Shown here piece after piece: positions 1-64,000 of a stretch of DNA of 64,000 nucleotides (positions within the stretch are counted from its first letter, which is position 1; each line of letters opens with the position of its first letter). Source of the stretch: a bacterium (GTDB lineage: Bacteria > Patescibacteriota > Saccharimonadia > Saccharimonadales > Saccharimonadaceae); NCBI GenBank assembly GCA_030530385.1, contig JAUMVB010000003.1, positions 1-64,000 on the forward strand. The letters run 5' to 3'. The notes under the pieces are model-generated. The model saw only the letters and a program-made list of their open reading frames with translations, was not told where the DNA came from and ran no database searches. Made by a program: the position numbers and the translations under genes.

Positions 1-85
1 CAGAAAGATGATCTGTTTGATAGGCGCAAGGTGTAAACCTGGTAACAGGCTAGCCGAAGCGTACTAATAGTCCAATCGCCTTTTT
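1..85 (+). rRNA. 23S rRNA, 3' end (partial)
   Basis: The window opens inside the last helices of 23S rRNA: a domain VI-like stretch ending in the conserved ...CTAGCCGAAGCGTACTAATAG segment. The 5' part lies outside the window. The exact 3' end is an estimate, placed before the hairpin at 90-132. Confidence 0.85.
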
Positions 86-89
86 ATGT

Positions 90-132
90 CCATATTCACT
101 GAAATAATCTTGTATTATTGACGTGAATATGG
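90..132 (+). other. Hairpin just after 23S, probable rRNA processing stem
   Basis: CCATATTCAC (90-99) is perfectly complementary to GTGAATATGG (123-132), enclosing an A/T-rich loop. It sits between the 23S end and the 5S gene with no strong T tract, so a precursor-processing stem is more likely than a terminator. From 133 to 280 the spacer shows no gene. Confidence 0.5.
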
Positions 133-280
133 TAGACTTAACTAGTATTTGGTGATTATCAAGGATAATCGCTAGTCAATCTAAAATCTTGGCATTACCA
201 AATGATACCAAGGACATCGAAATGGGGTTTTGGCTCACCGCTTAGTGATTTGTGGCGAGTTGAAGCGCAAAACCTTTTTT

Positions 281-384
281 CGGTGCCCATGGCGCTGGGG
301 AAACACCTGTTCTCATTCCGAACACAGAAGTTAAGCCCAGTAGCGGCGAGCATACTACGAAAGTGGGAAAATAGCACGGTGCCG
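281..384 (+). rRNA. 5S rRNA
   Basis: The segment begins CGGTGCCC and ends GCACGGTGCCG, which pair as the terminal helix. Inside is the conserved 5S core CATTCCGAACACAGAAGTTAAGC. Length of about 104 nt is short but acceptable. It follows 23S in the usual order, about 195 nt downstream. Boundaries are good to a few bases. Confidence 0.93.
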
Positions 385-390
385 AATTAT

Positions 391-422
391 AAAAAACTCC
401 TCCTAATCGGTGGAGTTTTTTC
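391..422 (+). terminator. Intrinsic terminator of the rRNA operon
   Basis: AAACTCC pairs with GGAGTTT and is followed by a T run, directly after 5S. Confidence 0.85.
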
Positions 423-474
423 GTTATTTATTTTTTTGGCTTTAAAAAATACTAGTAAGAAATAGTGTCACAAC

Positions 475-1321
475 TTATTTTATACTTTTATATTCAAATA
501 CTTCACCTAATTCAATAGGAAATATTTTTACTTTTTGGTTATATTTTTGAATTTTATTGCTTAATTCATTATATTTTTCAAGAGGAATTTCTATGTGAAT
601 AATATCCTTAAGAGGAATATTTTCTAAAGAACGAATTTCAGTTTCGCTAAATATTTTTGGTAATTTTGCAGTTTTGTTTAGATTTTTAATGCCAAGAATT
701 ACTGGGAAATTTTCTCCAATATCAGAGTATTTTTCAAAAGATTCCCATGTATTTTTACAAGTTTTATTTACTTTTCCACTCCAAGATTTTTTTGAATTTA
801 TTTTATTTTTCTTTCTCCAACTAAGGATATTCACAAGTGAACGCGGAGGTAGCTAGAATATACATTTTTGTGTAATGTCGCACAATCCAAAAAATACTAT
901 TTCCAAAACGAAAAGTTTTAGGGTTCTTAAAATTATGATTATCTGCATAGCATCTAGCGATAATTCTTTTATTTACTAGAGATATTGATTTCATACTTAA
1001 TTTTTTAGAATAAATAATCAAGTAGTCATCTTGCTGGGTTTTTAATCCATTTTTTAAAATATTGTCAAAAATTGGTGTAATATTTCCACTAGAGTTATAC
1101 TCAAAGCCTCCAGTTCCATGCCAAAATTTTACATTTATAATACTATTTTTATACTCTTTTAGCTCGTTTTCGCTAAAATTAGGCAAAGTATTCAAAAGTT
1201 GTTTTTGAAGCTCTAAAATCGCCTTATTTTGTGTTTTATTTTTTATTGATTTTGGTAAGAAAAATATACAAATCTGCTTAGGTAACTTACGATAAAACTC
1301 ATTATTTATTCGAAAAATCAT
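475..1321 (-). pseudogene. Frameshifted HGTG-motif protein, putative ADP-ribosyltransferase-like
   Basis: Two reading frames on the minus strand (1321-821, 166 aa; 834-475, 119 aa) overlap by 14 bp and read best as one gene of about 280 residues broken by a frameshift around 841-855. The first half carries FWHGTG near residue 66, as in ADP-ribosyltransferase-fold proteins that start their core with H-G-T. The second half ends in a hydrophobic/acidic tail (EIRSL...IPLKDIIHIEIP) typical of such proteins. The upstream frame has its own start signal: TATAAT (1333-1328), 6 nt, then ATG. The downstream frame starts only at GTG and has neither a ribosome site nor a promoter, which argues against two separate genes. 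A sequencing error or programmed frameshift is possible. The family call is from motif memory, so function is uncertain. Confidence 0.55.
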
Positions 1322-1327
1322 AAGAAA

Positions 1328-1333
1328 ATTATA
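1328..1333 (-). promoter_or_regulatory. -10 box of the HGTG gene, leaderless layout
   Basis: TATAAT on the minus strand lies exactly 6 nt before the ATG at 1321, with no Shine-Dalgarno. The expected transcription start is the ATG itself. Confidence 0.6.
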
Positions 1334-1393
1334 ACATAAACAGATTATAAATAGAAAATATTACAATATAATAAAAAAGCCCTTATGTAAATA

Positions 1394-1422
1394 TTGACAA
1401 AAAGCATAAGTTGTGCTATAAT
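1394..1422 (+). promoter_or_regulatory. Consensus sigma70-type promoter of the KGG gene
   Basis: TTGACA (1394-1399), 17 bp, TATAAT (1417-1422), with TGC before the -10 (extended -10). A strong AAAGGAGA site follows at 1452. Confidence 0.9.
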
Positions 1423-1464
1423 CTTAAACGTAATCAGTTAATAGATTAAAACAAAGGAGATTAA

Positions 1465-1722
1465 ATGGCTGGAACTAAAGCTGGCGGAGCGAAGGCTGCC
1501 GCAACTAATAAAGCTAAATACGGTAAAGATTTTTATTCACGAATTGGTCAAAAAGGTGGCAAAAACGGAACAACTGGCGGTTTTGCTGCTAACCGTGAGC
1601 TTGCTAAAATTGCTGGTCAAAAGGGTGGGCGCATTAGTCGTCGTGGACCTGCTAAAACTTCAATTACAATGATGGCTCAAGATTCTGAAGAGTCAGTGAT
1701 TGAAGTGCGACGCGCTGCTTAA
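1465..1722 (+). CDS. KGG-motif small basic protein (stress-protein family)
   Basis: 85 residues. It has two copies of the Gly/Lys motif seen in YciG/GsiB-type stress proteins: IGQKGGKNG near residue 28 and AGQKGGRISRRG near residue 50. The N-terminus is Ala/Lys/Gly-rich (MAGTKAGGAKAAATNKAKYG), followed by YGKDFYSRIG. The ATG is fixed by AAAGGAGA 6-7 nt upstream, behind a perfect promoter, so strong expression is likely. The gene stands alone with its own terminator. The biochemical role of the family is poorly known; desiccation or stress hydrophilin-like function is an inference. Confidence 0.85.
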   Translation: MAGTKAGGAKAAATNKAKYGKDFYSRIGQKGGKNGTTGGFAANRELAKIAGQKGGRISRRGPAKTSITMMAQDSEESVIEVRRAA

Positions 1723-1751
1723 TTTGCTTAATTAAAATATAGATATGAAAG

Positions 1752-1785
1752 AAAAATAGACTTTCCCTAGGATGGTCTATTTTTT
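1752..1785 (+). terminator. Terminator after the KGG gene, probably bidirectional
   Basis: AAAAATAGAC (1752-1761) pairs with GTCTATTTTT (1775-1784). It overlaps the 3' end of the convergent metallopeptidase gene and can serve both. Confidence 0.8.
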
Positions 1786-2229
1786 GACTCGTCGTAGACT
1801 TTTGAATCGGGAGTCATTTACAGTCCAAGTTGTTCCACATGCGGGACATTTATAAGATAGATCACTTTTTTGAAATCCGTTCACTGTGCAATTTGGGCAT
1901 AAGCTGCGTTTATGGATCCAGTCTCGGTAAGTGTCGAGCTTTCGTTCAGATATATTTGAGTCAAAGCAGATTCCGTATTGTGTAGCAAGGTTATTCTTAG
2001 CAAATTCCCAAGCTTCCATCTCCATTTGGAGTAACTCTATATCAAGATTAAAAGTTTCATGGCCTAGTAGCGCATGAGCTAGCTCGTGAAGAATTAATAG
2101 ATGAAAATGGGTAGATTCTGGATTGAAGAAAATCGTGTTTTTTTGCTTCGACCAATGAAAATCATCATTTTCTTTAAAGATAAATTGCGGAAAATCTTTG
2201 CGCAAAGTTTTAACAAAATCTATATTCAT
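1777..2229 (-). CDS. Small zinc metallopeptidase-like protein with C-terminal zinc ribbon
   Basis: 150 residues. HELAHALLGH at about 48-57 is a canonical HExxH zinc-protease helix, and the acidic residues of MEAWEFA (71-77) could supply the third ligand, as in ImmA/IrrE-type proteases. The C-terminus has CPNC (111-114) and CPAC (128-131), a four-Cys zinc ribbon. No signal peptide or membrane segment is visible, so it is cytoplasmic. Its start overlaps the stop of a 51-codon gene by ATGA, so the two are translationally coupled. Substrate unknown; ImmA-like enzymes cleave repressors, but no repressor is seen beside it. Confidence 0.75.
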   Translation of the reverse strand: MNIDFVKTLRKDFPQFIFKENDDFHWSKQKNTIFFNPESTHFHLLILHELAHALLGHETFNLDIELLQMEMEAWEFAKNNLATQYGICFDSNISERKLDTYRDWIHKRSLCPNCTVNGFQKSDLSYKCPACGTTWTVNDSRFKSLRRVKK

Positions 2230-2381
2230 ACTAAACTTTTAGCGCCTTTTTTATAAAAATTAAAGTGGCTATAAATTACGGATTCTTGAGGTTTTCTGAT
2301 TAGAATTTTAGGCTTATGAAAGACTTTCGAAAATCCTGCTAATAAAGTTTTTAATACGTTATTGTTTATCACAGTAGTCAT
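2226..2381 (-). CDS. 51-residue unknown protein coupled to the metallopeptidase
   Basis: Starts MTTVINNNVLKTLLAGF and ends KKGAKSLV. Support as a gene: TTGAAT (2417-2412), 17 bp, TAAAAT (2394-2389), then 7 nt to the ATG, the leaderless layout used elsewhere in the window; and its TGA overlaps the metallopeptidase ATG as ATGA. The protein is basic with a hydrophobic N-terminal third and has no recognisable domain. It may be a partner or target of the protease, by position only. Confidence 0.6.
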   Translation of the reverse strand: MTTVINNNVLKTLLAGFSKVFHKPKILIRKPQESVIYSHFNFYKKGAKSLV

Positions 2382-2388
2382 TAATTCT

Positions 2389-2417
2389 ATTTTACGATTA
2401 AAAATTTAAAAATTCAA
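2389..2417 (-). promoter_or_regulatory. Promoter of the 51-residue gene/metallopeptidase operon
   Basis: Minus strand TTGAAT, 17 bp, TAAAAT. Predicted mRNA start falls at or within 1-2 nt of the ATG at 2381. Confidence 0.65.
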
Positions 2418-2443
2418 CCTTCAAAAAACTCTAAAGCTAAAAC

Positions 2444-2473
2444 TTGACAAAACTGTTCGGGGGGGGGTATAAT
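2444..2473 (+). promoter_or_regulatory. Promoter with G9 tract in the spacer (putative phase-variable switch 1)
   Basis: TTGACA (2444-2449), an 18-bp spacer ending in nine consecutive G (2459-2467), then TATAAT (2468-2473). Both boxes are perfect consensus. With G9 the spacer is one base over the usual 17, so G8 would be the predicted optimum. The same design recurs at 60663-60691. Confidence 0.85.
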
Positions 2474-2508
2474 CAAAATGCAATTTTTAAATTTTTTAAA
2501 GGAGATAT

Positions 2509-3048
2509 GTGAAGAACTTTAACTCATTTAATACTCAGCCAGAACCTTTGGAAAACAAACCAGATAGTTTTAATAATATAACATATGATAAAGCAGGAAC
2601 AAGTCTTGACAATATCGTAGGTGATCTTAGAGACTACCACAAAGAGATGAGCCTTGTTGTTGCCCCTAATTCGCATAAAGATACTTTGCAACAAAGGCTT
2701 TTGGATGAGGGGAGTGCAAAACATGAGCCGATTTCATCTATATTAAAGATGGATAATGATAATTACATTGTTACGTATGCTGGATATATGGGTTTGACTG
2801 AAACTAATAGATATGGTAAAGTGCAACTAGCAGATCTTATTGATATGAGTGATAAGGATGAAGACTTTAATCCGTATAAAGGTCTTACTATTGGTCAATC
2901 AACCAACAGGGGTAATACTCCTTTAGCGCTAACTGTTTTCAATAGAGGAACTAGGTCAGTTGCTGATACCAGTGATAATGCAGGGTATCTGAAATTCAAA
3001 AAAGGTTTGAGTCAACAGATTATGGACTACTACGAAAATATGAAATAG
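2509..3048 (+). CDS. Unknown soluble protein behind the poly-G promoter
   Basis: 179 residues, GTG start at 2509. AAAGGAGA lies only about 3 nt before it, and an ATG at 2507 is followed at once by TGA, so initiation here looks unusual; the next in-frame ATG is near residue 47. No signal peptide, membrane segment or known domain is seen. The N-terminal 45 residues are polar (Asn/Ser/Asp/Pro), followed by a mixed alpha/beta region (ILKMDNDNYIVTYAGYMGL). It is a single-gene unit with its own promoter and terminator. No function is assigned. Confidence 0.7.
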   Translation: MKNFNSFNTQPEPLENKPDSFNNITYDKAGTSLDNIVGDLRDYHKEMSLVVAPNSHKDTLQQRLLDEGSAKHEPISSILKMDNDNYIVTYAGYMGLTETNRYGKVQLADLIDMSDKDEDFNPYKGLTIGQSTNRGNTPLALTVFNRGTRSVADTSDNAGYLKFKKGLSQQIMDYYENMK

Positions 3049-3057
3049 GTCACGTAT

Positions 3058-3095
3058 TAAAAATCGCCTTCAAAAAACAAGGGCTATTTTTTAGT
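3058..3095 (+). terminator. Terminator after the poly-G gene
   Basis: AAAAATCGCC pairs imperfectly with GGGCTATTTTTT, followed by T-rich sequence. Confidence 0.6.
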
Positions 3096-3103
3096 TTTAA
3101 TGC

Positions 3104-3132
3104 TTGAAAAATCTTTTATAATCTGTTAAAAT
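3104..3132 (+). promoter_or_regulatory. Promoter of rpsA
   Basis: TTGAAA (3104-3109), 17 bp, TAAAAT (3127-3132). A leader of about 70 nt follows. Confidence 0.65.
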
Positions 3133-3208
3133 AATAATCAATCTATTGGGCAGGTTAATTTTGACTATGCTCAAAGAAATACAATTAAGGAAGGAGTCTT
3201 AAAGACTA

Positions 3209-4276
3209 ATGGCAACAGCCAAAAAAATTACAATGGACGAACTGTTGGCGTCTGCTCCAGAGAGCGCAAACCAACTAACACAAGGAGAAACTGTTGAAGG
3301 AGTCGTTTTATCGGTTCGTAAACACGAAATTCTAATCGACTTGGGCGCGAAAGGTGTTGGCTTTGTACCACGCCGAGAAGCGGGTCATTCTCGAAATCTA
3401 ACTGAAGGGGAAGCCGTGACTGCAAGCGTTGTCGATGCAGAAATGGATAACGGAATGTCTCTTCTATCTCTTCGAAAAGCCGCTAAGGATCGTGGATGGG
3501 AAGAGGTTTCTGCTAAACTTGAATCGGGTGAAGTTATTGAGGTTATTCCTTACGATGCTAATCGCGGAGGTTTACTTGTAGAATACGAAGGAATTCGAGG
3601 ATTCTTGCCTGTTTCGCAGCTTTCAGCAGAGCATTACCCACGTGTAGGTGCTAGTGACAAAGATGAAATTCTAAGTCGTTTGAATGCACTAATTGACAAG
3701 CCGATTTCAGTTCGAATTCTAGACGCTGATCGCAAAACTAATAAGTTGATTTTTAGCGAAAAAGAAGCTGTCAAAGATGGTCTCAATGAACGATTTGAGA
3801 GTCTCAAAATCGGTGACGATGTCGAAGGCGTCGTAACTGGTGTTGTTGATTTCGGCGTTTTCGTGAATGTTGATGGAATTGAGGGATTGATTCATATTTC
3901 AGAAATTTCTTGGGAGCGAGTAAGTGATCCAAAAGATTATGTGAAGATTGGTGACACTGTTAAGGCTAAAATCATTTCAATTGATAAAGATCGCTTAAGC
4001 CTATCTATGAAACAGCTAACTGAAGATCCATGGCTAACCGAAGTTGATAAGTTCAAAAAAGGATCTAAGGTTGAGGGTACTGTAACTCGAATTACGCCTT
4101 TCGGTGCGTTTGTGCAGATCTCACCAGCAATCGAAGCACTTGTTCATGTTTCAGAGCTTGGCAAAGGAAATGATGTGAATCCGGAGAATGTATTCACTCT
4201 AAATGAACGAAAAGAGTTCGTAGTTATCGATATTGATAAAGAAGGCCGAAAAATTTCACTTAGCCTAACAAAATAA
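3209..4276 (+). CDS. rpsA: 30S ribosomal protein S1, four S1 domains
   Basis: 355 residues with four OB-fold S1 repeats at about 25-92, 108-178, 196-265 and 282-352. The third and fourth have the classic signatures GVVTGVVDFGVFVN...GLIHISEISW and GTVTRITPFGAFVQ. Four domains is the short form known in many Gram-positive bacteria, not the six of E. coli. S1 binds mRNA on the small subunit. The start is ATG 3209 after AAGGAAGGAG. The SD is about 12 nt from the ATG, but AGTCT (3195-3199) can pair with AGACT (3203-3207) and close that gap. infB follows 94 bp downstream. Confidence 0.95.
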   Translation: MATAKKITMDELLASAPESANQLTQGETVEGVVLSVRKHEILIDLGAKGVGFVPRREAGHSRNLTEGEAVTASVVDAEMDNGMSLLSLRKAAKDRGWEEVSAKLESGEVIEVIPYDANRGGLLVEYEGIRGFLPVSQLSAEHYPRVGASDKDEILSRLNALIDKPISVRILDADRKTNKLIFSEKEAVKDGLNERFESLKIGDDVEGVVTGVVDFGVFVNVDGIEGLIHISEISWERVSDPKDYVKIGDTVKAKIISIDKDRLSLSMKQLTEDPWLTEVDKFKKGSKVEGTVTRITPFGAFVQISPAIEALVHVSELGKGNDVNPENVFTLNERKEFVVIDIDKEGRKISLSLTK

Positions 4277-4297
4277 TTCAAGCAAATTTCTTGCGTT

Positions 4298-4344
4298 GAA
4301 TACTCGAAAATCGGTTGTTGCGATCGGTTTTCGAAGTTCAGCGT
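4298..4344 (+). promoter_or_regulatory. Hairpin in the infB leader
   Basis: CGAAAA near 4307 pairs with TTTTCG near 4331, extended outward by TGAA/TTCA. No T tract follows, so it is an mRNA leader structure rather than a terminator. It lies upstream of a strong AAAGGAGG (4360-4367). Confidence 0.45.
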
Positions 4345-4370
4345 ATGAAAATAAAACCAAAGGAGGTTGT

Positions 4371-6158
4371 ATGAGCCAAAAGAAAATTGTTAATATTACG
4401 GATTCGATCACAGTTGATGAGCTTGCGGGCGCATTAAATTTATCTGTTACAACCTTAATTGGTGAACTATTTAAAAATGGTATTATGGCAACAATTAATC
4501 AGCGAATTGATTTTGAAACTGCCACAATTATCATTGAAGAACTCGGTCTTGAAGATGTTGAACTTCATAAAAAGGAGAAAGCTGATGCGATTACTTCTCG
4601 GATAAATAAAATTCACGAAGTTTCTGAAAATGCTAAACCTCGCCCACCGATTGTCGCAGTGATGGGTCATGTTGATCATGGAAAAACTACACTTTTGGAT
4701 ACGATTCTTGATACAAAAACTGTCTCCGGAGAGGCTGGTGGAATTACGCAACATATTTCCGCTTATCAGACAGAACGAAAAGGGCGTAAAATTACACTTC
4801 TTGATACGCCTGGTCACGAGGCTTTCGCCGCCCTTCGTCAGCACGGAGCAACGCTTACGGACGTTGTGATTATTGTCGTTGCTGCAGATGATGGTGTAAA
4901 ACCGCAAACTATCGAAGCAATTCGTTTTGCGCAGAATGCTAACGCAAAAATTGTTGTAGCGATTAACAAAATGGATAAAGAAACTGCTAATCCTGAGCTT
5001 GTAAAGGGGCAGCTTGCCGAACGTGGTTTAATGCCTGAAGAATGGGGTGGTGAAGTTGTGATGGTTCCGATTTCGGCGAAAACCGGTTCTGGAATTGATG
5101 AATTACTTGATATGGTTCTTTTGACTGCTGACATGGAGGAACTTCGAGCCGATGTTGGCATCCCAGCTGAGGGCCTAGTGATTGAATCGCATATGGAAGT
5201 TGGAAAAGGCTCTGTTGTTTCTCTACTTGTAGAACAGGGCGATATTAAACAAGGTGATTTTTTGATCGCTGGGACAACTTATGGTAAAGTTCGAACACTT
5301 AGCGATTATAAAGGTAAAAGCGTTAAAAAAGCTGGCCCTTCGACTCCTATTACTGTAACAGGGTTTAAGGAATTGCCTCAGTTTGGGGATGTATTTAAAA
5401 TTGTTAAAAATGAAAAAACAGCCCGCAATCTAGCGCAACAAGCTAAAATAGAAGCTGATAAAAATGCTGCAACTGCCAATGTGACCGGTGCTGATCTATT
5501 AAAGATGATGAATCAAAAACACGATGCAGAAGATTTTAATATTGTAATCAAAGCCGACGTTCAGGGATCTCTAACTTCTGTTTCTGATAGTTTGCGCTTA
5601 ATTGAAACTGACGGAGAAGTGAATCTGAATATCGTAAAATCTGGAATTGGGAACATTACCGAGAATGATATTCGACTTGCTAGTGCTGATAAAAATGCAA
5701 TTATTTATGGCTTTAATGTAGAGTTACCTCCAGCTATTAAAAAAATTGCTACTCGCGATCGGGTGGAGGTTCGAATTTATAAGGTGATCTATGAGCTTCT
5801 TGATGATGCGCGCATTGAGATGGAAAAACTTTTAGCACCAGAAGTCGTCGAGACTGAAATTGGATCACTGGAAGTCAAAGGCGTATTCCGCACGATGAAA
5901 GAGGAGATTATCGCTGGTGGTGAAGTTAAGACTGGTCGCATCTATGCTGGCTTGCTTGCTCGAGTGATTCGTAAGAAAGAACAGATTGCCGAAGTCGAAG
6001 TTTCAAGCGTTCAGCGCCAACAACAAGAAGCTAAAGATGTTATTGAAGGTGAGATGTGTGGTCTTTCGCTCAAAACTAAAAAGAAAATCCAGCTTGAAAT
6101 TGGCGACAAACTAGAGTTTTTTACTCGTGAAGTTGTAGCTCGTAAGCTAAAAGGCTAG
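4371..6158 (+). CDS. infB: Translation initiation factor IF-2
   Basis: 595 residues from ATG 4371, chosen because AAAGGAGG lies just before it; an in-frame ATG at 4296 has no ribosome site and adds non-conserved sequence. Short IF2N-like domain at about 1-65 (VDELAGALNLSVTTLIGELF), then the GTPase: GHVDHGKT (P-loop, near 98), DTPGHEAF (G3) and NKMD (G4). The C-terminal beta-barrel and IF2-type domains follow (DVQGSLTSVSDSL; ends FFTREVVARKLKG). The long charged linker of enterobacterial IF-2 is absent. It places initiator fMet-tRNA on the 30S subunit; fmt and def for the formyl cycle are 2-3 kb downstream. Confidence 0.97.
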   Translation: MSQKKIVNITDSITVDELAGALNLSVTTLIGELFKNGIMATINQRIDFETATIIIEELGLEDVELHKKEKADAITSRINKIHEVSENAKPRPPIVAVMGHVDHGKTTLLDTILDTKTVSGEAGGITQHISAYQTERKGRKITLLDTPGHEAFAALRQHGATLTDVVIIVVAADDGVKPQTIEAIRFAQNANAKIVVAINKMDKETANPELVKGQLAERGLMPEEWGGEVVMVPISAKTGSGIDELLDMVLLTADMEELRADVGIPAEGLVIESHMEVGKGSVVSLLVEQGDIKQGDFLIAGTTYGKVRTLSDYKGKSVKKAGPSTPITVTGFKELPQFGDVFKIVKNEKTARNLAQQAKIEADKNAATANVTGADLLKMMNQKHDAEDFNIVIKADVQGSLTSVSDSLRLIETDGEVNLNIVKSGIGNITENDIRLASADKNAIIYGFNVELPPAIKKIATRDRVEVRIYKVIYELLDDARIEMEKLLAPEVVETEIGSLEVKGVFRTMKEEIIAGGEVKTGRIYAGLLARVIRKKEQIAEVEVSSVQRQQQEAKDVIEGEMCGLSLKTKKKIQLEIGDKLEFFTREVVARKLKG

Positions 6159-6174
6159 TAGTTATAGATATTTA

Positions 6175-6217
6175 TAGAGCTTATTATAAGGATAAGCTCT
6201 ATTGACTTTTTTGGGTT
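6175..6217 (+). terminator. Terminator after infB, overlapping the next promoter
   Basis: TAGAGCTTAT pairs with ATAAGCTCTA, followed by TTGACTTTTTT. The T tract also contains the -35 box of the next gene. Confidence 0.65.
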
Positions 6218-6230
6218 GTTATGGTATAGT
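6202..6230 (+). promoter_or_regulatory. Promoter of the 483-residue unknown gene, leaderless layout
   Basis: TTGACT (6202-6207), 17 bp, TATAGT (6225-6230), then 7 nt to ATG 6238. No Shine-Dalgarno. Confidence 0.75.
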
Positions 6231-6237
6231 TTTAAAG

Positions 6238-7689
6238 ATGGAAAAACCAAAAATAAACAATTATAATTCGCTAGAAAATACTGATGAGAATCGAGAAAAA
6301 TTCGTTCAAGAATTTAATAAAAAAGTTTTAGATTTAGATTTTCTTGAGAATAGCGATAATGCTTTCAAGATAACAAAGGCCCTCGAAAATGGTAAAGAAG
6401 TTGATATTTATACCGTTCATAAGGGTGATTTTAATTTGCTCGTCTCGTCGCCTTTTTTAGTTTTTATGAATCCAATAGGTTCCGATATTCGAAATAACTT
6501 CTTTTGTGATCAGGAAAATATTATTAAAGCTTCAAAAATGAGCTTTGATGAAATGCGTCAAGAATTTGGTTTTGGGAATAATTATATTTCAACTTCTTTT
6601 ATATCAAGCGAAAACTTTAAATCTCTTAATTGGGGGCTCTGTAGTCCTTGGAGTTTTGGTTATTCTCAAATTGAGCCTAATGATATTATTAATGGTGGTG
6701 CAGGTGATCAGTGGACATCTGGTGAAAAAACTCTTCGTGGCGAGATAAGTGAGATTAGTTCTTATTTATATAATGATTTACACTTTGATGACTTAAATTA
6801 TAATGAAATTGCACTTTGGCGTTATGAGGATATGGAAAATTCCCAGCCGCGAAAACCTGATTTTATTGTAACCGGTGCATATACGACTGATAAATTTAAA
6901 GGTAAGAATATTGATTTAGCCGCCCAAGCTGCAGCAGAGTTTAATGTTCCGGTGGTTATTTTTGATGAAGAAAGTTTTACTGATCAAAAAATATCAGAAA
7001 TTGACTCGATGATGGAGAGACATTTAAATGGCGAAATTTCGAATATGGATTTTTTGAATTTTTACCTTCGCGGTGCGCAAAGTTTTGATTTGAACTATCC
7101 TACCGAGCAGAAATTTTATGCTAACGAAGTCTATCAGGCTCACCTTAATAATATTGGTGAGATTATGAAAAATTTACGCCATAATTCGGACTTTAAAAAC
7201 GAAAAATCAAGCGAAAAATTATTCGAAAATCTGCAAAATATTCGAGATATTTATTTGAAGCGGGATGCGGTAATTCAGTCTTGGAGTGAAGCTTTTATTT
7301 CTAAGGCTGGACTTACGAAAGGGCTTTTTGCTGTGGATTTTTCGATTAATAATAAGGGAAATGAAGAACTTAAATATGTTATATCGGAGGCTGATCGTAA
7401 TTTGCGTCGAGAGATGTTTGAAATTGAAAAAGAAGTTCTTGAAAACATGGTGGCGAATAAGTTTAAATATCCGCAAGGGATTAAAGAATTTCTATCGGTC
7501 AATGAGCCAAATATTATAATGCTTGATGATGAAGAAGTTAACTTTGAAGATGATTCTATTCAAGTTAACCTTCCTGATATGAATCTTACTTTAGGTAAAG
7601 GGGCGCCTAATTTCATTAAAAAATCTATCCATATAACCGAAGAAGAAATTGAGGACTTGAAAAAACTTTTTGCAAAAATTGAAAAATAA
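6238..7689 (+). CDS. Large unknown protein, possible ADP-ribosyltransferase-like effector
   Basis: 483 residues. ATG 6238 is preferred over the frame-open upstream codon at 6202 because the promoter -10 sits 7 nt before it. N-terminal half: YISTSFISSENF, then FGYSQIEPNDIINGGAGDQ, then NEIALWRYED and PDFIVTGAY, ending FNVPVVIFDEE. From memory, this order (S-T-S block, 'YNE.al.R', 'kPdyiv', 'VPivviD') occurs in uncharacterised Firmicute and Saccharibacterial proteins related to ADP-ribosyltransferase-fold families. The C-terminal half is helical and charged. No signal peptide or transmembrane segment. A DUF5663-like gene follows. The fold is a guess; no activity is claimed. Confidence 0.6.
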   Translation: MEKPKINNYNSLENTDENREKFVQEFNKKVLDLDFLENSDNAFKITKALENGKEVDIYTVHKGDFNLLVSSPFLVFMNPIGSDIRNNFFCDQENIIKASKMSFDEMRQEFGFGNNYISTSFISSENFKSLNWGLCSPWSFGYSQIEPNDIINGGAGDQWTSGEKTLRGEISEISSYLYNDLHFDDLNYNEIALWRYEDMENSQPRKPDFIVTGAYTTDKFKGKNIDLAAQAAAEFNVPVVIFDEESFTDQKISEIDSMMERHLNGEISNMDFLNFYLRGAQSFDLNYPTEQKFYANEVYQAHLNNIGEIMKNLRHNSDFKNEKSSEKLFENLQNIRDIYLKRDAVIQSWSEAFISKAGLTKGLFAVDFSINNKGNEELKYVISEADRNLRREMFEIEKEVLENMVANKFKYPQGIKEFLSVNEPNIIMLDDEEVNFEDDSIQVNLPDMNLTLGKGAPNFIKKSIHITEEEIEDLKKLFAKIEK

Positions 7690-7732
7690 TTGTGCTTGTG
7701 TTAAAATTAGTATGACTAAACAAGGAAAAGCA

Positions 7733-8146
7733 ATGTTTGAATTAGACGAGAAATTTTTCGAAGAAATTGGGCTAAATAGAATGCCTGTGAATGAGCAAGA
7801 AGAGTTTAAAAAACACATTCAAGAAGAAATTGAAGTGCGTGTGGGTGAGAGGATTTCTGACGGTATGTCGCCAGAGAAGCTAGATGAATTTGAGGCGATC
7901 ATTGATGAAAATTCGGATTTTATTCAGAATTGGGTTTTAATGAATACACCTGATTATAAAAACGATGAAATTTATCAGACTTTTGTTAATCAAAATAACG
8001 GTCAAGAAAGTGCAGAGATTATGAATGAATATGCAGCTATGAAGTGGCTTCAAGTCAATCGTCCAGATTTCGCACAAATTATCGAGACCGTAATGAATGA
8101 AATGAAGGGTGAGCTTCGCGCAAATATTAATAAGATTATTGGCTAA
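7733..8146 (+). CDS. DUF5663-like small acidic protein
   Basis: 137 residues from ATG 7733, chosen because AAGGAAAAG lies just before it; ATG 7712 is an alternative, with TAAAAT only 4 nt upstream. The N-terminus FFEEIGLNRMPVNEQEEF and a following Glu-rich amphipathic helix (IQEEIEVRVGERIS) match, from memory, the short DUF5663 domain common in CPR genomes. The C-terminal half is a further helical segment ending RANINKIIG. Soluble; function unknown. It lies 43 bp after the 483-residue gene. Confidence 0.65.
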   Translation: MFELDEKFFEEIGLNRMPVNEQEEFKKHIQEEIEVRVGERISDGMSPEKLDEFEAIIDENSDFIQNWVLMNTPDYKNDEIYQTFVNQNNGQESAEIMNEYAAMKWLQVNRPDFAQIIETVMNEMKGELRANINKIIG

Positions 8147-8155
8147 GTAAAATGA

Positions 8156-8192
8156 AATATCAGCTTCCAAAAATGAAAGCTGGTATTTTATT
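8156..8192 (+). terminator. Terminator between convergent genes
   Basis: TATCAGCTT pairs with AAGCTGGTA, followed by TTTTATTTTTT. It overlaps the end of fmt on the other strand. Confidence 0.7.
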
Positions 8193-9075
8193 TTTTCAGA
8201 TAGCCGTTTATAAAGCTCTGCGCAGTTGTTTCTTTGCCGTTCGGTGTAAGAAGCGTTTTTATTTCTAGAAACTCTCCATCCGCAAATTCAAGCGTTAAAG
8301 GTGAATTTTTGGGGTTCGAGTTTACTACTTTCGCAGTTTTAATAACTACTAAATAGTCATCAATTTGAATCTTACTTTTTGGAAAGATTTCGAAAGCTCG
8401 AATTTGTTGTTCTGCTTGTTTTGCGTTTTGATTTTCTGGATTTAGAATTGAATCACTTTTTTTAAGGAGTTGGCAATATTCGGCTTGTGAATTATCTTGT
8501 TTTTTACCTTTTAGCTCACCAGAAATAATCTTTGGTAAATCTCGTACCAATATTTCAGCACCAATCTTACCGCAAATTTCATAAAGATCGCTAGCGGTTT
8601 CTGTTTTCGAAAGTTTAATTTCTTCTTGTGAATAAACATCGCCAGCGTCCATTTCTTTTGAGAGTTTCATTAGCGAAACGCCAGTTTTTGTATCACCATT
8701 TAAAATCGCGCTCTCAATTGGGCTTGGTCCGCGATATTTTGGTAGAAGTGAAGGGTGAATGTTTACTATTGCGGGTGTGAACAAATCAATAATTTCTTGT
8801 GGGATAATTCGCCCAAACGAAACTAAAACACCTACTGGATTTTCGAAATTCTGCACAAATTCGATAATTTCATTCATTTTTTGCGGTTGAAGAACGGGGA
8901 TTTTAAACCTTTCGCCAATTTTCTTAACTTTTGGCGATTGAAGTTTTTGGCCGCGACCTTTTTTGGAATCTGGTTTAGCGATAATTCCAGCAATTTCAAA
9001 ATTTTCATCAATAAGTTTTTGGAGTGAAACGGCCGAAAAATCTTCCGTGCCAAAGAAAATTATAGGATTTTTCAC
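8188..9075 (-). CDS. fmt: Methionyl-tRNA formyltransferase
   Basis: 295 residues, GTG start directly after the def stop (TAG|GTG). N-terminal formyltransferase fold: IIFFGTEDFSAVSLQ at the start, KKGRGQKL near 38, and the active-site block NIHPSLLPKYRGPSPIESAI near 110 (N, H and the SLLPxYRG loop), with MDAGD near 145. The C-terminal domain is shorter than in E. coli. It formylates Met-tRNAfMet with 10-formyl-tetrahydrofolate. Forms a two-gene operon with def, the enzyme that removes the formyl group. Confidence 0.95.
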   Translation of the reverse strand: MKNPIIFFGTEDFSAVSLQKLIDENFEIAGIIAKPDSKKGRGQKLQSPKVKKIGERFKIPVLQPQKMNEIIEFVQNFENPVGVLVSFGRIIPQEIIDLFTPAIVNIHPSLLPKYRGPSPIESAILNGDTKTGVSLMKLSKEMDAGDVYSQEEIKLSKTETASDLYEICGKIGAEILVRDLPKIISGELKGKKQDNSQAEYCQLLKKSDSILNPENQNAKQAEQQIRAFEIFPKSKIQIDDYLVVIKTAKVVNSNPKNSPLTLEFADGEFLEIKTLLTPNGKETTAQSFINGYLKK

Positions 9076-9657
9076 CTATAAATCCTCCCATAAATCAGAA
9101 TTGTTTTCGATATCTTTCTCATAGTTTAATGGTTGTAATTCACCATCTTCATCTAAACGGTAAAACGCGTCTTTTTTATCGCGAATGTGGTCGATAAAGA
9201 GAACACCGTTTGTATGATCAATCTCATGCTGAAGAACACGAGCTAAGAAACCTTCTGCTTTGATGCGAACCTCATTGCCATAAATATCAAGCGCTTTAAC
9301 GCGAATTTTTGAAGCTCGCGGAACTTTGCCATAAATTCCTTTAATTGAAAGGCAACCTTCGAAATCTTCAACGGTTTTTCCTTCAAATTTTGTAATTTCT
9401 GGGTTGATTAAAGCGGTGAATTCCTTGTTATTTTTGTCATCTAAATCACTTCGAACAATAATGATTTTATAGAGTTTGTTAATTTGTGGCGCGGCAATTG
9501 CGGCTGAAATTTCGTGCGGGTGGGCGTTCTCCCAATCGAGGCTAGCATTAATCATATCTTGCACAATTTGGCGAACTTCATCTGTGATAACATGCACGCG
9601 TTCGCATTTTTTGCGCAAATTCTGGTTAGGTAAGGTTATGATATCTTCTTTTTTCAT
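9076..9657 (-). CDS. def: Peptide deformylase
   Basis: 193 residues. All three family motifs are present: IAAPQ (GxGxAAPQ variant) near 52, EGCLS near 100 and HEIDH near 142. The Cys and two His bind the metal and Glu is catalytic. It removes the formyl group from nascent peptides. It starts 8 nt after a TATAAT on the minus strand (9671-9666), with no clear Shine-Dalgarno. First gene of def-fmt. Confidence 0.95.
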   Translation of the reverse strand: MKKEDIITLPNQNLRKKCERVHVITDEVRQIVQDMINASLDWENAHPHEISAAIAAPQINKLYKIIIVRSDLDDKNNKEFTALINPEITKFEGKTVEDFEGCLSIKGIYGKVPRASKIRVKALDIYGNEVRIKAEGFLARVLQHEIDHTNGVLFIDHIRDKKDAFYRLDEDGELQPLNYEKDIENNSDLWEDL

Positions 9658-9665
9658 TAAGGTCG

Positions 9666-9671
9666 ATTATA
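9666..9671 (-). promoter_or_regulatory. -10 box of def-fmt
   Basis: TATAAT on the minus strand, 8 nt before the def ATG. Confidence 0.6.
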
Positions 9672-9701
9672 ACATTTTTGTATTATAAAATCAAAAATAG
9701 A

Positions 9702-9731
9702 TTGACAGGGTCTACCTGTGCGTAATATGCT
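9702..9731 (+). promoter_or_regulatory. Probable promoter of the candidate RNA/114-residue gene
   Basis: TTGACA (9702-9707), 18 bp, TATGCT (9726-9731); an alternative -10 is TAATAT at 9723-9728. Confidence 0.45.
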
Positions 9732-9736
9732 TGTTG

Positions 9737-9872
9737 ATAGAAGTTTGAATTGGTGGACTTCTCAGCGAGCGACGCGCGTTTTGTACTTTTAGGAAGATGT
9801 GGCTATTATGCCTTAGGAAATATATGCTTAATTATTTTTACGGCGAACTGATCTAAGCTCGTCAATTTTTTA
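9737..9872 (+). ncRNA. Candidate structured leader RNA or small RNA
   Basis: About 135 nt without an ORF, clearly more G+C-rich than other spacers. It has a GAAGT...ACTTC hairpin at its start, a GCG...CGC stem in the middle, and at the end GGCGA (9842-9846) able to pair with TCGTC (9859-9863), followed by ATTTTTT. The arrangement (promoter, structured segment, terminator-like hairpin, then a gene 14 nt on) fits a riboswitch/attenuator or a free-standing small RNA. It does not match 6S, SRP, RNase P or tmRNA signatures known to me. Confidence 0.35.
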
Positions 9873-9885
9873 TGAAAGGTTTATT

Positions 9886-10230
9886 ATGGAAAAGTATTCA
9901 AAAATTCAAAAAATACTACACGAGATTTCGCCAAAAGCTAAAGCGGCGGAATTTTATTCTTTGTGTTTGCTTGCGATGGTTTATTTTGAGAATGACAATT
10001 TTGAAATGATTGAATTTCTCGATAAAGAATATTATAGCAAAATGATTACAGATGGTTATGGATTTTCGAATTCAAAAAATAAATTTTCGCCAAGTATTGT
10101 TGAGTTTGGTGAGTTTATTGGATTTTTAAATGAAGATATTCAGAAAATTAAAATTGGCAAGAAAACTAAAGAAGAAATTCGCGTATCAATGTGGCATTAT
10201 TTTCAAGAAAATATCCTGAAAACTAAATAA
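9886..10230 (+). CDS. Unknown 114-residue protein
   Basis: ATG 9886 with a weak AAAGG upstream. Mostly helical: KIQKILHEISPKAKAAEFYS, then SLCLLAMVYFENDNFEMI, then a basic segment and WHYFQENILKTK at the end. No signal peptide or recognisable domain. Its last 8 bp overlap the end of convergent priA. It follows the candidate structured RNA and may be regulated by it. Confidence 0.6.
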   Translation: MEKYSKIQKILHEISPKAKAAEFYSLCLLAMVYFENDNFEMIEFLDKEYYSKMITDGYGFSNSKNKFSPSIVEFGEFIGFLNEDIQKIKIGKKTKEEIRVSMWHYFQENILKTK

Positions 10231-12184
10231 GCCCCGAGTCCAAATCAACTCGCCACTGTGGCTTGCCCTGAAATTCCCGCGCAATCTCTAAAAGTGGTGC
10301 GCGTTTTTTGCTCTTTATGACAATTTGCCAGCGATAAGTTTCACCAACTCGTTCATAAAAAGCTGGTGTTGGTCCAAAGATTTGAACTTTACCTTTGAAT
10401 TTTTCACGAATTGCCTTAGCCTCTTTTTGTGCATTTAAAATAGCTGATCTCTCAGTTTTATAAATGCAAGTTAATTTAAGAAGATAAACAAAAGGTGGAA
10501 AATTTTCTTTTTTGCGTTTTTCTATTTCGAAATTATAAAAACCGGTATAGTTTTGTGCTATTCCAAACTTTATAGACGGAGCATCGGGCTGAAAAGTTTG
10601 TACTACGACATTTGTTTCGTTTGAATGACGACCGACGCGACCTACAACTTGCGCAATTAGTTGAAAGTTTCGTTCGCTAGAAGTAAAATCTGGTAAAGCT
10701 AAACCTGCATCCGCTTGAATAATTCCTACCGTCTTAAGTTTTGGTAGGTCTAATCCTTTGGCGATAACTTGCGTGCCGATAATAATTTCAATTTCACCCG
10801 AGACTATTTCGTTATACATTTTTTCGACTGTTTTATCAGATTCTGAGTCGGCATCAAAACGTGCAATTTTTTTATTGGGAAATAACTTTCGAATTTCTTC
10901 CTCAATCATTTTTGTGCCAATCCCTTTGTGGATAATTTCAGGTTCGCCACAATCAGGGCATGAGAGCGGTATTTTTTCGCTATAACCACAAATATGGCAA
11001 ATAATCTTATGCTTATCTGTATGTAAAGTTAGGGGCAAGAAACAATTTGGACATAATGCTTGCCAGCCGCAATTGTGACACATTGTTATTGATGCGCTTC
11101 CGCGTCGATTGTGATAGAGTAGGACTTGTTTATTTTCGCTTAGAGTTTGATTCATTTCGCTTAAAAGTTCTTTTGATAAAAAGCGATGGTTGTGAGAAGA
11201 TTTTTTAGTTAAATCAATTATTGAAACTTTTGGTGGCCTAGCTTGTTTTTTAGCAAGTTCAGTTAGTTTTATGATTTCGTTTCCTCCATTTTTTGCTGAA
11301 ATTTCTGCTAGAAAGTAATCTTCAACTAAAGGTGTTGCCGATCCTAAAATTACTTTAAAATTAAAATGCGACGCTAAAAAACTACTAACTCGTAGGGCGG
11401 AGTATTTTGGCGTTTGTTCTTGTTTAAAGCTTGGCTCGTGAGCTTCATCGATTATGATTAGCCCGAGATTTTTGACTGGTGCAAATAGGGCGGAGCGCGC
11501 TCCAATAATAATTTGCGGATCAGTATCGTTTAGTATTTTTAACCAAGTCTTATGTCGCTCAGATTCGGTTTGGCGTGAGTGTATAACTTTTATATTCGTG
11601 AAATGGCTTCTAAAATTTGTAACTAATTGAGATGTTAGTGCAATTTCTGGTATAAGAATAATTGCGGATTTGTTATTTTTAAAAGCCTCTTTCACTTGAT
11701 TTATGTAGATTGAAGTTTTACCCGATCCTGTGATTCCGTGAAGAAGCACAGTTCCGTTATGTATTTTATTTAGTTTTTCTATAGCATTTTGCTGCTGTTT
11801 TGTGTATAAAAAATTTGAACGGTTTTTACGATTTATATCTGTTTCAGTGATTTCATTTTTTGTGAGGCGACGTAATTTTTGAACTCCATTAGGTAAAATT
11901 CCGCTCAGGACTTGCGATAAGTGTGTTGCGTAATATTGACTTATCCATTCAGATGCTTTTATTAGATGATCTGGGATTGGTTGGTTCGAAATGACTCTTT
12001 GAACTTTGCGAGTTTCAAAATTTGGTTTTTCTACAGTTTTCCAAACTATACCGGTATTTTTTTTGTTGCCAATTGGAATTTCGACAATTTGGCCCCTCTG
12101 AAGTTTTATATCGGATGAATAAGTAAAAACTTCGCTCTCATTGCGAATAATTTTAAGCGGAGCGATTTCGTAATAGTTTTCCAT
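10223..12184 (-). CDS. priA: Primosomal replication protein N' (PriA helicase)
   Basis: 653 residues. N-terminal 3'-DNA-binding domain (about 1-95), then superfamily 2 helicase: HGITGSGKT (Walker A, near 150), DEAHEPS (motif II) and GSATP (motif III). Eight Cys in CxxC pairs around residues 370-415 (CHNCGWQALCPNC; CHICGY; CPDCG) form the two zinc sites of PriA. VGRVGRH is motif VI. It restarts collapsed replication forks by loading DnaB. The start is 24 bp from a divergent gene whose -10 box overlaps its own. Confidence 0.96.
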   Translation of the reverse strand: MENYYEIAPLKIIRNESEVFTYSSDIKLQRGQIVEIPIGNKKNTGIVWKTVEKPNFETRKVQRVISNQPIPDHLIKASEWISQYYATHLSQVLSGILPNGVQKLRRLTKNEITETDINRKNRSNFLYTKQQQNAIEKLNKIHNGTVLLHGITGSGKTSIYINQVKEAFKNNKSAIILIPEIALTSQLVTNFRSHFTNIKVIHSRQTESERHKTWLKILNDTDPQIIIGARSALFAPVKNLGLIIIDEAHEPSFKQEQTPKYSALRVSSFLASHFNFKVILGSATPLVEDYFLAEISAKNGGNEIIKLTELAKKQARPPKVSIIDLTKKSSHNHRFLSKELLSEMNQTLSENKQVLLYHNRRGSASITMCHNCGWQALCPNCFLPLTLHTDKHKIICHICGYSEKIPLSCPDCGEPEIIHKGIGTKMIEEEIRKLFPNKKIARFDADSESDKTVEKMYNEIVSGEIEIIIGTQVIAKGLDLPKLKTVGIIQADAGLALPDFTSSERNFQLIAQVVGRVGRHSNETNVVVQTFQPDAPSIKFGIAQNYTGFYNFEIEKRKKENFPPFVYLLKLTCIYKTERSAILNAQKEAKAIREKFKGKVQIFGPTPAFYERVGETYRWQIVIKSKKRAPLLEIAREFQGKPQWRVDLDSGLI

Positions 12185-12192
12185 CTATTTTT

Positions 12193-12202
12193 ATTGTATA
12201 AT
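12193..12202. promoter_or_regulatory. Overlapping divergent -10 boxes
   Basis: Minus strand TACAAT (12198-12193), 8 nt from the priA ATG, overlaps plus strand TATAAT (12197-12202), 6 nt from the ATG at 12209. The whole gap between the two start codons is 24 bp. No convincing -35 was seen for the plus-strand gene. Confidence 0.55.
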
Positions 12203-12208
12203 AAAAAT

Positions 12209-12865
12209 ATGTATTTTGAAAATCGAAACTCAGCAGGGAATCTTTTGGCGGAACAACTTTTCGAAAAATATCGCTTTGAAGATTGTGCTGTTATCGCTTT
12301 GAATGAGGGCGGTGTTTTGGTTGGTGAACCTATTGCAGCGGCTCTTCATAGTGTGCTCAATCTACTTTTGAGTGAAGAAGTTGAACTTGCCGGCGAAAAC
12401 TTAATTTTGGGTAGTGTTTCGCAAAATGGTAATTTCGTGCGCAATTCTTTTATGACTAATGCTGAATTTGAAGGGTATGTCGCAGAAAGCTTTGGCGCTT
12501 TCCAGAAAGACCAATTTGAGAAATTTCAGAAAATTAATCGCTTAATTGGCGATGGCGGGACGATATCTCTAGACCTGCTTAGGAATCGCAATATTATTTT
12601 AGTGAGTGATGGTTTTGCTGAAAAGGCTACGCTTGACGTTGTGCTGGATTTTTTAAAACCGATTGATTATAAGAAACTTATTGTTGCAGCTCCGGTTGCA
12701 AGTGTTGAGGCTATTGATCGGCTACATATTTCTGCAGATGAACTCCACATTCTTGACGTCAAGGCGAATTATTTCGGCGCGAATCATTATTATGATGAGA
12801 ACGAGCTTCCTTCTCGTGAAGAGGTTGTTAAAAAAATAAACGAAATCATTTTAAATTGGCGTTAA
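12209..12865 (+). CDS. Phosphoribosyltransferase-fold protein with altered PRPP loop
   Basis: 218 residues. ATG 12209 is set by TATAAT 6 nt upstream; an in-frame TTG at 12194 lies inside the promoter. The N-terminus FENRNSAGNLLAEQL and ALNEGGVLVGEPIAAAL match the start of type I PRTases of the 'predicted phosphoribosyltransferase' group. The later motif that normally reads like V-D-D-G-x-A-T-G-x-T here reads ILVSDGFAEKATL: the first Asp is Ser and the Thr-Gly is Glu-Lys. Binding of PRPP may therefore be lost, suggesting a regulatory or non-enzymatic role. Cytoplasmic; partner unknown. Confidence 0.7.
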   Translation: MYFENRNSAGNLLAEQLFEKYRFEDCAVIALNEGGVLVGEPIAAALHSVLNLLLSEEVELAGENLILGSVSQNGNFVRNSFMTNAEFEGYVAESFGAFQKDQFEKFQKINRLIGDGGTISLDLLRNRNIILVSDGFAEKATLDVVLDFLKPIDYKKLIVAAPVASVEAIDRLHISADELHILDVKANYFGANHYYDENELPSREEVVKKINEIILNWR

Positions 12866-12919
12866 ATTGCTTGCGAAAAAGGCTTATTTTTTGTAAAATA
12901 GGAGATAAGAGAGCTAAAA

Positions 12920-13240
12920 ATGGTAGATTTGGATATTTTTATTACATCACGGGTTAAGCGAAAAATTGTCGTATTTTTTGTTACTTATCCTGCTATCAAG
13001 ATGCATATACGAGGCTTAGCGAAACTTCTTAAAGAGGATCCGGGAAATATTCAGCGTGAGCTCAATAAACTTGAAAAAGCTGGATTTTTATTCCGTGAAA
13101 AGAGGAAAAATACATTTGTCTATTTTTCGAATACGGATTTTCTTTTGTTTAAAGAATTGCAGTCGATTGTTATGAAGGTTCGTGCGCAACAGACTGTTTC
13201 GCGAAATCCTCGTTTTTTGAATAATTCTGTTAAGGGGTAA
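12920..13240 (+). CDS. Winged-helix DNA-binding protein (ArsR/MarR-like fold)
   Basis: 106 residues, with TAGGAGATAAG upstream of ATG 12920. The segment IRGLAKLLKEDPGNIQRELN at about 30-50 is a helix-turn-helix, followed by KLEKAGFLFREKRKNTFVYF, a typical wing. No metal-binding Cys or sensor domain is seen. It ends 4 bp before recJ, so the two are probably co-transcribed. Likely a local transcription regulator; targets unknown. Confidence 0.75.
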   Translation: MVDLDIFITSRVKRKIVVFFVTYPAIKMHIRGLAKLLKEDPGNIQRELNKLEKAGFLFREKRKNTFVYFSNTDFLLFKELQSIVMKVRAQQTVSRNPRFLNNSVKG

Positions 13241-13244
13241 TAAG

Positions 13245-14888
13245 ATGTCGCTTTCCGTGAGCGAAATTATCGAACGAATTTTAGAGAATCGTGGAGTTTT
13301 GAAAGAGAATCGTGAGGCTTTTCTGAACCCAGATTACAACAATCAGCACGATCCTTTTTTGTTGCCCGATATGGAAAAAGCGGTTGAACGACTTTTGCGG
13401 GCGTACAAAAAGCAAGAAAAAATTACTATATATGGTGATTATGATGTTGATGGAGTTTCGGCTTCAACTATTATTTTGGATGCTTTTGAAAAATTTGGCT
13501 TCAAAAATATCGATTACTTTTTGCCGGATCGCTTTAAAGATGGCTATGGAATGAACGAGCGAGGTGTGAAATTGCTCGCTGAGCGCGGAACTAATCTAAT
13601 TTTAACAGTTGACTGTGGAAGTTTGAATCATGCTGAGATTGATTTTGCAAAAGGATTTGGGATTGATACGATCGTGACTGACCACCATAATATTGCCGAA
13701 GTTCAACCGAATGCAGTGGCAGTCGTGAACCCTCGCCGAAAAGAAAATAAATATCCGCAAGCCGAGAAATTCGCAGGTGTTGGTGTAGCTTTTAAATTGA
13801 TCCAAGCTCTACAAACCAGACTTGACGGCTTCCCGCTTGGCCAAGAGAAATGGCTTCTTGATATGGTAGCGCTCGGTACGGTTTGTGATATTATGCAGCA
13901 AACTGTTGAAAACCGTCAGAATACTTTTTGGGGCTTGAAGGTAATGGAGAAAACTCGGCGTAATGGTCTCAAGTTGATGCTAGCTTATGCTGGAATTGAC
14001 AAACCAAATAGTTCTACGCTTGGTTTTGTTTTGGGGCCGCGGATTAACTCGGCTGGTCGGCTTGAAACGGCCGAAAAAGCCTTGGAGCTAATGCTAGAAA
14101 AAGATAGTTTTAGAGCGCTAGAGAAGGCTAAATATTTAGATGAGTTAAATAAAAAACGGCGCAAGCTTCAAAGTGACGCGCTTGAAATTGCAATTCAAAA
14201 AGCTAAGGATTTCGAAAATGACAAAGTTTTAGTTATTGCTGACAAAAATTTCAACGATGGTATTATCGGTATTGTAGCGTCGGGCTTGATGGAGAAGTTT
14301 AAAAAGCCGGTTTTTGTTATTTCGATTGAGGGCGAAATTGCGAAAGGGTCGGCGCGTAGTTTTGGTGAGTTTTCGGCTAGCCAAGCCGTCGATAAAGCGC
14401 GCGAAATTATTATTAAGGGCGGTGGTCATGATGCTGCAGCCGGCGTGACTCTGCCAACCTCGAAAATTGATGATTTCCGGAAAATCGTTAATCAATTTTA
14501 TGATTCGCTCAATCTTAAAGATCAGCTCAAATATCTTTTACCGAAAGTGGATATTCAGCTTGAAGATTTTTCACCAATTTCGTTAAATCTTTTCGAAAAA
14601 ATTACAAAGCTTGAGCCGTTTGGAAACGGGAATGAAGAACCAACTTTCGAAATTAAAAAAGTGCGAGTTATGGATCGGCAAGAAATGGGCGACAAAAAAC
14701 AGCATTTAAAACTAACTTTGACTGATGGCGAGAATGAAATTAAGATGCTAAAATTTAATGCTCCAGAAGAATTTTTTGCTGAAATTGGTGAAGAAATTGA
14801 CGTGGTTTTTTCACTAGGCTTGAATGAATGGCAAGGGCAAAAAAATATCGAAGGGCAGATTTTGCATTTGGAAAGGAAAAGTGTATAA
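13245..14888 (+). CDS. recJ: Single-stranded-DNA exonuclease RecJ
   Basis: 547 residues. DHH phosphoesterase motifs in order: YGDYDVDGVSAS near 66, LTVDCGS near 122, VTDHHN near 145 and the DHHA1 motif GGGHDAAAGV near 390. A C-terminal OB domain ends GQILHLERKSV. It is a 5'-3' exonuclease in recombination and mismatch repair and uses Mn/Mg held by Asp and His. ATG 13245 follows AAGGGGTAATAAG. Its TAA stop lies inside the -10 box of the next gene. Confidence 0.96.
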   Translation: MSLSVSEIIERILENRGVLKENREAFLNPDYNNQHDPFLLPDMEKAVERLLRAYKKQEKITIYGDYDVDGVSASTIILDAFEKFGFKNIDYFLPDRFKDGYGMNERGVKLLAERGTNLILTVDCGSLNHAEIDFAKGFGIDTIVTDHHNIAEVQPNAVAVVNPRRKENKYPQAEKFAGVGVAFKLIQALQTRLDGFPLGQEKWLLDMVALGTVCDIMQQTVENRQNTFWGLKVMEKTRRNGLKLMLAYAGIDKPNSSTLGFVLGPRINSAGRLETAEKALELMLEKDSFRALEKAKYLDELNKKRRKLQSDALEIAIQKAKDFENDKVLVIADKNFNDGIIGIVASGLMEKFKKPVFVISIEGEIAKGSARSFGEFSASQAVDKAREIIIKGGGHDAAAGVTLPTSKIDDFRKIVNQFYDSLNLKDQLKYLLPKVDIQLEDFSPISLNLFEKITKLEPFGNGNEEPTFEIKKVRVMDRQEMGDKKQHLKLTLTDGENEIKMLKFNAPEEFFAEIGEEIDVVFSLGLNEWQGQKNIEGQILHLERKSV

Positions 14889-14889
14889 T
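14884..14889 (+). promoter_or_regulatory. -10 box of the glycosyltransferase gene, overlapping the recJ stop codon
   Basis: TATAAT at 14884-14889 includes the recJ TAA (14886-14888); ATG follows after exactly 6 nt. Confidence 0.6.
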
Positions 14890-14895
14890 TAACTT

Positions 14896-15930
14896 ATGAC
14901 TAAAATTCATGTGAATATGATGAGCTCAGCAGACAAAGTTGCTGGCCAAGGTGTTGGCGGCGCTTATGCTGAGCTAATGAATCTTCTTGAAAATCGGGCA
15001 AAGAGTGAGCTGAAAATCACCAAAACACTTCGTGCGAAAAACCCAGATATTACACATTTTCACACTATTGATCCACATTTTTATCTAGCTGCACAGTTTA
15101 AAAAATATACTGGTCGCAGAATCGGCTATGTTCACTTAATTCCTGACACTCTTGATGGTAGTTTAGATATGCCAGCAATTGCCGAAAAAATTGTAAAAAA
15201 ATATCTGATCAAATTTTATGATAAAATGGATCATTTAGTGGTTGTAAATCCAGATTTTAAAGAAGAATTAGTTAAAATCGGTATCGACCGAGAAAAAATA
15301 ACTTATATTCCAAACTTTGTTGCAAAAGATAAGTGGTCGCCTTTGAGTGAGGAAGAACGAGAGAAATTTCGAAAATCACAAGGTTGGAAAAAAGATGATA
15401 TTGTGGTTTTTGGTGTTGGTCAAGTTCAGCAACGAAAAGGTATTGACGATTTTGTAAAGTTAGCAGAAAATAATCCCGATATTAAATTTGTTTGGGCTGG
15501 CGGTTTTTCGTTCGGAAAAATTACCAGTGGCTATGAGCGTTATAAAAAAATAGTTGAAAATCCACCAAAAAATTTGAAATTTTTAGGAATTGTTCCGCGC
15601 GAAGAGATTCGAAAATTTTATGCGAGTTGTGATTTGTTTCTTCTGCCAAGTTATGCTGAACTTTTCCCAATGTCTATTCTAGAAGCAGCCAGTTGTGGTG
15701 CACCAATAATGCTACGAGATTTAGATTTATATAAAAATATTCTTGAAGGAAAATATCTTTGTGGTAAAGATTTCGAAGAGATGAATAAAGTAATTAAAGA
15801 TATTTCGAAAAATCCAGAAAAATTAAAAGAATTTAAAGCAAAGTCGAAAGAAATATCAGAGTATTATTCAGAAGACAGGCTGTTAAAAATTTGGATTGAT
15901 TTTTATCGAGAACAGGCAAAAATAAAATAA
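14896..15930 (+). CDS. Glycosyltransferase family 4 (GT-B)
   Basis: 344 residues. N-terminal half with ITHFHTIDPHFYLAAQ. The C-terminal half is a Glycos_transf_1 domain: VFGVGQVQQRKGIDDFV near 172, FLGIVPREEIRKFYASCDLF near 232 and the E-x7-E motif AELFPMSILEAASCGAP near 254. No transmembrane helix, so it is cytoplasmic or peripheral. Likely transfers a sugar to a lipid or polymer of the envelope. The acceptor cannot be told from sequence. Probably leaderless. Confidence 0.88.
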   Translation: MTKIHVNMMSSADKVAGQGVGGAYAELMNLLENRAKSELKITKTLRAKNPDITHFHTIDPHFYLAAQFKKYTGRRIGYVHLIPDTLDGSLDMPAIAEKIVKKYLIKFYDKMDHLVVVNPDFKEELVKIGIDREKITYIPNFVAKDKWSPLSEEEREKFRKSQGWKKDDIVVFGVGQVQQRKGIDDFVKLAENNPDIKFVWAGGFSFGKITSGYERYKKIVENPPKNLKFLGIVPREEIRKFYASCDLFLLPSYAELFPMSILEAASCGAPIMLRDLDLYKNILEGKYLCGKDFEEMNKVIKDISKNPEKLKEFKAKSKEISEYYSEDRLLKIWIDFYREQAKIK

Positions 15931-15982
15931 TTTTAATAAATTTTAATAAAATTATTCAAAATTGAGCAATTTTATTTTCTTC

Positions 15983-16011
15983 TTGCTTTTTTTAAAAAAC
16001 TTTGGTAAAAT
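15983..16011 (+). promoter_or_regulatory. Promoter of rpsU
   Basis: TTGCTT (15983-15988), 17 bp, TAAAAT (16006-16011); ATG 10 nt later. Confidence 0.65.
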
Positions 16012-16021
16012 GGTAACTAGT

Positions 16022-16240
16022 ATGAGTATTAGTGTAACAAGGAAAGACCAGAAAGAAGCTAACGAAAATATTATTCGTCGCTTTAATCGAAAAGTTCTAC
16101 AAAGTGGAGTTTTGAGCGAAGCTAAAGCGTCTATGCGATTTTCGAAACCAATTAGTAAGAGCGAACGTCGTAAAAAAGCTATTATTCGCAACCAGCGAAA
16201 AGCTGAAAAAACTATGAAGATGCGACTTGGAATTCGCTAA
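16022..16240 (+). CDS. rpsU: 30S ribosomal protein S21
   Basis: 72 residues from ATG 16022 (MSISVTRKDQ). The upstream in-frame ATG at 15962 lies before the promoter. Very basic; FNRKVLQSGVLSEAKASMRF and KSERRKKAIIRNQRKAEK match S21, which sits by the anti-Shine-Dalgarno end of 16S rRNA. Its own mRNA has no Shine-Dalgarno and a leader of only a few nt. Confidence 0.92.
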   Translation: MSISVTRKDQKEANENIIRRFNRKVLQSGVLSEAKASMRFSKPISKSERRKKAIIRNQRKAEKTMKMRLGIR

Positions 16241-16244
16241 AATC

Positions 16245-16281
16245 ACAAATTGTCGGTCGCAAAGCCGACTTTTTGTTTTTC
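16245..16281 (+). terminator. Terminator after rpsU
   Basis: GTCGG (16252-16256) pairs with CCGAC (16265-16269), followed by TTTTTGTTTTT. Confidence 0.8.
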
Positions 16282-16297
16282 TAAGGAGTAGGAGAAT

Positions 16298-16738
16298 ATG
16301 GATTTAAAAGATAAAATAAATGCAGATTTAAAAACAGCAATGCTAGCGCGCAATAATTTTGAGACTACGGTTTTTCGCGGGCTTAAGGCAGCAATCTTAA
16401 ATGAAGAAGTTAAACTTGGTAAGCGTGAATCTGGACTTACGGACGCTGAAATCGAGGTATTGATTGCGCGAGAAGTTAAAAAGCGAAAAGAAGCTGCGGC
16501 TCTTTTAGATGAAGAGCGTGCTCAGAATGAGCTAAAAGAAGCTGAAATTCTTTCAAAATATTTGCCAGAAATGCTTAGTGAAGATGAAATTCGATTAGCT
16601 GTTCAGGAAGAAATCACAAAACTAGAAGAAAAATCGCCGAAATTTATGGGACAAGTTATTGGCCAGCTGAAAACTAGATTTGGCACTTCAGTTGACGGAG
16701 CGATACTAGCAAAAATCGTGAAAGAAGAATTAAAATAA
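16298..16738 (+). CDS. GatB/YqeY-domain protein
   Basis: 146 residues, ATG 16298 after AAGGAGTAGGAG. Starts MDLKDKINADLKTAMLARN and has IEVLIAREVKKRKEAAALL near 52, then EILSKYLPEMLSEDEI near 87: the YqeY layout of an N-terminal helical part plus a GatB-tail-like C-terminal domain. The family is related to the tRNA-binding tail of the amidotransferase subunit GatB. Role unproven, possibly tRNA-related. Lies between rpsU and two tRNA genes. Confidence 0.9.
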   Translation: MDLKDKINADLKTAMLARNNFETTVFRGLKAAILNEEVKLGKRESGLTDAEIEVLIAREVKKRKEAAALLDEERAQNELKEAEILSKYLPEMLSEDEIRLAVQEEITKLEEKSPKFMGQVIGQLKTRFGTSVDGAILAKIVKEELK

Positions 16739-16751
16739 TCATAAAAACCTA

Positions 16752-16780
16752 TTGCTTTTTGGTGTCTCTTACTATATAAT
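16752..16780 (+). promoter_or_regulatory. Promoter of the tRNA-Thr/tRNA-Tyr unit
   Basis: TTGCTT (16752-16757), 17 bp, TATAAT (16775-16780), about 18 nt before the first tRNA. Confidence 0.7.
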
Positions 16781-16798
16781 TAGAAAGTATTTGGTTTT

Positions 16799-16875
16799 GC
16801 CACCTTAGCTCAGCTGGTTAGAGCAGCTGTTTTGTAAACAGCAGGCCTTCGGTTCGAATCCGAAAGGTGGCTCCA
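16799..16875 (+). tRNA. tRNA-Thr (anticodon TGT)
   Basis: Acceptor GCCACCT/AGGTGGC, D arm TAGCTCAGCTGGTTAGAGCA, anticodon stem GCTGT/ACAGC with loop TTTGTAA, T arm with GGTTCGAATCC. CCA is encoded (16873-16875). Confidence 0.96.
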
Positions 16876-16888
16876 GAATATGAAAATT

Positions 16889-16974
16889 GCTGGGGTAGTG
16901 AAGCGGTCAAACACAACAGACTGTAAATCTGTCGGCAGATGCCTTCGAAAGTTCGAATCTTTCCCCCAGCACCA
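16889..16974 (+). tRNA. tRNA-Tyr (anticodon GTA)
   Basis: Acceptor GCTGGGG/CCCCAGC, anticodon stem CAGA/TCTG with loop CTGTAAA, long variable arm as expected for class II tRNA-Tyr, T loop GTTCGAATC, CCA encoded (16972-16974). Confidence 0.96.
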
Positions 16975-16989
16975 GAAATTATTTTTTCC

Positions 16990-17020
16990 AAAAAATCGGC
17001 TCTTATCGGGTCGATTTTTT
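16990..17020 (+). terminator. Terminator after the tRNA pair
   Basis: AAAAATCG pairs with CGATTTTTT. Confidence 0.8.
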
Positions 17021-17030
17021 GAATTAAGCA

Positions 17031-17059
17031 TTGACAATTAAACTAGCTTATGCTATAAT
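17031..17059 (+). promoter_or_regulatory. Consensus extended -10 promoter of the 168-residue gene
   Basis: TTGACA (17031-17036), 17 bp, TATAAT (17054-17059) preceded by TTATGC. Confidence 0.9.
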
Positions 17060-17102
17060 ACGAAGCATAGATTAAACAAGACAAAAAAGAAAACAAAATA
17101 TT

Positions 17103-17609
17103 ATGGAAAATTTTAAGATAAACAGATTTGAAGATCAGGACCGAAAGCAAAAAATTAGTGAGTTTCAGACTCTTTCGTTAGAGCATCTAAATCGCCAAAG
17201 TTACATTTCTCAGGAGCAGCTTCAAGATGCTAAAAAGGCACATGAAGCGACTAAGGATCGGACGCATGAAGAGGTGCTAAAAATTTATGAACAAGTTGGT
17301 GAGAGCCACGGTGTAAGTCAAGAAGCTAAAGGTGGTATTTTAGAAAAAATTGAAATATCTGGACGAGATAGTTCTGGTATTATTCACCAACAAAATCATG
17401 ATGAAAATATTATTTATTTATCGCATTATCGGGCAAAATTTACTAGTTATGGAGGCCGGGATGATTTTATGATGCGTGCAGATCAACACCAAACACGGGC
17501 TCAACTTGATGAAAACATTGATCAGGTTAAAGGGTCGCCTCGAGAAGTATCATTAGGACAGAAACTATTAATTGTAATGAAGGCTGTAGGATTACGAAAA
17601 GCAGCTTAA
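17103..17609 (+). CDS. Unknown soluble helical protein
   Basis: 168 residues. Charged and Gln/His-rich helices without signal peptide or membrane segment (LEHLNRQSYISQEQLQDAKK; FMMRADQHQTRAQLDENI). ATG 17103 follows a leader of about 35 nt but no clear Shine-Dalgarno. It is a monocistronic unit with a perfect promoter and a strong terminator, so it is probably well expressed. No family recognised. Confidence 0.65.
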   Translation: MENFKINRFEDQDRKQKISEFQTLSLEHLNRQSYISQEQLQDAKKAHEATKDRTHEEVLKIYEQVGESHGVSQEAKGGILEKIEISGRDSSGIIHQQNHDENIIYLSHYRAKFTSYGGRDDFMMRADQHQTRAQLDENIDQVKGSPREVSLGQKLLIVMKAVGLRKAA

Positions 17610-17615
17610 AATATA

Positions 17616-17646
17616 AAAAGTCAAGTGAAAAGCTTGACTTTTTATT
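17616..17646 (+). terminator. Strong terminator whose 3' arm holds the next -35 box
   Basis: AAAAAGTCAAG pairs perfectly with CTTGACTTTTT. TTGACT at 17634-17639 doubles as the -35 of the following promoter. Confidence 0.85.
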
Positions 17647-17662
17647 ATGCTTGTGGTAAAAT
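17634..17662 (+). promoter_or_regulatory. Promoter of the cell-surface operon
   Basis: TTGACT (17634-17639), 17 bp, TAAAAT (17657-17662). Leader of about 75 nt. Confidence 0.7.
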
Positions 17663-17741
17663 CTAGGAGTAAATTGAAGGTATTTTCTCCATAAGGAAAA
17701 ATTCCAGAAAATAAAATATAAAAATAAAGAAAAGGACCAGA

Positions 17742-20015
17742 ATGAACAAAGATAAGTTCAATCCTACCGGCGAAAGGCATAGCGCTTGGGGCGACGTCGC
17801 TCTTCAAGAAGAAATGTTGCGGCAACAACAAGAAGAGCTAATGCGTCGTCAATTAGAGCTTGCGCAGCAAAAGGAGGATTTGTCTCGATATGACGATAGT
17901 CAAAATAAGGCGTTCTTTGACAATATAAACAACATCAAAGAAAAGTTCCCAGAATTGTCTGTTGATCATATGGAAAACTATGCAATGGAAATTCGAGACA
18001 AAAATAGTGAAATTTCGAAATTGGAATCTCTCCTTGAGGGAAATATGTCAATGACGGAATATCACCAAGTCAAACAGCGAATCGAAGCTGCGAGAGCTAT
18101 AGTCGAAAGTCGAGAAAAAATGCTAAATGCCCTTCTCAATAAGAAAAAAGAAAATGGATACGGCGGAAGAGCTGACATTATCGATAGCTATATCGAAAGC
18201 ATCATCAACGGCGGTAAATCTGTTAGCGAAGTGGAATCTTCAAAAAACGACACAGACTCTAAGGTCGACGCAGAGCCTGAAGATACAAACGACAATATTA
18301 ATAAACAGGTTGCTCAAAGTTATAAAATCGACAAAGAGAACCTTGAAAAGCTTAAAAATTCAAAAAACCACATCAAATTCTCTAAAGAAAATAAAGCAGA
18401 ATTTGTTAGTGATGGCCAATCTAAACTTGATGAAATTAGCGATTATTTTGATAAAGCTGTGCTCAATGGTGCTAGTCCAGATCAATTGCGTGGAATTGCC
18501 GAAATGTATTTTGATGAGTTATCGGAATATAGAGCTAAAGGTGAGACCGGTGATCCTGACCTATATAAGAGAAACACTCCTCGATATAAATTGATGAATG
18601 ATTATATTTCGGCGATAGAGAAACCAGAGCGTGGTGAGCCTAATGAAATCAATGAAGATAAAGATCCGTCAAAGCTAGAAAAAGCTAAAGAATATTGGGG
18701 AAAATTAGGAAAGAAGATCGGAAGGTTCCTGGATGAACATCCGAAAACTAGAAAAGCCATAAAAATATTCTTAGGTAGTGCTGTAGTTGGGGCCAGTTTT
18801 ATGATTGGTAGATTAACGGCTGGTACTAATGAATATGATTCATCTAGTAATAACGATCCTAGAACCGAGCATGTTACCAATGATAACCAGTCTAATCAAG
18901 ATAAGAGCAAATATGATAGTGCTATAAAGGATGTCCTAGAAAATAATAAGGACGCCGAAAAGAATCTTGAAGGATATAGTGCGGATAAAGATATTTATGA
19001 AACTGAGAAGCCACAAAAGGAATATCTTGAAAACTTTTCTGCCAGTCGAGAAGGATTATCGACGGATGACTATCGAAAATTCTTAGCTAATGAAGTTTCG
19101 ACTAATCCAATTATGATGTTAACTAAGCTTGACCATGCAGGGTTGATTCCAGAATTTTTGGATCATGATGGTGATGGAGATATAACTGATGATCAGCTCC
19201 ATGAAATTGCCGATAAAATGACAAAAGATCCAGCACTCTTTAAAAAGGTTCAGGATTTCTATAAGAAAGCTGTTGAAAATGCTATTATTGGCGAAGAAAC
19301 TGAAATTCCAGGGATATTTGATTCTGAATATATAATTAAGGATTCTAATGGAATGCAACGACTTGCTCATGCCAGAGACTTGAGAATCGGCGGAAAAATG
19401 CGCTCAATTAAATTGCGATCTAAAAATACAGATGGATCATTAAAAGAAGGTAAGTCATATGATGAACGAACTAATTGTAGTCAGGGGGTGACGGTAAAGA
19501 CTGGTCATAACTTTAATTCTTGGGCTCCTCGAGGTTGTGAAATTCAAATTACACCGAATACTCCAACTCCAGACAAACCAAATAACCCCGGAGAAGAAAC
19601 CCCACCTCCAACTCCAGACAAGCCGAAAGACCTTGAGAAGAAAGACTGGAGCAAGCAAAAAGCTGGAGATGAAGTCACACCAATGGATAAAGGTGAATTT
19701 AGAGAAGATAACTCGACTCGTTCTTCTGAGTTGGACTACACCTATAAGGCGGCTCCTCAAATTGGCCAAGAGACGCCAAACCTTGGGGTTGACTACGGAA
19801 ACACCTATAATGGTCAAAAAGCTGATAATCAATACAATCCGAATCTTGAACAGCAAGATGCTGGTGTAGCAGGTCAATCAGCTGAAATTGATCGCCAGAA
19901 TCAAGAGGCGGCAGCACGCCAAGCTGAAACAGATGAGGTCGCGGAAAATATTCAAAATCCAAATAGAGTAACTCTTGCGGACGGAACAGTAATAGATTTA
20001 CCTCCAACAAATTAA
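17742..20015 (+). CDS. Large single-span membrane protein with coiled coil and EF-hand-like loop
   Basis: 757 residues. The N-terminal 330 are Gln/Glu/Lys-rich helices with coiled-coil character from about residue 20 (EEMLRQQQEELMRRQLELAQ). One hydrophobic segment at about 340-360 (FLGSAVVGASFMIGRL) is the only membrane span. After it come a Ser/Asn/Asp-rich linker, then FLDHDGDGDITDDQLHEI near 472, which matches a calcium-binding EF-hand/dockerin-type loop, then a Pro-rich linker (TPDKPNNPGEETPPPTPDKP) and a Gln/Asn-rich tail. There is no sorting signal. An N-in/C-out topology is inferred. 18 bp upstream of the LPQTG gene, so the two are probably co-transcribed and may act together at the cell surface. 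Confidence 0.7.
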   Translation: MNKDKFNPTGERHSAWGDVALQEEMLRQQQEELMRRQLELAQQKEDLSRYDDSQNKAFFDNINNIKEKFPELSVDHMENYAMEIRDKNSEISKLESLLEGNMSMTEYHQVKQRIEAARAIVESREKMLNALLNKKKENGYGGRADIIDSYIESIINGGKSVSEVESSKNDTDSKVDAEPEDTNDNINKQVAQSYKIDKENLEKLKNSKNHIKFSKENKAEFVSDGQSKLDEISDYFDKAVLNGASPDQLRGIAEMYFDELSEYRAKGETGDPDLYKRNTPRYKLMNDYISAIEKPERGEPNEINEDKDPSKLEKAKEYWGKLGKKIGRFLDEHPKTRKAIKIFLGSAVVGASFMIGRLTAGTNEYDSSSNNDPRTEHVTNDNQSNQDKSKYDSAIKDVLENNKDAEKNLEGYSADKDIYETEKPQKEYLENFSASREGLSTDDYRKFLANEVSTNPIMMLTKLDHAGLIPEFLDHDGDGDITDDQLHEIADKMTKDPALFKKVQDFYKKAVENAIIGEETEIPGIFDSEYIIKDSNGMQRLAHARDLRIGGKMRSIKLRSKNTDGSLKEGKSYDERTNCSQGVTVKTGHNFNSWAPRGCEIQITPNTPTPDKPNNPGEETPPPTPDKPKDLEKKDWSKQKAGDEVTPMDKGEFREDNSTRSSELDYTYKAAPQIGQETPNLGVDYGNTYNGQKADNQYNPNLEQQDAGVAGQSAEIDRQNQEAAARQAETDEVAENIQNPNRVTLADGTVIDLPPTN

Positions 20016-20033
20016 GACAAAAAGGAAAAATAA

Positions 20034-21461
20034 ATGCTAAACAATATAAACATTAAAAAACTAGGACTTGCGCTTAGCGCAATCCTAGTTGTCACATCGT
20101 TATCTATCCAGAGCGTCTTTGCTTATGGGCCTGAGCGAAAAACTTTTGTTGGTGAGAAGCCAGCAGACTATGTAACATTCAACTCGATGACCAATAACCC
20201 TAAGGTTGGTGACGAACGTAACTTTGTCAGAATCAAGGAAGTTGGCCAGACTGGTTATGTTGATAGCGCAAAAATTGTACCAGGGAAGGAATATGAAGTT
20301 TATACTTTCTTCCATAACAATGCTAGCTCTTCATTAAATACTGCAGAGCATGGCCATAAAGGTATCGCAAGGGACGTAAAAATGCTTGCCAAAATGCCTT
20401 CAATTATTCGTAAGGGTCAGAATGTTGATATTACATCTACGATTTCTGCTTCGAACGCAAGTCCAAGTGCAGTTTGGGATCATGTAGCAGTAAGCTCTCC
20501 GGAGCGTGATGTTGCTTTGAAGTATGTACCGGATTCAGCAACTGTTTATAGTAACGGTGCGATAAATGGTAAAAAACTTCCTTCAAAGATTTTTTCTGAA
20601 GGTGCGCTGCTAGGCTATAGTGATTTAAATGGAATTGTTCCTGGTTGTACAGAATATTCTGGTTATGTGACTTATCGATTTAAAGCTGATTTTACAGACT
20701 TTAGCGTAAATAAAACTGTATCTGATCATGGTAAAAATAACTGGTCTAAAACTAAAAAAGCTAATTTGGGTGAAAAAGTTGACTACAAAATTACATACAA
20801 GAACCTAGGAACAACTTGGCAAAATAATGTGCAACTAAAAGATGTTTTACCAGCAGGCATGAAATATATTGCGGGGACAACAAAATTGTTCAACGCTAAC
20901 AATCCAAGCGGTAAAAGTATAAATGATGATTTATTCTCTAAAGGAATTAACATTGGTAACTATGGAGTAGGTACTGAAGCGTATATAGTATTTACTGCAG
21001 AAGTAGATTCTTCTAAACTAGCTTGTGGTGTAAATAATATTCAGAATGTTGGACAAATTCACACTCTAAATGGTGCAAAACAAGACACAGCAACTGTTAC
21101 TGTTCAAAAAGATTGTTCACCGAAAGAACGAGAAGATCCTTGTCCAATCCCTGGAAAAACTCACCTCAAAAAAGGTGATCCAAATTGTAAAGAGGGTGGA
21201 ATTGAAAAGTGTAAAATTCCAGGATTAGAGCATTTAAATGCTAATGATAAAAAATGTGCACAAGTTCCAGGTGAACTTCCACAAACTGGTCCAGCTGAAG
21301 CTGCCGCAATGGTTATTGCTGTTATGGCGCTCACTAGTGGAATAGCATATTACATGCGAAGTCGTCAAGAATTGAAGACTGCAACTGAATCAGCAGGAGA
21401 AATTAAAAGCAAGATTACTTCAAAAATTGAACAGATAAAATCTAAATTCTTGAAGAAATAG
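20034..21461 (+). CDS. LPXTG-type wall-anchored surface protein with DUF11-like domain
   Basis: 475 residues. Signal peptide about 1-30 (hydrophobic LGLALSAILVVTSLSI, then FAYG). Middle region with beta-rich repeats; about 230-350 resembles the DUF11/isopeptide-type repeat (GEKVDYKITYKNLGTTWQNN; VLPAGMKYIAGT). A Cys-containing linker with two similar units (CPIPGKTHLKKGDPNC; CKIPGLEHLNANDKKC) precedes LPQTG at 415-419, a hydrophobic span and a basic tail. This is a complete sortase signal. No sortase gene is in the window. The tail after the span is longer than usual (about 35 residues). Confidence 0.88.
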   Translation: MLNNINIKKLGLALSAILVVTSLSIQSVFAYGPERKTFVGEKPADYVTFNSMTNNPKVGDERNFVRIKEVGQTGYVDSAKIVPGKEYEVYTFFHNNASSSLNTAEHGHKGIARDVKMLAKMPSIIRKGQNVDITSTISASNASPSAVWDHVAVSSPERDVALKYVPDSATVYSNGAINGKKLPSKIFSEGALLGYSDLNGIVPGCTEYSGYVTYRFKADFTDFSVNKTVSDHGKNNWSKTKKANLGEKVDYKITYKNLGTTWQNNVQLKDVLPAGMKYIAGTTKLFNANNPSGKSINDDLFSKGINIGNYGVGTEAYIVFTAEVDSSKLACGVNNIQNVGQIHTLNGAKQDTATVTVQKDCSPKEREDPCPIPGKTHLKKGDPNCKEGGIEKCKIPGLEHLNANDKKCAQVPGELPQTGPAEAAAMVIAVMALTSGIAYYMRSRQELKTATESAGEIKSKITSKIEQIKSKFLKK

Positions 21462-21471
21462 CTATTCGTAA

Positions 21472-21515
21472 AAATTAAATGAAACCTCGTAATTGTGGGG
21501 TTTCATTTAATTTTG
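21472..21515. terminator. Strong hairpin terminator
   Basis: AAATTAAATGAAACC pairs with GGTTTCATTTAATTT: about 14 bp, usable from both sides. Confidence 0.85.
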
Positions 21516-21556
21516 AGAGAATATTTTTATGTCGCACAATTCTGAGGATATATAAT

Positions 21557-21597
21557 AAAACAGCCCGAGAGTGAGTGAGATAGGCTGTTTTGAAGTG
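21557..21597 (-). terminator. Terminator of rplU
   Basis: AAAACAGCC pairs with GGCTGTTTT just beyond the rplU stop; a T-rich tract follows on the minus strand. Confidence 0.75.
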
Positions 21598-21613
21598 GCT
21601 GGCCGCCTTTTTA

Positions 21614-21928
21614 TTATTTGGTTGTGATTGAAGCAATTTCAATCTTTGTATATTTTTGACGATGTCCGTTTTCTTTGTGTACACGCTTTTTAGCTTTGTA
21701 GCGGATCACACGGATTTTTTCTCCCTTAACAAGTTCGTCAACAACTTTAGCGGAAACTTTCACGCCTTTCACAACAGGAGTTCCAACTTCCACTTTGTCG
21801 CCATCAATTAGCATCAAAGCGTCGAGTTTGAGCTCTTTTGTTCCTTGCGGGAGGAGGTCCACCAGAAGGGTCTCTTTTTCGCTAACGATAAATTGTTTAC
21901 CGCCAACTTTTACGACTGCTTTTTTCAT
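21614..21928 (-). CDS. rplU: 50S ribosomal protein L21
   Basis: 104 residues, full length. MKKAVVKVGGKQFIVSEKET and the C-terminal KKRVHKENGHRQKYTKIEI are L21 signatures. ATG preceded by a GAGGAT site. Alone with its own promoter and terminator; its usual partner rpmA is at 59.1 kb in this window. Confidence 0.95.
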   Translation of the reverse strand: MKKAVVKVGGKQFIVSEKETLLVDLLPQGTKELKLDALMLIDGDKVEVGTPVVKGVKVSAKVVDELVKGEKIRVIRYKAKKRVHKENGHRQKYTKIEIASITTK

Positions 21929-21958
21929 AAAATCCTCATTAAAGTTAATATCCTAATT

Positions 21959-21987
21959 ATTCTAACATATAGAACCATAAAATTCAA
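21959..21987 (-). promoter_or_regulatory. Promoter of rplU
   Basis: Minus strand TTGAAT (21987-21982), 17 bp, TAGAAT (21964-21959). Confidence 0.6.
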
Positions 21988-22003
21988 GTCGGTTTAAAAT
22001 TTA

Positions 22004-22032
22004 TTGTCGCTTATGTTATTTTGTGGTATAAT
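22004..22032 (+). promoter_or_regulatory. Promoter of parAB
   Basis: TTGTCG (22004-22009), 17 bp, TATAAT (22027-22032), 8 nt before the parA ATG. Confidence 0.65.
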
Positions 22033-22040
22033 GCTCATAT

Positions 22041-22817
22041 ATGAAGGTGATTTCAATAACTAATCAAAAGGGCGGTGTTGGCAAAACCACCAGTTCGATT
22101 AATATAGCTTATTTTTTAGCAAAAATGGGATTCCGAACTTTATTGATCGATTTTGATCCGCAGGGTAACGCAACTAGCGGTTTAGGTATTGATAAAAATC
22201 AGCTCGAGACCACAATGTCAGATGTAATTTCTGGCGAAAAAACGCTACGAGATGCAATTATTGACACGGGCTTTGCTGGCTTGAAGCTTGTTCCAAGTAC
22301 GCCAATTTTAGCTAATACTGAGGTTGAGCTAGCTAATGCAAAAGGTCGGTTTACTCGACTGAAAAATGCTATAGAAAATGTACGTAATGATTTTGATTAT
22401 GTTATTTTAGACTCACCACCAAGCCTAAGTTTATTGACGGTTAACGGATTTATTGCGAGCGATTATTTAGTTTTACCTGTTCAGGCAGAATTTTATGCGA
22501 TGGAAGGTCTTGGTCAGTTATTAGAAAGTATGAAATTAGTTCGTAAAGGTATGAATCCCAATCTTGAGCTATTAGGCGTTTTGCCGACAATGGTTGATTC
22601 GCGCACGACTTTGAGTGGTCAAGTTTACGAAGAGATTAAAAAATTCTTTCCGGGTAAGGTTTTTTCGACCCCAATTCCACGCAATATTCGCCTTGCTGAA
22701 GCACCAAGCCATGGTGTGCCGGTAGGGATTTATGATCGATTTAGCAAAGGGGCTCGTGCTTATAAAGCTGTAGCTAAAGAAATTATTGAACGAACACAGG
22801 AGAAGAATAATGGCTAG
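22041..22817 (+). CDS. parA: Chromosome partitioning ATPase ParA/Soj
   Basis: 258 residues. Deviant Walker A KGGVGKTTSS at 9-18, switch I DFDPQGNATSG near 38, Walker B VILDSPPSLS near 120. ParA dimers bind DNA on ATP and move ParB-bound origin regions. No N-terminal DNA-binding extension, so it is the Soj type. The 3' end overlaps parB by 8 bp. parAB usually lies near the replication origin, but no dnaA, dnaN or DnaA-box cluster was seen here. Confidence 0.96.
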   Translation: MKVISITNQKGGVGKTTSSINIAYFLAKMGFRTLLIDFDPQGNATSGLGIDKNQLETTMSDVISGEKTLRDAIIDTGFAGLKLVPSTPILANTEVELANAKGRFTRLKNAIENVRNDFDYVILDSPPSLSLLTVNGFIASDYLVLPVQAEFYAMEGLGQLLESMKLVRKGMNPNLELLGVLPTMVDSRTTLSGQVYEEIKKFFPGKVFSTPIPRNIRLAEAPSHGVPVGIYDRFSKGARAYKAVAKEIIERTQEKNNG

Positions 22818-23712
22818 GAAAGGTTTAGGAAGGGGGTTTTCGTCATTAATACCGACGGAGATGATTATCGATGATCAATTTGACCCGACTTTGGGAGTAG
22901 ATTCAGAGATTAGCAAACTGCAGGAGATATCCCTTGATCGAATCACGCCAGATCCAGATCAGCCACGTAGACATTTTGACGAAGAGTTACTTCAAAAATT
23001 AGCTGATTCGATTAAAATCCATGGTGTTTTACAGCCAATTGTTTTAATAAAGAAAGATGACTCTGATAAGTTTGTGATTGTGGCCGGGGAACGTCGTTTT
23101 AGAGCTTCCAAGTTAGCAGGTCTAAAGAAAATTCCTGCTATTGTGCGTGAACTATCTGACCAGAATCGGCTTGAGTTAAGTTTGATTGAGAATATTCAAC
23201 GATCAGACTTGAACGTTCTTGAAACGGCGACAGCCTACCTAAAACTTCGGGAACAATTTAATATGACAGCTAAACAAATTGGTGAACGGGTTGGCGGGCG
23301 TAGCGAGAGTGCTGTTTTGAACACTTTAAGATTGCTTAATTTACCGGATGAGGTTAAAAAATATGTTTACTCTGGTGAGCTAAAAGAAGGTCAGGTCCGA
23401 CCACTTCTTAAAGTTGATAAAGAAACCGTTTTGAAAATTTTACCAAAAATTATAGAGGAAGGCTGGAGTGCGCGTAAGTTGGAACAATTTCTTGTTCAAT
23501 ATAAAAAGCAGCTACAGGAGCAAAAGGATAAATCAGCTAAAAACTTGAAAAGCTTAACTAAGATGCCTTTTGAGCAAAACGCTAGAAGGATTGCTACTAG
23601 ACTAAAAACGGATGTGAATATCAAAACTTCGGCTCGAGGTAATGGAAGAATTACTATTAAGTTTAAGAATGAAGAAGATCTCAAGCGGATAGAAAAAATA
23701 CTCTCGGAATAG
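22810..23712 (+). CDS. parB: Chromosome partitioning protein ParB/Spo0J
   Basis: 300 residues from ATG 22810 (MARKGLGRGFSSLIP), preceded by AGGAGAAGAA; an in-frame ATG at 22786 lies within parA and adds non-conserved residues. The LGRGFSSLI motif is the ParA-stimulating N-terminus. The ParB/Srx CTPase domain follows (TPDPDQPRRHFDEE; VAGERRFRASKLAG, the GERRxR motif; LIENIQRSDLN), then an HTH near 155-185 (MTAKQIGERVGGRSESAVLN). It binds parS and slides as a CTP clamp. No parS site was identified here. Confidence 0.96.
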   Translation: MARKGLGRGFSSLIPTEMIIDDQFDPTLGVDSEISKLQEISLDRITPDPDQPRRHFDEELLQKLADSIKIHGVLQPIVLIKKDDSDKFVIVAGERRFRASKLAGLKKIPAIVRELSDQNRLELSLIENIQRSDLNVLETATAYLKLREQFNMTAKQIGERVGGRSESAVLNTLRLLNLPDEVKKYVYSGELKEGQVRPLLKVDKETVLKILPKIIEEGWSARKLEQFLVQYKKQLQEQKDKSAKNLKSLTKMPFEQNARRIATRLKTDVNIKTSARGNGRITIKFKNEEDLKRIEKILSE

Positions 23713-23733
23713 ATCCATCCGAGAGTATTTTTA
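23698..23733. terminator. Bidirectional terminator between parB and lepB
   Basis: ATACTCTCGGA pairs perfectly with TCCGAGAGTAT, followed by TTTTT; the parB stop codon is in the loop side. Confidence 0.85.
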
Positions 23734-23774
23734 AGCATCAAATTAGGTATCTTTATATTATTAGATTATTAATT

Positions 23775-24392
23775 TTAATTTTGTGGATATTCAAAAGTTC
23801 GAATTTTATCTATGGGGAAAATGCGAAAAGCAACCGGACCAACTATGTCATAAAGAGGTACCGTCCCTAAACCGCTACGAGAGTCATAAGAATTATTACC
23901 TTCGCGATTGTCACCCATTACAAAGATTTCATTTTCTGGCACTATCCACTCACCTGGATGGCTTGTATATTTTTTTGGTTCATTCTTAAAATTAGAGTCT
24001 GGATTAAATCCATTTTTGTGTCCAGAATTAAAGACTGTAACATCGCCATTGTTGTTAACTTTTACTTTTTCTCCAGCAAAGGCGATTACGCGTTTAATTA
24101 TATATTGGTCTTTCATACCGGGTTGATATTGTGGATTTTTGAATACTATAATTTCTCCACGTTTTGGTGTATAGTTTGAATTTTTTAAATTGGCCCAAGT
24201 TATAGGTAACCTATTGATTATAACTTTATCGCCATCATGAAAGGTATTTTCCATACTTCCACCAACAATTGTAAAGCTTTGGAATATGAATGAATTAATT
24301 AATATTGTACCTACAGTAACCGAAATAATAAAAAAGAAAATCCCCAAAATATCAGTAAGTGTTTTGTGTCTCTGCCAAAAATTACTCTTCAT
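23775..24392 (-). CDS. lepB: Signal peptidase I
   Basis: 205 residues. One N-terminal membrane span (about 15-38). Catalytic Ser in GGSMENTF (S46) and Lys in YIIKRVIAFAGE (K100) form the Ser-Lys dyad; box E FVMGDNREGNNSYDSR is present. It cuts Sec signal peptides on the outer face. The ATG at 24392 has TAAAAT exactly 6 nt upstream (24404-24399) and no Shine-Dalgarno, so the mRNA is probably leaderless. Convergent with parB. Confidence 0.95.
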   Translation of the reverse strand: MKSNFWQRHKTLTDILGIFFFIISVTVGTILINSFIFQSFTIVGGSMENTFHDGDKVIINRLPITWANLKNSNYTPKRGEIIVFKNPQYQPGMKDQYIIKRVIAFAGEKVKVNNNGDVTVFNSGHKNGFNPDSNFKNEPKKYTSHPGEWIVPENEIFVMGDNREGNNSYDSRSGLGTVPLYDIVGPVAFRIFPIDKIRTFEYPQN

Positions 24393-24398
24393 TACACA

Positions 24399-24404
24399 AT
24401 TTTA
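24399..24404 (-). promoter_or_regulatory. -10 box of lepB, leaderless layout
   Basis: TAAAAT on the minus strand, 6 nt before the ATG at 24392. Confidence 0.55.
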
Positions 24405-24468
24405 GCATGAATAAATTATTTTTACAATTATGGTTATTTTTGGTTGCTCGTGGTATAATGTATGAAGT

Positions 24469-25245
24469 ATGGATTTTATTAGTGTTTCAAAAAAGCATTC
24501 ACTTGCTAGCTCGATTGCTCATATTTTTTTAAATATTATTCTCGTTGCAGCCTGTTGGCTATCTATTTTCGTGACCAAGATGCCTTTTTTAGCGATAATT
24601 TTGGTTATTATTTCTAAGTGGAGAACTTTTGCTGTGCGACCATTATATTGGGCTGCAAATTTTAAATCAAATTTAGTTGATTTAATCTTTAGTCTTGGGA
24701 TTGTGGTTTTAATGTTCTCAAGTATAGATTTCTGGTTATCTCAGGCTACTCTAATAATTGTCTATCTGGGGTGGCTATTATGGCTTAAGCCTCAGAATAG
24801 TGAAAACTTAGTAAAAGCACAAGCATTACTTTCGATTTTTGTTGGTCTTACTGCTATTTTATCCGTTGCTTATTCGTGGCCTGTTGAGATAGTGGTAATT
24901 TCAGCATTTATTATTGGGTATGCTAGTTTCAGGCATGTTCTTTCAAGTGATGAAAATAATAATATTGAACTACTTAGTTTGTTTTGGGGGATGATTTTTG
25001 CAGAATTTATATGGGTTTTAAGTTTTCTACTTGTTGGTTATACGGTTAAAGTTGACAATATTTTCATCTTTACAATTCCTCAGGCTTCTATAATTGCGAC
25101 AGTGATAAGCTTTTTAACTTTTGAAGCACTTTCAATTTCACGAAATAATAATAAAACAGCTCGGGATTTAATTGCGCCAACATTATTTACAGTATCTATA
25201 TGTTTATTTCTTATTCTACTTTTCTCAACAATTCCGCAAAGTTGA
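24469..25245 (+). CDS. Unknown polytopic membrane protein
   Basis: 258 residues, almost entirely hydrophobic, with about seven or eight predicted spans (for example IFLNIILVAACWLSIFV, LVDLIFSLGIVVLMF, SICLFLILLFSTI). Two short polar loops. TATAAT at 24454-24459 lies 9 nt before ATG 24469. No family recognised. Upstream of htrA on the same strand. Confidence 0.7.
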   Translation: MDFISVSKKHSLASSIAHIFLNIILVAACWLSIFVTKMPFLAIILVIISKWRTFAVRPLYWAANFKSNLVDLIFSLGIVVLMFSSIDFWLSQATLIIVYLGWLLWLKPQNSENLVKAQALLSIFVGLTAILSVAYSWPVEIVVISAFIIGYASFRHVLSSDENNNIELLSLFWGMIFAEFIWVLSFLLVGYTVKVDNIFIFTIPQASIIATVISFLTFEALSISRNNNKTARDLIAPTLFTVSICLFLILLFSTIPQS

Positions 25246-25289
25246 AATAATTAAGCTTATATTAAGGAAGGATTGATAAAATAAATATT

Positions 25290-26495
25290 ATGGATAAAGA
25301 GGGAAAAATAAGTAATCAGAAAATTATAAAAGTAGACAAAGTTAAAAGGGGTCCTAACTCAGCTATTATTGCTGTCGCGATTGTTGGATCGATAGCAGTT
25401 CTTTCGGGCGGTGGAATTATGGTATCTCATCTAATTAAAAAACAACCTTCGTCCACGAATAGTGTATCTTCGGCTGAAGATGGTAATTCATCATCGTCTT
25501 CATCTATAGGCTCATCTACTGTTGAGGCTGTGGCATCTAAGCTTTCATCAAGTGTGGTTTCGATTGTTGGTACTGCACAGAGCCGGTCTAGCTTCTTTTA
25601 TGGTAAAGATGAATCTACTTCTACTGCTGGAACTGGAGTGATAGTTACTCATGATGGATATATTCTTACGAATAAGCACGTAATTGAAGATGCCACAAAT
25701 ATTCAGGTTATTCTTTCTGATGGAACAGTTTATAAAAACGTTGAAGTTGCTGTAAAAGATCCTTTAAATGATTTAGCTTATCTAAAAATTAAAGGCGTCT
25801 CTGACCTTAAGCCAGCCGAATTAGGTGATTCTAAAACATTAAAAATTGGTCAAGGTGTGGTTGCGATAGGGAACGCTCTCGGGCAATACCAGGGTACGGT
25901 CACAAGTGGAATTATTTCTGGTGTAAATAGAACTGTAACAGCCTCTTCTGGGCGAGGTTCAAGTCGGACTGAGACTTTAAGTGATATGATTCAGACTGAT
26001 GCTGCAATCAACTCAGGCAATTCTGGCGGTCCACTAGTTAATGCAAAAGGACAGGTGATTGGTATTAATACTGCTGTTGCGAGTGATGCTAATGGAATTG
26101 GTTTCGCTATTCCGATTTCAGCTGCTAAGGGTATGTTAAAATCGCTAATATCAAGCGGGAAAGCTTCCAGATCTGTATTAGGTATAAAATACATATCAAT
26201 AAATCCAGCTCTTGCGAAGGAGAATAATCTATCTGAAAAATACGGAGCATGGATTCGTGATAGAAGAAGTGATCAATCTGTTCAGCCTGGTGGGGCTGCG
26301 GATAAAGCGGGTGTTAAAGATGGAGATATTATTACTGCTGTCAATGGGGTTAAAATTGGCTCAGCTGGATCTGTGTCGAGCTTAATTTCCGAATACTCCC
26401 CCGGCGAAACAGTGAAACTTACGATCAATAGGAATGGTCGTATATTAGATATTAACGCTTCTTTAGATAAGTACTCTGCATTCAATTTGAAATAA
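25290..26495 (+). CDS. htrA: HtrA/DegP-type serine protease with one PDZ domain
   Basis: 401 residues. Basic N-terminus, one membrane anchor at about 24-46, Ser-rich linker, then a trypsin-like domain with catalytic His130 (LTNKHVIEDA), Asp161 (NDLAYLK) and Ser245 (NSGNSGGPLV). The C-terminal PDZ has GGAADKAGVKDGDIITAVNG near 335. Membrane-tethered on the outside, it degrades misfolded envelope proteins. TAAAAT (25277-25282) is 7 nt before the ATG, while AAGGAAGGA lies too far away (about 18 nt) to serve as a normal ribosome site. Confidence 0.94.
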   Translation: MDKEGKISNQKIIKVDKVKRGPNSAIIAVAIVGSIAVLSGGGIMVSHLIKKQPSSTNSVSSAEDGNSSSSSSIGSSTVEAVASKLSSSVVSIVGTAQSRSSFFYGKDESTSTAGTGVIVTHDGYILTNKHVIEDATNIQVILSDGTVYKNVEVAVKDPLNDLAYLKIKGVSDLKPAELGDSKTLKIGQGVVAIGNALGQYQGTVTSGIISGVNRTVTASSGRGSSRTETLSDMIQTDAAINSGNSGGPLVNAKGQVIGINTAVASDANGIGFAIPISAAKGMLKSLISSGKASRSVLGIKYISINPALAKENNLSEKYGAWIRDRRSDQSVQPGGAADKAGVKDGDIITAVNGVKIGSAGSVSSLISEYSPGETVKLTINRNGRILDINASLDKYSAFNLK

Positions 26496-26548
26496 ATCGC
26501 TTTTTGTAAGTTTAAGCTTGTGATATAATAAAGAAAAGAGAGGATAAT

Positions 26549-27100
26549 ATGGATATTAATGATTACAAAGAAAAAATGAATCACGCGCTTGAACATTATA
26601 AAGGTGAACTCAAGAAAGTTCGAACTGGACGAGCGCATCCTTCAATGCTTGATGGTGTAACGGTTGAAGTTTACGGTACGAAAATGCCACTCAATCAGAT
26701 TTCTAATATGACGGCTCCAGAGGCCTCGATGATTTTGATTACTCCTTTTGATACTAATAATATTTCAGCTATCTCTTCTGCAATCCGCGCTGATCAGGGT
26801 CTTGGTTTTAATCCGAGTGATGATGGTCGAGTAGTGCGCGTTCCAGTTCCACCTTTGACTGAAGAACGGCGCAAACAAATCGTAAAACAAACGTCCGAAA
26901 AAGTGGAAGATGCTAAAATTGCACTTCGCAATATTCGTCAAGACGCACTCAAGGTGGCCAAAAGGTTGAAAGATGATAAATCTATTACCGAGGATGATCT
27001 TCGTGGGATTGAAAAAGATATTGATATCGAGATAAAGAATTTTGGTGCAAAAATTGATGAATTATTTAAATCTAAAGAAAAAGAAATTCTAACGATTTAA
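26549..27100 (+). CDS. frr: Ribosome recycling factor
   Basis: 183 residues, standard length. LKKVRTGRAHPSMLDGVTV near 22 and the C-terminal RNIRQDALKVAKRLKDDK are RRF signatures. It splits post-termination ribosomes with EF-G. ATG after GAGAGGATAAT. In other bacteria frr follows pyrH/tsf; here it stands between htrA and rseP. Confidence 0.96.
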   Translation: MDINDYKEKMNHALEHYKGELKKVRTGRAHPSMLDGVTVEVYGTKMPLNQISNMTAPEASMILITPFDTNNISAISSAIRADQGLGFNPSDDGRVVRVPVPPLTEERRKQIVKQTSEKVEDAKIALRNIRQDALKVAKRLKDDKSITEDDLRGIEKDIDIEIKNFGAKIDELFKSKEKEILTI

Positions 27101-27102
27101 TT

Positions 27103-27141
27103 TTTATCAGCCCAGAGTTTTATTTGGGCTGATTTTATTTT
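27103..27141 (+). terminator. Terminator after frr
   Basis: ATCAGCCCA pairs with TGGGCTGAT, followed by TTTATTTTT. Confidence 0.8.
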
Positions 27142-27169
27142 TATAAAATAGAGGAGGGTATCTTTAAGA

Positions 27170-28339
27170 ATGGACTTAATTTTCGGAATTATAATTGGTT
27201 TAGTTGTTTTAACTATTTTAGTCGGATTGCATGAGCTTGGTCATGCGATGGCGGCTAAAAAAAATGGCGTAAAACTAAAAGAGTATGGATTAGGATTTCC
27301 GCCTAATATTTTTAAATTTAATACTAAAACAGATAGAATTTTACCAAAAGGCACTCCTGTTGCGATCAATTGGATTCCACTTGGCGGTTACGTAAAGTTA
27401 CAGGGTGAAAATGATTCTGATTCTGGAGAAGGTGATTACGGTGCTGCTAGTTTTTGGGGAAAGACACAAATTCTCTTTGCTGGTGTAGCAATGAACTGGC
27501 TAGTTGCTATAATTTTATTTGCTTTTTTGGCCTTATTTGGTCTCCCTAAAATGCTTCCGAATCAATTTTATATTTCTAGCGACGCTCGAATAACTGGCGG
27601 TGAGATTATTGCGGTTCAGGTAGTGGATAATCTACCGGCAGCAAAAGCTGGTATTCGTCGTGGTGATCAAATTTTAAAAATTAATGGGCAAAAAATTGAA
27701 AATTCGGAGCAGATTTCCAATATTACGAAAAATAATGCCGGAAAGAATATAGATATTGAAATTATTCGTGATGGAAAATCATCTATCAAATCAGCAAAAG
27801 TTCGCTCGAATAATGATGACAAAAAAGGCTATCTTGGATTAGGGAGCGATTCTAACTCGCAGAAAATTCATTCTACATGGAGTGCGCCAATTGTTGGATT
27901 GGGCGTGACAGCTCAGCTTTCGGTGGAAACTTTTCGCAGTCTAGGTGAGTTAATATCGAACATTGTAACTGGTTTTGTGCAAAAAATTAGTTCAAGCCCT
28001 AAAACTCAACAAATTGCTAATGAGAAATTAGAAAAAGCCGGAAAATCTGTTGCAGGCCCTCTTTCAATTTTGGGTATTCTTTTTCCGACAGCTACGCAAG
28101 CTGGACTAGAAACTGTTCTGCTACTTTCTGCGTTAATTTCGCTTAGCCTTGCATGTATGAATGTGCTACCGATCCCTGTGTTGGATGGTGGTCGTTGGCT
28201 TTTGACATTGATTTATCGTAAAATTCTTCGAAAACCTCTCACTAAAGAACGGGAAGAGCAAATATTGACATATGGGGTTTATGCTATGTTAATTTTGACG
28301 GTTTTAGTTATTATTCTTGATATTGGAAGGTTTTTCTAG
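27170..28339 (+). CDS. rseP: RIP zinc metalloprotease (site-2 protease, RseP/RasP family)
   Basis: 389 residues. HELGH at 21-25 in the first membrane span, LGGYVKLQGE near 76, a PDZ domain at about 145-215 (NLPAAKAGIRRGDQILKING), and the second active-site motif NVLPIPVLDGGRW near 332 with the ligand Asp. It cuts within membranes, typically anti-sigma factors or leftover signal peptides. ATG after GAGGAGGG. The next gene starts inside its stop codon, so the two are coupled. No anti-sigma factor substrate is visible nearby. Confidence 0.95.
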   Translation: MDLIFGIIIGLVVLTILVGLHELGHAMAAKKNGVKLKEYGLGFPPNIFKFNTKTDRILPKGTPVAINWIPLGGYVKLQGENDSDSGEGDYGAASFWGKTQILFAGVAMNWLVAIILFAFLALFGLPKMLPNQFYISSDARITGGEIIAVQVVDNLPAAKAGIRRGDQILKINGQKIENSEQISNITKNNAGKNIDIEIIRDGKSSIKSAKVRSNNDDKKGYLGLGSDSNSQKIHSTWSAPIVGLGVTAQLSVETFRSLGELISNIVTGFVQKISSSPKTQQIANEKLEKAGKSVAGPLSILGILFPTATQAGLETVLLLSALISLSLACMNVLPIPVLDGGRWLLTLIYRKILRKPLTKEREEQILTYGVYAMLILTVLVIILDIGRFF

Positions 28340-29085
28340 TGCAAAAAGTTTTTTCGGATGTCTATTCTAAAGATTGGGGAAAGGTTATTTTTTGGCTAAT
28401 TTTTCCTTTAGTGGCATTTTTTGGTTCACAGGCTATTGTTGCTGTCATTATAAGAGCTGTAGTATTTTTGTCAGTGGGTGGTAATAATGAACTATTGGCG
28501 CAGACTATGCAGAATAATACGACTACTGGATTTTATATTGTAGTAAGTTTTTTGGCAACGTCAATGATTGCTTATTTTATACCTCAAAAGCTTTTGTCTA
28601 AAAAGTTCACGCCAGATGATTTGGGGGCGCAGAAGGATCTGACTTGGTCTGATGTCGCACTCGGTGCTTTGGGGTTACTTATCACGCTTCTTATGGCTGG
28701 TGTTTTACTTAGTCTAACTAATATTCGTCCTGGGGAGCAAAAAATTGGTTTCTCGGGGATACATGGGCCTTTTCAATATATTCTAGCGTTCTTGAGTCTT
28801 GCAATTATTCCGGCGATTGTGGAGGAATTTATCTTTCGAGGGATTGCTTATGGTGAGCTTCGAAAAATAAATCCTTGGTTGGCGATGTTTATAGTAAGTT
28901 TAACTTTTGGTATTGCTCATTTAGAGCTTAGTCTTGGTGTTACTACTTTCGTGATGAGCTTTGTGGCTTGTTTTATTCGTGAGAAGATAACTGATACGAT
29001 TTGGGCTGGCATAATTCTTCATTTCTTAAAGAATGCATTAGCTTTTGTCGTTCTGTTTGTTTTGCCTACTTTAACGCTTATGTAG
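28339..29085 (+). CDS. CPBP-family intramembrane glutamic protease (CAAX-like)
   Basis: 248 residues, GTG start overlapping the rseP stop by one base (TAGTG). About seven membrane spans. Family motifs: PAIVEEFIFRGIAYGEL (EExxxR) near 155, FGIAHLE near 192 and ILHFLKNALAF (HxxxN) near 228. Bacterial relatives (Abi/CPBP) are membrane proteases linked to bacteriocin self-immunity or surface protein handling. Here it is translationally coupled to rseP: two intramembrane proteases in one operon. Confidence 0.88.
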   Translation: MQKVFSDVYSKDWGKVIFWLIFPLVAFFGSQAIVAVIIRAVVFLSVGGNNELLAQTMQNNTTTGFYIVVSFLATSMIAYFIPQKLLSKKFTPDDLGAQKDLTWSDVALGALGLLITLLMAGVLLSLTNIRPGEQKIGFSGIHGPFQYILAFLSLAIIPAIVEEFIFRGIAYGELRKINPWLAMFIVSLTFGIAHLELSLGVTTFVMSFVACFIREKITDTIWAGIILHFLKNALAFVVLFVLPTLTLM

Positions 29086-29124
29086 CTTGACTTCAATATT
29101 GCTATTTGCTATAATTTTATGAAT

Positions 29125-29586
29125 ATGAAACAAGTTTTTAATATCACAAAAATTGGGAAACAGGAGCTTGAAGCTGAATTGAAACAGCTTATTTCAGAGC
29201 GAAAAGCAATCGCCGAAGAAGTTGCTACAGCGCGAGATTTTGGTGATTTGCGTGAAAATTCCGAATATGATGCAGCCCGTAAAAAGCAAGGCTTGGCAGA
29301 GAGTCGAATTTTAGAAATTGAGAATATTCTACAGAATGCAGAAATAATTGGCGGCGGAGCTAAAGGAGAGGTCTCTCTTGGTAGCCAAGTTAGTCTGAAG
29401 AATCTTTCAGATAATAAAATTGTTCACTATACAGTTGTTGGTAAAGTTGAAGCAAACCCCCTTGAGGGTAAAATTAGTAATGAATCGCCAATTGGTCAGC
29501 AACTTATGGGTAAAAAGCTCGGTGAAATTGTTGAAATTACGACTCCAAAAGCCGCAATTCAATACGAAATTACAGAAATTAAATAA
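29125..29586 (+). CDS. greA: Transcription elongation factor GreA
   Basis: 153 residues from ATG 29125; an ATG two codons upstream at 29119 is also possible. N-terminal coiled coil with the acidic tip ATARDFGDLRENSEYDAA near 39 (D/E pair that stimulates RNA polymerase cleavage), then an FKBP-like C-terminal domain (GSQVSLKN; NESPIGQQLMGKKLGEIVEI). TATAAT (29110-29115) is 9 nt before ATG 29125 with no Shine-Dalgarno. Confidence 0.95.
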   Translation: MKQVFNITKIGKQELEAELKQLISERKAIAEEVATARDFGDLRENSEYDAARKKQGLAESRILEIENILQNAEIIGGGAKGEVSLGSQVSLKNLSDNKIVHYTVVGKVEANPLEGKISNESPIGQQLMGKKLGEIVEITTPKAAIQYEITEIK

Positions 29587-29588
29587 AT

Positions 29589-29622
29589 ATAAAAGCTCAG
29601 CTGATCAAATGCTGAGCTTTTA
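29589..29622 (+). terminator. Terminator after greA
   Basis: AAAAGCTCAGC pairs with GCTGAGCTTTT. Confidence 0.85.
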
Positions 29623-29639
29623 TGATGTAAAGGAATGAA

Positions 29640-30881
29640 ATGAGAGTAACTAATTTATTTACTAAAACTTCAAAAACTAGTCCATCGGACGAAGTTTCAA
29701 AAAATGCACAACTTTTGATTCGGGCTGGGTTTATTCATAAAGAAATGGCGGGTGTTTACGATTTTTTGCCACTTGGAAAAATTGTGTTGGATAAGATTGT
29801 TCAAATTATCCGCGAAGAAATGAATGCGGTAGGCGGTAATGAAATTAGCCTGACGGCACTTCAGAATCCTGAGACTTGGCAGGCTAGCGGTCGTTGGAGT
29901 GATGAGGTGATGGATGTTTGGTTTAAAACTAAACTTTCGAACGGTCGAGAGTTTGGGCTTGCGCCAACTCATGAAGAGCCAATCACAAAAATGATGAAAA
30001 ATTTCATCAATAGCTACAAAGATTTACCAGTTTATCCGTATCAGTTTCAGACTAAGTTTAGGGCAGAGCTTCGTAGTAAAAGCGGCTTGATGCGTGGGCG
30101 CGAATTTTTGATGAAGGATTTATATAGTTTTTCTGAAAACCGTGAACAGCACGATGAATTTTACGAAAAAATTTCGCAAGCTTATGCGCGAGTTTTTGCG
30201 CGGCTTGGTTTAGGTGATTTTACGTATAAAACTTTTGCGAGTGGTGGAAGTTTTTCAAAATTTAGTCATGAGTTTCAGACAGTTAGTCCAGTAGGGGAAG
30301 ATACGATTTATATTTCGGATGAAAAGAAAATTGCTATTAATGAAGAAGTCTTGACTGATGAAGTTTTGACTGAGCTTGGTTTAAACCGAGAAGATTTGCG
30401 AGAAGAGAAAGCGGTAGAAGTTGGTAATATTTTTACACTTGGTTATAAATTCTCTGAAGCTTTGGGGTTAAAGTTTATAGATCGAGACGGTGCCAAAAAG
30501 CCTGTATTTATGGGTAGTTATGGTATTGGTCCGAGTCGAGTGATGGGTATGATTGCTGAACATTTTTCTGATGATAAAGGTCTTGTTTGGCCAGAAAATG
30601 TTGCACCAGCTAAAGTTTATCTCGTTCAGATTGGCGATCGATCAAAACAACTTGCAGAAGAAATTTATAAAGAATTCCAAGTGAAGGGTGTTGAAGTTTT
30701 GTTTGATGATCGAGAAGTGCGCCCAGGTCAAAAATTTGCAGATGCTGAGCTGATGGGTATTCCTTATCGGGTGACCGTCTCTGATCGTTTAATGGAGAGT
30801 GATAGCTTTGAGCTAGTTGAGCGCGTAAGTGGCGAGCTAAAAATATTGAATCGAGATGAGCTTTTAGAAGAGCTTGCTTAA
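29640..30881 (+). CDS. proS: Prolyl-tRNA synthetase, short form without editing domain
   Basis: 413 residues. Class II motifs: motif 1 near KIVQIIREEMNAVGG, motif 2 FRAELRSKSGLMRGREFLMK near 140, motif 3 GSYGIGPSRVMGMIAEHF near 290. The anticodon-binding domain is at the C-terminus (VYLVQIGD...VEVLFDDREVRPGQKFADAE). Standard bacterial ProS is about 570 residues, with an editing insertion between motifs 2 and 3. Here there is no room for it, so mischarged Ala-tRNAPro would need a separate editor or be tolerated. ATG 29640 after AAAGGAATG. Confidence 0.95.
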   Translation: MRVTNLFTKTSKTSPSDEVSKNAQLLIRAGFIHKEMAGVYDFLPLGKIVLDKIVQIIREEMNAVGGNEISLTALQNPETWQASGRWSDEVMDVWFKTKLSNGREFGLAPTHEEPITKMMKNFINSYKDLPVYPYQFQTKFRAELRSKSGLMRGREFLMKDLYSFSENREQHDEFYEKISQAYARVFARLGLGDFTYKTFASGGSFSKFSHEFQTVSPVGEDTIYISDEKKIAINEEVLTDEVLTELGLNREDLREEKAVEVGNIFTLGYKFSEALGLKFIDRDGAKKPVFMGSYGIGPSRVMGMIAEHFSDDKGLVWPENVAPAKVYLVQIGDRSKQLAEEIYKEFQVKGVEVLFDDREVRPGQKFADAELMGIPYRVTVSDRLMESDSFELVERVSGELKILNRDELLEELA

Positions 30882-30895
30882 AAAGAAAATTCAAA

Positions 30896-30922
30896 AACTC
30901 CGGCGGTACGGAGTTTTTTAAT
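30896..30922 (+). terminator. Terminator after proS
   Basis: AAACTCCG pairs with CGGAGTTT, followed by TTTT. Confidence 0.85.
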
Positions 30923-30926
30923 AATT

Positions 30927-30952
30927 GAAAAAGCCCCGCTAATTTGCGGAGC
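30927..30952 (-). terminator. Terminator of the 46-residue gene
   Basis: Read on the minus strand: GCTCCGC, 6-nt loop, GCGGGGC, then TTTTT. Confidence 0.8.
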
Positions 30953-30966
30953 AGGTGACTGGGACT

Positions 30967-31107
30967 TCACCGTTCTTCGGGCCGATCCCATTGGTGAGAA
31001 TACGGTTTTGATGCCCCGTGAGCATCAGTCAAGCCGGTTGTTTCACTGGTTGGCAGTTTATAAATCTGCTTACCATCTACGATTGTTGGAGTTAGTGTCG
31101 GTGCCAT
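30967..31107 (-). CDS. 46-residue unknown peptide with very strong expression signals
   Basis: The peptide runs from MAPTLTPTIVDGKQIYK to SHQWDRPEER. It is preceded by AAGGAGG 6 nt before the ATG and by a perfect TTGACA-17-TATAAT promoter; a terminator follows. The coding part is visibly more G+C-rich than its surroundings. The leader holds an AGTCC/GGACT hairpin just before the ribosome site, and GGTGA/TCACC flank the stop codon. The peptide is polar with no hydrophobic stretch and no Cys, so it is neither a membrane toxin nor an obvious secreted peptide. It may be a dual-function RNA. No homolog known to me. Confidence 0.7.
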   Translation of the reverse strand: MAPTLTPTIVDGKQIYKLPTSETTGLTDAHGASKPYSHQWDRPEER

Positions 31108-31150
31108 ATAAAACCTCCTTTTTTAAGTCCAAGGTCGGACTGATATCATG

Positions 31151-31179
31151 ATTATATCACAATGCGTCTACTGTGTCAA
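31151..31179 (-). promoter_or_regulatory. Perfect consensus promoter of the 46-residue gene
   Basis: Minus strand TTGACA (31179-31174), 17 bp, TATAAT (31156-31151). Confidence 0.9.
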
Positions 31180-31204
31180 TAGAAAAATATTTTTTTTATT
31201 GACT

Positions 31205-31474
31205 TTATAGTAATGATTTCTTATATATCGAGTACAGAGGTTCTGTACTCGATATTTTAGATAGCCTATCCTCTGAGTATCCATTATGTTTATTCGGATC
31301 AAATCCCCCTAAGCTATTGGAGTGTATCCGAAAACCTTTAGGCGAAAAAGTTACTACTTTTTCTAACGTTACTTCTTCCCCGATTTCTGTGACAGTTCCT
31401 ACTGCTATGCAGCAATTGCCTTTCTTGTCTGTAGCTCCTATTATTTGAACTACGTCACCGGTATTTATTCTCAT
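31205..31474 (-). CDS. Unknown 89-residue protein, possible small beta-barrel
   Basis: ATG 31474 is chosen because AGGAGAACC precedes it; the frame stays open upstream but without start signals. It begins MRINTGDVVQIIGATDKKGN and continues with alternating strands (AVGTVTEIGEEVTLEKVVTF), like SH3-type or KOW-type barrels, then a polar helical tail with KHNGYSEDRLSKI. Two adjacent Cys at about 20-21. Cytoplasmic. It lies just upstream of the 46-residue gene on the same strand but has a separate start signal. Confidence 0.6.
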   Translation of the reverse strand: MRINTGDVVQIIGATDKKGNCCIAVGTVTEIGEEVTLEKVVTFSPKGFRIHSNSLGGFDPNKHNGYSEDRLSKISSTEPLYSIYKKSLL

Positions 31475-31590
31475 AGGTTCTCCTGATTTAAAGTCTCCCG
31501 ACTGTAGGATTTTGATATAATAACATATTTTTCTACAAATTACAAATAGTGTGGTAAACAACTGGATTTTATGCTAAAATATACCTAATT

Positions 31591-33105
31591 ATGGCTACTA
31601 TGAAAGAATTGCGCGATGAGCGCCTACGAAAACTAGAAGAAATCAAAAATCTCGGATTGGACCCATATCCAGCTAAGACTGAGCGCACGGTTATGACCGC
31701 AGAAATAATAAATCATTTCGATGAGATGGAAGGTAAAACCGTATCTGTTGCTGGACGAATTGCTGGTATCCGAAAGTTTGGAAAACTAGCATTTATTGTT
31801 TTGTGCGATTTTTCGGGCAAAATTCAACTTTTTATCACCGCGAAAGATTTGGCAGAAACTAGCGCAAAGGATAATTTTATCGGAATCAAAGACCTTAATT
31901 TGCTTGACACGGGTGATTTTATTCAGGCGAACGGAGAGGTGATTAAAAGTAAAACTGGCGAAATTTCGGTAGCGACTCGAGAACTGCGACTTCTTACTAA
32001 ATCTCTTCGCCCGATGCCATCGCAACAAGATGGCTTTACGAATAAAGAAGAGCGCTTCCGCCGTCGCTATGTTGACATGAATGTCAATCTAGAAGTTCGT
32101 GATCGGTTTGTTCGTCGTTCTAAATTTTGGCAAGCGACTCGTGATTTTTTGAACTCGCATGGATTTTTTGAGATTAATATTCCGGTTCTTGAACACACTA
32201 CAGGCGGAGCTGATGCAAATCCATTTGTAACACATATGGATGCGCTTGATGATGCGCAGTTTTATCTCCGAATTAGTCATGAACTACCTTTGAAACGTTT
32301 GCTTGGAGCGGGCTTTGAAAAGGTTTATGATCTTGGCCCACGTTTTCGTAACGAAAATTACTCCGACGAGCATTTGCCGGAGCATATTGCGATGGAGTGG
32401 TATGCGGCTTATTGGGACTGGCACGAAGGAATGGCGTTCATGGAGGAAATGTATAAATATGTCCTCCAAGAAACTTTTGGCACTTTGAAATTTAAACTTG
32501 ATCGTTTTGATGTTGATATGAGTGGAAAATGGGAAGTGTGGGACTATGCTGAAGTGATTAAAAAGCACTATGATATTGATGTTTTCGATACAACGATCGA
32601 AGAAGTGTCTGCAAAACTGAAGGAGAATAATCTTGAAGTTGAAAAGACAGATTCGATTCCACGAGGCATTGATAAGCTTTGGAAAAATATCCGCAAAGAT
32701 GTTGCGGGTCCAGTTTGGTTAGTGAACACACCTAAGTTTATCTCGCCACTATCAAAGAGTGATCCAAATAATCCGCAAGTTGTAGAGCGATTTCAGCCAG
32801 TGATTGCTGGCTCGGAGCTTGGTAATGGCTTTTCGGAGCTTAATGATCCAATTGACCAGTTGAACCGGTTTGTTGAGCAGCAGCAAATGCGTGACGATGG
32901 CGATAGTGAGGCGATGATGCTTGATATAGACTATGTTGAGATGCTTGAATATGGTATGCCACCAGCTTGTGGATGGGGCTACAGTGAGCGTGTTTTCTGG
33001 ATTTTTGAAGGAGTTACCGCGCGCGAAGGTGTGCCGTTTCCGCAATTAAAGCATGAAATTTCTGAAATAACCAAAGAAATCTATCCTGAACTTAACTTGA
33101 AATAG
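31591..33105 (+). CDS. lysS: Lysyl-tRNA synthetase, class II
   Basis: 504 residues. N-terminal OB anticodon domain (VSVAGRIAGIRKFGKLAFI near 50), then the class II core: motif 2 FRNENYSDEHLPEH near 250 and motif 3 GWGYSERVFWIFEG near 470. The C-terminal part is closer to the archaeal/CPR-like short type than to E. coli. ATG 31591 lies 10 nt after TAAAAT (31575-31580), no Shine-Dalgarno. Confidence 0.95.
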   Translation: MATMKELRDERLRKLEEIKNLGLDPYPAKTERTVMTAEIINHFDEMEGKTVSVAGRIAGIRKFGKLAFIVLCDFSGKIQLFITAKDLAETSAKDNFIGIKDLNLLDTGDFIQANGEVIKSKTGEISVATRELRLLTKSLRPMPSQQDGFTNKEERFRRRYVDMNVNLEVRDRFVRRSKFWQATRDFLNSHGFFEINIPVLEHTTGGADANPFVTHMDALDDAQFYLRISHELPLKRLLGAGFEKVYDLGPRFRNENYSDEHLPEHIAMEWYAAYWDWHEGMAFMEEMYKYVLQETFGTLKFKLDRFDVDMSGKWEVWDYAEVIKKHYDIDVFDTTIEEVSAKLKENNLEVEKTDSIPRGIDKLWKNIRKDVAGPVWLVNTPKFISPLSKSDPNNPQVVERFQPVIAGSELGNGFSELNDPIDQLNRFVEQQQMRDDGDSEAMMLDIDYVEMLEYGMPPACGWGYSERVFWIFEGVTAREGVPFPQLKHEISEITKEIYPELNLK

Positions 33106-33140
33106 AAAAACATAAGCTTGATTTTTTCGCTATAAAAGTG

Positions 33141-33146
33141 TAAAAT
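33141..33146 (+). promoter_or_regulatory. -10 box of the dehydrogenase gene, leaderless layout
   Basis: TAAAAT, exactly 6 nt before ATG 33153. Confidence 0.55.
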
Positions 33147-33152
33147 ACTGCT

Positions 33153-34142
33153 ATGAAGATTATAGCTTTTGGTGTGAGAAAAGATGAACTTCCATATTTT
33201 GAGAAATATGCTGATGAGTTTAGTATTGAGTATGCTACAACTACAAAAGAACTAACTCCTGAAACCGTCCATTTAGCACAAGGTTATGATGCGGTTTCGG
33301 ATTATACTTCTAGCGAAGCTTTAAATGATGTTTGGGCTGAGCTTAAAAAAATGGGTATTAATTTTTTCAGTGTTCGAACGGCAGGATTTGATGGAATTGA
33401 TCTTGAAAAAGCCAAGTCTCACGGAATTAAGATCGCTAACGTTCCGCAATATTCGCCTAGCGCGATTGCTGAGTTTGCTGTGGCTTTAGCGCTTGCTACG
33501 GTGCGGCGACTGCCATTAGCTCTAAGTCGAGCAGCTGTTCAGGATTTTTCAGTCGAGAATCTAATGGGTCGCGAGTTGAATTCTATGACAATTGGAATTA
33601 TTGGTACTGGTCATATTGGATTAACCACCGCTAAAGTTTTTAATGCTTTTGGCGCGAAAGTAATTGGCTATGATATTACTCAAAATCCAGCAGTAGAGAA
33701 TATTCTAGAATACAAATCTTTGGATGAGGTTTTTGCCGAAGCTGATATTATTTCGCTTCATATTCCATTAACGGATGATAACTATCATATTATTAATGCT
33801 GATTCTATCGCTAAAATGAAGGATGGTGTGGTGATTATTAACACGGCTCGTGGAGCACATGTTGATGCAGAAGCGTTACGAGATGCGTTGGTCTCAGGCA
33901 AAGTTTCAGCGGCAGGACTTGATGTTTACGAATTTGAACGAAAACTACTCAAAAAAGATTTGAGCGGAGAAGTGATTCAGGATTCTATTTTTCGGGATCT
34001 ATCAAGTTTACCAAATGTAATAATGACGCCACATATCGCATTTAATACAGACACTGCTGTTAAAAATATGGTTAAGATGTCGACCGAAAACCTAATTTCG
34101 TTTAAGAATGCTGGTGTTAGTGACAACGAATTAACCAAGTAG
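33153..34142 (+). CDS. D-2-hydroxyacid dehydrogenase, probably D-lactate dehydrogenase
   Basis: 329 residues. RTAGFDGIDLEKAKSHGIKI near 77, NAD-binding GTGHIG near 150, catalytic Arg in INTARGAHVDAEAL near 228, Glu near 258 (GLDVYEFERKLLKKDL) and catalytic His in MTPHIAFNTD near 292. The YEFE segment after the NAD domain favours D-lactate over other hydroxyacids. It would reduce pyruvate to D-lactate and regenerate NAD, fitting a fermenting organism. Substrate is inferred from family resemblance. Confidence 0.85.
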   Translation: MKIIAFGVRKDELPYFEKYADEFSIEYATTTKELTPETVHLAQGYDAVSDYTSSEALNDVWAELKKMGINFFSVRTAGFDGIDLEKAKSHGIKIANVPQYSPSAIAEFAVALALATVRRLPLALSRAAVQDFSVENLMGRELNSMTIGIIGTGHIGLTTAKVFNAFGAKVIGYDITQNPAVENILEYKSLDEVFAEADIISLHIPLTDDNYHIINADSIAKMKDGVVIINTARGAHVDAEALRDALVSGKVSAAGLDVYEFERKLLKKDLSGEVIQDSIFRDLSSLPNVIMTPHIAFNTDTAVKNMVKMSTENLISFKNAGVSDNELTK

Positions 34143-34200
34143 CTCACACTACATAACTAGCTCACGTTCTTGTAAGCTGGTTTTTTATTTTGAAAAATGT

Positions 34201-34206
34201 TAAAAT
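34201..34206 (+). promoter_or_regulatory. -10 box of the DUF2207 gene, leaderless layout
   Basis: TAAAAT, exactly 6 nt before ATG 34213. Confidence 0.55.
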
Positions 34207-34212
34207 CATAGC

Positions 34213-35988
34213 ATGAAGAAGCTTATTTTTATTTTAGTGGTTACGATTTTATCTTTTGGTGGTGTTTTTCATCAAACAGCTTTTGCTGATGCGAATGATT
34301 TTGTGGTTAAAAAATTTGAAGCAGATTACTATCTAAGTAAAGATTCGGAGAATCGATCAATACTCAAAGTTATAGAAGAAATTACGGTTGAGTTTCCGGA
34401 TTTTGACCAAAACCACGGTATTGAGCGTGCTTTACCGAAAAAATATCAAGGTCACGATTCCTTTCTGGGCGGTCTGAAAGTTCTTCGAAATGGAGAACAA
34501 GAGGGTGTTTCGTCTAGTGATGAGAACGGTAATATAGTTTTTAGAATTGGCAAGGCGGATGAGTATGTTCGTGGCGAACAGAAATATCGGATAGAATATT
34601 CATACCGTGATGTAATTCGCGATGATTTAAAAACCAAAAATTCAAACGCAAAAGAACAGTTTTTTATTTGGAATACTAATGGGACTCAGTGGAGACAGAA
34701 TTTTCGCAATTTAATCGCACGAGTCCATATACCTAAGGAGCTATCTTCTAAATATACTGGGCTGTCTTGTTATTTTGGTGAAGAAGGGAGTAAAGAAAAA
34801 TGCCCTACTGCTGAAAAATCTGAAGAATCTGATGGGTCAATAGCTTTAACATTTGGTGCTTCTAGTCTTTCCGTGGGGCAAAATGTAACTTTTTCGATTA
34901 CATTAAAACCCGATACTTTTGTTGGTTATCAAGAGCCTTTTTGGGTGAAATATATTGGTTTTTCGTTATGGATTGTTTCAGCTATAGAGGTTGCTATAAC
35001 TGTTTATCTAATTCATCTTTCACTAACTAGATTTCGCTCTGTAAAAACTGGCGATCCTATCGTCCCTCAATATTTACCGCCAAATGATATTTCGCTATTT
35101 GAAAGTGCAGTTTTGACTAAAGCTAATTCTAAAGTTATTGCAGCAATGATTATTAAAATGGCAATTAATGGTAATATTAAAATTATTGAGCGAGATAGTA
35201 AGGGCGTTTTTTCTAGAGGCAAAGAATATATTTTACGGAAAATTAATAATAACGGACTGATTGGCAATGAGTCTATTACTTTCAATAAGATATTTAAAAG
35301 TAACAAGACTGAAGTTAAAATAAGCTCGTTGCGTACAGATTTCTTCAATGATTTCCCTTATTATGCCGAAAAAGTTATGAAAGATGATAGATTTTATTCA
35401 TCGATATCGCGAACGGATGTAGGTATTGTTTTGCTATTGTCCATGCTGGTTCTATTAGGGGTCTTGTATACCACTGGAGCCTTTGAAGGGATTATGGACA
35501 GATATATTGGTAGTTTAGCGATTTTAGCTATTTTAAGTATTGTGAATACTGTTTATTCGATGATTTTGCTTAGCTTGCATCCGTTGAATATGTCTGGCGC
35601 TAAATATAAAGACTATCTTGATGGTCTTAAACTTTATATGAAACTCGCAGAAGCTGATCGCATAAAGATCCTTCAGAGCGTGAAGGGGGCTGAGCGTTTA
35701 GAAGAAATAGGTGAGTCTCGAGTGAAACTTTATGAAAGACTTTTGCCTTATGCTATTTTATTTGGTATTGAAAAATCTTGGTTGCATGTTTTGTCGATTG
35801 AATATGGTAATGCGGCACCAAGCTGGTATGATGGGACTACGGCGTTTAATGCGGCAGTATTCGCTCAGTCTATCAGCTCGATTTCTAGTTCTGTAAATAG
35901 CTATACTGATACTTCTAGCTCTAGTAGCGGCGGCGGTGGAGAATTCTCTGGCGGTGGCGGTGGGGGAGGAGGCGGTGGAGGTTGGTAA
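34213..35988 (+). CDS. DUF2207-family membrane protein with Gly-rich tail
   Basis: 591 residues. Signal peptide 1-25 (IFILVVTILSFGGVF...AFA), an extracellular beta domain at 30-230 (HGIERALPKKYQGHD; YSYRDVIRD; FIWNTNGTQWRQNF), a span near 250-270, a cytoplasmic winged-helix-like part (LTKANSKVIAAMIIKMAING), two more spans near 400-460, and a C-terminal block that ends in a Ser-rich run and more than ten Gly plus a final Trp. The order matches DUF2207 (YciQ-like). Role unknown, likely at the cell envelope. Confidence 0.85.
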   Translation: MKKLIFILVVTILSFGGVFHQTAFADANDFVVKKFEADYYLSKDSENRSILKVIEEITVEFPDFDQNHGIERALPKKYQGHDSFLGGLKVLRNGEQEGVSSSDENGNIVFRIGKADEYVRGEQKYRIEYSYRDVIRDDLKTKNSNAKEQFFIWNTNGTQWRQNFRNLIARVHIPKELSSKYTGLSCYFGEEGSKEKCPTAEKSEESDGSIALTFGASSLSVGQNVTFSITLKPDTFVGYQEPFWVKYIGFSLWIVSAIEVAITVYLIHLSLTRFRSVKTGDPIVPQYLPPNDISLFESAVLTKANSKVIAAMIIKMAINGNIKIIERDSKGVFSRGKEYILRKINNNGLIGNESITFNKIFKSNKTEVKISSLRTDFFNDFPYYAEKVMKDDRFYSSISRTDVGIVLLLSMLVLLGVLYTTGAFEGIMDRYIGSLAILAILSIVNTVYSMILLSLHPLNMSGAKYKDYLDGLKLYMKLAEADRIKILQSVKGAERLEEIGESRVKLYERLLPYAILFGIEKSWLHVLSIEYGNAAPSWYDGTTAFNAAVFAQSISSISSSVNSYTDTSSSSSGGGGEFSGGGGGGGGGGGW

Positions 35989-36069
35989 ATTCTCCGCTTA
36001 AATCATTGTTATAAGAAATAGGTGCTTGATAAATTTGCTATGAAGCACCTATTTTATTAGAGCGAAATT

Positions 36070-36102
36070 TAAAACCGCCTCATAGAAGCGGTTTTAAATA
36101 AA
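36070..36102. terminator. Terminator between DUF2207 gene and tRNA-Val
   Basis: AAAACCGC pairs with GCGGTTTT; A/T-rich flanks on both sides, so it can serve both converging units. Confidence 0.75.
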
Positions 36103-36109
36103 TAATTTC

Positions 36110-36186
36110 TGGTGGGTGATTAGGGACTCGAACCCCAGACCCTCTCGGTGTAAACGAGATGCTCTAGCCAACTGAGCTAATCACCC
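36110..36186 (-). tRNA. tRNA-Val (anticodon TAC)
   Basis: Minus strand: acceptor GGGTGAT/ATCACCC, D arm TAGCTCAGTTGGCTAGAGCA, anticodon stem TCTCG/CGAGA with loop TTTACAC, T loop GGTTCGAGTCC, discriminator A and encoded CCA (36112-36110). Confidence 0.96.
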
Positions 36187-36311
36187 GAACATTTATAATT
36201 TTATCAATTATGACGTATAAAGTCAAGGATTTTTTATGCTAAAATTATTTTTATAAAAATCATTAGCATAATATTGAACTTTGACGTAAAGTATGATTAA
36301 ATATAAGCATT

Positions 36312-39164
36312 ATGAATAGTTTTTGGGCTGGGTTGAAAAATAAAAAAAATTTGTTTTTTGTTTTTTTGGCTATCTTTAATTTAAATATTTTTTTTGTATC
36401 TGGTGATTATTATGCTTATGCTGTAGTTAAAGACTATGTATATACCGAGGAAGATTGTAAACAAGCTGGTTTGGAATTTGACAAGGAGGGTATAGGAACT
36501 AGACCTGGCATTGGATGTGTTTTTTATTCTGCTAGTGGAGCAATTATTAATCGAAAGAAGCAGATTGATGCTACTGTTATTGGACAGAGTAGTAATTTAT
36601 ATAGCAAAATGGACGCCTATACAACTAATGACTCCGGTAAGGAGCCAACATCTTGTTTGAGTGGGTATAAAAAAGGTAGATATGATTTTGGTAATGCAAA
36701 AGATGTTCCTGCATGTATTAAAGATAAAAGTTTTAGGGGTACTCCAGGATTGCCTTCTGGGGTTAACGATGCTGATATCTATGACGAGAAGAGCTGTAAA
36801 GATGACGGGGGTAGTTGGTTTTATACTAATAATAATCATCACAGTGGCTCAATGTGTGGTTTTGGCAAAAAACTGAGAGATGATGGTTTCACAGAGGAGT
36901 GGAATTATGCAATGGTTAAAAAACAAAGACCAGATGAATTCTTTGCTAGTTCTGAAAGATGTCCTAATGGATATACTAAATTTGTGAAAACTGAAGGTGG
37001 TAACCAGAGGAATGCATGTAGAAAGTCATCAAATGGGACTAACCTGGATTGTACCAAGCCTGAAAATAAGGAAAAAAAAGAATGTAAAGATGCTGAGAAG
37101 GATTTTGGTTCTGGGGATGATAGCGGTAGTTCCGAAGACAAATCCTCCTGTAAAATAGATGGCGTGGGTTGGATTGTTTGTCCTGGTGCAAACTTTTTGT
37201 CTAAAGTAGTGATGGATTCGTATAAACTTATTGCCGATAATTTACTACAAGTTAGATCTAATGAGCTTTTTACCAACAGTGGTCAAGATAAAAGTAGCGG
37301 CAAAAGCCTTACTGAGGTATGGGGTAATTTTCGTGATATAGCCAACGTTTTGTTTGTGATTTTATTTACAATTGTTATAATTTCTCAAATCACTAGCCTT
37401 GGTATTTCTAATTACGGTATTAAAAAAATGCTCCCGCGTCTTTTAATCTTTGCTATCTTAATTAATATATCTTATTACATTTCTGTTATTGCAGTAGATG
37501 CATCTAATATACTAGGTCGAAGTATATTTAATACTATAATAGGAAGTGTAGAATGGAGTGGAGCTTCTGGAGATAGTAGTCTATCTACGATAGTTGCTGG
37601 GGGCTTGGCACTTGGTACTGGAGCTATATTATTTGGTGGAACTATGCTATTGGCACTTATCTCCGCTGCTATCGGTATGGCTGTAATGATAATTACTCTA
37701 ATGATTCGTCAGGCGGCTGTGATTATTTTGGTTGTATTATCGCCAATTGCTTTCGCCTCTGCTATTTTACCTAATACCGAAGGAATTTTTAACAAATGGA
37801 AAAGTATATTTAAATCTATGCTAGTCATTTATCCTATGGCATCTATTGTGGTTTCTTTATCGGTTTTAGCTTCTAATACTTTAGCGGCTACGGCTAACGG
37901 TAATCATCTTATTCAGGGCTTATATTTAACCTTACCATTTGTTGGTATGGCTGGAGTAGTTGCTTTAATTAGGGGTGCTTTAGCTGCTCTAGATAAACTA
38001 ACGAATGCTAATATTACAGGCAAACTCAGTTCTCTTGCTGGTGGCGCAAATAAATTTATGGGTAATACTTCCATGGCGAAACATGCTACTAACTGGAGTA
38101 GAGGTAATGTAGGTGCTCTTACTGGAAGAGATAAAAATCCTAATACGAAAATTGGTCGTTTTTTGGGTCGGGCTGGCCGGATGACTGGTGTAGCTGCTGT
38201 TGCTGGAGGGTTGCGAAACTCCCGACTTCGCGCTGATAGTAATGCTCAGATTATCGAAGAAAACCAGAAATGGGACGATGAAGACCGCAGAATTGCTATG
38301 CTAGAACAAATGGAAGCAAGTGGAACTATTACAGATTCTCAGCTTCGTTCGTTAAATGGTTTGCGGGCTATTAAGCAAAAGCGTGAAGACGACCAAATCA
38401 CTGCGCAATCTGTCGCTATGGCAAGGAGCTGGGCTACTTTGAATGGTGATGCGGCTAAAGATGCGGCTATAGAAAACTCTCTTGTTGGAGCTATGCAGTC
38501 TGGGGATTTTTCTAAGTTCAGGGTTGCGTATGGGGCTGCAAAAAATTCCGGAAAAAAGGAGAGCGATATTGCCAATATAATGTCTTCCGCTATTAAATCA
38601 TCGGGTGTATCGCAGGAGTTTGCGCAGAAGTTTACGGATAGGTATGCAGGCGATATGAAGGCTGTATCTCCTTCGCTCATGGGCGCCATGACTGTTGCTC
38701 GAAATACTCAAGGCGGTATTACTACTCAAAAGCTTTCAAATGGTTTAACTATGGCCGAAAGTGTTATGGGCCAAGCTATGTCTGACCCTGGGGCGTATGC
38801 AAACATGACTGCGAAAAGCTTAACTGCGCTTCGTCCTGGCGAAACTACTAACTATTTGAATGCTATAGATAATATGAGCCAAGATCAGCTATCTAGCGCC
38901 ATAAGTATGGCTAATAATGCGCTCACTAACCCAGAGACTCGCGATGATATGACGGCTGATCAGGAAAAATTCTTGAATCAAATTATTCAAAAAGCTAACT
39001 CTAAGATTGTAGCTAATCCCAATTCTAACACTAACTCCAGTCAAAAAGCTAACCCTCCTTCAAATCCAGTTCCGAACAATAATAGTCCAACTAGAAAAGT
39101 TCAACCTAACTATAGGGGCAATTGGATTAATCCAGATTCTGGTAAAAAACCTAATAACCCTTGA
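36312..39164 (+). CDS. Large VirB6/TrbL-like polytopic protein with Cys-rich ectodomain
   Basis: 950 residues. N-terminal signal anchor (about 12-35), then an extracellular region of about 280 residues with repeated Cys pairs (YTEEDCKQAG...GIGCVFY; YDEKSCKDDGG...SMCGF). Six or so spans follow at about 340-590 (ANVLFVILFTIVIISQI; LLIFAILINISYYISVIAVD; ITLMIRQAAVIILVVLSPIAF), then a cytoplasmic Ala/Met/Gln-rich helical tail ending in a Pro/Asn-rich segment. The central block resembles VirB6/TrbL of type IV secretion, known in CPR genomes. No VirB4 or other T4SS gene is in the window. Divergent from tRNA-Val. Confidence 0.7.
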   Translation: MNSFWAGLKNKKNLFFVFLAIFNLNIFFVSGDYYAYAVVKDYVYTEEDCKQAGLEFDKEGIGTRPGIGCVFYSASGAIINRKKQIDATVIGQSSNLYSKMDAYTTNDSGKEPTSCLSGYKKGRYDFGNAKDVPACIKDKSFRGTPGLPSGVNDADIYDEKSCKDDGGSWFYTNNNHHSGSMCGFGKKLRDDGFTEEWNYAMVKKQRPDEFFASSERCPNGYTKFVKTEGGNQRNACRKSSNGTNLDCTKPENKEKKECKDAEKDFGSGDDSGSSEDKSSCKIDGVGWIVCPGANFLSKVVMDSYKLIADNLLQVRSNELFTNSGQDKSSGKSLTEVWGNFRDIANVLFVILFTIVIISQITSLGISNYGIKKMLPRLLIFAILINISYYISVIAVDASNILGRSIFNTIIGSVEWSGASGDSSLSTIVAGGLALGTGAILFGGTMLLALISAAIGMAVMIITLMIRQAAVIILVVLSPIAFASAILPNTEGIFNKWKSIFKSMLVIYPMASIVVSLSVLASNTLAATANGNHLIQGLYLTLPFVGMAGVVALIRGALAALDKLTNANITGKLSSLAGGANKFMGNTSMAKHATNWSRGNVGALTGRDKNPNTKIGRFLGRAGRMTGVAAVAGGLRNSRLRADSNAQIIEENQKWDDEDRRIAMLEQMEASGTITDSQLRSLNGLRAIKQKREDDQITAQSVAMARSWATLNGDAAKDAAIENSLVGAMQSGDFSKFRVAYGAAKNSGKKESDIANIMSSAIKSSGVSQEFAQKFTDRYAGDMKAVSPSLMGAMTVARNTQGGITTQKLSNGLTMAESVMGQAMSDPGAYANMTAKSLTALRPGETTNYLNAIDNMSQDQLSSAISMANNALTNPETRDDMTADQEKFLNQIIQKANSKIVANPNSNTNSSQKANPPSNPVPNNNSPTRKVQPNYRGNWINPDSGKKPNNP

Positions 39165-39180
39165 CACTAAAACATACATT

Positions 39181-39210
39181 AAAAGCACCTCTTTAAGGAG
39201 GTTGCTTTTT
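39181..39210 (+). terminator. Terminator abutting the serS promoter
   Basis: AAAAGCACCTC pairs with GAGGTTGCTTTTT (one bulge). The serS -10 starts 4 nt further on. Confidence 0.75.
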
Positions 39211-39214
39211 GTGA

Positions 39215-39220
39215 TATAAT
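39215..39220 (+). promoter_or_regulatory. -10 box of serS, leaderless layout
   Basis: TATAAT, exactly 6 nt before ATG 39227. Confidence 0.6.
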
Positions 39221-39226
39221 TTAATC

Positions 39227-40501
39227 ATGCTAGATATAAAATTTATTCGTGAAAATTTGGCGCAAGTTAAAAAAGATACTGCAAATAAAGGCTATAAAAC
39301 TGATGTTGATGCGGTTCTTGAACTTGATGACCAAAGAAAGAAGCTGACCTATAAAATTGATGAATTACGTGCTCGTCGTAATCAAATTTCTGATTTGATG
39401 AAAAAAGCTGGTGGTAAACCTTCTGAAGAAAACATAATTGAGGGTAAAAAAATCAAGACTGAACTTGCAGAGCTTGAAAATGAATTCCGCGATATTGACG
39501 AGAAATTAAATGCGGGATTAAACGCTATCCCAAATATACTCCAACCAGACGTACCAATTGGTGAAGAAGGCGAAGATGAAGTTGTAAAGGAATGGGGAGT
39601 TGAGTTAGCTGAACAAAAATTTGGTTCAGAGCGAGTTGGTGCAAAAGATCATCTTGATTTTGCAATGAATAAAAACTGGGTTGATTTTGAACGTGGAGCG
39701 AAAGTTACTGGTGCAAAGTTTTACTTCTTAAAAGGTGATTTGGCGCTTCTTGAAAATGCTATTTACCAGTTTGCGTTAAACAAACTGCTTTCTAAGAACT
39801 TTAATTTTATGACCGTTCCGCATATGGTTAACGGTAGAGTTGCGACGGGCACAGGTTTTGCGCCACGTTCTAGTGATCAGAGTGATGAATATTTTATAGA
39901 AAACGAAGACCTAAGCTTAATTGCGACTGCCGAAATGTCGCTAACCGGTTATCATGCGAATGAAATTCTTGAAGAATCGGATCTACCGTTGTTTTATGCT
40001 GGCTATTCGCCTTGCTATCGCAAAGAGGCAGGAACTTACGGTAAGCATACACGCGGGCTTTTCCGTGTTCATCAGTTTAACAAGCTTGAAATGTATGCTT
40101 ATACTTTACCCGAACAAAGTGTTGAAGCTCACGAAAAAATTCTGGCTGTCGAAGAGGAAATTTATCAAGATCTAGGAATCCCATATCGTGTAATCAATAT
40201 TGCCAGTGGGGATTTGGGCGCGCCAGCTTCAAAGAAATACGATATTGAATATTGGAGCCCAGTTGACGGTAAGTATCGTGAAATTACTAGCTGCTCAAAC
40301 TGTACAGATTATCAGGCGCGAAATTTGAATATTCGCGTTCGTCGAACTAGTGGTGATTTACAGGTAGTTCATACGCTCAATGGTACAGCCGTTTCGCTTG
40401 CGCGTTGTTTGGTAGCAATACTCGAAAACTTCCAGAATGGAGATAATTTAATTATCCCAGAAGTTTTGCAACCATTTATGGGTGGCAGAAAAGAAATCTA
40501 G
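39227..40501 (+). CDS. serS: Seryl-tRNA synthetase
   Basis: 424 residues, standard length. N-terminal long antiparallel coiled coil at about 30-100 that grips the long arm of tRNA-Ser. Class II core: TGTGFAPRSSDQSDEYFIE near 208, motif 2 YSPCYRKEAGTYGKHTRGLF near 262, and motif 3 TLNGTAVSLARCLVAILENF near 385. Ends LQPFMGGRKEI. Confidence 0.96.
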   Translation: MLDIKFIRENLAQVKKDTANKGYKTDVDAVLELDDQRKKLTYKIDELRARRNQISDLMKKAGGKPSEENIIEGKKIKTELAELENEFRDIDEKLNAGLNAIPNILQPDVPIGEEGEDEVVKEWGVELAEQKFGSERVGAKDHLDFAMNKNWVDFERGAKVTGAKFYFLKGDLALLENAIYQFALNKLLSKNFNFMTVPHMVNGRVATGTGFAPRSSDQSDEYFIENEDLSLIATAEMSLTGYHANEILEESDLPLFYAGYSPCYRKEAGTYGKHTRGLFRVHQFNKLEMYAYTLPEQSVEAHEKILAVEEEIYQDLGIPYRVINIASGDLGAPASKKYDIEYWSPVDGKYREITSCSNCTDYQARNLNIRVRRTSGDLQVVHTLNGTAVSLARCLVAILENFQNGDNLIIPEVLQPFMGGRKEI

Positions 40502-40505
40502 AACT

Positions 40506-40565
40506 ATAAAGCACTATATTTAGCGTATATGTATATTTTACAACACTATATATAGTGCTTTTTAA
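40506..40565 (+). terminator. Terminator after serS
   Basis: AAAGCACTATAT pairs with ATATAGTGCTTT across a long A/T-rich loop, followed by TTTAATTT. Confidence 0.7.
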
Positions 40566-40619
40566 TTTACTTATGCTATAATATAAATATAGCCAAAATA
40601 TAGAAAGAAGGTGATTATA

Positions 40620-40847
40620 ATGGCTATAATAATTTATACAAGGAATGATTGCCGTCCATGTAAGGAGACTAAAAAACGCTTTGAGGAATTTGGTATTCCT
40701 TTCGAAGAAATTAATCTTGATGAGCATCCAGAACTTATTGGTTATGTTAAGGATGATCTTGGCTTTAGTTCTACTCCAGTTATTGTAACTCATGACGGGG
40801 TATGGTCTGGTTATAGGCTAGATAAGATTAAGGCAATTAAGCAATAG
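40620..40847 (+). CDS. NrdH-like glutaredoxin/thioredoxin-fold protein
   Basis: 75 residues from ATG 40620, set by GAAGGTGAT upstream. Active site CRPC at 11-14 after IIIYTRND, cis-Pro in STPVIVTHDG near 54 and a C-terminal WSGYRLDKI that matches the NrdH W-S-G-F/Y-R tail. Small redoxin, likely donating electrons to a reductase such as ribonucleotide reductase; no nrd gene is nearby. Promoter: extended -10 TTATGCTATAAT at 40571-40582. Confidence 0.88.
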   Translation: MAIIIYTRNDCRPCKETKKRFEEFGIPFEEINLDEHPELIGYVKDDLGFSSTPVIVTHDGVWSGYRLDKIKAIKQ

Positions 40848-40876
40848 CTCGCTTATTGAGGCGGGCTCTTTTTCTT
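40846..40876 (+). terminator. Terminator after the redoxin gene
   Basis: AGCTCGC pairs with GCGGGCT (one G-U), then CTTTTTCTT. Its T tract runs into the next -35. Confidence 0.65.
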
Positions 40877-40903
40877 GACAATCAAAAAGGTTTATGCTAA
40901 TAT
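40875..40903 (+). promoter_or_regulatory. Promoter of hpf
   Basis: TTGACA (40875-40880), 17 bp, TAATAT (40898-40903), with TTATGC before the -10. Confidence 0.8.
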
Positions 40904-40933
40904 TTGAGTAGTAATTAACAGAAAAGGAAAGAC

Positions 40934-41302
40934 ATGATTTCACAGATTGAAGTTACAGGAAATAAATACGAAGTTGATGAAAATACAAAAAAATATGCAA
41001 TTAAGCATATTGGTAAACTAGATAAATATCTACCGCGACACGCTAAAAAATCAGCATCGGCGCGCGTTTTGATTGCTCAAATTAACGGTACTCATGACAA
41101 TAAATATGAAGTTGAAGTAATCGTTGATGTACCAGATAAAACTTTGGTGGCAAAAGATCAAAGCTCGAATGTTCTTGCTGCGATTGATATTGTTGAAGCC
41201 AAGCTTGACGGACAGATCCGCCGTTACAAGACCGAAAAAAATCCACGCCTTGGTAAAGCTGGTATTATGGCAAAGTTTAAGCGCTCATTTAAACGAGGAT
41301 AA
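40934..41302 (+). CDS. hpf: Ribosome hibernation-promoting factor (short HPF/YfiA type)
   Basis: 122 residues. MISQIEVTGNKYEVDENTKKYA start, then KLDKYLPRH near 33, YEVEVIVDVP near 58 and DIVEAKLDGQIRRYK near 83: the beta-alpha-beta-beta-beta-alpha fold that binds the decoding site of idle ribosomes. The long C-terminal dimerisation domain is missing; instead there is a basic tail (MAKFKRSFKRG). ATG after GGAAAGAC. Own promoter and terminator. Confidence 0.9.
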   Translation: MISQIEVTGNKYEVDENTKKYAIKHIGKLDKYLPRHAKKSASARVLIAQINGTHDNKYEVEVIVDVPDKTLVAKDQSSNVLAAIDIVEAKLDGQIRRYKTEKNPRLGKAGIMAKFKRSFKRG

Positions 41303-41311
41303 GTTACTGTA

Positions 41312-41346
41312 GTAATCGCGTCAAAACGGCGCGATTTTATTTTTTG
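41312..41346 (+). terminator. Terminator after hpf
   Basis: AATCGCG pairs with CGCGATT, followed by TTATTTTTT. Confidence 0.8.
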
Positions 41347-41396
41347 CTAAAAATATTGTATAATGGTGTAACTTTATTATTTTAGGGGGTGAAAAA

Positions 41397-41750
41397 ATGG
41401 ATAAAGCAAAACTTTTCAAAAAATACGGCCGTAGGTTTGTGGCTGTTGATATTTATGAGAATACAATTTATTTAGATTTTTATGAGATCAAAAATGATAA
41501 AATTATAAAAAAGCCTATTTTATTGTTTTTGTCAGAGAATAATTTAATAATAATTAGGGATAGCGAGAAAATCGAGTCTAGCAACAATATTAAATTGTAT
41601 TCTGATGTTATATCTTTGGCTGGGGATGCTGAGGCATCTTGTATGCTTAGGACTTTAAATAAGGAGATTGAATCTATCGCTAACCATAAGATTATTTCTC
41701 CTAATAATAAAATAGTAGAAATAGCCAAAAAGTTAATGAAAGTCCTTTAA
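41397..41750 (+). CDS. Unknown 117-residue protein
   Basis: ATG 41397 after GGGGGTGA. N-terminal half with beta character (RFVAVDIYENTIYLDFYEIK), middle hydrophobic strand (PILLFLSENNLIIIRD), C-terminal helices ending EIAKKLMKVL. No transmembrane segment, no family known to me. Promoter -10 TATAAT at 41359-41364. Its own terminator overlaps the stop codon. Confidence 0.65.
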   Translation: MDKAKLFKKYGRRFVAVDIYENTIYLDFYEIKNDKIIKKPILLFLSENNLIIIRDSEKIESSNNIKLYSDVISLAGDAEASCMLRTLNKEIESIANHKIISPNNKIVEIAKKLMKVL

Positions 41751-41767
41751 AGGGGCTTTTTTTAGTG
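41738..41767 (+). terminator. Terminator overlapping the stop of the 117-residue gene
   Basis: AAAGTCC pairs with GGGCTTT (one G-U), followed by TTTT. Confidence 0.65.
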
Positions 41768-41821
41768 TTAAAATTATGATAAAATTGTAATAGATTTTAT
41801 ACTGTTTTAATGGAGAAGGAA

Positions 41822-44482
41822 ATGTCTAAAAAAACTGCGAAAAAAAATGTGATGATAGAAGAAAGTAAGACTGAAAAAATTCTAACGAAGATTTTTGGTG
41901 ATCCGCAAAAGCGAATTTTGGCGCGACTGCAAAAAAAAGTTGATGAGATTAATGCTTTAAGTGAAAAATATGCTAAAAAATCTGATGATGAATTAAAAGA
42001 AAGTTTTGCTAAATTCAGAAAAAAGCTTGATAAAAAAGGTGAAACACTTGATACAATTTTGCCAGATGTTTTTGCGTTGGTGCGAGAAGCTTCAACTCGT
42101 ACGCTTGGGATGCGCCATTTTGATGTTCAGCTAATTGGCGGAATGGTGCTTCACGAAGGAAAGGTTGCCGAGATGAAAACCGGTGAAGGTAAGACCTTGG
42201 TGGCGACTTTACCAGTTTCTTTGAATGCGCTTGAAGGTAAGGGTGTTCATATAGTGACAGTTAACGACTATTTGGCTCAGCGCGACGCTTCTTGGATGGG
42301 TGAGCTTTATGATTTTCTAGGTTTGTCAGTAGGTGTGATTGTGAATGAAGCAAGCTATATTTATGATCCTAAGTTCGACAACGAATCGCACGAAGATGAA
42401 AAAATGCGTCGCCTTCGACCTGCTACACGTAAAGAAGCTTATAATGCTGATATTACATATGGTACAAATAATGAATTTGGCTTTGATTATTTGCGCGACA
42501 ACATGGTGAACGAAGTTGATTTGCTGCGTCAGCGCAACCTTAACTTTGCTATCGTTGACGAAGTTGACTCAATTTTGATCGATGAAGCTCGAACTCCATT
42601 GATTATCTCGGCTCCAGCTGCGGAGAACCCAGAAGCATATATTCAGTTTGCTAAAATTGCCGCTCAACTAACGGATGAAGATTACGAAACTGACGAGAAG
42701 CGCCGCAGTGTTTCATTGACTGATTCTGGAATTGATAAAGTTGAGAAACTTCTCAATATGAAAAATCTTTATACTCCAGAGCATTCGCGCGCAGTTTATC
42801 ATATGGATCAAGCTTTGCGTGCGCAAACTCTATTTAAGCGGGATAAAGACTATGTGGTAACTAACGATGGAGAAGTGATTATTGTTGATGAACACACTGG
42901 CCGCTTAATGAATGGTCGTCGATACAACGAAGGCTTGCATCAAGCGATTGAGGCAAAAGAAAAAGTGCCAGTGCTTCAAGAATCGATGACGCTCGCAACA
43001 ATTTCATTCCAGAATTTCTTTCGTCTTTATAAAAAACTTTCCGGTATGACCGGAACCGCATTTACTGAAGCTGAAGAATTCCAGCAGATATATTCTTTGG
43101 AAGTTGTACAAATTCCTTCGAATAAACCAGTTATTCGTGATGATAAAGAAGATCTAATTTTTAAGACCGAAAAAGCTAAGCTTAAAGCTGTCGCTGAAGA
43201 AATTAAAAAACACCATAAAGCCGGCCGTCCAGTTTTGGTTGGTTCAGCTTCAATTGAAAAAAATGAACAAATTGCCAAATACCTTGATAAAGAAGGCATA
43301 AAATATAACCTTCTAAATGCCAAGAATAACGAGCATGAAGCTGCGATTGTGGCGCGTGCTGGAGAAAAAGGCGCAATTACGCTTGCTACGAACATTGCTG
43401 GTCGTGGAACTGACATTAAACTTGGTGAAGGTGTAAAAGAACTTGGTGGCTTGGTTGTAATTGGTTCAGAGCGTCACGAATCGCGTCGAATTGATAACCA
43501 GTTCCGTGGTCGTGGTGGCCGTCAAGGTGATCCGGGTGAGACACAATTCTTTGTTTCAACCGAAGATGATCTAATGCGAATTTTCCAAGGAGAGCGAATT
43601 GCTATGCTTATGGATCGACTTGGTGTGCCTGATGATCAACCAATTCAGCACAAATCTGTTTCCAAGACGCTTGAAAATGCTCAAAAACGAGTTGAGGGAT
43701 TCAATTTTGACACGCGTAAAAATGTTGTTCAATACGACAATGTGATTAATCGTCATCGAAAAGTTGTCTATACGATGCGCCGAAAAATTCTTGAAGGCGA
43801 AGATATTACTCCGCAAATTAAAGCCTTGTTTGAGGATAAGGTTCGTGAACTAGTGGAGCTTCCTTCAAAGAATAATCCAGATTTTGTTGATAATTTCCTA
43901 GAATTCTTCCCGGTTGAACGTGATACGGTTGAAGCAATTGGCCGAATTAAAAATGATAAAAAACGTCTTTCACTAGCTAAACAGATCGCTGATGATATTT
44001 ATGCTGAAAAAGAATTTGAGCTAGGTGAAGACACAATCCAAAAGATCGAGCGCGAAGTTTATATGCAGATTCTTGATACTTTATGGATGAATCACCTCGA
44101 GAATATGAATCATTTGCGCGAAGGAATCCACTGGCGAAGTGTCGGTCAGCGCGATCCGTTGGTAGAATACCGTTCTGAGAGTCAAAAATTATTTGATGGT
44201 CTTCAAAACACTTTGCGAGATGAGGCTGTCCGAATTATTACTCATATTCAGCAGAGCGATATTCTAGCTCGTAGCGAAGAAGATCACGAAACCGAATTAA
44301 CACGTCTTGCGGAAAATTCTGTTGAATCTGGCGTGAATGAAGTATTATCTGGTGAAAAGAATCGAGATGATGATTTTAGCGCCAAGAAATCTTCGACTGT
44401 GTCCGAGAGGAATGCTCGTAAAAATAAGGCTCGCAAAACTAAAAAAGCTCAGCGCCAAAACAAGAAAAAGGGCCGAAAATAA
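41822..44482 (+). CDS. secA: Preprotein translocase ATPase SecA
   Basis: 886 residues from ATG 41822, set by GGAGAAGGAA; an in-frame ATG at 41810 overlaps that site. Walker A MKTGEGKTLVATLP near 118, Walker B with IVDEVDSILIDEARTPL, the GTNNEFGFDYLRDNM block, SGMTGTA, motif V ATNIAGRGTDIKLGEGV and motif VI QFRGRGGRQGDPGE. The C-terminus is a Lys/Arg-rich tail (RKNKARKTKKAQRQNKKKGR) in place of the SecB/zinc-binding SEC-C motif. Drives Sec export. The M16 peptidase gene begins at the next base. Confidence 0.97.
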   Translation: MSKKTAKKNVMIEESKTEKILTKIFGDPQKRILARLQKKVDEINALSEKYAKKSDDELKESFAKFRKKLDKKGETLDTILPDVFALVREASTRTLGMRHFDVQLIGGMVLHEGKVAEMKTGEGKTLVATLPVSLNALEGKGVHIVTVNDYLAQRDASWMGELYDFLGLSVGVIVNEASYIYDPKFDNESHEDEKMRRLRPATRKEAYNADITYGTNNEFGFDYLRDNMVNEVDLLRQRNLNFAIVDEVDSILIDEARTPLIISAPAAENPEAYIQFAKIAAQLTDEDYETDEKRRSVSLTDSGIDKVEKLLNMKNLYTPEHSRAVYHMDQALRAQTLFKRDKDYVVTNDGEVIIVDEHTGRLMNGRRYNEGLHQAIEAKEKVPVLQESMTLATISFQNFFRLYKKLSGMTGTAFTEAEEFQQIYSLEVVQIPSNKPVIRDDKEDLIFKTEKAKLKAVAEEIKKHHKAGRPVLVGSASIEKNEQIAKYLDKEGIKYNLLNAKNNEHEAAIVARAGEKGAITLATNIAGRGTDIKLGEGVKELGGLVVIGSERHESRRIDNQFRGRGGRQGDPGETQFFVSTEDDLMRIFQGERIAMLMDRLGVPDDQPIQHKSVSKTLENAQKRVEGFNFDTRKNVVQYDNVINRHRKVVYTMRRKILEGEDITPQIKALFEDKVRELVELPSKNNPDFVDNFLEFFPVERDTVEAIGRIKNDKKRLSLAKQIADDIYAEKEFELGEDTIQKIEREVYMQILDTLWMNHLENMNHLREGIHWRSVGQRDPLVEYRSESQKLFDGLQNTLRDEAVRIITHIQQSDILARSEEDHETELTRLAENSVESGVNEVLSGEKNRDDDFSAKKSSTVSERNARKNKARKTKKAQRQNKKKGRK

Positions 44483-45772
44483 ATGCGGCATTTCGTTGAA
44501 GAAGTGCGCCTAAAAAATGGCGCACGCGGTCTTCTTATAAATGTTCCAGATGCAACTGTGATGAGTTTTCGGTTTCAGTTCCGAGCAGGCTCAAGGTATA
44601 CTAAAAGTCATAAAATTTACGAAACTGCTCATATAATGGAGCATATGGCTTTTGGTGCTAATGCCAAATTTGCTAGCGAGCATGAATTCGAAGCTGAATT
44701 TACCAAAAATGGCGCCTATCATAACGCCTCAACATCTGATATGAATATGGTTTATATTGCTGATTGCGCTGATTTTGAATGGGAGAGAATTTTAGACCTT
44801 CAGCTTCTTTCGATCGCTACACCAAAATTTAATGAAACTGAATTTCTTGCCGAAAAGGGTAATGTTCGCAACGAATTAACTGGATATCTAAATAATAACG
44901 CACGCCTTTTATGGCCAAAAATTCAGCAGGCTTTTGGTGAAAAAGTTCTAACTTATGAGCAGCGTCTTAAAACAATTGATAATATTTCGCTAGCTGATAT
45001 CTGTGAACATCACGCGCGGACTCACACTACCGATAATTTACGATTTGTTATTGCTGGAAAAATTGATGAATCGCGTCGCGATAAAATCATTGCCAGTCTT
45101 GAACAAATTTCTTTACCACGAGGCGAAAGGTTTGACCTTATAACCGATCCTCTCGAAACGCCACATGAACCAGTTTATATTGCGCGACCAGATCTAAAAA
45201 ATATTAGTTTTGGTTTATCGTTGGTTTTACCGCGTCAGCTGTCAGATGATGAGATGGACGCTATGGACGCGTTGAACCACATTATAACTGGCACTATGCA
45301 TTCGCGTATTTTTGGTCAGGCCAGAAAACGAGGTTTAGCTTATGGTATTTATTCTGGAACGTCGCGTGGAGTGAATGATTCTTCGTGGGATTTTGAAGGG
45401 CAAACTAATTTTGATACTGCTAAACCGCTTTTTGAGCTTGTCGTAACAGAATTAAAGCGAATCTTGAATGGTGAAATTTCTGAGACTGAGCTTGAAGCGA
45501 TGAAGAGCTTTGCATTAGGGTCTTTTCAGATGAGTGGCCAAACGGTAGCTTCGACAGCTGGATTTTATGCTGGTCGTTATTTCTGGGATGGTGGAATTCG
45601 TGATTTTGAGAAGCAGCCAGAGTTAATTCGTGAGATTTCACTTTATAAAATGCTCAAAGTTGCGCGTGAATTTATTGACGCAAACTGCTGGTCTTTTGGT
45701 ACGGTTAGCGGTGGTCAAGTTGAGCAGGTCAATGAATTGAACGCTGAGATTTCTAAACTTTTTGAAAAATAA
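44483..45772 (+). CDS. M16-family zinc peptidase (pitrilysin-like)
   Basis: 429 residues. Inverted zinc motif HIMEH at 50-54 with the downstream Glu in FLAEKGNVRNELTGYL: an active M16 N-terminal half. The second half (FGLSLVLPRQLSDDEMDAMD; RKRGLAYGIYSGTSRG, the R/Y pair that grips substrate) is the inactive partner domain, so the whole clam-shell lies in one chain of normal M16B length. No signal peptide, so cytosolic. It starts at the base after the secA stop, so they are coupled. A role in clearing signal peptides or export failures is inferred from this context only. Confidence 0.88.
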   Translation: MRHFVEEVRLKNGARGLLINVPDATVMSFRFQFRAGSRYTKSHKIYETAHIMEHMAFGANAKFASEHEFEAEFTKNGAYHNASTSDMNMVYIADCADFEWERILDLQLLSIATPKFNETEFLAEKGNVRNELTGYLNNNARLLWPKIQQAFGEKVLTYEQRLKTIDNISLADICEHHARTHTTDNLRFVIAGKIDESRRDKIIASLEQISLPRGERFDLITDPLETPHEPVYIARPDLKNISFGLSLVLPRQLSDDEMDAMDALNHIITGTMHSRIFGQARKRGLAYGIYSGTSRGVNDSSWDFEGQTNFDTAKPLFELVVTELKRILNGEISETELEAMKSFALGSFQMSGQTVASTAGFYAGRYFWDGGIRDFEKQPELIREISLYKMLKVAREFIDANCWSFGTVSGGQVEQVNELNAEISKLFEK

Positions 45773-45779
45773 TATAAAA

Positions 45780-45803
45780 GAAAAAGCCTCTTGCGAGACT
45801 TAT
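45780..45803. terminator. Bidirectional terminator
   Basis: AGCCTC, TTGC loop, GAGACT, with A/T runs on each side; it separates the M16 gene from the convergent 110-residue gene. Confidence 0.65.
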
Positions 45804-45804
45804 A

Positions 45805-46137
45805 TTAGATGTATTGTACCTCCACTTCTAAGCTAAATAGTTTCTTGAATTCATCGACTATCTTATCCTCTAGATAATCCGATGTATTCTTTTCGACTAA
45901 TAATAATATATCTTCATAGTCAAAAATACTATTATTATTACTTACGAACCTAGATACCTTTTTTTTGAATCTAAGGTCTATGAGACTGTCTTTATCCAAA
46001 TTTGGAGAATTATCCATTTTTCTTAATTCTCTTTCGGTCAGATTTGGGCTAATAAGATTACTCACCTCTTCTTCCTTTAGAATGTAGGGGCTATTATTTT
46101 GTCCTTTGACTAAGTAAATAACTAGTTGTTGAGCCAT
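45805..46137 (-). CDS. Unknown 110-residue protein
   Basis: Starts MAQQLVIYLVKGQNNSPYIL after a strong AAGGAGG. Mixed strands and charged helices (YEDILLLVEKNTSDYLEDK), ends VEVQYI. Soluble, no Cys, no recognised family. It is a solitary gene with a clear promoter, like the small unknown genes at 31 kb and 41.4 kb. Confidence 0.65.
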   Translation of the reverse strand: MAQQLVIYLVKGQNNSPYILKEEEVSNLISPNLTERELRKMDNSPNLDKDSLIDLRFKKKVSRFVSNNNSIFDYEDILLLVEKNTSDYLEDKIVDEFKKLFSLEVEVQYI

Positions 46138-46185
46138 GTTTATGGCCTCCTTTTTTGCATAAATTTACTCTCAATGAGCTTTTAT

Positions 46186-46214
46186 ATTTTAACACGTTTT
46201 TCCTAAAAAGTCAA
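46186..46214 (-). promoter_or_regulatory. Promoter of the 110-residue gene
   Basis: Minus strand TTGACT (46214-46209), 17 bp, TAAAAT (46191-46186). Confidence 0.75.
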
Positions 46215-46275
46215 GTGTGTGAGGTTAGTTTGCTAAAAAAAACGCAAAATGATAAAATTAAAAAAAGGAGAAAAT

Positions 46276-47607
46276 ATGAAGATTGCTTTACTCGGATTTG
46301 GTTTAGAAACGCAAAGTGCAATGAATTTTTTGGCTAAAAAATATAAAGATGCGGAATTTGAAATTTACGATCAGCGGGCAGAAAGTAAAATAGAGGCACC
46401 ACGAAATGCTAAAATTTTTTTGGGCGTAAAAGACTTTTCGGAGGTGAAAGCTGATTTAATTGTTCGCACACCAGCCGTAAATCCACACAGGCTTTCTTCT
46501 TCCAAAATTACTAGTGTAACAAATTTATTCTTTGAGAATTGCCCAGCGAAGATTATTGGCGTAACTGGCTCAAAGGGTAAGGGAACGACAGCTAGTTTTG
46601 TGGCGGAAATTCTAAAATCTGCTGGTATAAAAACGCACCTCCTTGGCAATATTGGTGTTCCGGCGCTTGATAAAATTGATGAAATATCGCCTAATGACGC
46701 GGTAGTATATGAGCTCAGTAGTTTTCAGCTTTGGGATGCGCAGAAATCACCATTTGTAGCGATTCTGAATAATATCGAGCCAGACCACTTGGATGTTCAT
46801 GACGGTTTTGACGATTATGTTGCAGCTAAAATGAATATTGCCTTAAAACAAACCAAAAATGATTTTTTTATCTATAACTCAGAAAATCAAGTTGTGGAAA
46901 AGGCTGTGGAAAACTCTAAGAATCGGTTATATGGAACGCTCCAAAATTTTCCGAACAAAAAACTTGCTCACGTAAAAGACGAATATTTTTATTGGGGTGA
47001 GAAGAGGCTTTTTGAAACTAGTATTCTCAAATTAGCAGGCGAGCATAATCAAAAAAATGCTTTAGCGGCTATGATAGCGACTTTTGATTTTCTTGCGGAT
47101 CGTGGGAAGGATTTACGAGAGATTACTAGTGACTGGCAAAAAGGACTATCAAAATTTGAAGGTCTGCCACATCGCTTGAAATTTGTTCGTGAGATTAACG
47201 GAATCAAATTTTACGATGATAGCATTGCTACTACACCAGGTAGTGCAATTGCGGCGATGAATGCCTTCGCTGAGCCTAAGGTGCTGATTTTGGGCGGTAG
47301 TGACAAAGGAGCGGATTTAAGTAAGTTAATTTCGCGAATATCAGAATCATCGATTGACGAACTTCGTGAAGTAATTTTAATCGGTAAAGAAGCCGAAAAA
47401 TTAAATTTAAAGCTCAAAGATAAGAACTTCACCCGCATTAAAAATCTTGGCTTAAATACGACCATGCAACAGGTTGTTAAAACTGCTTTTGCTGATGCTC
47501 AATCTGGAGATGTGGTTATTTTGAGCCCAGCGCACGCTAGTTTTGATATGTTTAAGAGCTATGTTGATCGGGGAGAGCAATTTATTAAAGCGGTGGGTGA
47601 ACTGTAG
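46276..47607 (+). CDS. murD: UDP-N-acetylmuramoylalanine--D-glutamate ligase
   Basis: 443 residues from ATG 46276 after AAAAGGAGAAAA; an upstream in-frame ATG at 46249 is not supported. N-terminal Rossmann part (KIALLGFGLETQSAMNFL), Mur-ligase P-loop GVTGSKGKGTTASFVAE near 95, ELSSFQLWD near 142, NNIEPDHLDVH near 166 and FYDDSIATTPGSAIAAM near 315. Adds D-Glu to the peptidoglycan precursor in the cytoplasm. It stands alone, away from a mur/dcw cluster. Confidence 0.95.
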   Translation: MKIALLGFGLETQSAMNFLAKKYKDAEFEIYDQRAESKIEAPRNAKIFLGVKDFSEVKADLIVRTPAVNPHRLSSSKITSVTNLFFENCPAKIIGVTGSKGKGTTASFVAEILKSAGIKTHLLGNIGVPALDKIDEISPNDAVVYELSSFQLWDAQKSPFVAILNNIEPDHLDVHDGFDDYVAAKMNIALKQTKNDFFIYNSENQVVEKAVENSKNRLYGTLQNFPNKKLAHVKDEYFYWGEKRLFETSILKLAGEHNQKNALAAMIATFDFLADRGKDLREITSDWQKGLSKFEGLPHRLKFVREINGIKFYDDSIATTPGSAIAAMNAFAEPKVLILGGSDKGADLSKLISRISESSIDELREVILIGKEAEKLNLKLKDKNFTRIKNLGLNTTMQQVVKTAFADAQSGDVVILSPAHASFDMFKSYVDRGEQFIKAVGEL

Positions 47608-47618
47608 AATGAGCATAA

Positions 47619-47656
47619 AATAACTTTCGAAAGGCCGGAAGTTATTTTATTTTTGC
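47619..47656 (+). terminator. Terminator after murD
   Basis: AAATAACTTTC pairs with GGAAGTTATTT, followed by TATTTTT. Confidence 0.8.
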
Positions 47657-47673
47657 AGAAAAATAAAAAAGTC

Positions 47674-47700
47674 TTGACAATGCCAGCTACTTGGTATAAC
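47674..47700 (+). promoter_or_regulatory. Promoter of the PadR-PspC-ABC operon
   Basis: TTGACA (47674-47679), 15 bp, TATAAC (47695-47700), 8 nt before ATG 47709. The short spacer suggests a weak promoter or one that needs help. Confidence 0.55.
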
Positions 47701-47708
47701 ATAGAACT

Positions 47709-48050
47709 ATGACGGAGCAAGAACAAATTGAAAAATACGCTTCGCAGATGTCTACACAGATGCGAAAAGGCTTTATTGCTTTTTGCGTGCTAAAAGTTTG
47801 CTCTAAAAAACCTGTCTATACGAGCGATATTATCAAAGAACTTCGAGAAGCGAAGCTGGTAGTTGTGGAAGGAACAATTTACCCGCTACTGAGTCGACTT
47901 CAAAAAGAAGGATTACTGTCGCATGAATGGCAGGAAAGTGAGCAAGGCCCACCACGAAAATATTATAAAATTACCGATTTTGGTAAAGGTGTTGCGCAGG
48001 TGGTGGAGAAAGAAATTAATAATTTAAGCGCAACGATTGATAAACTTTAA
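47709..48050 (+). CDS. PadR-family transcription regulator
   Basis: 113 residues. Winged helix of PadR type: FIAFCVLKVCSKKPVYTSDI near 18, then VVEGTIYPLLSRLQKEGLL near 52 (the characteristic G-T-I/L-Y-P-L-L-x-R-L motif) and GPPRKYYKITDFGKG near 80. PadR proteins often repress the transporter operon they head. Here it is the first gene of a four-gene unit with a PspC protein and an ABC exporter, so self-regulation of that unit is likely. Confidence 0.92.
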   Translation: MTEQEQIEKYASQMSTQMRKGFIAFCVLKVCSKKPVYTSDIIKELREAKLVVVEGTIYPLLSRLQKEGLLSHEWQESEQGPPRKYYKITDFGKGVAQVVEKEINNLSATIDKL

Positions 48051-48059
48051 AGAGGAAAT

Positions 48060-49469
48060 ATGAAGGAAATTACACGGATTCATTTGGCGAAAATACCTTA
48101 CGAAATTGAGAATGATGCCAAAAAAGATATTGAAAAATATTTAAACGCTCTTCGTAAATTTGCTGATGATTCAATTTTTGCAGATGTTGAAATTCGAATC
48201 ACTGAAATTCTATCAGATATTGGGGTGGAGGCAAATGGCGTAATCACTAAAGAAGACGTCGAAAAAATTCGCGCTCAAATTGGTGAGCCGGAAGTTTTTG
48301 AAGGTGAAGGTGATGAAGATACTATCGACAACGATAATCGTAGCTATTTTGAAAGGCTTAAAGCCAAAAAACTATATCGTATTCGAGAAAATGCGCAAGT
48401 TGACGGTGTGGCGGCTGGACTTGCCGAGTATTTTGAAATCGATGTGACGATAATTCGTATTTTGATGATTTTGTTGATTTTTCCAACAATGGGCTGGATG
48501 TTTATCGTCTATCTAATTTTAGATTTTGCGATGCCAGTTGCTAAAAATGCTAACGATATTTTGAGGTCACGCGGTCAGGAGATTTCGGCGAGTGCTATTT
48601 CACAAATTAATGATGAGTTTAATTTCGAAAAGGCTAATAGGAAAGAGCATTCAGCTAGAAGGATTGGTTTAAAAATTCTCGGGGTAATTTTTACTCTTAT
48701 AGCATTTTGTGGATTAATTGCTATAATTATGGGCGACTTTGGACTTCAAGAAGCTTTCAGGAATGATACTATGAGGGGTATGAGCGAAAATTCTAAGCTC
48801 TTAATTATGATTTTGGGTAATTTTGCAGGTGTGGTATTCATTATATTTTGGTCGATTCTGGCGCATGCAAGTTTTTTGGCTAAATTTACACGCAATCATT
48901 TTGTTGCAATAATGATGAGTTTAGCACTAGGTATTACTAGTGGAATAGGAATTTTCACGGTCGCGAGCGATGGTATTAATCGTTTATCGCAGAAAATTGA
49001 ATCTAGTGCGATTGTCTCGCAAGCTTCGATTAACAAAGATGATCTTTCTAAGATTGAGGAGGTTAGCTCAAAAGTTGGTATTCGCGTAGAGTATATTGTG
49101 AGCGATGAACGTAAAATTGAGATTGGTGAATATAAAGCTTTAAACCAGAATTTATCAAAAAAACTAAGATTTAATTTTAGAGATAACAAGTTAACGATTT
49201 CTGGCAATGATAGAAGATATTTCTATGGCGGATCTAATGAATTTATTAGGATCTATGGTCCAGAACTTTCGAAAATAACCACCAATGAGACTTTCCGCTA
49301 TCAAACGCAAAAAGATCAAGACAAACTTGAAGCGACGCTTTCGAGCCGAGCCGGTTCTGACTTTGCGGTTCGAGGAAGTGGTAAGATTAAAAACTTTAAA
49401 GTTTATTTCTATGATATAAATAATCAATTTACAGAAGCAAAAGATTTGGAGCAATTTTATGAAGATTAA
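48060..49469 (+). CDS. PspC-domain membrane protein
   Basis: 469 residues, ATG after AGAGGAAAT. N-terminal helical domain at 1-90 (related to HAAS-type signalling modules that accompany PadR), then a PspC domain at about 108-160 (LYRIRENAQVDGVAAGLAEY; VYLILDFAMP) with its first span, three further spans at about 200-310, and a C-terminal beta-rich domain of about 150 residues, probably outside. PspC proteins sense membrane damage in phage-shock and Lia-type responses. The gene overlaps the ABC ATPase by 11 bp. Confidence 0.85.
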   Translation: MKEITRIHLAKIPYEIENDAKKDIEKYLNALRKFADDSIFADVEIRITEILSDIGVEANGVITKEDVEKIRAQIGEPEVFEGEGDEDTIDNDNRSYFERLKAKKLYRIRENAQVDGVAAGLAEYFEIDVTIIRILMILLIFPTMGWMFIVYLILDFAMPVAKNANDILRSRGQEISASAISQINDEFNFEKANRKEHSARRIGLKILGVIFTLIAFCGLIAIIMGDFGLQEAFRNDTMRGMSENSKLLIMILGNFAGVVFIIFWSILAHASFLAKFTRNHFVAIMMSLALGITSGIGIFTVASDGINRLSQKIESSAIVSQASINKDDLSKIEEVSSKVGIRVEYIVSDERKIEIGEYKALNQNLSKKLRFNFRDNKLTISGNDRRYFYGGSNEFIRIYGPELSKITTNETFRYQTQKDQDKLEATLSSRAGSDFAVRGSGKIKNFKVYFYDINNQFTEAKDLEQFYED

Positions 49470-50157
49470 TGTAGAGAATATTTCGAAAACTTTTGGTAAT
49501 AAGAAAAATAAATTTCAGGCTTTAAAAAATGTAAGTTTTGAGATTCCTGATGGCGCTAGTGTGGCTATTATCGGTAAATCCGGAAGTGGAAAATCGACTC
49601 TAATTCATGCAATGAGTGGGCTCGATGCTCCTGAAAAGGGCCATGTTTTTATAGACGGGATTGATATTCTATCTATGAAGCAAAAGAAGATTGATAAATT
49701 TCGTGCGCAAAAAATGGGATTTATTTTTCAGAGTTTCTTTGTGCAGGGAAATGAAACTTGCGTTGAAAATGTGAGTCTACCTTTAGAAATAGCAGAAGTG
49801 CCAACTTTACGTCGAGCAAAGAAAATCGAAAATGCTTTGAAGAAAGTTGAACTTCTTGATAAGAAAAAATCTAAAGCGCGAGATCTTTCTGGCGGTCAAA
49901 AACAAAGATTAGCTATTGCTCGAGCAATCGTGAATGAGCCTAAGTTGATTTTTGCCGACGAGCCAACAGGTAATCTAGATTCTGTAACTGGCGCAAAAAT
50001 TGAAAAATTGCTATTTGATTATAATAAAAATAATGGTGCTAATTTAGTTGTTGTGACGCATGATGAAGATCTAGCTGCAAAATGTGAGATTCAAATTAGG
50101 GTCAAAGATGGTGAGATCGAATCAATTAAAGATACGAGAGGAGTAAAAAATGCGTAG
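49459..50157 (+). CDS. ABC transporter ATPase (MacB/LolD type)
   Basis: 232 residues. Walker A GKSGSGKSTL near 38, Q-loop FIFQSFF near 89, signature LSGGQKQRLAIARA near 138, Walker B LIFADEPTGNLDS near 158, H-loop VVVTHDED. The sequence is closest to the MacB/FtsE/LolD branch that powers mechanotransmission. Overlaps the permease by 8 bp. Confidence 0.93.
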   Translation: MKINVENISKTFGNKKNKFQALKNVSFEIPDGASVAIIGKSGSGKSTLIHAMSGLDAPEKGHVFIDGIDILSMKQKKIDKFRAQKMGFIFQSFFVQGNETCVENVSLPLEIAEVPTLRRAKKIENALKKVELLDKKKSKARDLSGGQKQRLAIARAIVNEPKLIFADEPTGNLDSVTGAKIEKLLFDYNKNNGANLVVVTHDEDLAAKCEIQIRVKDGEIESIKDTRGVKNA

Positions 50158-51463
50158 GGTTGATATAGTAAAGCGAGCGAGTAAGAATCTTTCTAAATCT
50201 AAATTGCGAACAATTCTAACATCTCTAGCTATTGCAGTTGGGGCGACAACAATTTCACTAGCTCTTGCTGCCGGAAAAGGCGGGAACGCTTATGTTTCTG
50301 ATTTAGCTAATAAAATTGGAGACAAGAACTCTATTAGTATAGCGCGAAAAATTAAATCAGAAAAAGAGTCGGATCCGTACGAACTTAAAGCTCAGAACAG
50401 CGAAGGTGAAGCCTCTAGCGGCGAAAAAGAAAAAGCTACACTTAGTGGATTCGAGAAATATGCGTTGAAGCAATCGGATATTCAAAAAATACAAAAAGTT
50501 AAAGGTGTTGACAAGATAAGCCCATTTGTAAATATAAATGTCGAGACAGCTCGGCTAGACGGTGGACAAAAGATTGTTGTGGGTGCAGTGACTAAAAATG
50601 ATTCTAAGCAGGTTGAGTTTTCAGCCGGTAAGCTAAATGATAAATTTGAAATTCCTGCAGGAAAAGCTATTGCTCCTAAGAGTTTTGCGAAGGCGGTCAA
50701 AATGAAAGAGCAAGATTTAATTGGTAAGAAGGTAATTTTTGAAATTAAGAATTCAATTGGTGAGATCATTGAGGAGACCTTCGAAATCGTGGCGGTAGAT
50801 AATGGAAAGACTGAGATGGAGTTTTCCTACCCTAATGCTTTTCGAATTTCAAATAGTGACGGATTACGAATTTCTAAAAAAACTAACGCCGAAATGGCTA
50901 ATTACTTTGGCGGAGTTAATGTGAGTGTAAAGAATGGGTTTACAGCTCAACAAGTCGCCGAAGAAATTAGAAAAGCTGACGCCGAACGATTTGAAGTTTC
51001 AAGTTTTGCTGACAGTTACAAGACAGTTCAATCTGCAATCAATGTTGCTGCAGCCGGATTAGCAGGGTTCGGCGCACTAGCAATTCTGGCAAGTGTTTTT
51101 GGGATAATTAATACGCAATATATAAGCGTACTTGAGCGAACTTCGCAAATTGGTCTAATGAAATCACTCGGAGCTAAAAAGAGCGATATTTCAAAAATGT
51201 TTCGTTATGAAGCTGCGTGGATTGGTTTTTTGGGCGGAGCGATTGGAGTGATTATTGCCGGAGTGTTTAGTTCAATATTGAATCCTTTAATGAGTAACTC
51301 TGGAATATTTTCGATTAAATCAGATGTGAGTCTACTTCAGATGGATTGGGTTGCAAGTGCAGTCATGGTATTATGCTTAATGGTTGTGGCTGTAGTCTCT
51401 GGGTATTTACCGGCACGAAAAGCTGCAAAAATGAACCCTATAGAGGCGCTTCGAACTGAATAA
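50150..51463 (+). CDS. MacB/FtsX-like ABC permease
   Basis: 437 residues. Span 1 near 25-45 (TILTSLAIAVGATTISLALA), an extracellular MacB_PCD-like domain of about 240 residues (TLSGFEKYALKQSDIQKIQK; ISPFVNINVET), then three spans from about 300 (GLAGFGALAILASVFGIINT) with the FtsX-domain motif RTSQIGLMKSLGAKKSDISK, ending ARKAAKMNPIEALRTE. Pairs with the ATPase before it. It may expel or release membrane-active compounds, or act mechanically on the envelope. Confidence 0.9.
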   Translation: MRRVDIVKRASKNLSKSKLRTILTSLAIAVGATTISLALAAGKGGNAYVSDLANKIGDKNSISIARKIKSEKESDPYELKAQNSEGEASSGEKEKATLSGFEKYALKQSDIQKIQKVKGVDKISPFVNINVETARLDGGQKIVVGAVTKNDSKQVEFSAGKLNDKFEIPAGKAIAPKSFAKAVKMKEQDLIGKKVIFEIKNSIGEIIEETFEIVAVDNGKTEMEFSYPNAFRISNSDGLRISKKTNAEMANYFGGVNVSVKNGFTAQQVAEEIRKADAERFEVSSFADSYKTVQSAINVAAAGLAGFGALAILASVFGIINTQYISVLERTSQIGLMKSLGAKKSDISKMFRYEAAWIGFLGGAIGVIIAGVFSSILNPLMSNSGIFSIKSDVSLLQMDWVASAVMVLCLMVVAVVSGYLPARKAAKMNPIEALRTE

Positions 51464-51471
51464 CGAATAAT

Positions 51472-51503
51472 AAAACCCCACTCAAACGAGTGGAGTTTTT
51501 ATT
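51472..51503 (+). terminator. Terminator after the ABC operon
   Basis: AAACCCCACTC pairs with GAGTGGAGTTTTT. Confidence 0.85.
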
Positions 51504-51530
51504 GAATAAAAAACTTACTCGTGATATAAT
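51502..51530 (+). promoter_or_regulatory. Promoter of mscL-prfB
   Basis: TTGAAT (51502-51507), 17 bp, TATAAT (51525-51530), 9 nt before ATG 51540. Confidence 0.7.
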
Positions 51531-51539
51531 TTAGGCATT

Positions 51540-51926
51540 ATGACAGAGAAAAAAGTAACCAAGAGAGTAATTAAAAATCCAACCCCAGATGTTTTAAAGG
51601 AGCAGTTAGAGGGATTTAAAGAATTTATAAAAAGCCAAGGTTTGATCGGTATGGCTACCGGTTTGATTATCGGTACTGCGGCAGCGACTTTGGTTAAATC
51701 GCTTATTGATAACGTAATTATGCCTCCACTTGGCATATTGTTGGGCTCAACTGATGGTCTAAAGGGACTAGTATTCAATATCCCTACTAATAAGGGGATT
51801 ACATCTGTTAAATATGGTGTATTCTTAAATGATCTTGTTAATTTCTTGATCATCGCAACAGTAGTATACTTTATTATTATCGCAGTTACAAAGTTCCTTG
51901 GTGAGGATCATCTAGCTAAAAAATAA
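51540..51926 (+). CDS. mscL: Large-conductance mechanosensitive channel
   Basis: 128 residues. Amphipathic N-terminal helix, then pore helix LIGMATGLIIGTAAATLVKS near 36-55, periplasmic-type loop (IMPPLGILLGSTDGL), second span VNFLIIATVVYFIIIAV near 100-117 and a short charged tail. It opens under membrane tension to release solutes in osmotic downshock. It follows the envelope-stress ABC operon. prfB starts 3 bp after its stop. Confidence 0.93.
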   Translation: MTEKKVTKRVIKNPTPDVLKEQLEGFKEFIKSQGLIGMATGLIIGTAAATLVKSLIDNVIMPPLGILLGSTDGLKGLVFNIPTNKGITSVKYGVFLNDLVNFLIIATVVYFIIIAVTKFLGEDHLAKK

Positions 51927-51929
51927 TTT

Positions 51930-53006
51930 ATGGAAAAGCTTCAAATTCGTGCCCAACAAATCTTAGCTGAAATCGTTAAGGCCGATTTGAAGCTTAATTT
52001 TTCTGAAATTTCAAGTGAAATTGAAATACTTGAAGCTGAAATATCTCAGCCAGAAATTTGGAATAATCCGCAAAATGCGCAAACTAAAATTCGCAGTTTA
52101 GCTAGCCTTAAGAAAAAAATCGATCCTTGGAATGTCCTACGAGCGCAAGTTGAGGATATTTTAGAGTTAATGGAGATTAGTGAAGATCTAGAAGATGAGT
52201 TTTCTGAGCAGATTGATGCTTTTGAAGTCGAACTTGAGAAATTAAAAAAAGATCTACTTTTTGATGGGGAATTCGATTCTGGCGACGCAATTGTTCGTAT
52301 AACTTCTGGTGTCGGTGGAACTGACGCTCAGGATTTTGCAGAAATGCTTGAACGAATGTATTTGCGCTGGGCAGAAAAAAATGATTTTAAGACTGAACAG
52401 ATAGAACGGTCTATCGGAGAAGAAGCTGGAATTAAAACTAGTGTTTTTGAAGTTGGCGGGCTGAATGCTTATGGCAAATTGCGTAGCGAAAATGGCGTTC
52501 ACCGTTTAGTGCGAATTTCACCATTCAACAGTGGTGGTAGCCGAGAAACTTCTTTTGTTTTAGTTGAAGTTTTGCCAAAAATTGCGACACCAGAAGACGT
52601 TAAGATTGAAGAAAAAGATTTGCGAGTTGACGTTTATCGATCCAGTGGAAAGGGCGGTCAGGGTGTTAACACAACTGACTCGGCCGTTCGAATTACGCAT
52701 ATTCCGACTGGTACTGTGGTGGCCATTCAAAATGAGCGTTCACAAACTCAAAATAAAGAAACTGCAATGAATATTTTGCGTGGAAAGCTTCTTCAGATGA
52801 AGCTTGAGCAGCGTGCCGCCGATTTGAATGAGTTACAGGCTGGAAAATCAGCTGACTGGGGTTCGCAAATTCGAAATTATGTCTTAAACCCATATAAATT
52901 AGTTAAAGATACCCGCACCAAATACGAAGAAAAAGATGTTGAAAAAGTGCTGAATGGCGAAATTGATGGATTCATTTATGCTTTTTTAGAGAATTCTAAA
53001 AATTGA
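51930..53006 (+). CDS. prfB: Peptide chain release factor 2
   Basis: 358 residues. GGQ motif at SGKGGQGVNTTDSAVRI near 235 and the RF2-type tripeptide SPF in RISPFNSGGSRETSF near 190, which reads UGA/UAA. Continuous frame from ATG 51930: the programmed +1 frameshift with an in-frame TGA found near codon 25 of many prfB genes is absent. UGA is used as stop throughout this window, including this gene itself. Confidence 0.95.
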   Translation: MEKLQIRAQQILAEIVKADLKLNFSEISSEIEILEAEISQPEIWNNPQNAQTKIRSLASLKKKIDPWNVLRAQVEDILELMEISEDLEDEFSEQIDAFEVELEKLKKDLLFDGEFDSGDAIVRITSGVGGTDAQDFAEMLERMYLRWAEKNDFKTEQIERSIGEEAGIKTSVFEVGGLNAYGKLRSENGVHRLVRISPFNSGGSRETSFVLVEVLPKIATPEDVKIEEKDLRVDVYRSSGKGGQGVNTTDSAVRITHIPTGTVVAIQNERSQTQNKETAMNILRGKLLQMKLEQRAADLNELQAGKSADWGSQIRNYVLNPYKLVKDTRTKYEEKDVEKVLNGEIDGFIYAFLENSKN

Positions 53007-53030
53007 TTGATAGTTGATAAATCAATATTT

Positions 53031-53063
53031 TAGGTTACTTAAATAGATTAAGTATAACCTTTA
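53031..53063 (+). terminator. Terminator-like hairpin after prfB
   Basis: GGTTACTTAA pairs with TTAAGTATAACC, then TTTATT. Confidence 0.5.
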
Positions 53064-53092
53064 TTGACATATTGATATTTTTATGATACAAT
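53064..53092 (+). promoter_or_regulatory. Promoter of the PRTase-like gene
   Basis: TTGACA (53064-53069), 17 bp, TACAAT (53087-53092). Confidence 0.75.
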
Positions 53093-53119
53093 TAAGATAT
53101 TAATTTAGAAAAATAAAAA

Positions 53120-54397
53120 ATGGAAAATAAACGAAAAAAATACGATTCTCTAAATGAAGAGTCTATGGACTCAGGATATTCTGATCATGAAGAGAAACTA
53201 ATTGAGCGACGCAAAAATCAGATTGAAGAAGGGTTAATTAGCCCTCTAGATATATATACGGTAGATCGCAATAATTATAAAATTATTTCAAAACAGCTAG
53301 ACGCAGATGGCGACCCTGTTTCGATAGATATGATAGCTTCTCGTTACCTTAAGAATACGGCGGAAATGATTCATCAGTTAGATGGTTCGGTTGGAGATAA
53401 AACTGACACGGCTATATATCTTGATAAATCTGCAAGACCTCTTGAGGCTTTGACTAAAAAATTCTGGAAAAATTTCTCCAAGCCGGGTTCTCAGCGCCCC
53501 AAATCAAAATTCTTAAATATTGACCGAAATGATATTTTTTCGGCTATTGGTGTTCCTATCTCAAAGGGGTATATAGAGGATGGAAAAGGGATACGGAATA
53601 AGCTTGCTAGTACGGCTGATTTTATAAATAATTTTCAGCAATTATCCGAATCGGACAAAACTGAAATCTTGGCGCGAATTAGAGCTAACTTTATTTCTGA
53701 TGATACAGAGGTAAATTTTAATCAAGATGATATTTTTACCGAAATTATGAATACTCCAGTCTCTGTTGCTGATGAAACTCTAACAGTGATTGACGAAACT
53801 GGTTTTAGTGGTGCAACGCTTGGAACTTCAATATACTTGCTTGAACAGGCTTTACCTGAGGTTAAAAAAATAAACGGAATTTACTTTTGGGATAGTGAAA
53901 CTTCAACAAAGAAAAACTTGGACGGTAAACGCCAGCACGGCACAGTTCCGGTTTGGTATGATGACGAAGATGCTTTTGGGCGGGGGATTGGTGACCGTAA
54001 TGATAGCTATTTTGAATATCGCTATCACCAAAATCCAACCCAGAAGAACTTTTTGCGCAAAATTGGATCACTAGTTCTAAGTACTCCGCATTATGATTAT
54101 GAGAATAAAAAATATTTGAAAGATGATAAGTTCAAGAATCTTATGCTTGATTTTGACCAGTTGAAAAGAGATTTTGAAGCGAGCAGAGTTTTATTAGAAC
54201 CAACAATTTTGGCTGATGATGAATGGCGAGAAAAGATTTTAGAATCACAGGGTTTTCAGAAGAAGAAAATATTTTTTGAACAGAATGGTATAACATTTGA
54301 AGATGAGGATTACCCTGATTTTAATGAGTTAATTCAAAAGCGAAAAGCTAACTCTAAAAAGCTTGGTGAAATTGATATGTTTGAAAAACTTACTTAA
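53120..54397 (+). CDS. Unknown protein with phosphoribosyltransferase-like motif
   Basis: 425 residues. AIYLDKSARPLEALTKKFW near 95 resembles the 'LD-x-S-x-RP' start of PRTases found with ter-type operons. LTVIDETGFSGATLGTSIYL near 225 is close to the PRPP-binding loop (V-x-D-E/D-T-x-x-S-G-x-T-L). The C-terminal 150 residues are charged (YFEYRYHQNPTQKNF; ends FEKLT). No signal peptide. Leader of about 25 nt without a clear ribosome site. A PRTase fold is likely; activity and substrate are not known. Confidence 0.6.
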   Translation: MENKRKKYDSLNEESMDSGYSDHEEKLIERRKNQIEEGLISPLDIYTVDRNNYKIISKQLDADGDPVSIDMIASRYLKNTAEMIHQLDGSVGDKTDTAIYLDKSARPLEALTKKFWKNFSKPGSQRPKSKFLNIDRNDIFSAIGVPISKGYIEDGKGIRNKLASTADFINNFQQLSESDKTEILARIRANFISDDTEVNFNQDDIFTEIMNTPVSVADETLTVIDETGFSGATLGTSIYLLEQALPEVKKINGIYFWDSETSTKKNLDGKRQHGTVPVWYDDEDAFGRGIGDRNDSYFEYRYHQNPTQKNFLRKIGSLVLSTPHYDYENKKYLKDDKFKNLMLDFDQLKRDFEASRVLLEPTILADDEWREKILESQGFQKKKIFFEQNGITFEDEDYPDFNELIQKRKANSKKLGEIDMFEKLT

Positions 54398-54476
54398 TTA
54401 ACAAATTTTAAAATATTTGTTCTATAAAATCAAAAGCTTGACCGTTATAGAAAAAGTTAGTATAATTAAAATAGTT

Positions 54477-55160
54477 ATGATTTTATTGGACCGTGTGACT
54501 AAAACTTATGGTAGCGCTGATCATCCAGCATTGAGTCGAATTAGCCTTCATATTAAACCAAAAGAATTTGTAATTTTGGTAGGTACTAGTGGTGCAGGAA
54601 AATCAACACTTCTTAAACTTTTGACGCGAGAGGAGAAACCTACTAGCGGTAAGATTGTCGTCGGTGGGATTGATTATGATAAATTAAAGGATAAGGATAT
54701 TCCACTTCTTCGCAGACGAATCGGTGTGGTGTTTCAGGATTTTAAACTTTTACCGAACCGAACTGTTTTTGAAAATATTGCTTTTGCTTTGGAGATTGTA
54801 GGGATGAACAATCATGAAATTCGCTCTACTGTGCCAAAAGTTATTAAGCTAGTCGGTCTTGAAGGGAAGGAGAAAAACTTTCCGCAGCAGCTTAGCGGCG
54901 GAGAACGCCAGCGGGTAGCGATTGCTCGTGCACTCGTTCGTCAGCCAAAGATTCTAATTGCTGATGAGCCAACAGGTAACCTTGACCCGAAACATAGTTG
55001 GGATATTATTCGTTTGCTTGAAAAAATTAACAATTACGGCACGACAGTTGTTCTGACTACCCACAATGTTGAGATTGTCAATAAATTAAAACGTCGAGTG
55101 ATTACGCTCAATAAAGGTAAGGTTACACATGATCAATCGCAAGGGAGTTATAAACAGTAA
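54477..55160 (+). CDS. ftsE: Cell division ATPase FtsE
   Basis: 227 residues from ATG 54477, where TATAAT (54461-54466) lies 10 nt upstream; the frame stays open to 54417 without support. Walker A VGTSGAGKSTLL near 38, Q-loop VVFQDFKLLPNRTVFENIAF near 86, signature LSGGERQRVAIARALV near 141, Walker B ILIADEPTGNLDP. FtsE with FtsX forms an ABC complex that does not transport but activates wall hydrolases at the septum. Stop and ftsX start share a base. Confidence 0.95.
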   Translation: MILLDRVTKTYGSADHPALSRISLHIKPKEFVILVGTSGAGKSTLLKLLTREEKPTSGKIVVGGIDYDKLKDKDIPLLRRRIGVVFQDFKLLPNRTVFENIAFALEIVGMNNHEIRSTVPKVIKLVGLEGKEKNFPQQLSGGERQRVAIARALVRQPKILIADEPTGNLDPKHSWDIIRLLEKINNYGTTVVLTTHNVEIVNKLKRRVITLNKGKVTHDQSQGSYKQ

Positions 55161-56152
55161 TGGCGAAGAGAAAAAAGCAGAACTCAAAAGTTATGATGGA
55201 ACAAAAACGCCGCAAGCGTAAATTATTAACTTTATGGCGAATAATAAAATATGGGGCGAATAGTTTTCGTCGTAATGCTTGGCTATCGGTAGCGGCAACA
55301 GCAGTGATGACGATTACGCTCTTGATAATTTTTGGATCTTTTTTGGTGCGTATGGGTATTGTAAATACTGTTAATACTCTAACGGAAAAAATAGATGTTT
55401 CTATTTATCTTAAAAAAGATGTAAAAGACACTGACGTGGCTAAAATGACCAAAACTCTAAAAAATCTAAAGACTGTCAAAAAAGTTGAATATACATCTAA
55501 CGAACAAGCGCAAAAAAACTATGCTTTAAAAAAGATTAAGGAAAAAGACGAAACTACTCTAGAGGCAATTGAAGTTGCTTCAAATGAATTTCCAGCTAGC
55601 TTTTCGGTTACGCTTGAAGATATCGGTAATACCGCTGAACTAAAAAAGACAGTTGAAAGTGATAAAATTTTTCAGGAAAATCTCCACAAAACAAAGGAAC
55701 CAACTTATAAGAGTAGTCGAAAAGAGTCTATCGAAACTATTTCCAACGCTTTTGCGACAGTTGAAAAGGTTGGTGTTTTTGCGATAGTACTTTTTGCAAT
55801 GATTTCTGGTTTGATAATCTTTAATACTATTCGTATGGCGATATTTAATCGGCGAGAAGAGATTTATATGATGAAGCTTGTTGGTGCTGAAAATAGTTTT
55901 ATTCGTGGTCCCTTTGTTGTAGAGTCTATGATCTCAGGGATATTGGCTGCAGTTTTTGCAACTAGTGTAGGTTATGCGGCGGTAACGCTATCCCTAAATA
56001 AGATCGAAAATTGGGGTATTACACTTGATTCTGTTGTAACTAGGTGGCCTAACTACTTGTTTATCGTATTTCCTTGCTTGGCACTCTTGGGTTCTTTGAT
56101 TGGCATTGTCTCGTCTTGGATTGCGACAAGAAAATATCTAAATAAGAGTTGA
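55160..56152 (+). CDS. ftsX: Cell division permease-like protein FtsX
   Basis: 330 residues. Basic N-terminus (MAKRKKQNSKVMMEQKRRKR), span near 42-65 (AATAVMTITLLIIFGSFLV), an extracellular loop domain of about 150 residues beginning EKIDVSIYLKKDVKDTD (typical FtsX ECD), then three spans with FNTIRMAIFNRREEIYMMKLVGAENSFIRGPF, the conserved FtsX motif. Its ectodomain is expected to bind the CHAP hydrolase encoded next. Confidence 0.95.
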   Translation: MAKRKKQNSKVMMEQKRRKRKLLTLWRIIKYGANSFRRNAWLSVAATAVMTITLLIIFGSFLVRMGIVNTVNTLTEKIDVSIYLKKDVKDTDVAKMTKTLKNLKTVKKVEYTSNEQAQKNYALKKIKEKDETTLEAIEVASNEFPASFSVTLEDIGNTAELKKTVESDKIFQENLHKTKEPTYKSSRKESIETISNAFATVEKVGVFAIVLFAMISGLIIFNTIRMAIFNRREEIYMMKLVGAENSFIRGPFVVESMISGILAAVFATSVGYAAVTLSLNKIENWGITLDSVVTRWPNYLFIVFPCLALLGSLIGIVSSWIATRKYLNKS

Positions 56153-56177
56153 TTTAAGCATTTTAATGTGGTATAAT
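56149..56177 (+). promoter_or_regulatory. Promoter of the CHAP hydrolase gene
   Basis: TTGATT (56149-56154, across the ftsX stop), 17 bp, TATAAT (56172-56177). Confidence 0.7.
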
Positions 56178-56203
56178 AAAAATATAGACAGGAAAAATAA
56201 AAA

Positions 56204-57382
56204 ATGGTAAAGAAAAGGAAAATTTTAGTAAACGGAATATTATCGCTTGGGCTTGCCATATCAAGTGTATTTGCGATGAATGTAATAAAACCAGCTCAGG
56301 CCGACCGCAAGGCGGAACTTCAGCAACAGATTGATGCTCTTCAAAGGAGTGAGCAAGAGGCTTTAGGCCAAGCAAATGAGCTTAAGAATAAAGCTCAAAA
56401 TATCCAGGACGAATTAAATTCTATTGAAAAAGAGCGAGTTGCTATCGAGAATCAAATTAAAATTTCTCAGGCGCAGCATGACAAGCTTCAGATTGAAATT
56501 AAGGAAACTGAGGAGAAAATTGAAGCAAACCGTAAGGCTCTAGGTAGAACTTTGGCTGATATGTCGGTCGATGAAGAAATTACACCGATTGAACGATTGG
56601 CGAGTAGTGAAAATCTTTCTAAGGCACTAGATAATCTAGAATATCAAAGTTCTGTGAAGGATTCATTGACGCAAAAAGTTGGTGAAATTAAGCAACGCAA
56701 AAAAGAACTTGAACAAAAGCGAGATGCTGTTAAAAAAGTTCTAGAAGATCAAAAAGTATCTGAAAAGCAAAAGCAAGATAAAATCAATGAGAGAAATTCT
56801 TTGCTCGAAAAAACAAAGGGCGAAGAAGCTGAATATAAGAAATACGCTCAGGAACAATCAGCTCAAAAAGCTAAACTGCAAGATGAGCAGAATAGAATTA
56901 TTCAACAAGAAGCACAGAGATTTTTACGTAGTGGATCCTCGGTTGATCTTGGAGCTGGCGGAGTTGGAAGCTCATACCCTTGGGGTTCTAGCTGGGGGTG
57001 CGTAGTAGATCAATCTACTGTATGGAGTTATAAAGATGATCCTCTAGGCTACGGTTGTGGACAGTGTGTAAGCTATACTGCTTGGAGAATTGTCAAAGAA
57101 ACTGGCTATCAACCTCTTTGGTGGGGGAACGCTAATATGTGGCCAGCTTCAGCGCGACGACATGGATTTTCTACAGGGGCAACTCCACGGGCTGGGTCTA
57201 TCGCTGTCATGTATATTGGTGCCTATGGTCACGTTGCTTGGGTTGAATCAGTTCATGGCGACGGCACGATGACGATTAGCCAGTATAACTGGCCAACTCC
57301 TTCGAATGGGAATCGCTGGGGTGAATACTCTCAAATGCGTGTTTCTACAAATAAATTCCATGAATATATCTATATCAAATAA
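56204..57382 (+). CDS. PcsB-like peptidoglycan hydrolase: coiled coil plus CHAP domain
   Basis: 392 residues. Signal peptide about 1-31, ending PAQA-D. Long coiled coil at 32-250 (LQQQIDALQRSEQEALGQA; EKIEANRKALGRTLADMSV), a short Gly/Ser linker, then a CHAP amidase/endopeptidase: catalytic Cys288 in GYGCGQCVSYTAW and His343 in AYGHVAWVESV. The same layout (coiled coil regulated by FtsX, CHAP cutter) is known for pneumococcal PcsB and its FtsEX partner, and the gene lies directly behind ftsEX. It should split septal wall during division. It has its own promoter and terminator. Confidence 0.93.
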   Translation: MVKKRKILVNGILSLGLAISSVFAMNVIKPAQADRKAELQQQIDALQRSEQEALGQANELKNKAQNIQDELNSIEKERVAIENQIKISQAQHDKLQIEIKETEEKIEANRKALGRTLADMSVDEEITPIERLASSENLSKALDNLEYQSSVKDSLTQKVGEIKQRKKELEQKRDAVKKVLEDQKVSEKQKQDKINERNSLLEKTKGEEAEYKKYAQEQSAQKAKLQDEQNRIIQQEAQRFLRSGSSVDLGAGGVGSSYPWGSSWGCVVDQSTVWSYKDDPLGYGCGQCVSYTAWRIVKETGYQPLWWGNANMWPASARRHGFSTGATPRAGSIAVMYIGAYGHVAWVESVHGDGTMTISQYNWPTPSNGNRWGEYSQMRVSTNKFHEYIYIK

Positions 57383-57391
57383 ATTTAATAA

Positions 57392-57420
57392 ATCACCTCA
57401 GCTAAGAGGTGATTTTTTGA
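57392..57420 (+). terminator. Terminator after the CHAP hydrolase gene
   Basis: AAATCACCTC pairs with GAGGTGATTTTTT. Confidence 0.85.
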
Positions 57421-57439
57421 GTTTAAAAATTGCTTATGA

Positions 57440-57445
57440 TATAAT
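57440..57445 (+). promoter_or_regulatory. -10 box of the S41 protease gene, leaderless layout
   Basis: TATAAT with TTATG upstream, exactly 6 nt before ATG 57452. Confidence 0.6.
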
Positions 57446-57451
57446 AAAATA

Positions 57452-58639
57452 ATGAATAGAGAGAGCAGGAAAGTCGATGTCTCGACTATGGTAGTTATTT
57501 CGGGGGTGATGTTAATAGTTGGTTTTATTGGCGGGACTCGAAAAACTGAGCTTTTAAATTTAGTTTCACCTGTTTTTGGTCTTCAGAAGCAAACTAACGA
57601 ATTAGATTTAAATTCAGTTCAAGAGACTTTTAAAACTTTAATTGCTAAATTTGATGGTAATATTGATAAAAATAAATTAATAGAGGGTGCTTCAAAGGGT
57701 CTAGTTAACGCTACTGGTGATAAATTCACTACTTATATGGACTCAAAAGAAGCGGAAGAATTTAATAAAAATTTAAGTGGCGATATTGGTGCTGGTATTG
57801 GAGTTGAGATTGGCATCCGCAACAATCTTCCTACTGTTATCCGAGCTCTAAAAAATAACCCAGCTATCGAATCGGGTATTCAGAGCGGAGATATTATTCT
57901 TGAGGTTAATAGTGAGAGTGTTTCTGGTATGAGTATTGATGAAATCACATCCAAGATAAAAGGAGAAGCTGGTACTAGTGTAAAGATTAAAATCTCTCGA
58001 AATAAAGAAGAAAAAGAGTTTTCGATTACTCGTGCCAAAATTTCCAATCCGAGCGTTGAGTTGAATATTTCGGATAAAATTGCTATCTTAACTATCTCTC
58101 GTTTTGATAACGAAACTGGTAATTTAGCTAAAAAATACGCGCAAGAGATCAAGCAGAAAGGAATTTCTAAAGTTATTCTAGACCTTCGTGGGAATGGGGG
58201 AGGTTATGTTACTGCTGCACAATCAGTGGCTAGTTTATGGCTTGAAAAAGGTAGCTTAATTGTATCGGAGAAAAAAGGTACAAAAACCGTCGATGAGGTT
58301 CGTGCGGATGGCGATAATATTCTTGCAGGAGTAGAGACTATTGTTATAGCCGACGGCAGTAGTGCGAGTGCGAGCGAGATTGTTGTTGGCGCTCTAAAAG
58401 ATCATAAGGTTGCCCGTTTTTATGGTGTTAAAACTTATGGTAAGGGCAGTGTTCAAGAACCAATCAAGATTAATAATGGTGCAATTTTGAAAGTAACTAT
58501 AGCTAAGTGGTATACACCGAACGGAAAAAATATTAATGGTGAAGGTATTTCTCCGGATAAAGAAGTTAAAATTACTTCTGAACAAATAAATTCCGGTCAA
58601 GACCCTCAGCTTGACTTTGCTAAGGAAGCTCTAAAATAA
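57452..58639 (+). CDS. S41-family C-terminal processing peptidase (CtpA/Prc)
   Basis: 395 residues. N-terminal membrane anchor about 11-27 (MVVISGVMLIVGFIGG), helical cap, PDZ domain at about 110-195 (NNPAIESGIQSGDIILEVNS), then the S41 protease core: VILDLRGNGGGYVTAAQSVA near 246, catalytic Ser in DGSSASASEIVVGAL and Lys in KTYGKGSVQEPI. An outer-face tail-specific protease that trims or degrades envelope proteins, possibly including the wall hydrolase encoded upstream (in other bacteria Ctp/Prc controls such enzymes; here inferred). Confidence 0.94.
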   Translation: MNRESRKVDVSTMVVISGVMLIVGFIGGTRKTELLNLVSPVFGLQKQTNELDLNSVQETFKTLIAKFDGNIDKNKLIEGASKGLVNATGDKFTTYMDSKEAEEFNKNLSGDIGAGIGVEIGIRNNLPTVIRALKNNPAIESGIQSGDIILEVNSESVSGMSIDEITSKIKGEAGTSVKIKISRNKEEKEFSITRAKISNPSVELNISDKIAILTISRFDNETGNLAKKYAQEIKQKGISKVILDLRGNGGGYVTAAQSVASLWLEKGSLIVSEKKGTKTVDEVRADGDNILAGVETIVIADGSSASASEIVVGALKDHKVARFYGVKTYGKGSVQEPIKINNGAILKVTIAKWYTPNGKNINGEGISPDKEVKITSEQINSGQDPQLDFAKEALK

Positions 58640-58666
58640 AATATAGCTTTTTGAAAAAACTTATGC

Positions 58667-58672
58667 TATAAT
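58667..58672 (+). promoter_or_regulatory. -10 box of the receiver gene, leaderless layout
   Basis: TTATGCTATAAT, then exactly 6 nt to ATG 58679. Confidence 0.65.
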
Positions 58673-58678
58673 ACGGCT

Positions 58679-59062
58679 ATGGAAATAAAGAAGAAGATCT
58701 TATTAGTTGAAGATGATGAAATGTTGGCAAGCGTATATCGCGCTCGTCTTGAAATGGAAGGTTTTGATGTGTGCGAAGTTCATGATGGTGAGCAGGCTCT
58801 TTCTAGCGCGATTTCTTATCGTCCAGATTTAATTTTACTAGACGCAATGATGCCAAAAATTTCTGGGTTTGATGTTCTTGATATTTTAAAGAATACTCCT
58901 GAAACGATGAATATTACGGTAATTATGCTAACCGCTTTAAGTCAAGAAAAAGATAAGGAACGAGCTGAATCTCTAGGCGTTGATGAGTATTTAGTTAAAT
59001 CTCAAGTGGTTATTTCCGATGTAGTAGAGCGAGTTCGCCATCATCTTGGGATCCAATCATAA
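58679..59062 (+). CDS. Single-domain response regulator (CheY-like receiver)
   Basis: 127 residues, receiver domain only. Acidic pocket E11-D12-D13 (LLVEDDEML), phospho-acceptor D55 (LILLDAMMPK), T85 (IMLTALS) and K107 (EYLVKSQ) are all present, so phosphorylation is possible. No output domain. No histidine kinase gene is nearby. The K107 context EYLVKS is slightly unlike the usual YL.KP. Confidence 0.92.
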   Translation: MEIKKKILLVEDDEMLASVYRARLEMEGFDVCEVHDGEQALSSAISYRPDLILLDAMMPKISGFDVLDILKNTPETMNITVIMLTALSQEKDKERAESLGVDEYLVKSQVVISDVVERVRHHLGIQS

Positions 59063-59089
59063 AAACTACCATATAAATTTATAGACATA

Positions 59090-59126
59090 AAAAATAAGCC
59101 AATTCGTGAGAAAAGGCTTATTTTTT
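59090..59126. terminator. Terminator shared by the receiver gene and rpmA
   Basis: AAAATAAGCC pairs with GGCTTATTTTTT; usable from both sides. Confidence 0.75.
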
Positions 59127-59130
59127 AAAA

Positions 59131-59409
59131 TTAAGCAGCGATTACTTCAACTACAGTTCGTCGCTCAGTTTTACCTGTAAATTTCTTTTTAGCGATTTGC
59201 TTAAAGTTTACAACTCCACTTTTAGCGGCGTGGATTGTAAAGTTTCGGCTCATGTAAGTTCCTTCACCAGCTAATTTGGTTGCGCCAGTTTGTCGAACGA
59301 GAACTTCGCCCTCATTGACTTTTTGACCGCCAAATCGTTTTACGCCTAAGCGTTGGCCAGCGTTGTTGTGGATGTTCTTACTTGTACCACCAGCTTTAAC
59401 TTTTGACAT
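59131..59409 (-). CDS. rpmA: 50S ribosomal protein L27
   Basis: 92 residues. KAGGTSKNIHNNAGQRLGVK, then RFGGQKVNEGEVLVRQTG and VTFAAKSG-like IHAAKSGVVNF: clear L27. The N-terminus (MSKVKAGG) is short, without the cleaved extension of Firmicutes L27. It overlaps the methyltransferase gene upstream by 14 bp and is not beside rplU, its usual partner. Confidence 0.95.
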   Translation of the reverse strand: MSKVKAGGTSKNIHNNAGQRLGVKRFGGQKVNEGEVLVRQTGATKLAGEGTYMSRNFTIHAAKSGVVNFKQIAKKKFTGKTERRTVVEVIAA

Positions 59410-60622
59410 TTTTACTCCTTATTAGTACTAATAATTCACGCGCCACAACTTGATTTTCGCGATAATATATTAAATCTTGTGGTTTAACGCGCATAAATTC
59501 TCTCCTATTATAGCCGAGTTCCTCCAAAAAGTCAATAAGCGGAAGGTGAGAAAAATTGCCATTTTGGGTTTTCCAAGCTGGAATAGCAATACAAATTTGG
59601 GCGCCTTCTGGAATTTGATGGGCTAGATTTTTCAAGAAATTCGAGATTATACGATTACAGTTTTCACGCACTTCAGCAAGTTTCTTTGGTGAGGGTGGAG
59701 CAGAGAATGGTTGCCCTAAGTAAGTCTCGCAAACCACGCTTGAAAGTTTTTTTGCAAAACTCCATTTTTCAATTGTAGCGTCAGCTTCGTAAATTTCTCC
59801 AAGTTCACCATGCGGTTTAAATTCTCGTACAAACCAATCACTATTTTCTTTCGAAAATTCCACCATTTTCTCGCTCAAATCGGTTCCATTTGCTTTAAAG
59901 CCTTTTAAAAGTGCTTCTTGAATAACCGTGCCAGTTCCGCAAAAAGGATCGAGGATTTCTGGCTTTTCGAAAGTTTTTTTACCAAAAAGTGCTTGAATCT
60001 GTGGCTGATTTTCTCCGACACCGAGATTGATCATTGTTTGGGCGAGTTTTGGTGGCAGCATCCCAACAAAAGCGTCGCGCTTCGGCCTGTTTTGATCGCG
60101 TCTAGCGTAGCTTGTGATGTTTTGCGCGCCTTCGCTCAATGCGATAATTGTTTTTTTACCGCCACGAACTACTAAAATTTCGATTTTTTTCTCGCTTAAG
60201 CCAAGCTTATTATTGTGCGAAATTGCGGTTGAAAGCTCGGCAGTTTTTGAAGGGATTATTCGTACTGAAACATCGTGGTTTTTAAGCTTTTGTTTAATGA
60301 CTGCTCCAGTTTTCGAAACTTCGTTCGCCCGAATTTTTAAGCCATAAGCTGAAATTCCTAGTGTGATTTTTCCGCTAAAATCCGCAAAATCGTGTTCAAA
60401 AATTTTGGTTATTTTTTTTGAAACATCTCGCCAATCTGTTGAATTGACCTCAAAAACAACTTGGCCGGTTTTTAAAATTGAGCCAAAATGCGAAACATTG
60501 AGTTTTTCGGTTTCAATAAGACAGGCGTAATCACCCAGTACACGAATTTTATCGCCGCCAAAAACACTTTCGAGTTCGGCAATCCCGATACTTGGCTGAC
60601 GCCCTAAAATTGCAATTTTCAT
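59396..60622 (-). CDS. THUMP/Trm11-like RNA guanine-N2 methyltransferase
   Basis: 408 residues. N-terminal THUMP-like part (MKIAILGRQPSIGIAELESV), RPKRDAFVGMLPPKLAQTMI near 190, SAM-binding DPFCGTGTVIQEALLKGFKA near 233 and NGTDLSEKMVEF. A downstream block VVCETYLGQPF stands where many relatives have the catalytic (D/N)-P-P-Y motif, so the active-site reading is not certain. Target is probably tRNA, as for archaeal Trm11. ATG has TATAAT exactly 6 nt upstream (60634-60629). Confidence 0.8.
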   Translation of the reverse strand: MKIAILGRQPSIGIAELESVFGGDKIRVLGDYACLIETEKLNVSHFGSILKTGQVVFEVNSTDWRDVSKKITKIFEHDFADFSGKITLGISAYGLKIRANEVSKTGAVIKQKLKNHDVSVRIIPSKTAELSTAISHNNKLGLSEKKIEILVVRGGKKTIIALSEGAQNITSYARRDQNRPKRDAFVGMLPPKLAQTMINLGVGENQPQIQALFGKKTFEKPEILDPFCGTGTVIQEALLKGFKANGTDLSEKMVEFSKENSDWFVREFKPHGELGEIYEADATIEKWSFAKKLSSVVCETYLGQPFSAPPSPKKLAEVRENCNRIISNFLKNLAHQIPEGAQICIAIPAWKTQNGNFSHLPLIDFLEELGYNRREFMRVKPQDLIYYRENQVVARELLVLIRSKNVKS

Positions 60623-60628
60623 TATTTT

Positions 60629-60634
60629 ATTATA
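60629..60634 (-). promoter_or_regulatory. -10 box of the methyltransferase-rpmA operon, leaderless layout
   Basis: Minus strand TATAAT, exactly 6 nt before the ATG at 60622. Confidence 0.6.
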
Positions 60635-60662
60635 ACATATTTAATTGATTTTAAAAATATAC

Positions 60663-60691
60663 TTGACAAAATATCAGGGGGGGGGTAAAAT
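60663..60691 (+). promoter_or_regulatory. Promoter with G9 tract in the spacer (putative phase-variable switch 2)
   Basis: TTGACA (60663-60668), 17-bp spacer ending in nine G (60677-60685), then TAAAAT (60686-60691). At the present length the spacing is optimal. A CACC/GGTG hairpin (60721-60734) lies in the leader just before AAAAGGAGAAGA. Confidence 0.85.
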
Positions 60692-60747
60692 ATAAACATA
60701 AACGAGTTAAGTTAATATTCACCTTTATTGGTGGAAAAAGGAGAAGA

Positions 60748-62109
60748 ATGAAATATAAAATTAAGATCACTGCGATTTTGGTGAGTGTGATTGCTGGTGG
60801 AGCTTTGGTGCGGCCAGCTTTTGCTGATACGCCAAAACAGCTCACAAAGATTTTAACCTCACCAAATATTCAGCTCAAAGCTGACCCAAAAGTAGATAAA
60901 GTTGCGATAGATGATCGCTGGTATAGCTTTGGGATGGATTTTGATATTCAGGAACCAGTCAACCTGGGTGATTACTTTTTTATTTATCAAAAGGGTGTCG
61001 CTGGCATGGGTGAAATCCGAGACTTTGATATAAAAGCTAATGGCAAAACTGTAGCAACCGCTAAGGTCGTTGATGCTAATAAAAATCGGGCATTTTATTC
61101 TTTATACAAAACTGATGCCGCAAGTATTGCTCAGTTCGATGCCTATACTGTAGATGAAGCTGTGCCTTGGAGTAAGTGGAAGGTTACCTTCAACGAAAGT
61201 GTTAAGGGACAAAATGTTAATAAAATAGGTTTTAATTTTTCTAACATTCATGCCGGCTATCCATTGGTAGACTCTTCACCTAACTATGATGTTCGTGCTT
61301 TTGCTACAGTAAATGGCCGAGAAGTGTTTAGCAAACATATTAAAGTTAATGGCGTTGCTAAGAAACTTTCGTACGGTAACGTGGTATGGCGTAGTAGTTC
61401 TAATTTTAATTCTGACACTAAAAAGGGGCAATTAGTTTTTGGCGTAGAGACAAATCGCGATTGGAAAGATGCTAATATTAAAATAGAACTAGAGAAAGAT
61501 TCACCAGTTGTATTCATTAAGGAAAAAGTTGAGAGAAGTAGCGGATCAAACTTTGTTTTTGATGATAGTAATAGAGTTAATGCTGATAAGCTAATTATGG
61601 AGACGCCACGAACTGGCTTTAAGTTTAGCTTTGATAGTGAAGGTTTAACTGGTAATGTTAAAGTTCTGCAGCAGCAAAACTTGAAAAATTCTTCTGGATT
61701 TTATTTCCCTATAGAACTAAACCCTGACCCAGCAGCTCAAGCTAATATTGATTTGGCTAACGGTAAACTCAAGAATATCAAGTATAAAGTTACGGTAACT
61801 GCAAAAGACGGATCGGTGATATTCCAAAGTAGTGGTGTGCATGAAGTGCCAATCAAGGGTATCTTAACTCAAGCTGATCTTGAAGCTATTAGACCAAAAC
61901 TAACCGAACCGGGGAAAAAAGCAGAAACTAAAACTGAAAAGCCAGCTGAAGCTCCTCGCAGCGAGACAGCTCCAAAGACTCCACAAACTGGATTTAAAAA
62001 ATCAGATAACAATGATGTATTCGGTTGGATTATACTAGCCTCGGCTGTTCTTATTGCATTAACTAGTGGTGTAGTCATTTATCGAAAAAAATCAAAAATT
62101 AACTTGTAA
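60748..62109 (+). CDS. LPXTG-type surface protein under the poly-G promoter
   Basis: 453 residues, ATG after AAAAGGAGAAGA. Signal peptide about 1-27 (ILVSVIAGGALVRPAFA-D). The ectodomain of about 340 residues is beta-rich with no Cys (WYSFGMDFDIQEPVNLGDYF; VPWSKWKVTF), like the tandem Ig/adhesin-type domains of Gram-positive surface proteins. A Pro/Glu/Lys/Thr stalk (about 385-410) leads to the sorting motif TPQTG (411-415), a hydrophobic span and the tail YRKKSKINL. The first position of LPXTG is Thr instead of Leu. Likely an exposed adhesin or ligand whose expression can be switched. Confidence 0.88.
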   Translation: MKYKIKITAILVSVIAGGALVRPAFADTPKQLTKILTSPNIQLKADPKVDKVAIDDRWYSFGMDFDIQEPVNLGDYFFIYQKGVAGMGEIRDFDIKANGKTVATAKVVDANKNRAFYSLYKTDAASIAQFDAYTVDEAVPWSKWKVTFNESVKGQNVNKIGFNFSNIHAGYPLVDSSPNYDVRAFATVNGREVFSKHIKVNGVAKKLSYGNVVWRSSSNFNSDTKKGQLVFGVETNRDWKDANIKIELEKDSPVVFIKEKVERSSGSNFVFDDSNRVNADKLIMETPRTGFKFSFDSEGLTGNVKVLQQQNLKNSSGFYFPIELNPDPAAQANIDLANGKLKNIKYKVTVTAKDGSVIFQSSGVHEVPIKGILTQADLEAIRPKLTEPGKKAETKTEKPAEAPRSETAPKTPQTGFKKSDNNDVFGWIILASAVLIALTSGVVIYRKKSKINL

Positions 62110-62142
62110 GTTAAAAATATTTGTTAAATAACTTATAACCCA

Positions 62143-62190
62143 GAAAAGACATTTGCTAAAGTATTATCGAAATGCAGATGTCTTTTTTGT
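62143..62190 (+). terminator. Terminator after the surface protein gene
   Basis: AAAAGACATTTG pairs with CAGATGTCTTTT across a 21-nt loop, then TTTT. Confidence 0.75.
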
Positions 62191-62226
62191 TTTAATGTGG
62201 GGCGAGAAAAACTTCTTAGATTATGC

Positions 62227-62232
62227 TATAAT
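62227..62232 (+). promoter_or_regulatory. -10 box of xseAB, leaderless layout
   Basis: TTATGCTATAAT, then 7 nt to ATG 62240. Confidence 0.65.
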
Positions 62233-62239
62233 AAAGCAT

Positions 62240-63415
62240 ATGAATTTTGATTTTAGTGAATTTGATGATTTAGTTGAAGATCAAATATCATCTCTGAATA
62301 AATATGATTCTACAGATCCAGCAAATCGTGAACTTATTTTTAGCGTGTCGGATTTTGTAGCTGTCTCGAATGACATTTTTGAAAAAAGTTTTCCGAGTGT
62401 ATTGATCGAGGGCGAAGTCTCTAGTTTTAAAATCAATCAAAAGAAATTTGTGTTTTTTGACCTCAAGGACGAGCGATCTAGCCTGAGTTGTTTCATGACG
62501 ATCTGGCAGATGCGATTTCCGCTTGAAGATGGTATGAAAATTGTAGCTGAGGTTAGACCTAAATTAACCGACTGGGGTAAATTTAGTCTAACGGTAGAAA
62601 AAATAATTCCGAAAGGGGAAGGTAGTCTTAAAAAATCTTTTGACATATTAAAACAGAAGCTGGCGCGCGAAGGTCTTTTTGATAAAGATCGTAAGCGTGA
62701 TTTACCGCAAAATCCACAGCGAATTGCTGTAATATCTAGCACACAAGCTGCTGGGTTTGCCGATTTTATTAAGATTATCAATGAGCGATGGAGCGGTCTT
62801 AAGATTCGTGTTGCGCATACGCAAGTTCAGGGTTTGGCGGCGGCGGATCAGATTATTAGGGCGATCGAGTATTTTAATTCTTGTGAAGAATTGCCAGAGG
62901 TGATTGCAGTTATTCGGGGTGGTGGTAGCGCTGATGATTTAGCTATCTTTAATGACGAGCGGCTGGTTCGTGCAATAGTTGCTTCTCGCGTACCTATAAT
63001 TACTGGTATTGGTCACGAAATCGATGAGAGTTTATGTGATCTGGCGGCAGATTACGCAGCTTCAACTCCTAGTAATGTAGCACAAATTTTGTCGCCTGAT
63101 AAGTTGGCGGAGATTCGTTTTTTGCATTCAAAGATATTAAGAGCAGGTGAACGAATTTTAGAAAATATAGAATTAATAAAAAAACAAAATCACTCTAAAA
63201 AAGATAAAATCCGAACGAAATTATTATCTATAATCGAACAACAGCGAGATGGTATTTTAGCGAAAAAACGACTACTAGAAAACCTTAATCCGCAAAGAAT
63301 ATTGCGTCAAGGATATGCAATTTTGAGAGGTGATATAGAAGTCGGTGAGCGGATTTTGATTGAGACAATTGATAAAAAAATAACAGCGGAGGTAAAAAAT
63401 GTCGAACAAAATTAA
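62240..63415 (+). CDS. xseA: Exodeoxyribonuclease VII large subunit
   Basis: 391 residues from ATG 62240, which the promoter fixes; the frame is open to 62153, but that part spans the terminator and promoter. N-terminal OB domain (VSDFVAVSNDIFEKSFPSVL; LIEGEVSSFKINQKKFVFF), then the nuclease core: QNPQRIAVISSTQAAGFADF near 155, VIRGGGSADDLAIFNDE near 228, ITGIGHEIDESLCDLAADYA near 252 and STPSNVAQIL. A C-terminal coiled coil binds the small subunit. It degrades single-stranded DNA. Overlaps xseB by 17 bp. Confidence 0.95.
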   Translation: MNFDFSEFDDLVEDQISSLNKYDSTDPANRELIFSVSDFVAVSNDIFEKSFPSVLIEGEVSSFKINQKKFVFFDLKDERSSLSCFMTIWQMRFPLEDGMKIVAEVRPKLTDWGKFSLTVEKIIPKGEGSLKKSFDILKQKLAREGLFDKDRKRDLPQNPQRIAVISSTQAAGFADFIKIINERWSGLKIRVAHTQVQGLAAADQIIRAIEYFNSCEELPEVIAVIRGGGSADDLAIFNDERLVRAIVASRVPIITGIGHEIDESLCDLAADYAASTPSNVAQILSPDKLAEIRFLHSKILRAGERILENIELIKKQNHSKKDKIRTKLLSIIEQQRDGILAKKRLLENLNPQRILRQGYAILRGDIEVGERILIETIDKKITAEVKNVEQN

Positions 63416-63593
63416 TGATAAAATAGCACAGATAGACAAGATTTTATTAGAGATCGAGAGTGGAGAGGTTTCAATCGAAGAAATTTCGGACAAATACAAG
63501 AATGCAATTAATCTAGTAAATGAAGTAGAATCAGATTTGGATAATATTTCGAATGAGATTGAAATTGTGAGTAAAGATTTTTCGCAAGATTAA
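63399..63593 (+). CDS. xseB: Exodeoxyribonuclease VII small subunit
   Basis: 64 residues, ATG after GCGGAGG inside the xseA 3' end. Two helices with the family pattern IDKILLEIESGEVSIEEISD. Several copies wrap the coiled coil of XseA. Confidence 0.9.
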   Translation: MSNKINDKIAQIDKILLEIESGEVSIEEISDKYKNAINLVNEVESDLDNISNEIEIVSKDFSQD

Positions 63594-63642
63594 TTAACGT
63601 TTATTGTTATGAAGGCTCTTGAAAAAAATACTAACCATAAGT

Positions 63643-63648
63643 ATAATA
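63643..63648 (+). promoter_or_regulatory. -10 box of the last gene, leaderless layout
   Basis: TATAAT, exactly 6 nt before ATG 63655. Confidence 0.55.
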
Positions 63649-63654
63649 GAAATA

Positions 63655-64000
63655 TGAAAAAAATTAGAAGAGGAGAAGTTGAAGGTTCAACGATTGTAAT
63701 AATTCTTTTATCGATTGCGCTGGTTGGAATAGGTGCTTTTGGTGTGTGGGCTTTTATTAATTATCGAGAAGCTCAGAGCAATATTGATAATAAAATAGAG
63801 TTAGCCGAAGCTGCTGCTAAGAAAAAAGAAGCTGAGGATCAAGCTGAAAAATATGCTCAGCGAGAAAAAAACCCTAATTTAGTATTTAATGGGCCAGCTG
63901 ATCTGGGCAATGTTAGTTTTTCTTACCCTAAGACTTGGAGCTCGTATGTAGCTTCAAACGGTGCTGACGGGGCTAATTATTATGCATTTTTCCATCCAAC
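63655..64000 (+). CDS. Membrane-anchored protein, cut by the window end
   Basis: 115 codons visible. Short basic N-terminus (MKKIRRGEVEGS), one span at about 13-33 (IVIILLSIALVGIGAFGVWA), an Ala/Lys/Glu-rich helical stalk (about 38-68), then a beta-type domain starting LGNVSFSYPKTWSSY, a pattern found in PsbP-like or other secreted domains. The signal has the look of a pilin-like or single-pass anchor. The rest lies outside the window. Confidence 0.65.

Follow-up and report, generated by a model that had tools for sequence, protein, structure and literature searches.

The final nine bases of the spacer in a sigma-70-type promoter near position 60,663 of the window (the whole 64,000-nucleotide stretch of Saccharibacteria DNA analyzed here) are all G, and this G9 tract is very probably a phase-variation element controlling an exposed sortase-type protein (Table 1). 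In the proposed mechanism, replication slippage would add or remove one G in the tract, the one-G change would shift the -35/-10 distance from the 17 bp found at G9, and the altered spacing would switch transcription of the gene between strong and weak. The genome would contain two such switches, and promoters of this kind would form a set for exposed proteins that spans the genus and the family. Slippage inside the strain, an effect on transcription, and a role in varying the surface that contacts the host are inferred. A previous sequence-only reading had described TTGACA, a 17-bp spacer ending in G9, and TAAAAT, an arrangement that the sequence confirms. It had also proposed that slippage controls the promoter of an exposed protein, which is still the best interpretation of the sequence. 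Support comes from a second tract promoter, enrichment in the family relative to a reversed control, conservation of the tract promoter at this locus in sister species, tract-length differences between homologous promoters, the absence of MutS, and the strong enrichment of exported cargo.

Table 1. Tract promoters, associated genes, and orthologous promoters in the genus (positions are those of the window; G000 is the genome of the window).
Feature	Genome	Position	Strand	Description
-35 hexamer	G000	60663-60668	+	TTGACA
Spacer, 17 bp	G000	60669-60685	+	AAATATCA + G9
G9 tract	G000	60677-60685	+	Final nine bases of the spacer
-10 hexamer	G000	60686-60691	+	TAAAAT, directly 3' of G9
Shine-Dalgarno-like site	G000	60739-60743	+	AGGAG
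Start codon	G000	60748	+	ATG of the tract-driven gene
Gene under the tract promoter	G000	60748-62109	+	453-aa protein with an N-terminal hydrophobic signal-like segment
Sorting-signal-like motif	G000	61978-61992	+	TPQTG, then a TM segment and the basic tail RKKSK
Methyltransferase-type gene	G000	59396-60622	-	Conserved, divergent; anchors the locus
Second promoter, -35	G000	2444-2449	+	TTGACA
Second promoter, G9 tract	G000	2459-2467	+	18-bp spacer, AAACTGTTC + G9; TTGACA-N9-G9-TATAAT at 2444-2473
Second promoter, -10	G000	2468-2473	+	TATAAT
Gene behind the second promoter	G000	2509-3048	+	179-aa orphan starting MKNFN
Orthologous promoter	G000			TTGACA-N8-G9-TAAAAT; cargo LPXTG-like protein
Orthologous promoter	G001			TTGACT-CAT-GGGGAGGGGGGGG-TGA-TAAACT; cargo pilin-type gene (FTVIEVVLVLAIAG)
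Orthologous promoter	G003			TTGACA-AAAGGATTA-GGGGAGGG-TAGAAT (N9 before the tract); cargo pilin (PF07963, E 1.2e-5)
Orthologous promoter	G004			TTGACG-TTTA-G9-TATGG-TAAAAT; cargo signal-peptide protein
Pilin-type copies	G001	C24, C31, C55, C65, C81 (L208-L212)		TTGAC-CAT/TTC-Gn-TGTGATAAACT; all near contig ends

The 5' leader of the gene carries a small inverted repeat (CACC-TTTATT-GGTG, 60720-60733) just 5' of the Shine-Dalgarno site. An Rfam search of the promoter region gives no match, and the leader was not found in viral contigs. The product had been taken for an LPXTG-type exposed protein. Its signal-like N-terminus, transmembrane segment and RKKSK tail agree with this, but the sorting-like motif is of the TPxTG type rather than canonical LPxTG, and the Pfam LPXTG anchor model does not match the protein. 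A sortase is encoded in the same genome (PF04203, G000:C1:81206-81619, E 5.8e-30). The protein itself falls into no clear Pfam family, and a search for relatives in GTDB and IMG/VR contigs returned none. Within the genus, a distant homologue (27% identity) is found in one member only, G004, where it lies at a different locus without a tract. An AlphaFold model made without an alignment reached a pLDDT of 34 and was set aside.

The second tract promoter, at 2444-2473, had been overlooked. Both promoters thus hold a homopolymer of at least 8 between -35 and -10, with G9 in a 17-bp spacer in one case and in an 18-bp spacer in the other. The orphan protein behind the second tract has no signal peptide or recognizable export signal in its sequence, and it is the exception here, since the cargo is exposed or host-interacting both for the 60748-62109 gene and at the orthologous loci. 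Its MKNFN start is shared with two tract-driven proteins of G004 (L205:838 and L282:567), which hints that such starts may mark a second class of switched proteins lacking signal peptides. Close to this tract lie a KGG-repeat-like protein (1465-1722) and, on the minus strand, a HELAH-type metallopeptidase-like protein (1777-2229), a neighborhood that suggests a variable island.

Long G runs are rare in this DNA. The window contains 15 G runs of length 5, none of 6 to 8, and two of 9, and these two are the sole G or C runs of at least 8 in the whole 628,076-base assembly. About two G runs of 8 or more per genome are expected from base composition alone, so that what is non-random is not the number of runs but the placement of both between a perfect -35 and a -10. 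At the composition of the window, a given G run has a probability of about 3e-6 of lying directly before TAWAAT with TTGACA ahead of it at 15-19 bp, and both runs have this placement. The expected number of runs would fit a chance run. An assembly or sequencing artefact could also be imagined, as poly-G artefacts exist (for instance in two-colour chemistry) and some related contigs end or carry N gaps at tracts. Nevertheless, chance or artefact is a very improbable origin: both runs stop exactly at the -10 with the -35 in place, and the pattern recurs far above its reversed control in many independent assemblies and on both strands, with hardly any trace in viral contigs.

Within the family, 394 Saccharibacteria genomes were searched for GGGGGGGTAWAAT. 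This pattern matches 65 times, in 42 of the genomes, and its reversed version 5 times; the pattern searches admitted spacers of up to 20 bp, and the resulting sets are samples rather than censuses. In half of the 65 matches, a -35 with no more than one mismatch to TTGACA stands at a spacing of 14-20 bp; the tracts of the 65 are mostly G9-G10, within a range of 7 to 20. In GTDB genomes at large, TTGACA-N5-12-G8-TATAAT occurs in at least 119 stretches, and in IMG/VR viral contigs it occurs once. Among the matches listed are gut Bacilli, Clostridia, Spirochaetes, Streptobacillus, Helicobacter, Streptococcus and Saccharibacteria. When a slightly looser pattern is applied to 29 of these genomes from outside the phylum, 133 promoters are found and the reversed control yields none. 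Gut Bacilli, Clostridia and Streptobacillus carry many tract promoters (L070-L188, G418-G446), and two genomes have 19 each. The proteins encoded downstream are enriched in exported forms: an N-terminal hydrophobic segment is present in 87 of 114, compared with 170 of 640 ORFs elsewhere on those contigs (p 9e-24), and the cargo families include BspA-type LRR, InlB-type repeats, Big_2, LPXTG, YSIRK, MucBP and pilins. For Saccharibacteria alone the enrichment is modest (30/62 vs 12/45 in the window, p ~0.03).

The position of the switch is conserved in the genus. In four of five members (G000, G001, G003 and G004), a tract promoter lies in the intergenic region upstream of the methyltransferase-type gene, and the gene that it drives differs from one species to the next. 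The fifth, G002, has an amylase-like gene and no tract at this locus, and 25 loci of the methyltransferase gene from other genera have no comparable tract upstream. A tract at the same site in four of five members, with differing cargo, indicates that the switch is an old feature of the locus in the genus; it would stay in place as the cargo gene changes between species. It is not kept everywhere: G002 has none, and the tract of G003 is interrupted (GGGGAGGG) at a spacing of 17 bp, which should make slippage difficult and the tract likely a locked form. The promoter at 60,663 might likewise be a relic, an ancestral switch now fixed ON in this species, as its spacing is also 17 bp. This is unlikely, however, because the tract here is pure, is nine bases long, which places it inside the range that is variable in other bacteria, and sits in a genome in which MutS is absent.

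Phase variation by slippage is also supported by tract lengths that differ between promoters of common descent. Such differences, which shift the spacing, are seen in relatives rather than in this promoter itself, and the comparisons are between species or paralogues, not inside one population. The homologous promoters L060 and L061, with flanks 92-97% identical, have G8 and G7. Other homologous pairs differ in the same way: L055/L056 (G8 vs G9), L025/L050 (G15 vs G10), the L112 copies (G10 vs G9) and L127/L138 (G8 vs G9). The five tract-driven pilin-type copies of G001 range from G8 to G12, with -35/-10 spacings of 14 to 20, and G004 has three tracts of one architecture, with G9, G10 and G14. 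None of the five genus genomes, G000-G004, which are 86-99% complete, encodes the core domain of MutS (MutS_V); in a control set, 11 of 14 were positive. In meningococci, mononucleotide slippage becomes about 1000-fold more frequent once mutS is lost (PMC3639595), and variable homopolymers are those of 8 or more (PMC5084427). Without mismatch repair, the G tracts of these genomes should be especially unstable.

The sequence-only reading predicted the promoter to be ON at G9, based on an optimum of 17 bp. The tract-free promoters of the window are consistent with that rule, five of six having a spacing of 17 bp, from which the promoter at 60,663 would be predicted strong at G9 and the one at 2,444 somewhat weaker. 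Elsewhere, however, G-tract promoters avoid this spacing. Exactly 17 bp is found in only 7 of 123, compared with 15 of 30 tract-free controls, a significant dip that persists after clustering of the spacers. The main peak is at 18-19 bp with a smaller mode at 15-16, whereas 17 is the commonest spacing of promoters without a tract on those contigs. A simple rule equating 17 bp with ON may therefore fail for poly-G spacers, whose true optimum is uncertain. Most populations may be in a sub-optimal state, one slip away from ON; alternatively, the optimum itself may be shifted by poly-G. Because the geometry of poly-G could have this second effect, the dip need not mean that the promoters are strictly OFF by default.

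The same geometry could mean that the tract does not switch at all and that its role is structural and fixed: as A-like, stiff DNA, the poly-G spacer would tune the strength of the promoter or serve as a binding site for a regulator. The unusual spacings could be accounted for in this way, and so could the clustering of tract lengths at 9-10. Such a fixed element is nonetheless distinctly unlikely, because tract lengths span 7 to 20 and are unequal in promoters whose flanks are nearly the same, and because the non-G parts of the spacers are unrelated between clades, leaving no conserved binding site. The cargo is also exposed and fast-evolving, and proteins of this kind are the classic phase-variable class. 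Slippage-driven switching remains the preferred reading.

The poly-G slippage mechanism is already known from other bacteria; as far as checked, what is new is the lineage, the broad distribution, and a conserved switch at which cargo is exchanged. The closest parallel is porA of Neisseria meningitidis, in which a poly-G tract in the -35/-10 spacer before an exposed protein gives graded expression at 11G, 10G and 9G (PMC3639595). The promoter described here differs in that its tract abuts the -10, its -35 is the consensus TTGACA, it belongs to a Saccharibacterium that lacks MutS, and at a conserved locus the cargo varies between species. In Treponema pallidum, the gene of the OmpW-like protein tp0126 also has poly-G between -35 and -10, with an optimum at 17 nt in total (PMC7864442). 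There, both phylum and cargo are unrelated, and the passage cited describes no orthologous promoter series with swapped cargo. Invertible promoters of gut bacteria (Jiang et al. 2019, cited in PMC11868660) likewise turn surface genes ON and OFF at the promoter level, but they do so by recombinase-driven inversion and have no slippage tract. For Saccharibacteria and the CPR, no report of phase variation was found in the openly licensed literature, which is weak evidence of absence, and it goes unmentioned in a 2025 study on the type IV pili of Saccharibacteria.

Saccharibacteria are obligate epibionts with tiny genomes. Their type IV pili mediate host binding (PMC12206443). A tentative view, slightly less likely than not, is that in these bacteria dispersed poly-G switches, unstable without MutS, may serve as bet-hedging of host contact through pilins, sortase-type proteins and MKNFN-type proteins, that cargo is exchanged at a conserved locus, and that the design is general and largely undescribed in uncultured gut bacteria, with spacers about one base off the 17-bp optimum. 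The finding bears on how Saccharibacteria alter or conceal their surface where it touches the host bacterium. A poly-G switch before pilins and sortase-type proteins would be a testable source of cell-to-cell heterogeneity. Finally, the wide occurrence of the design suggests that promoters with homopolymer switches are frequent among uncultured gut bacteria, where they can be scored from existing reads.
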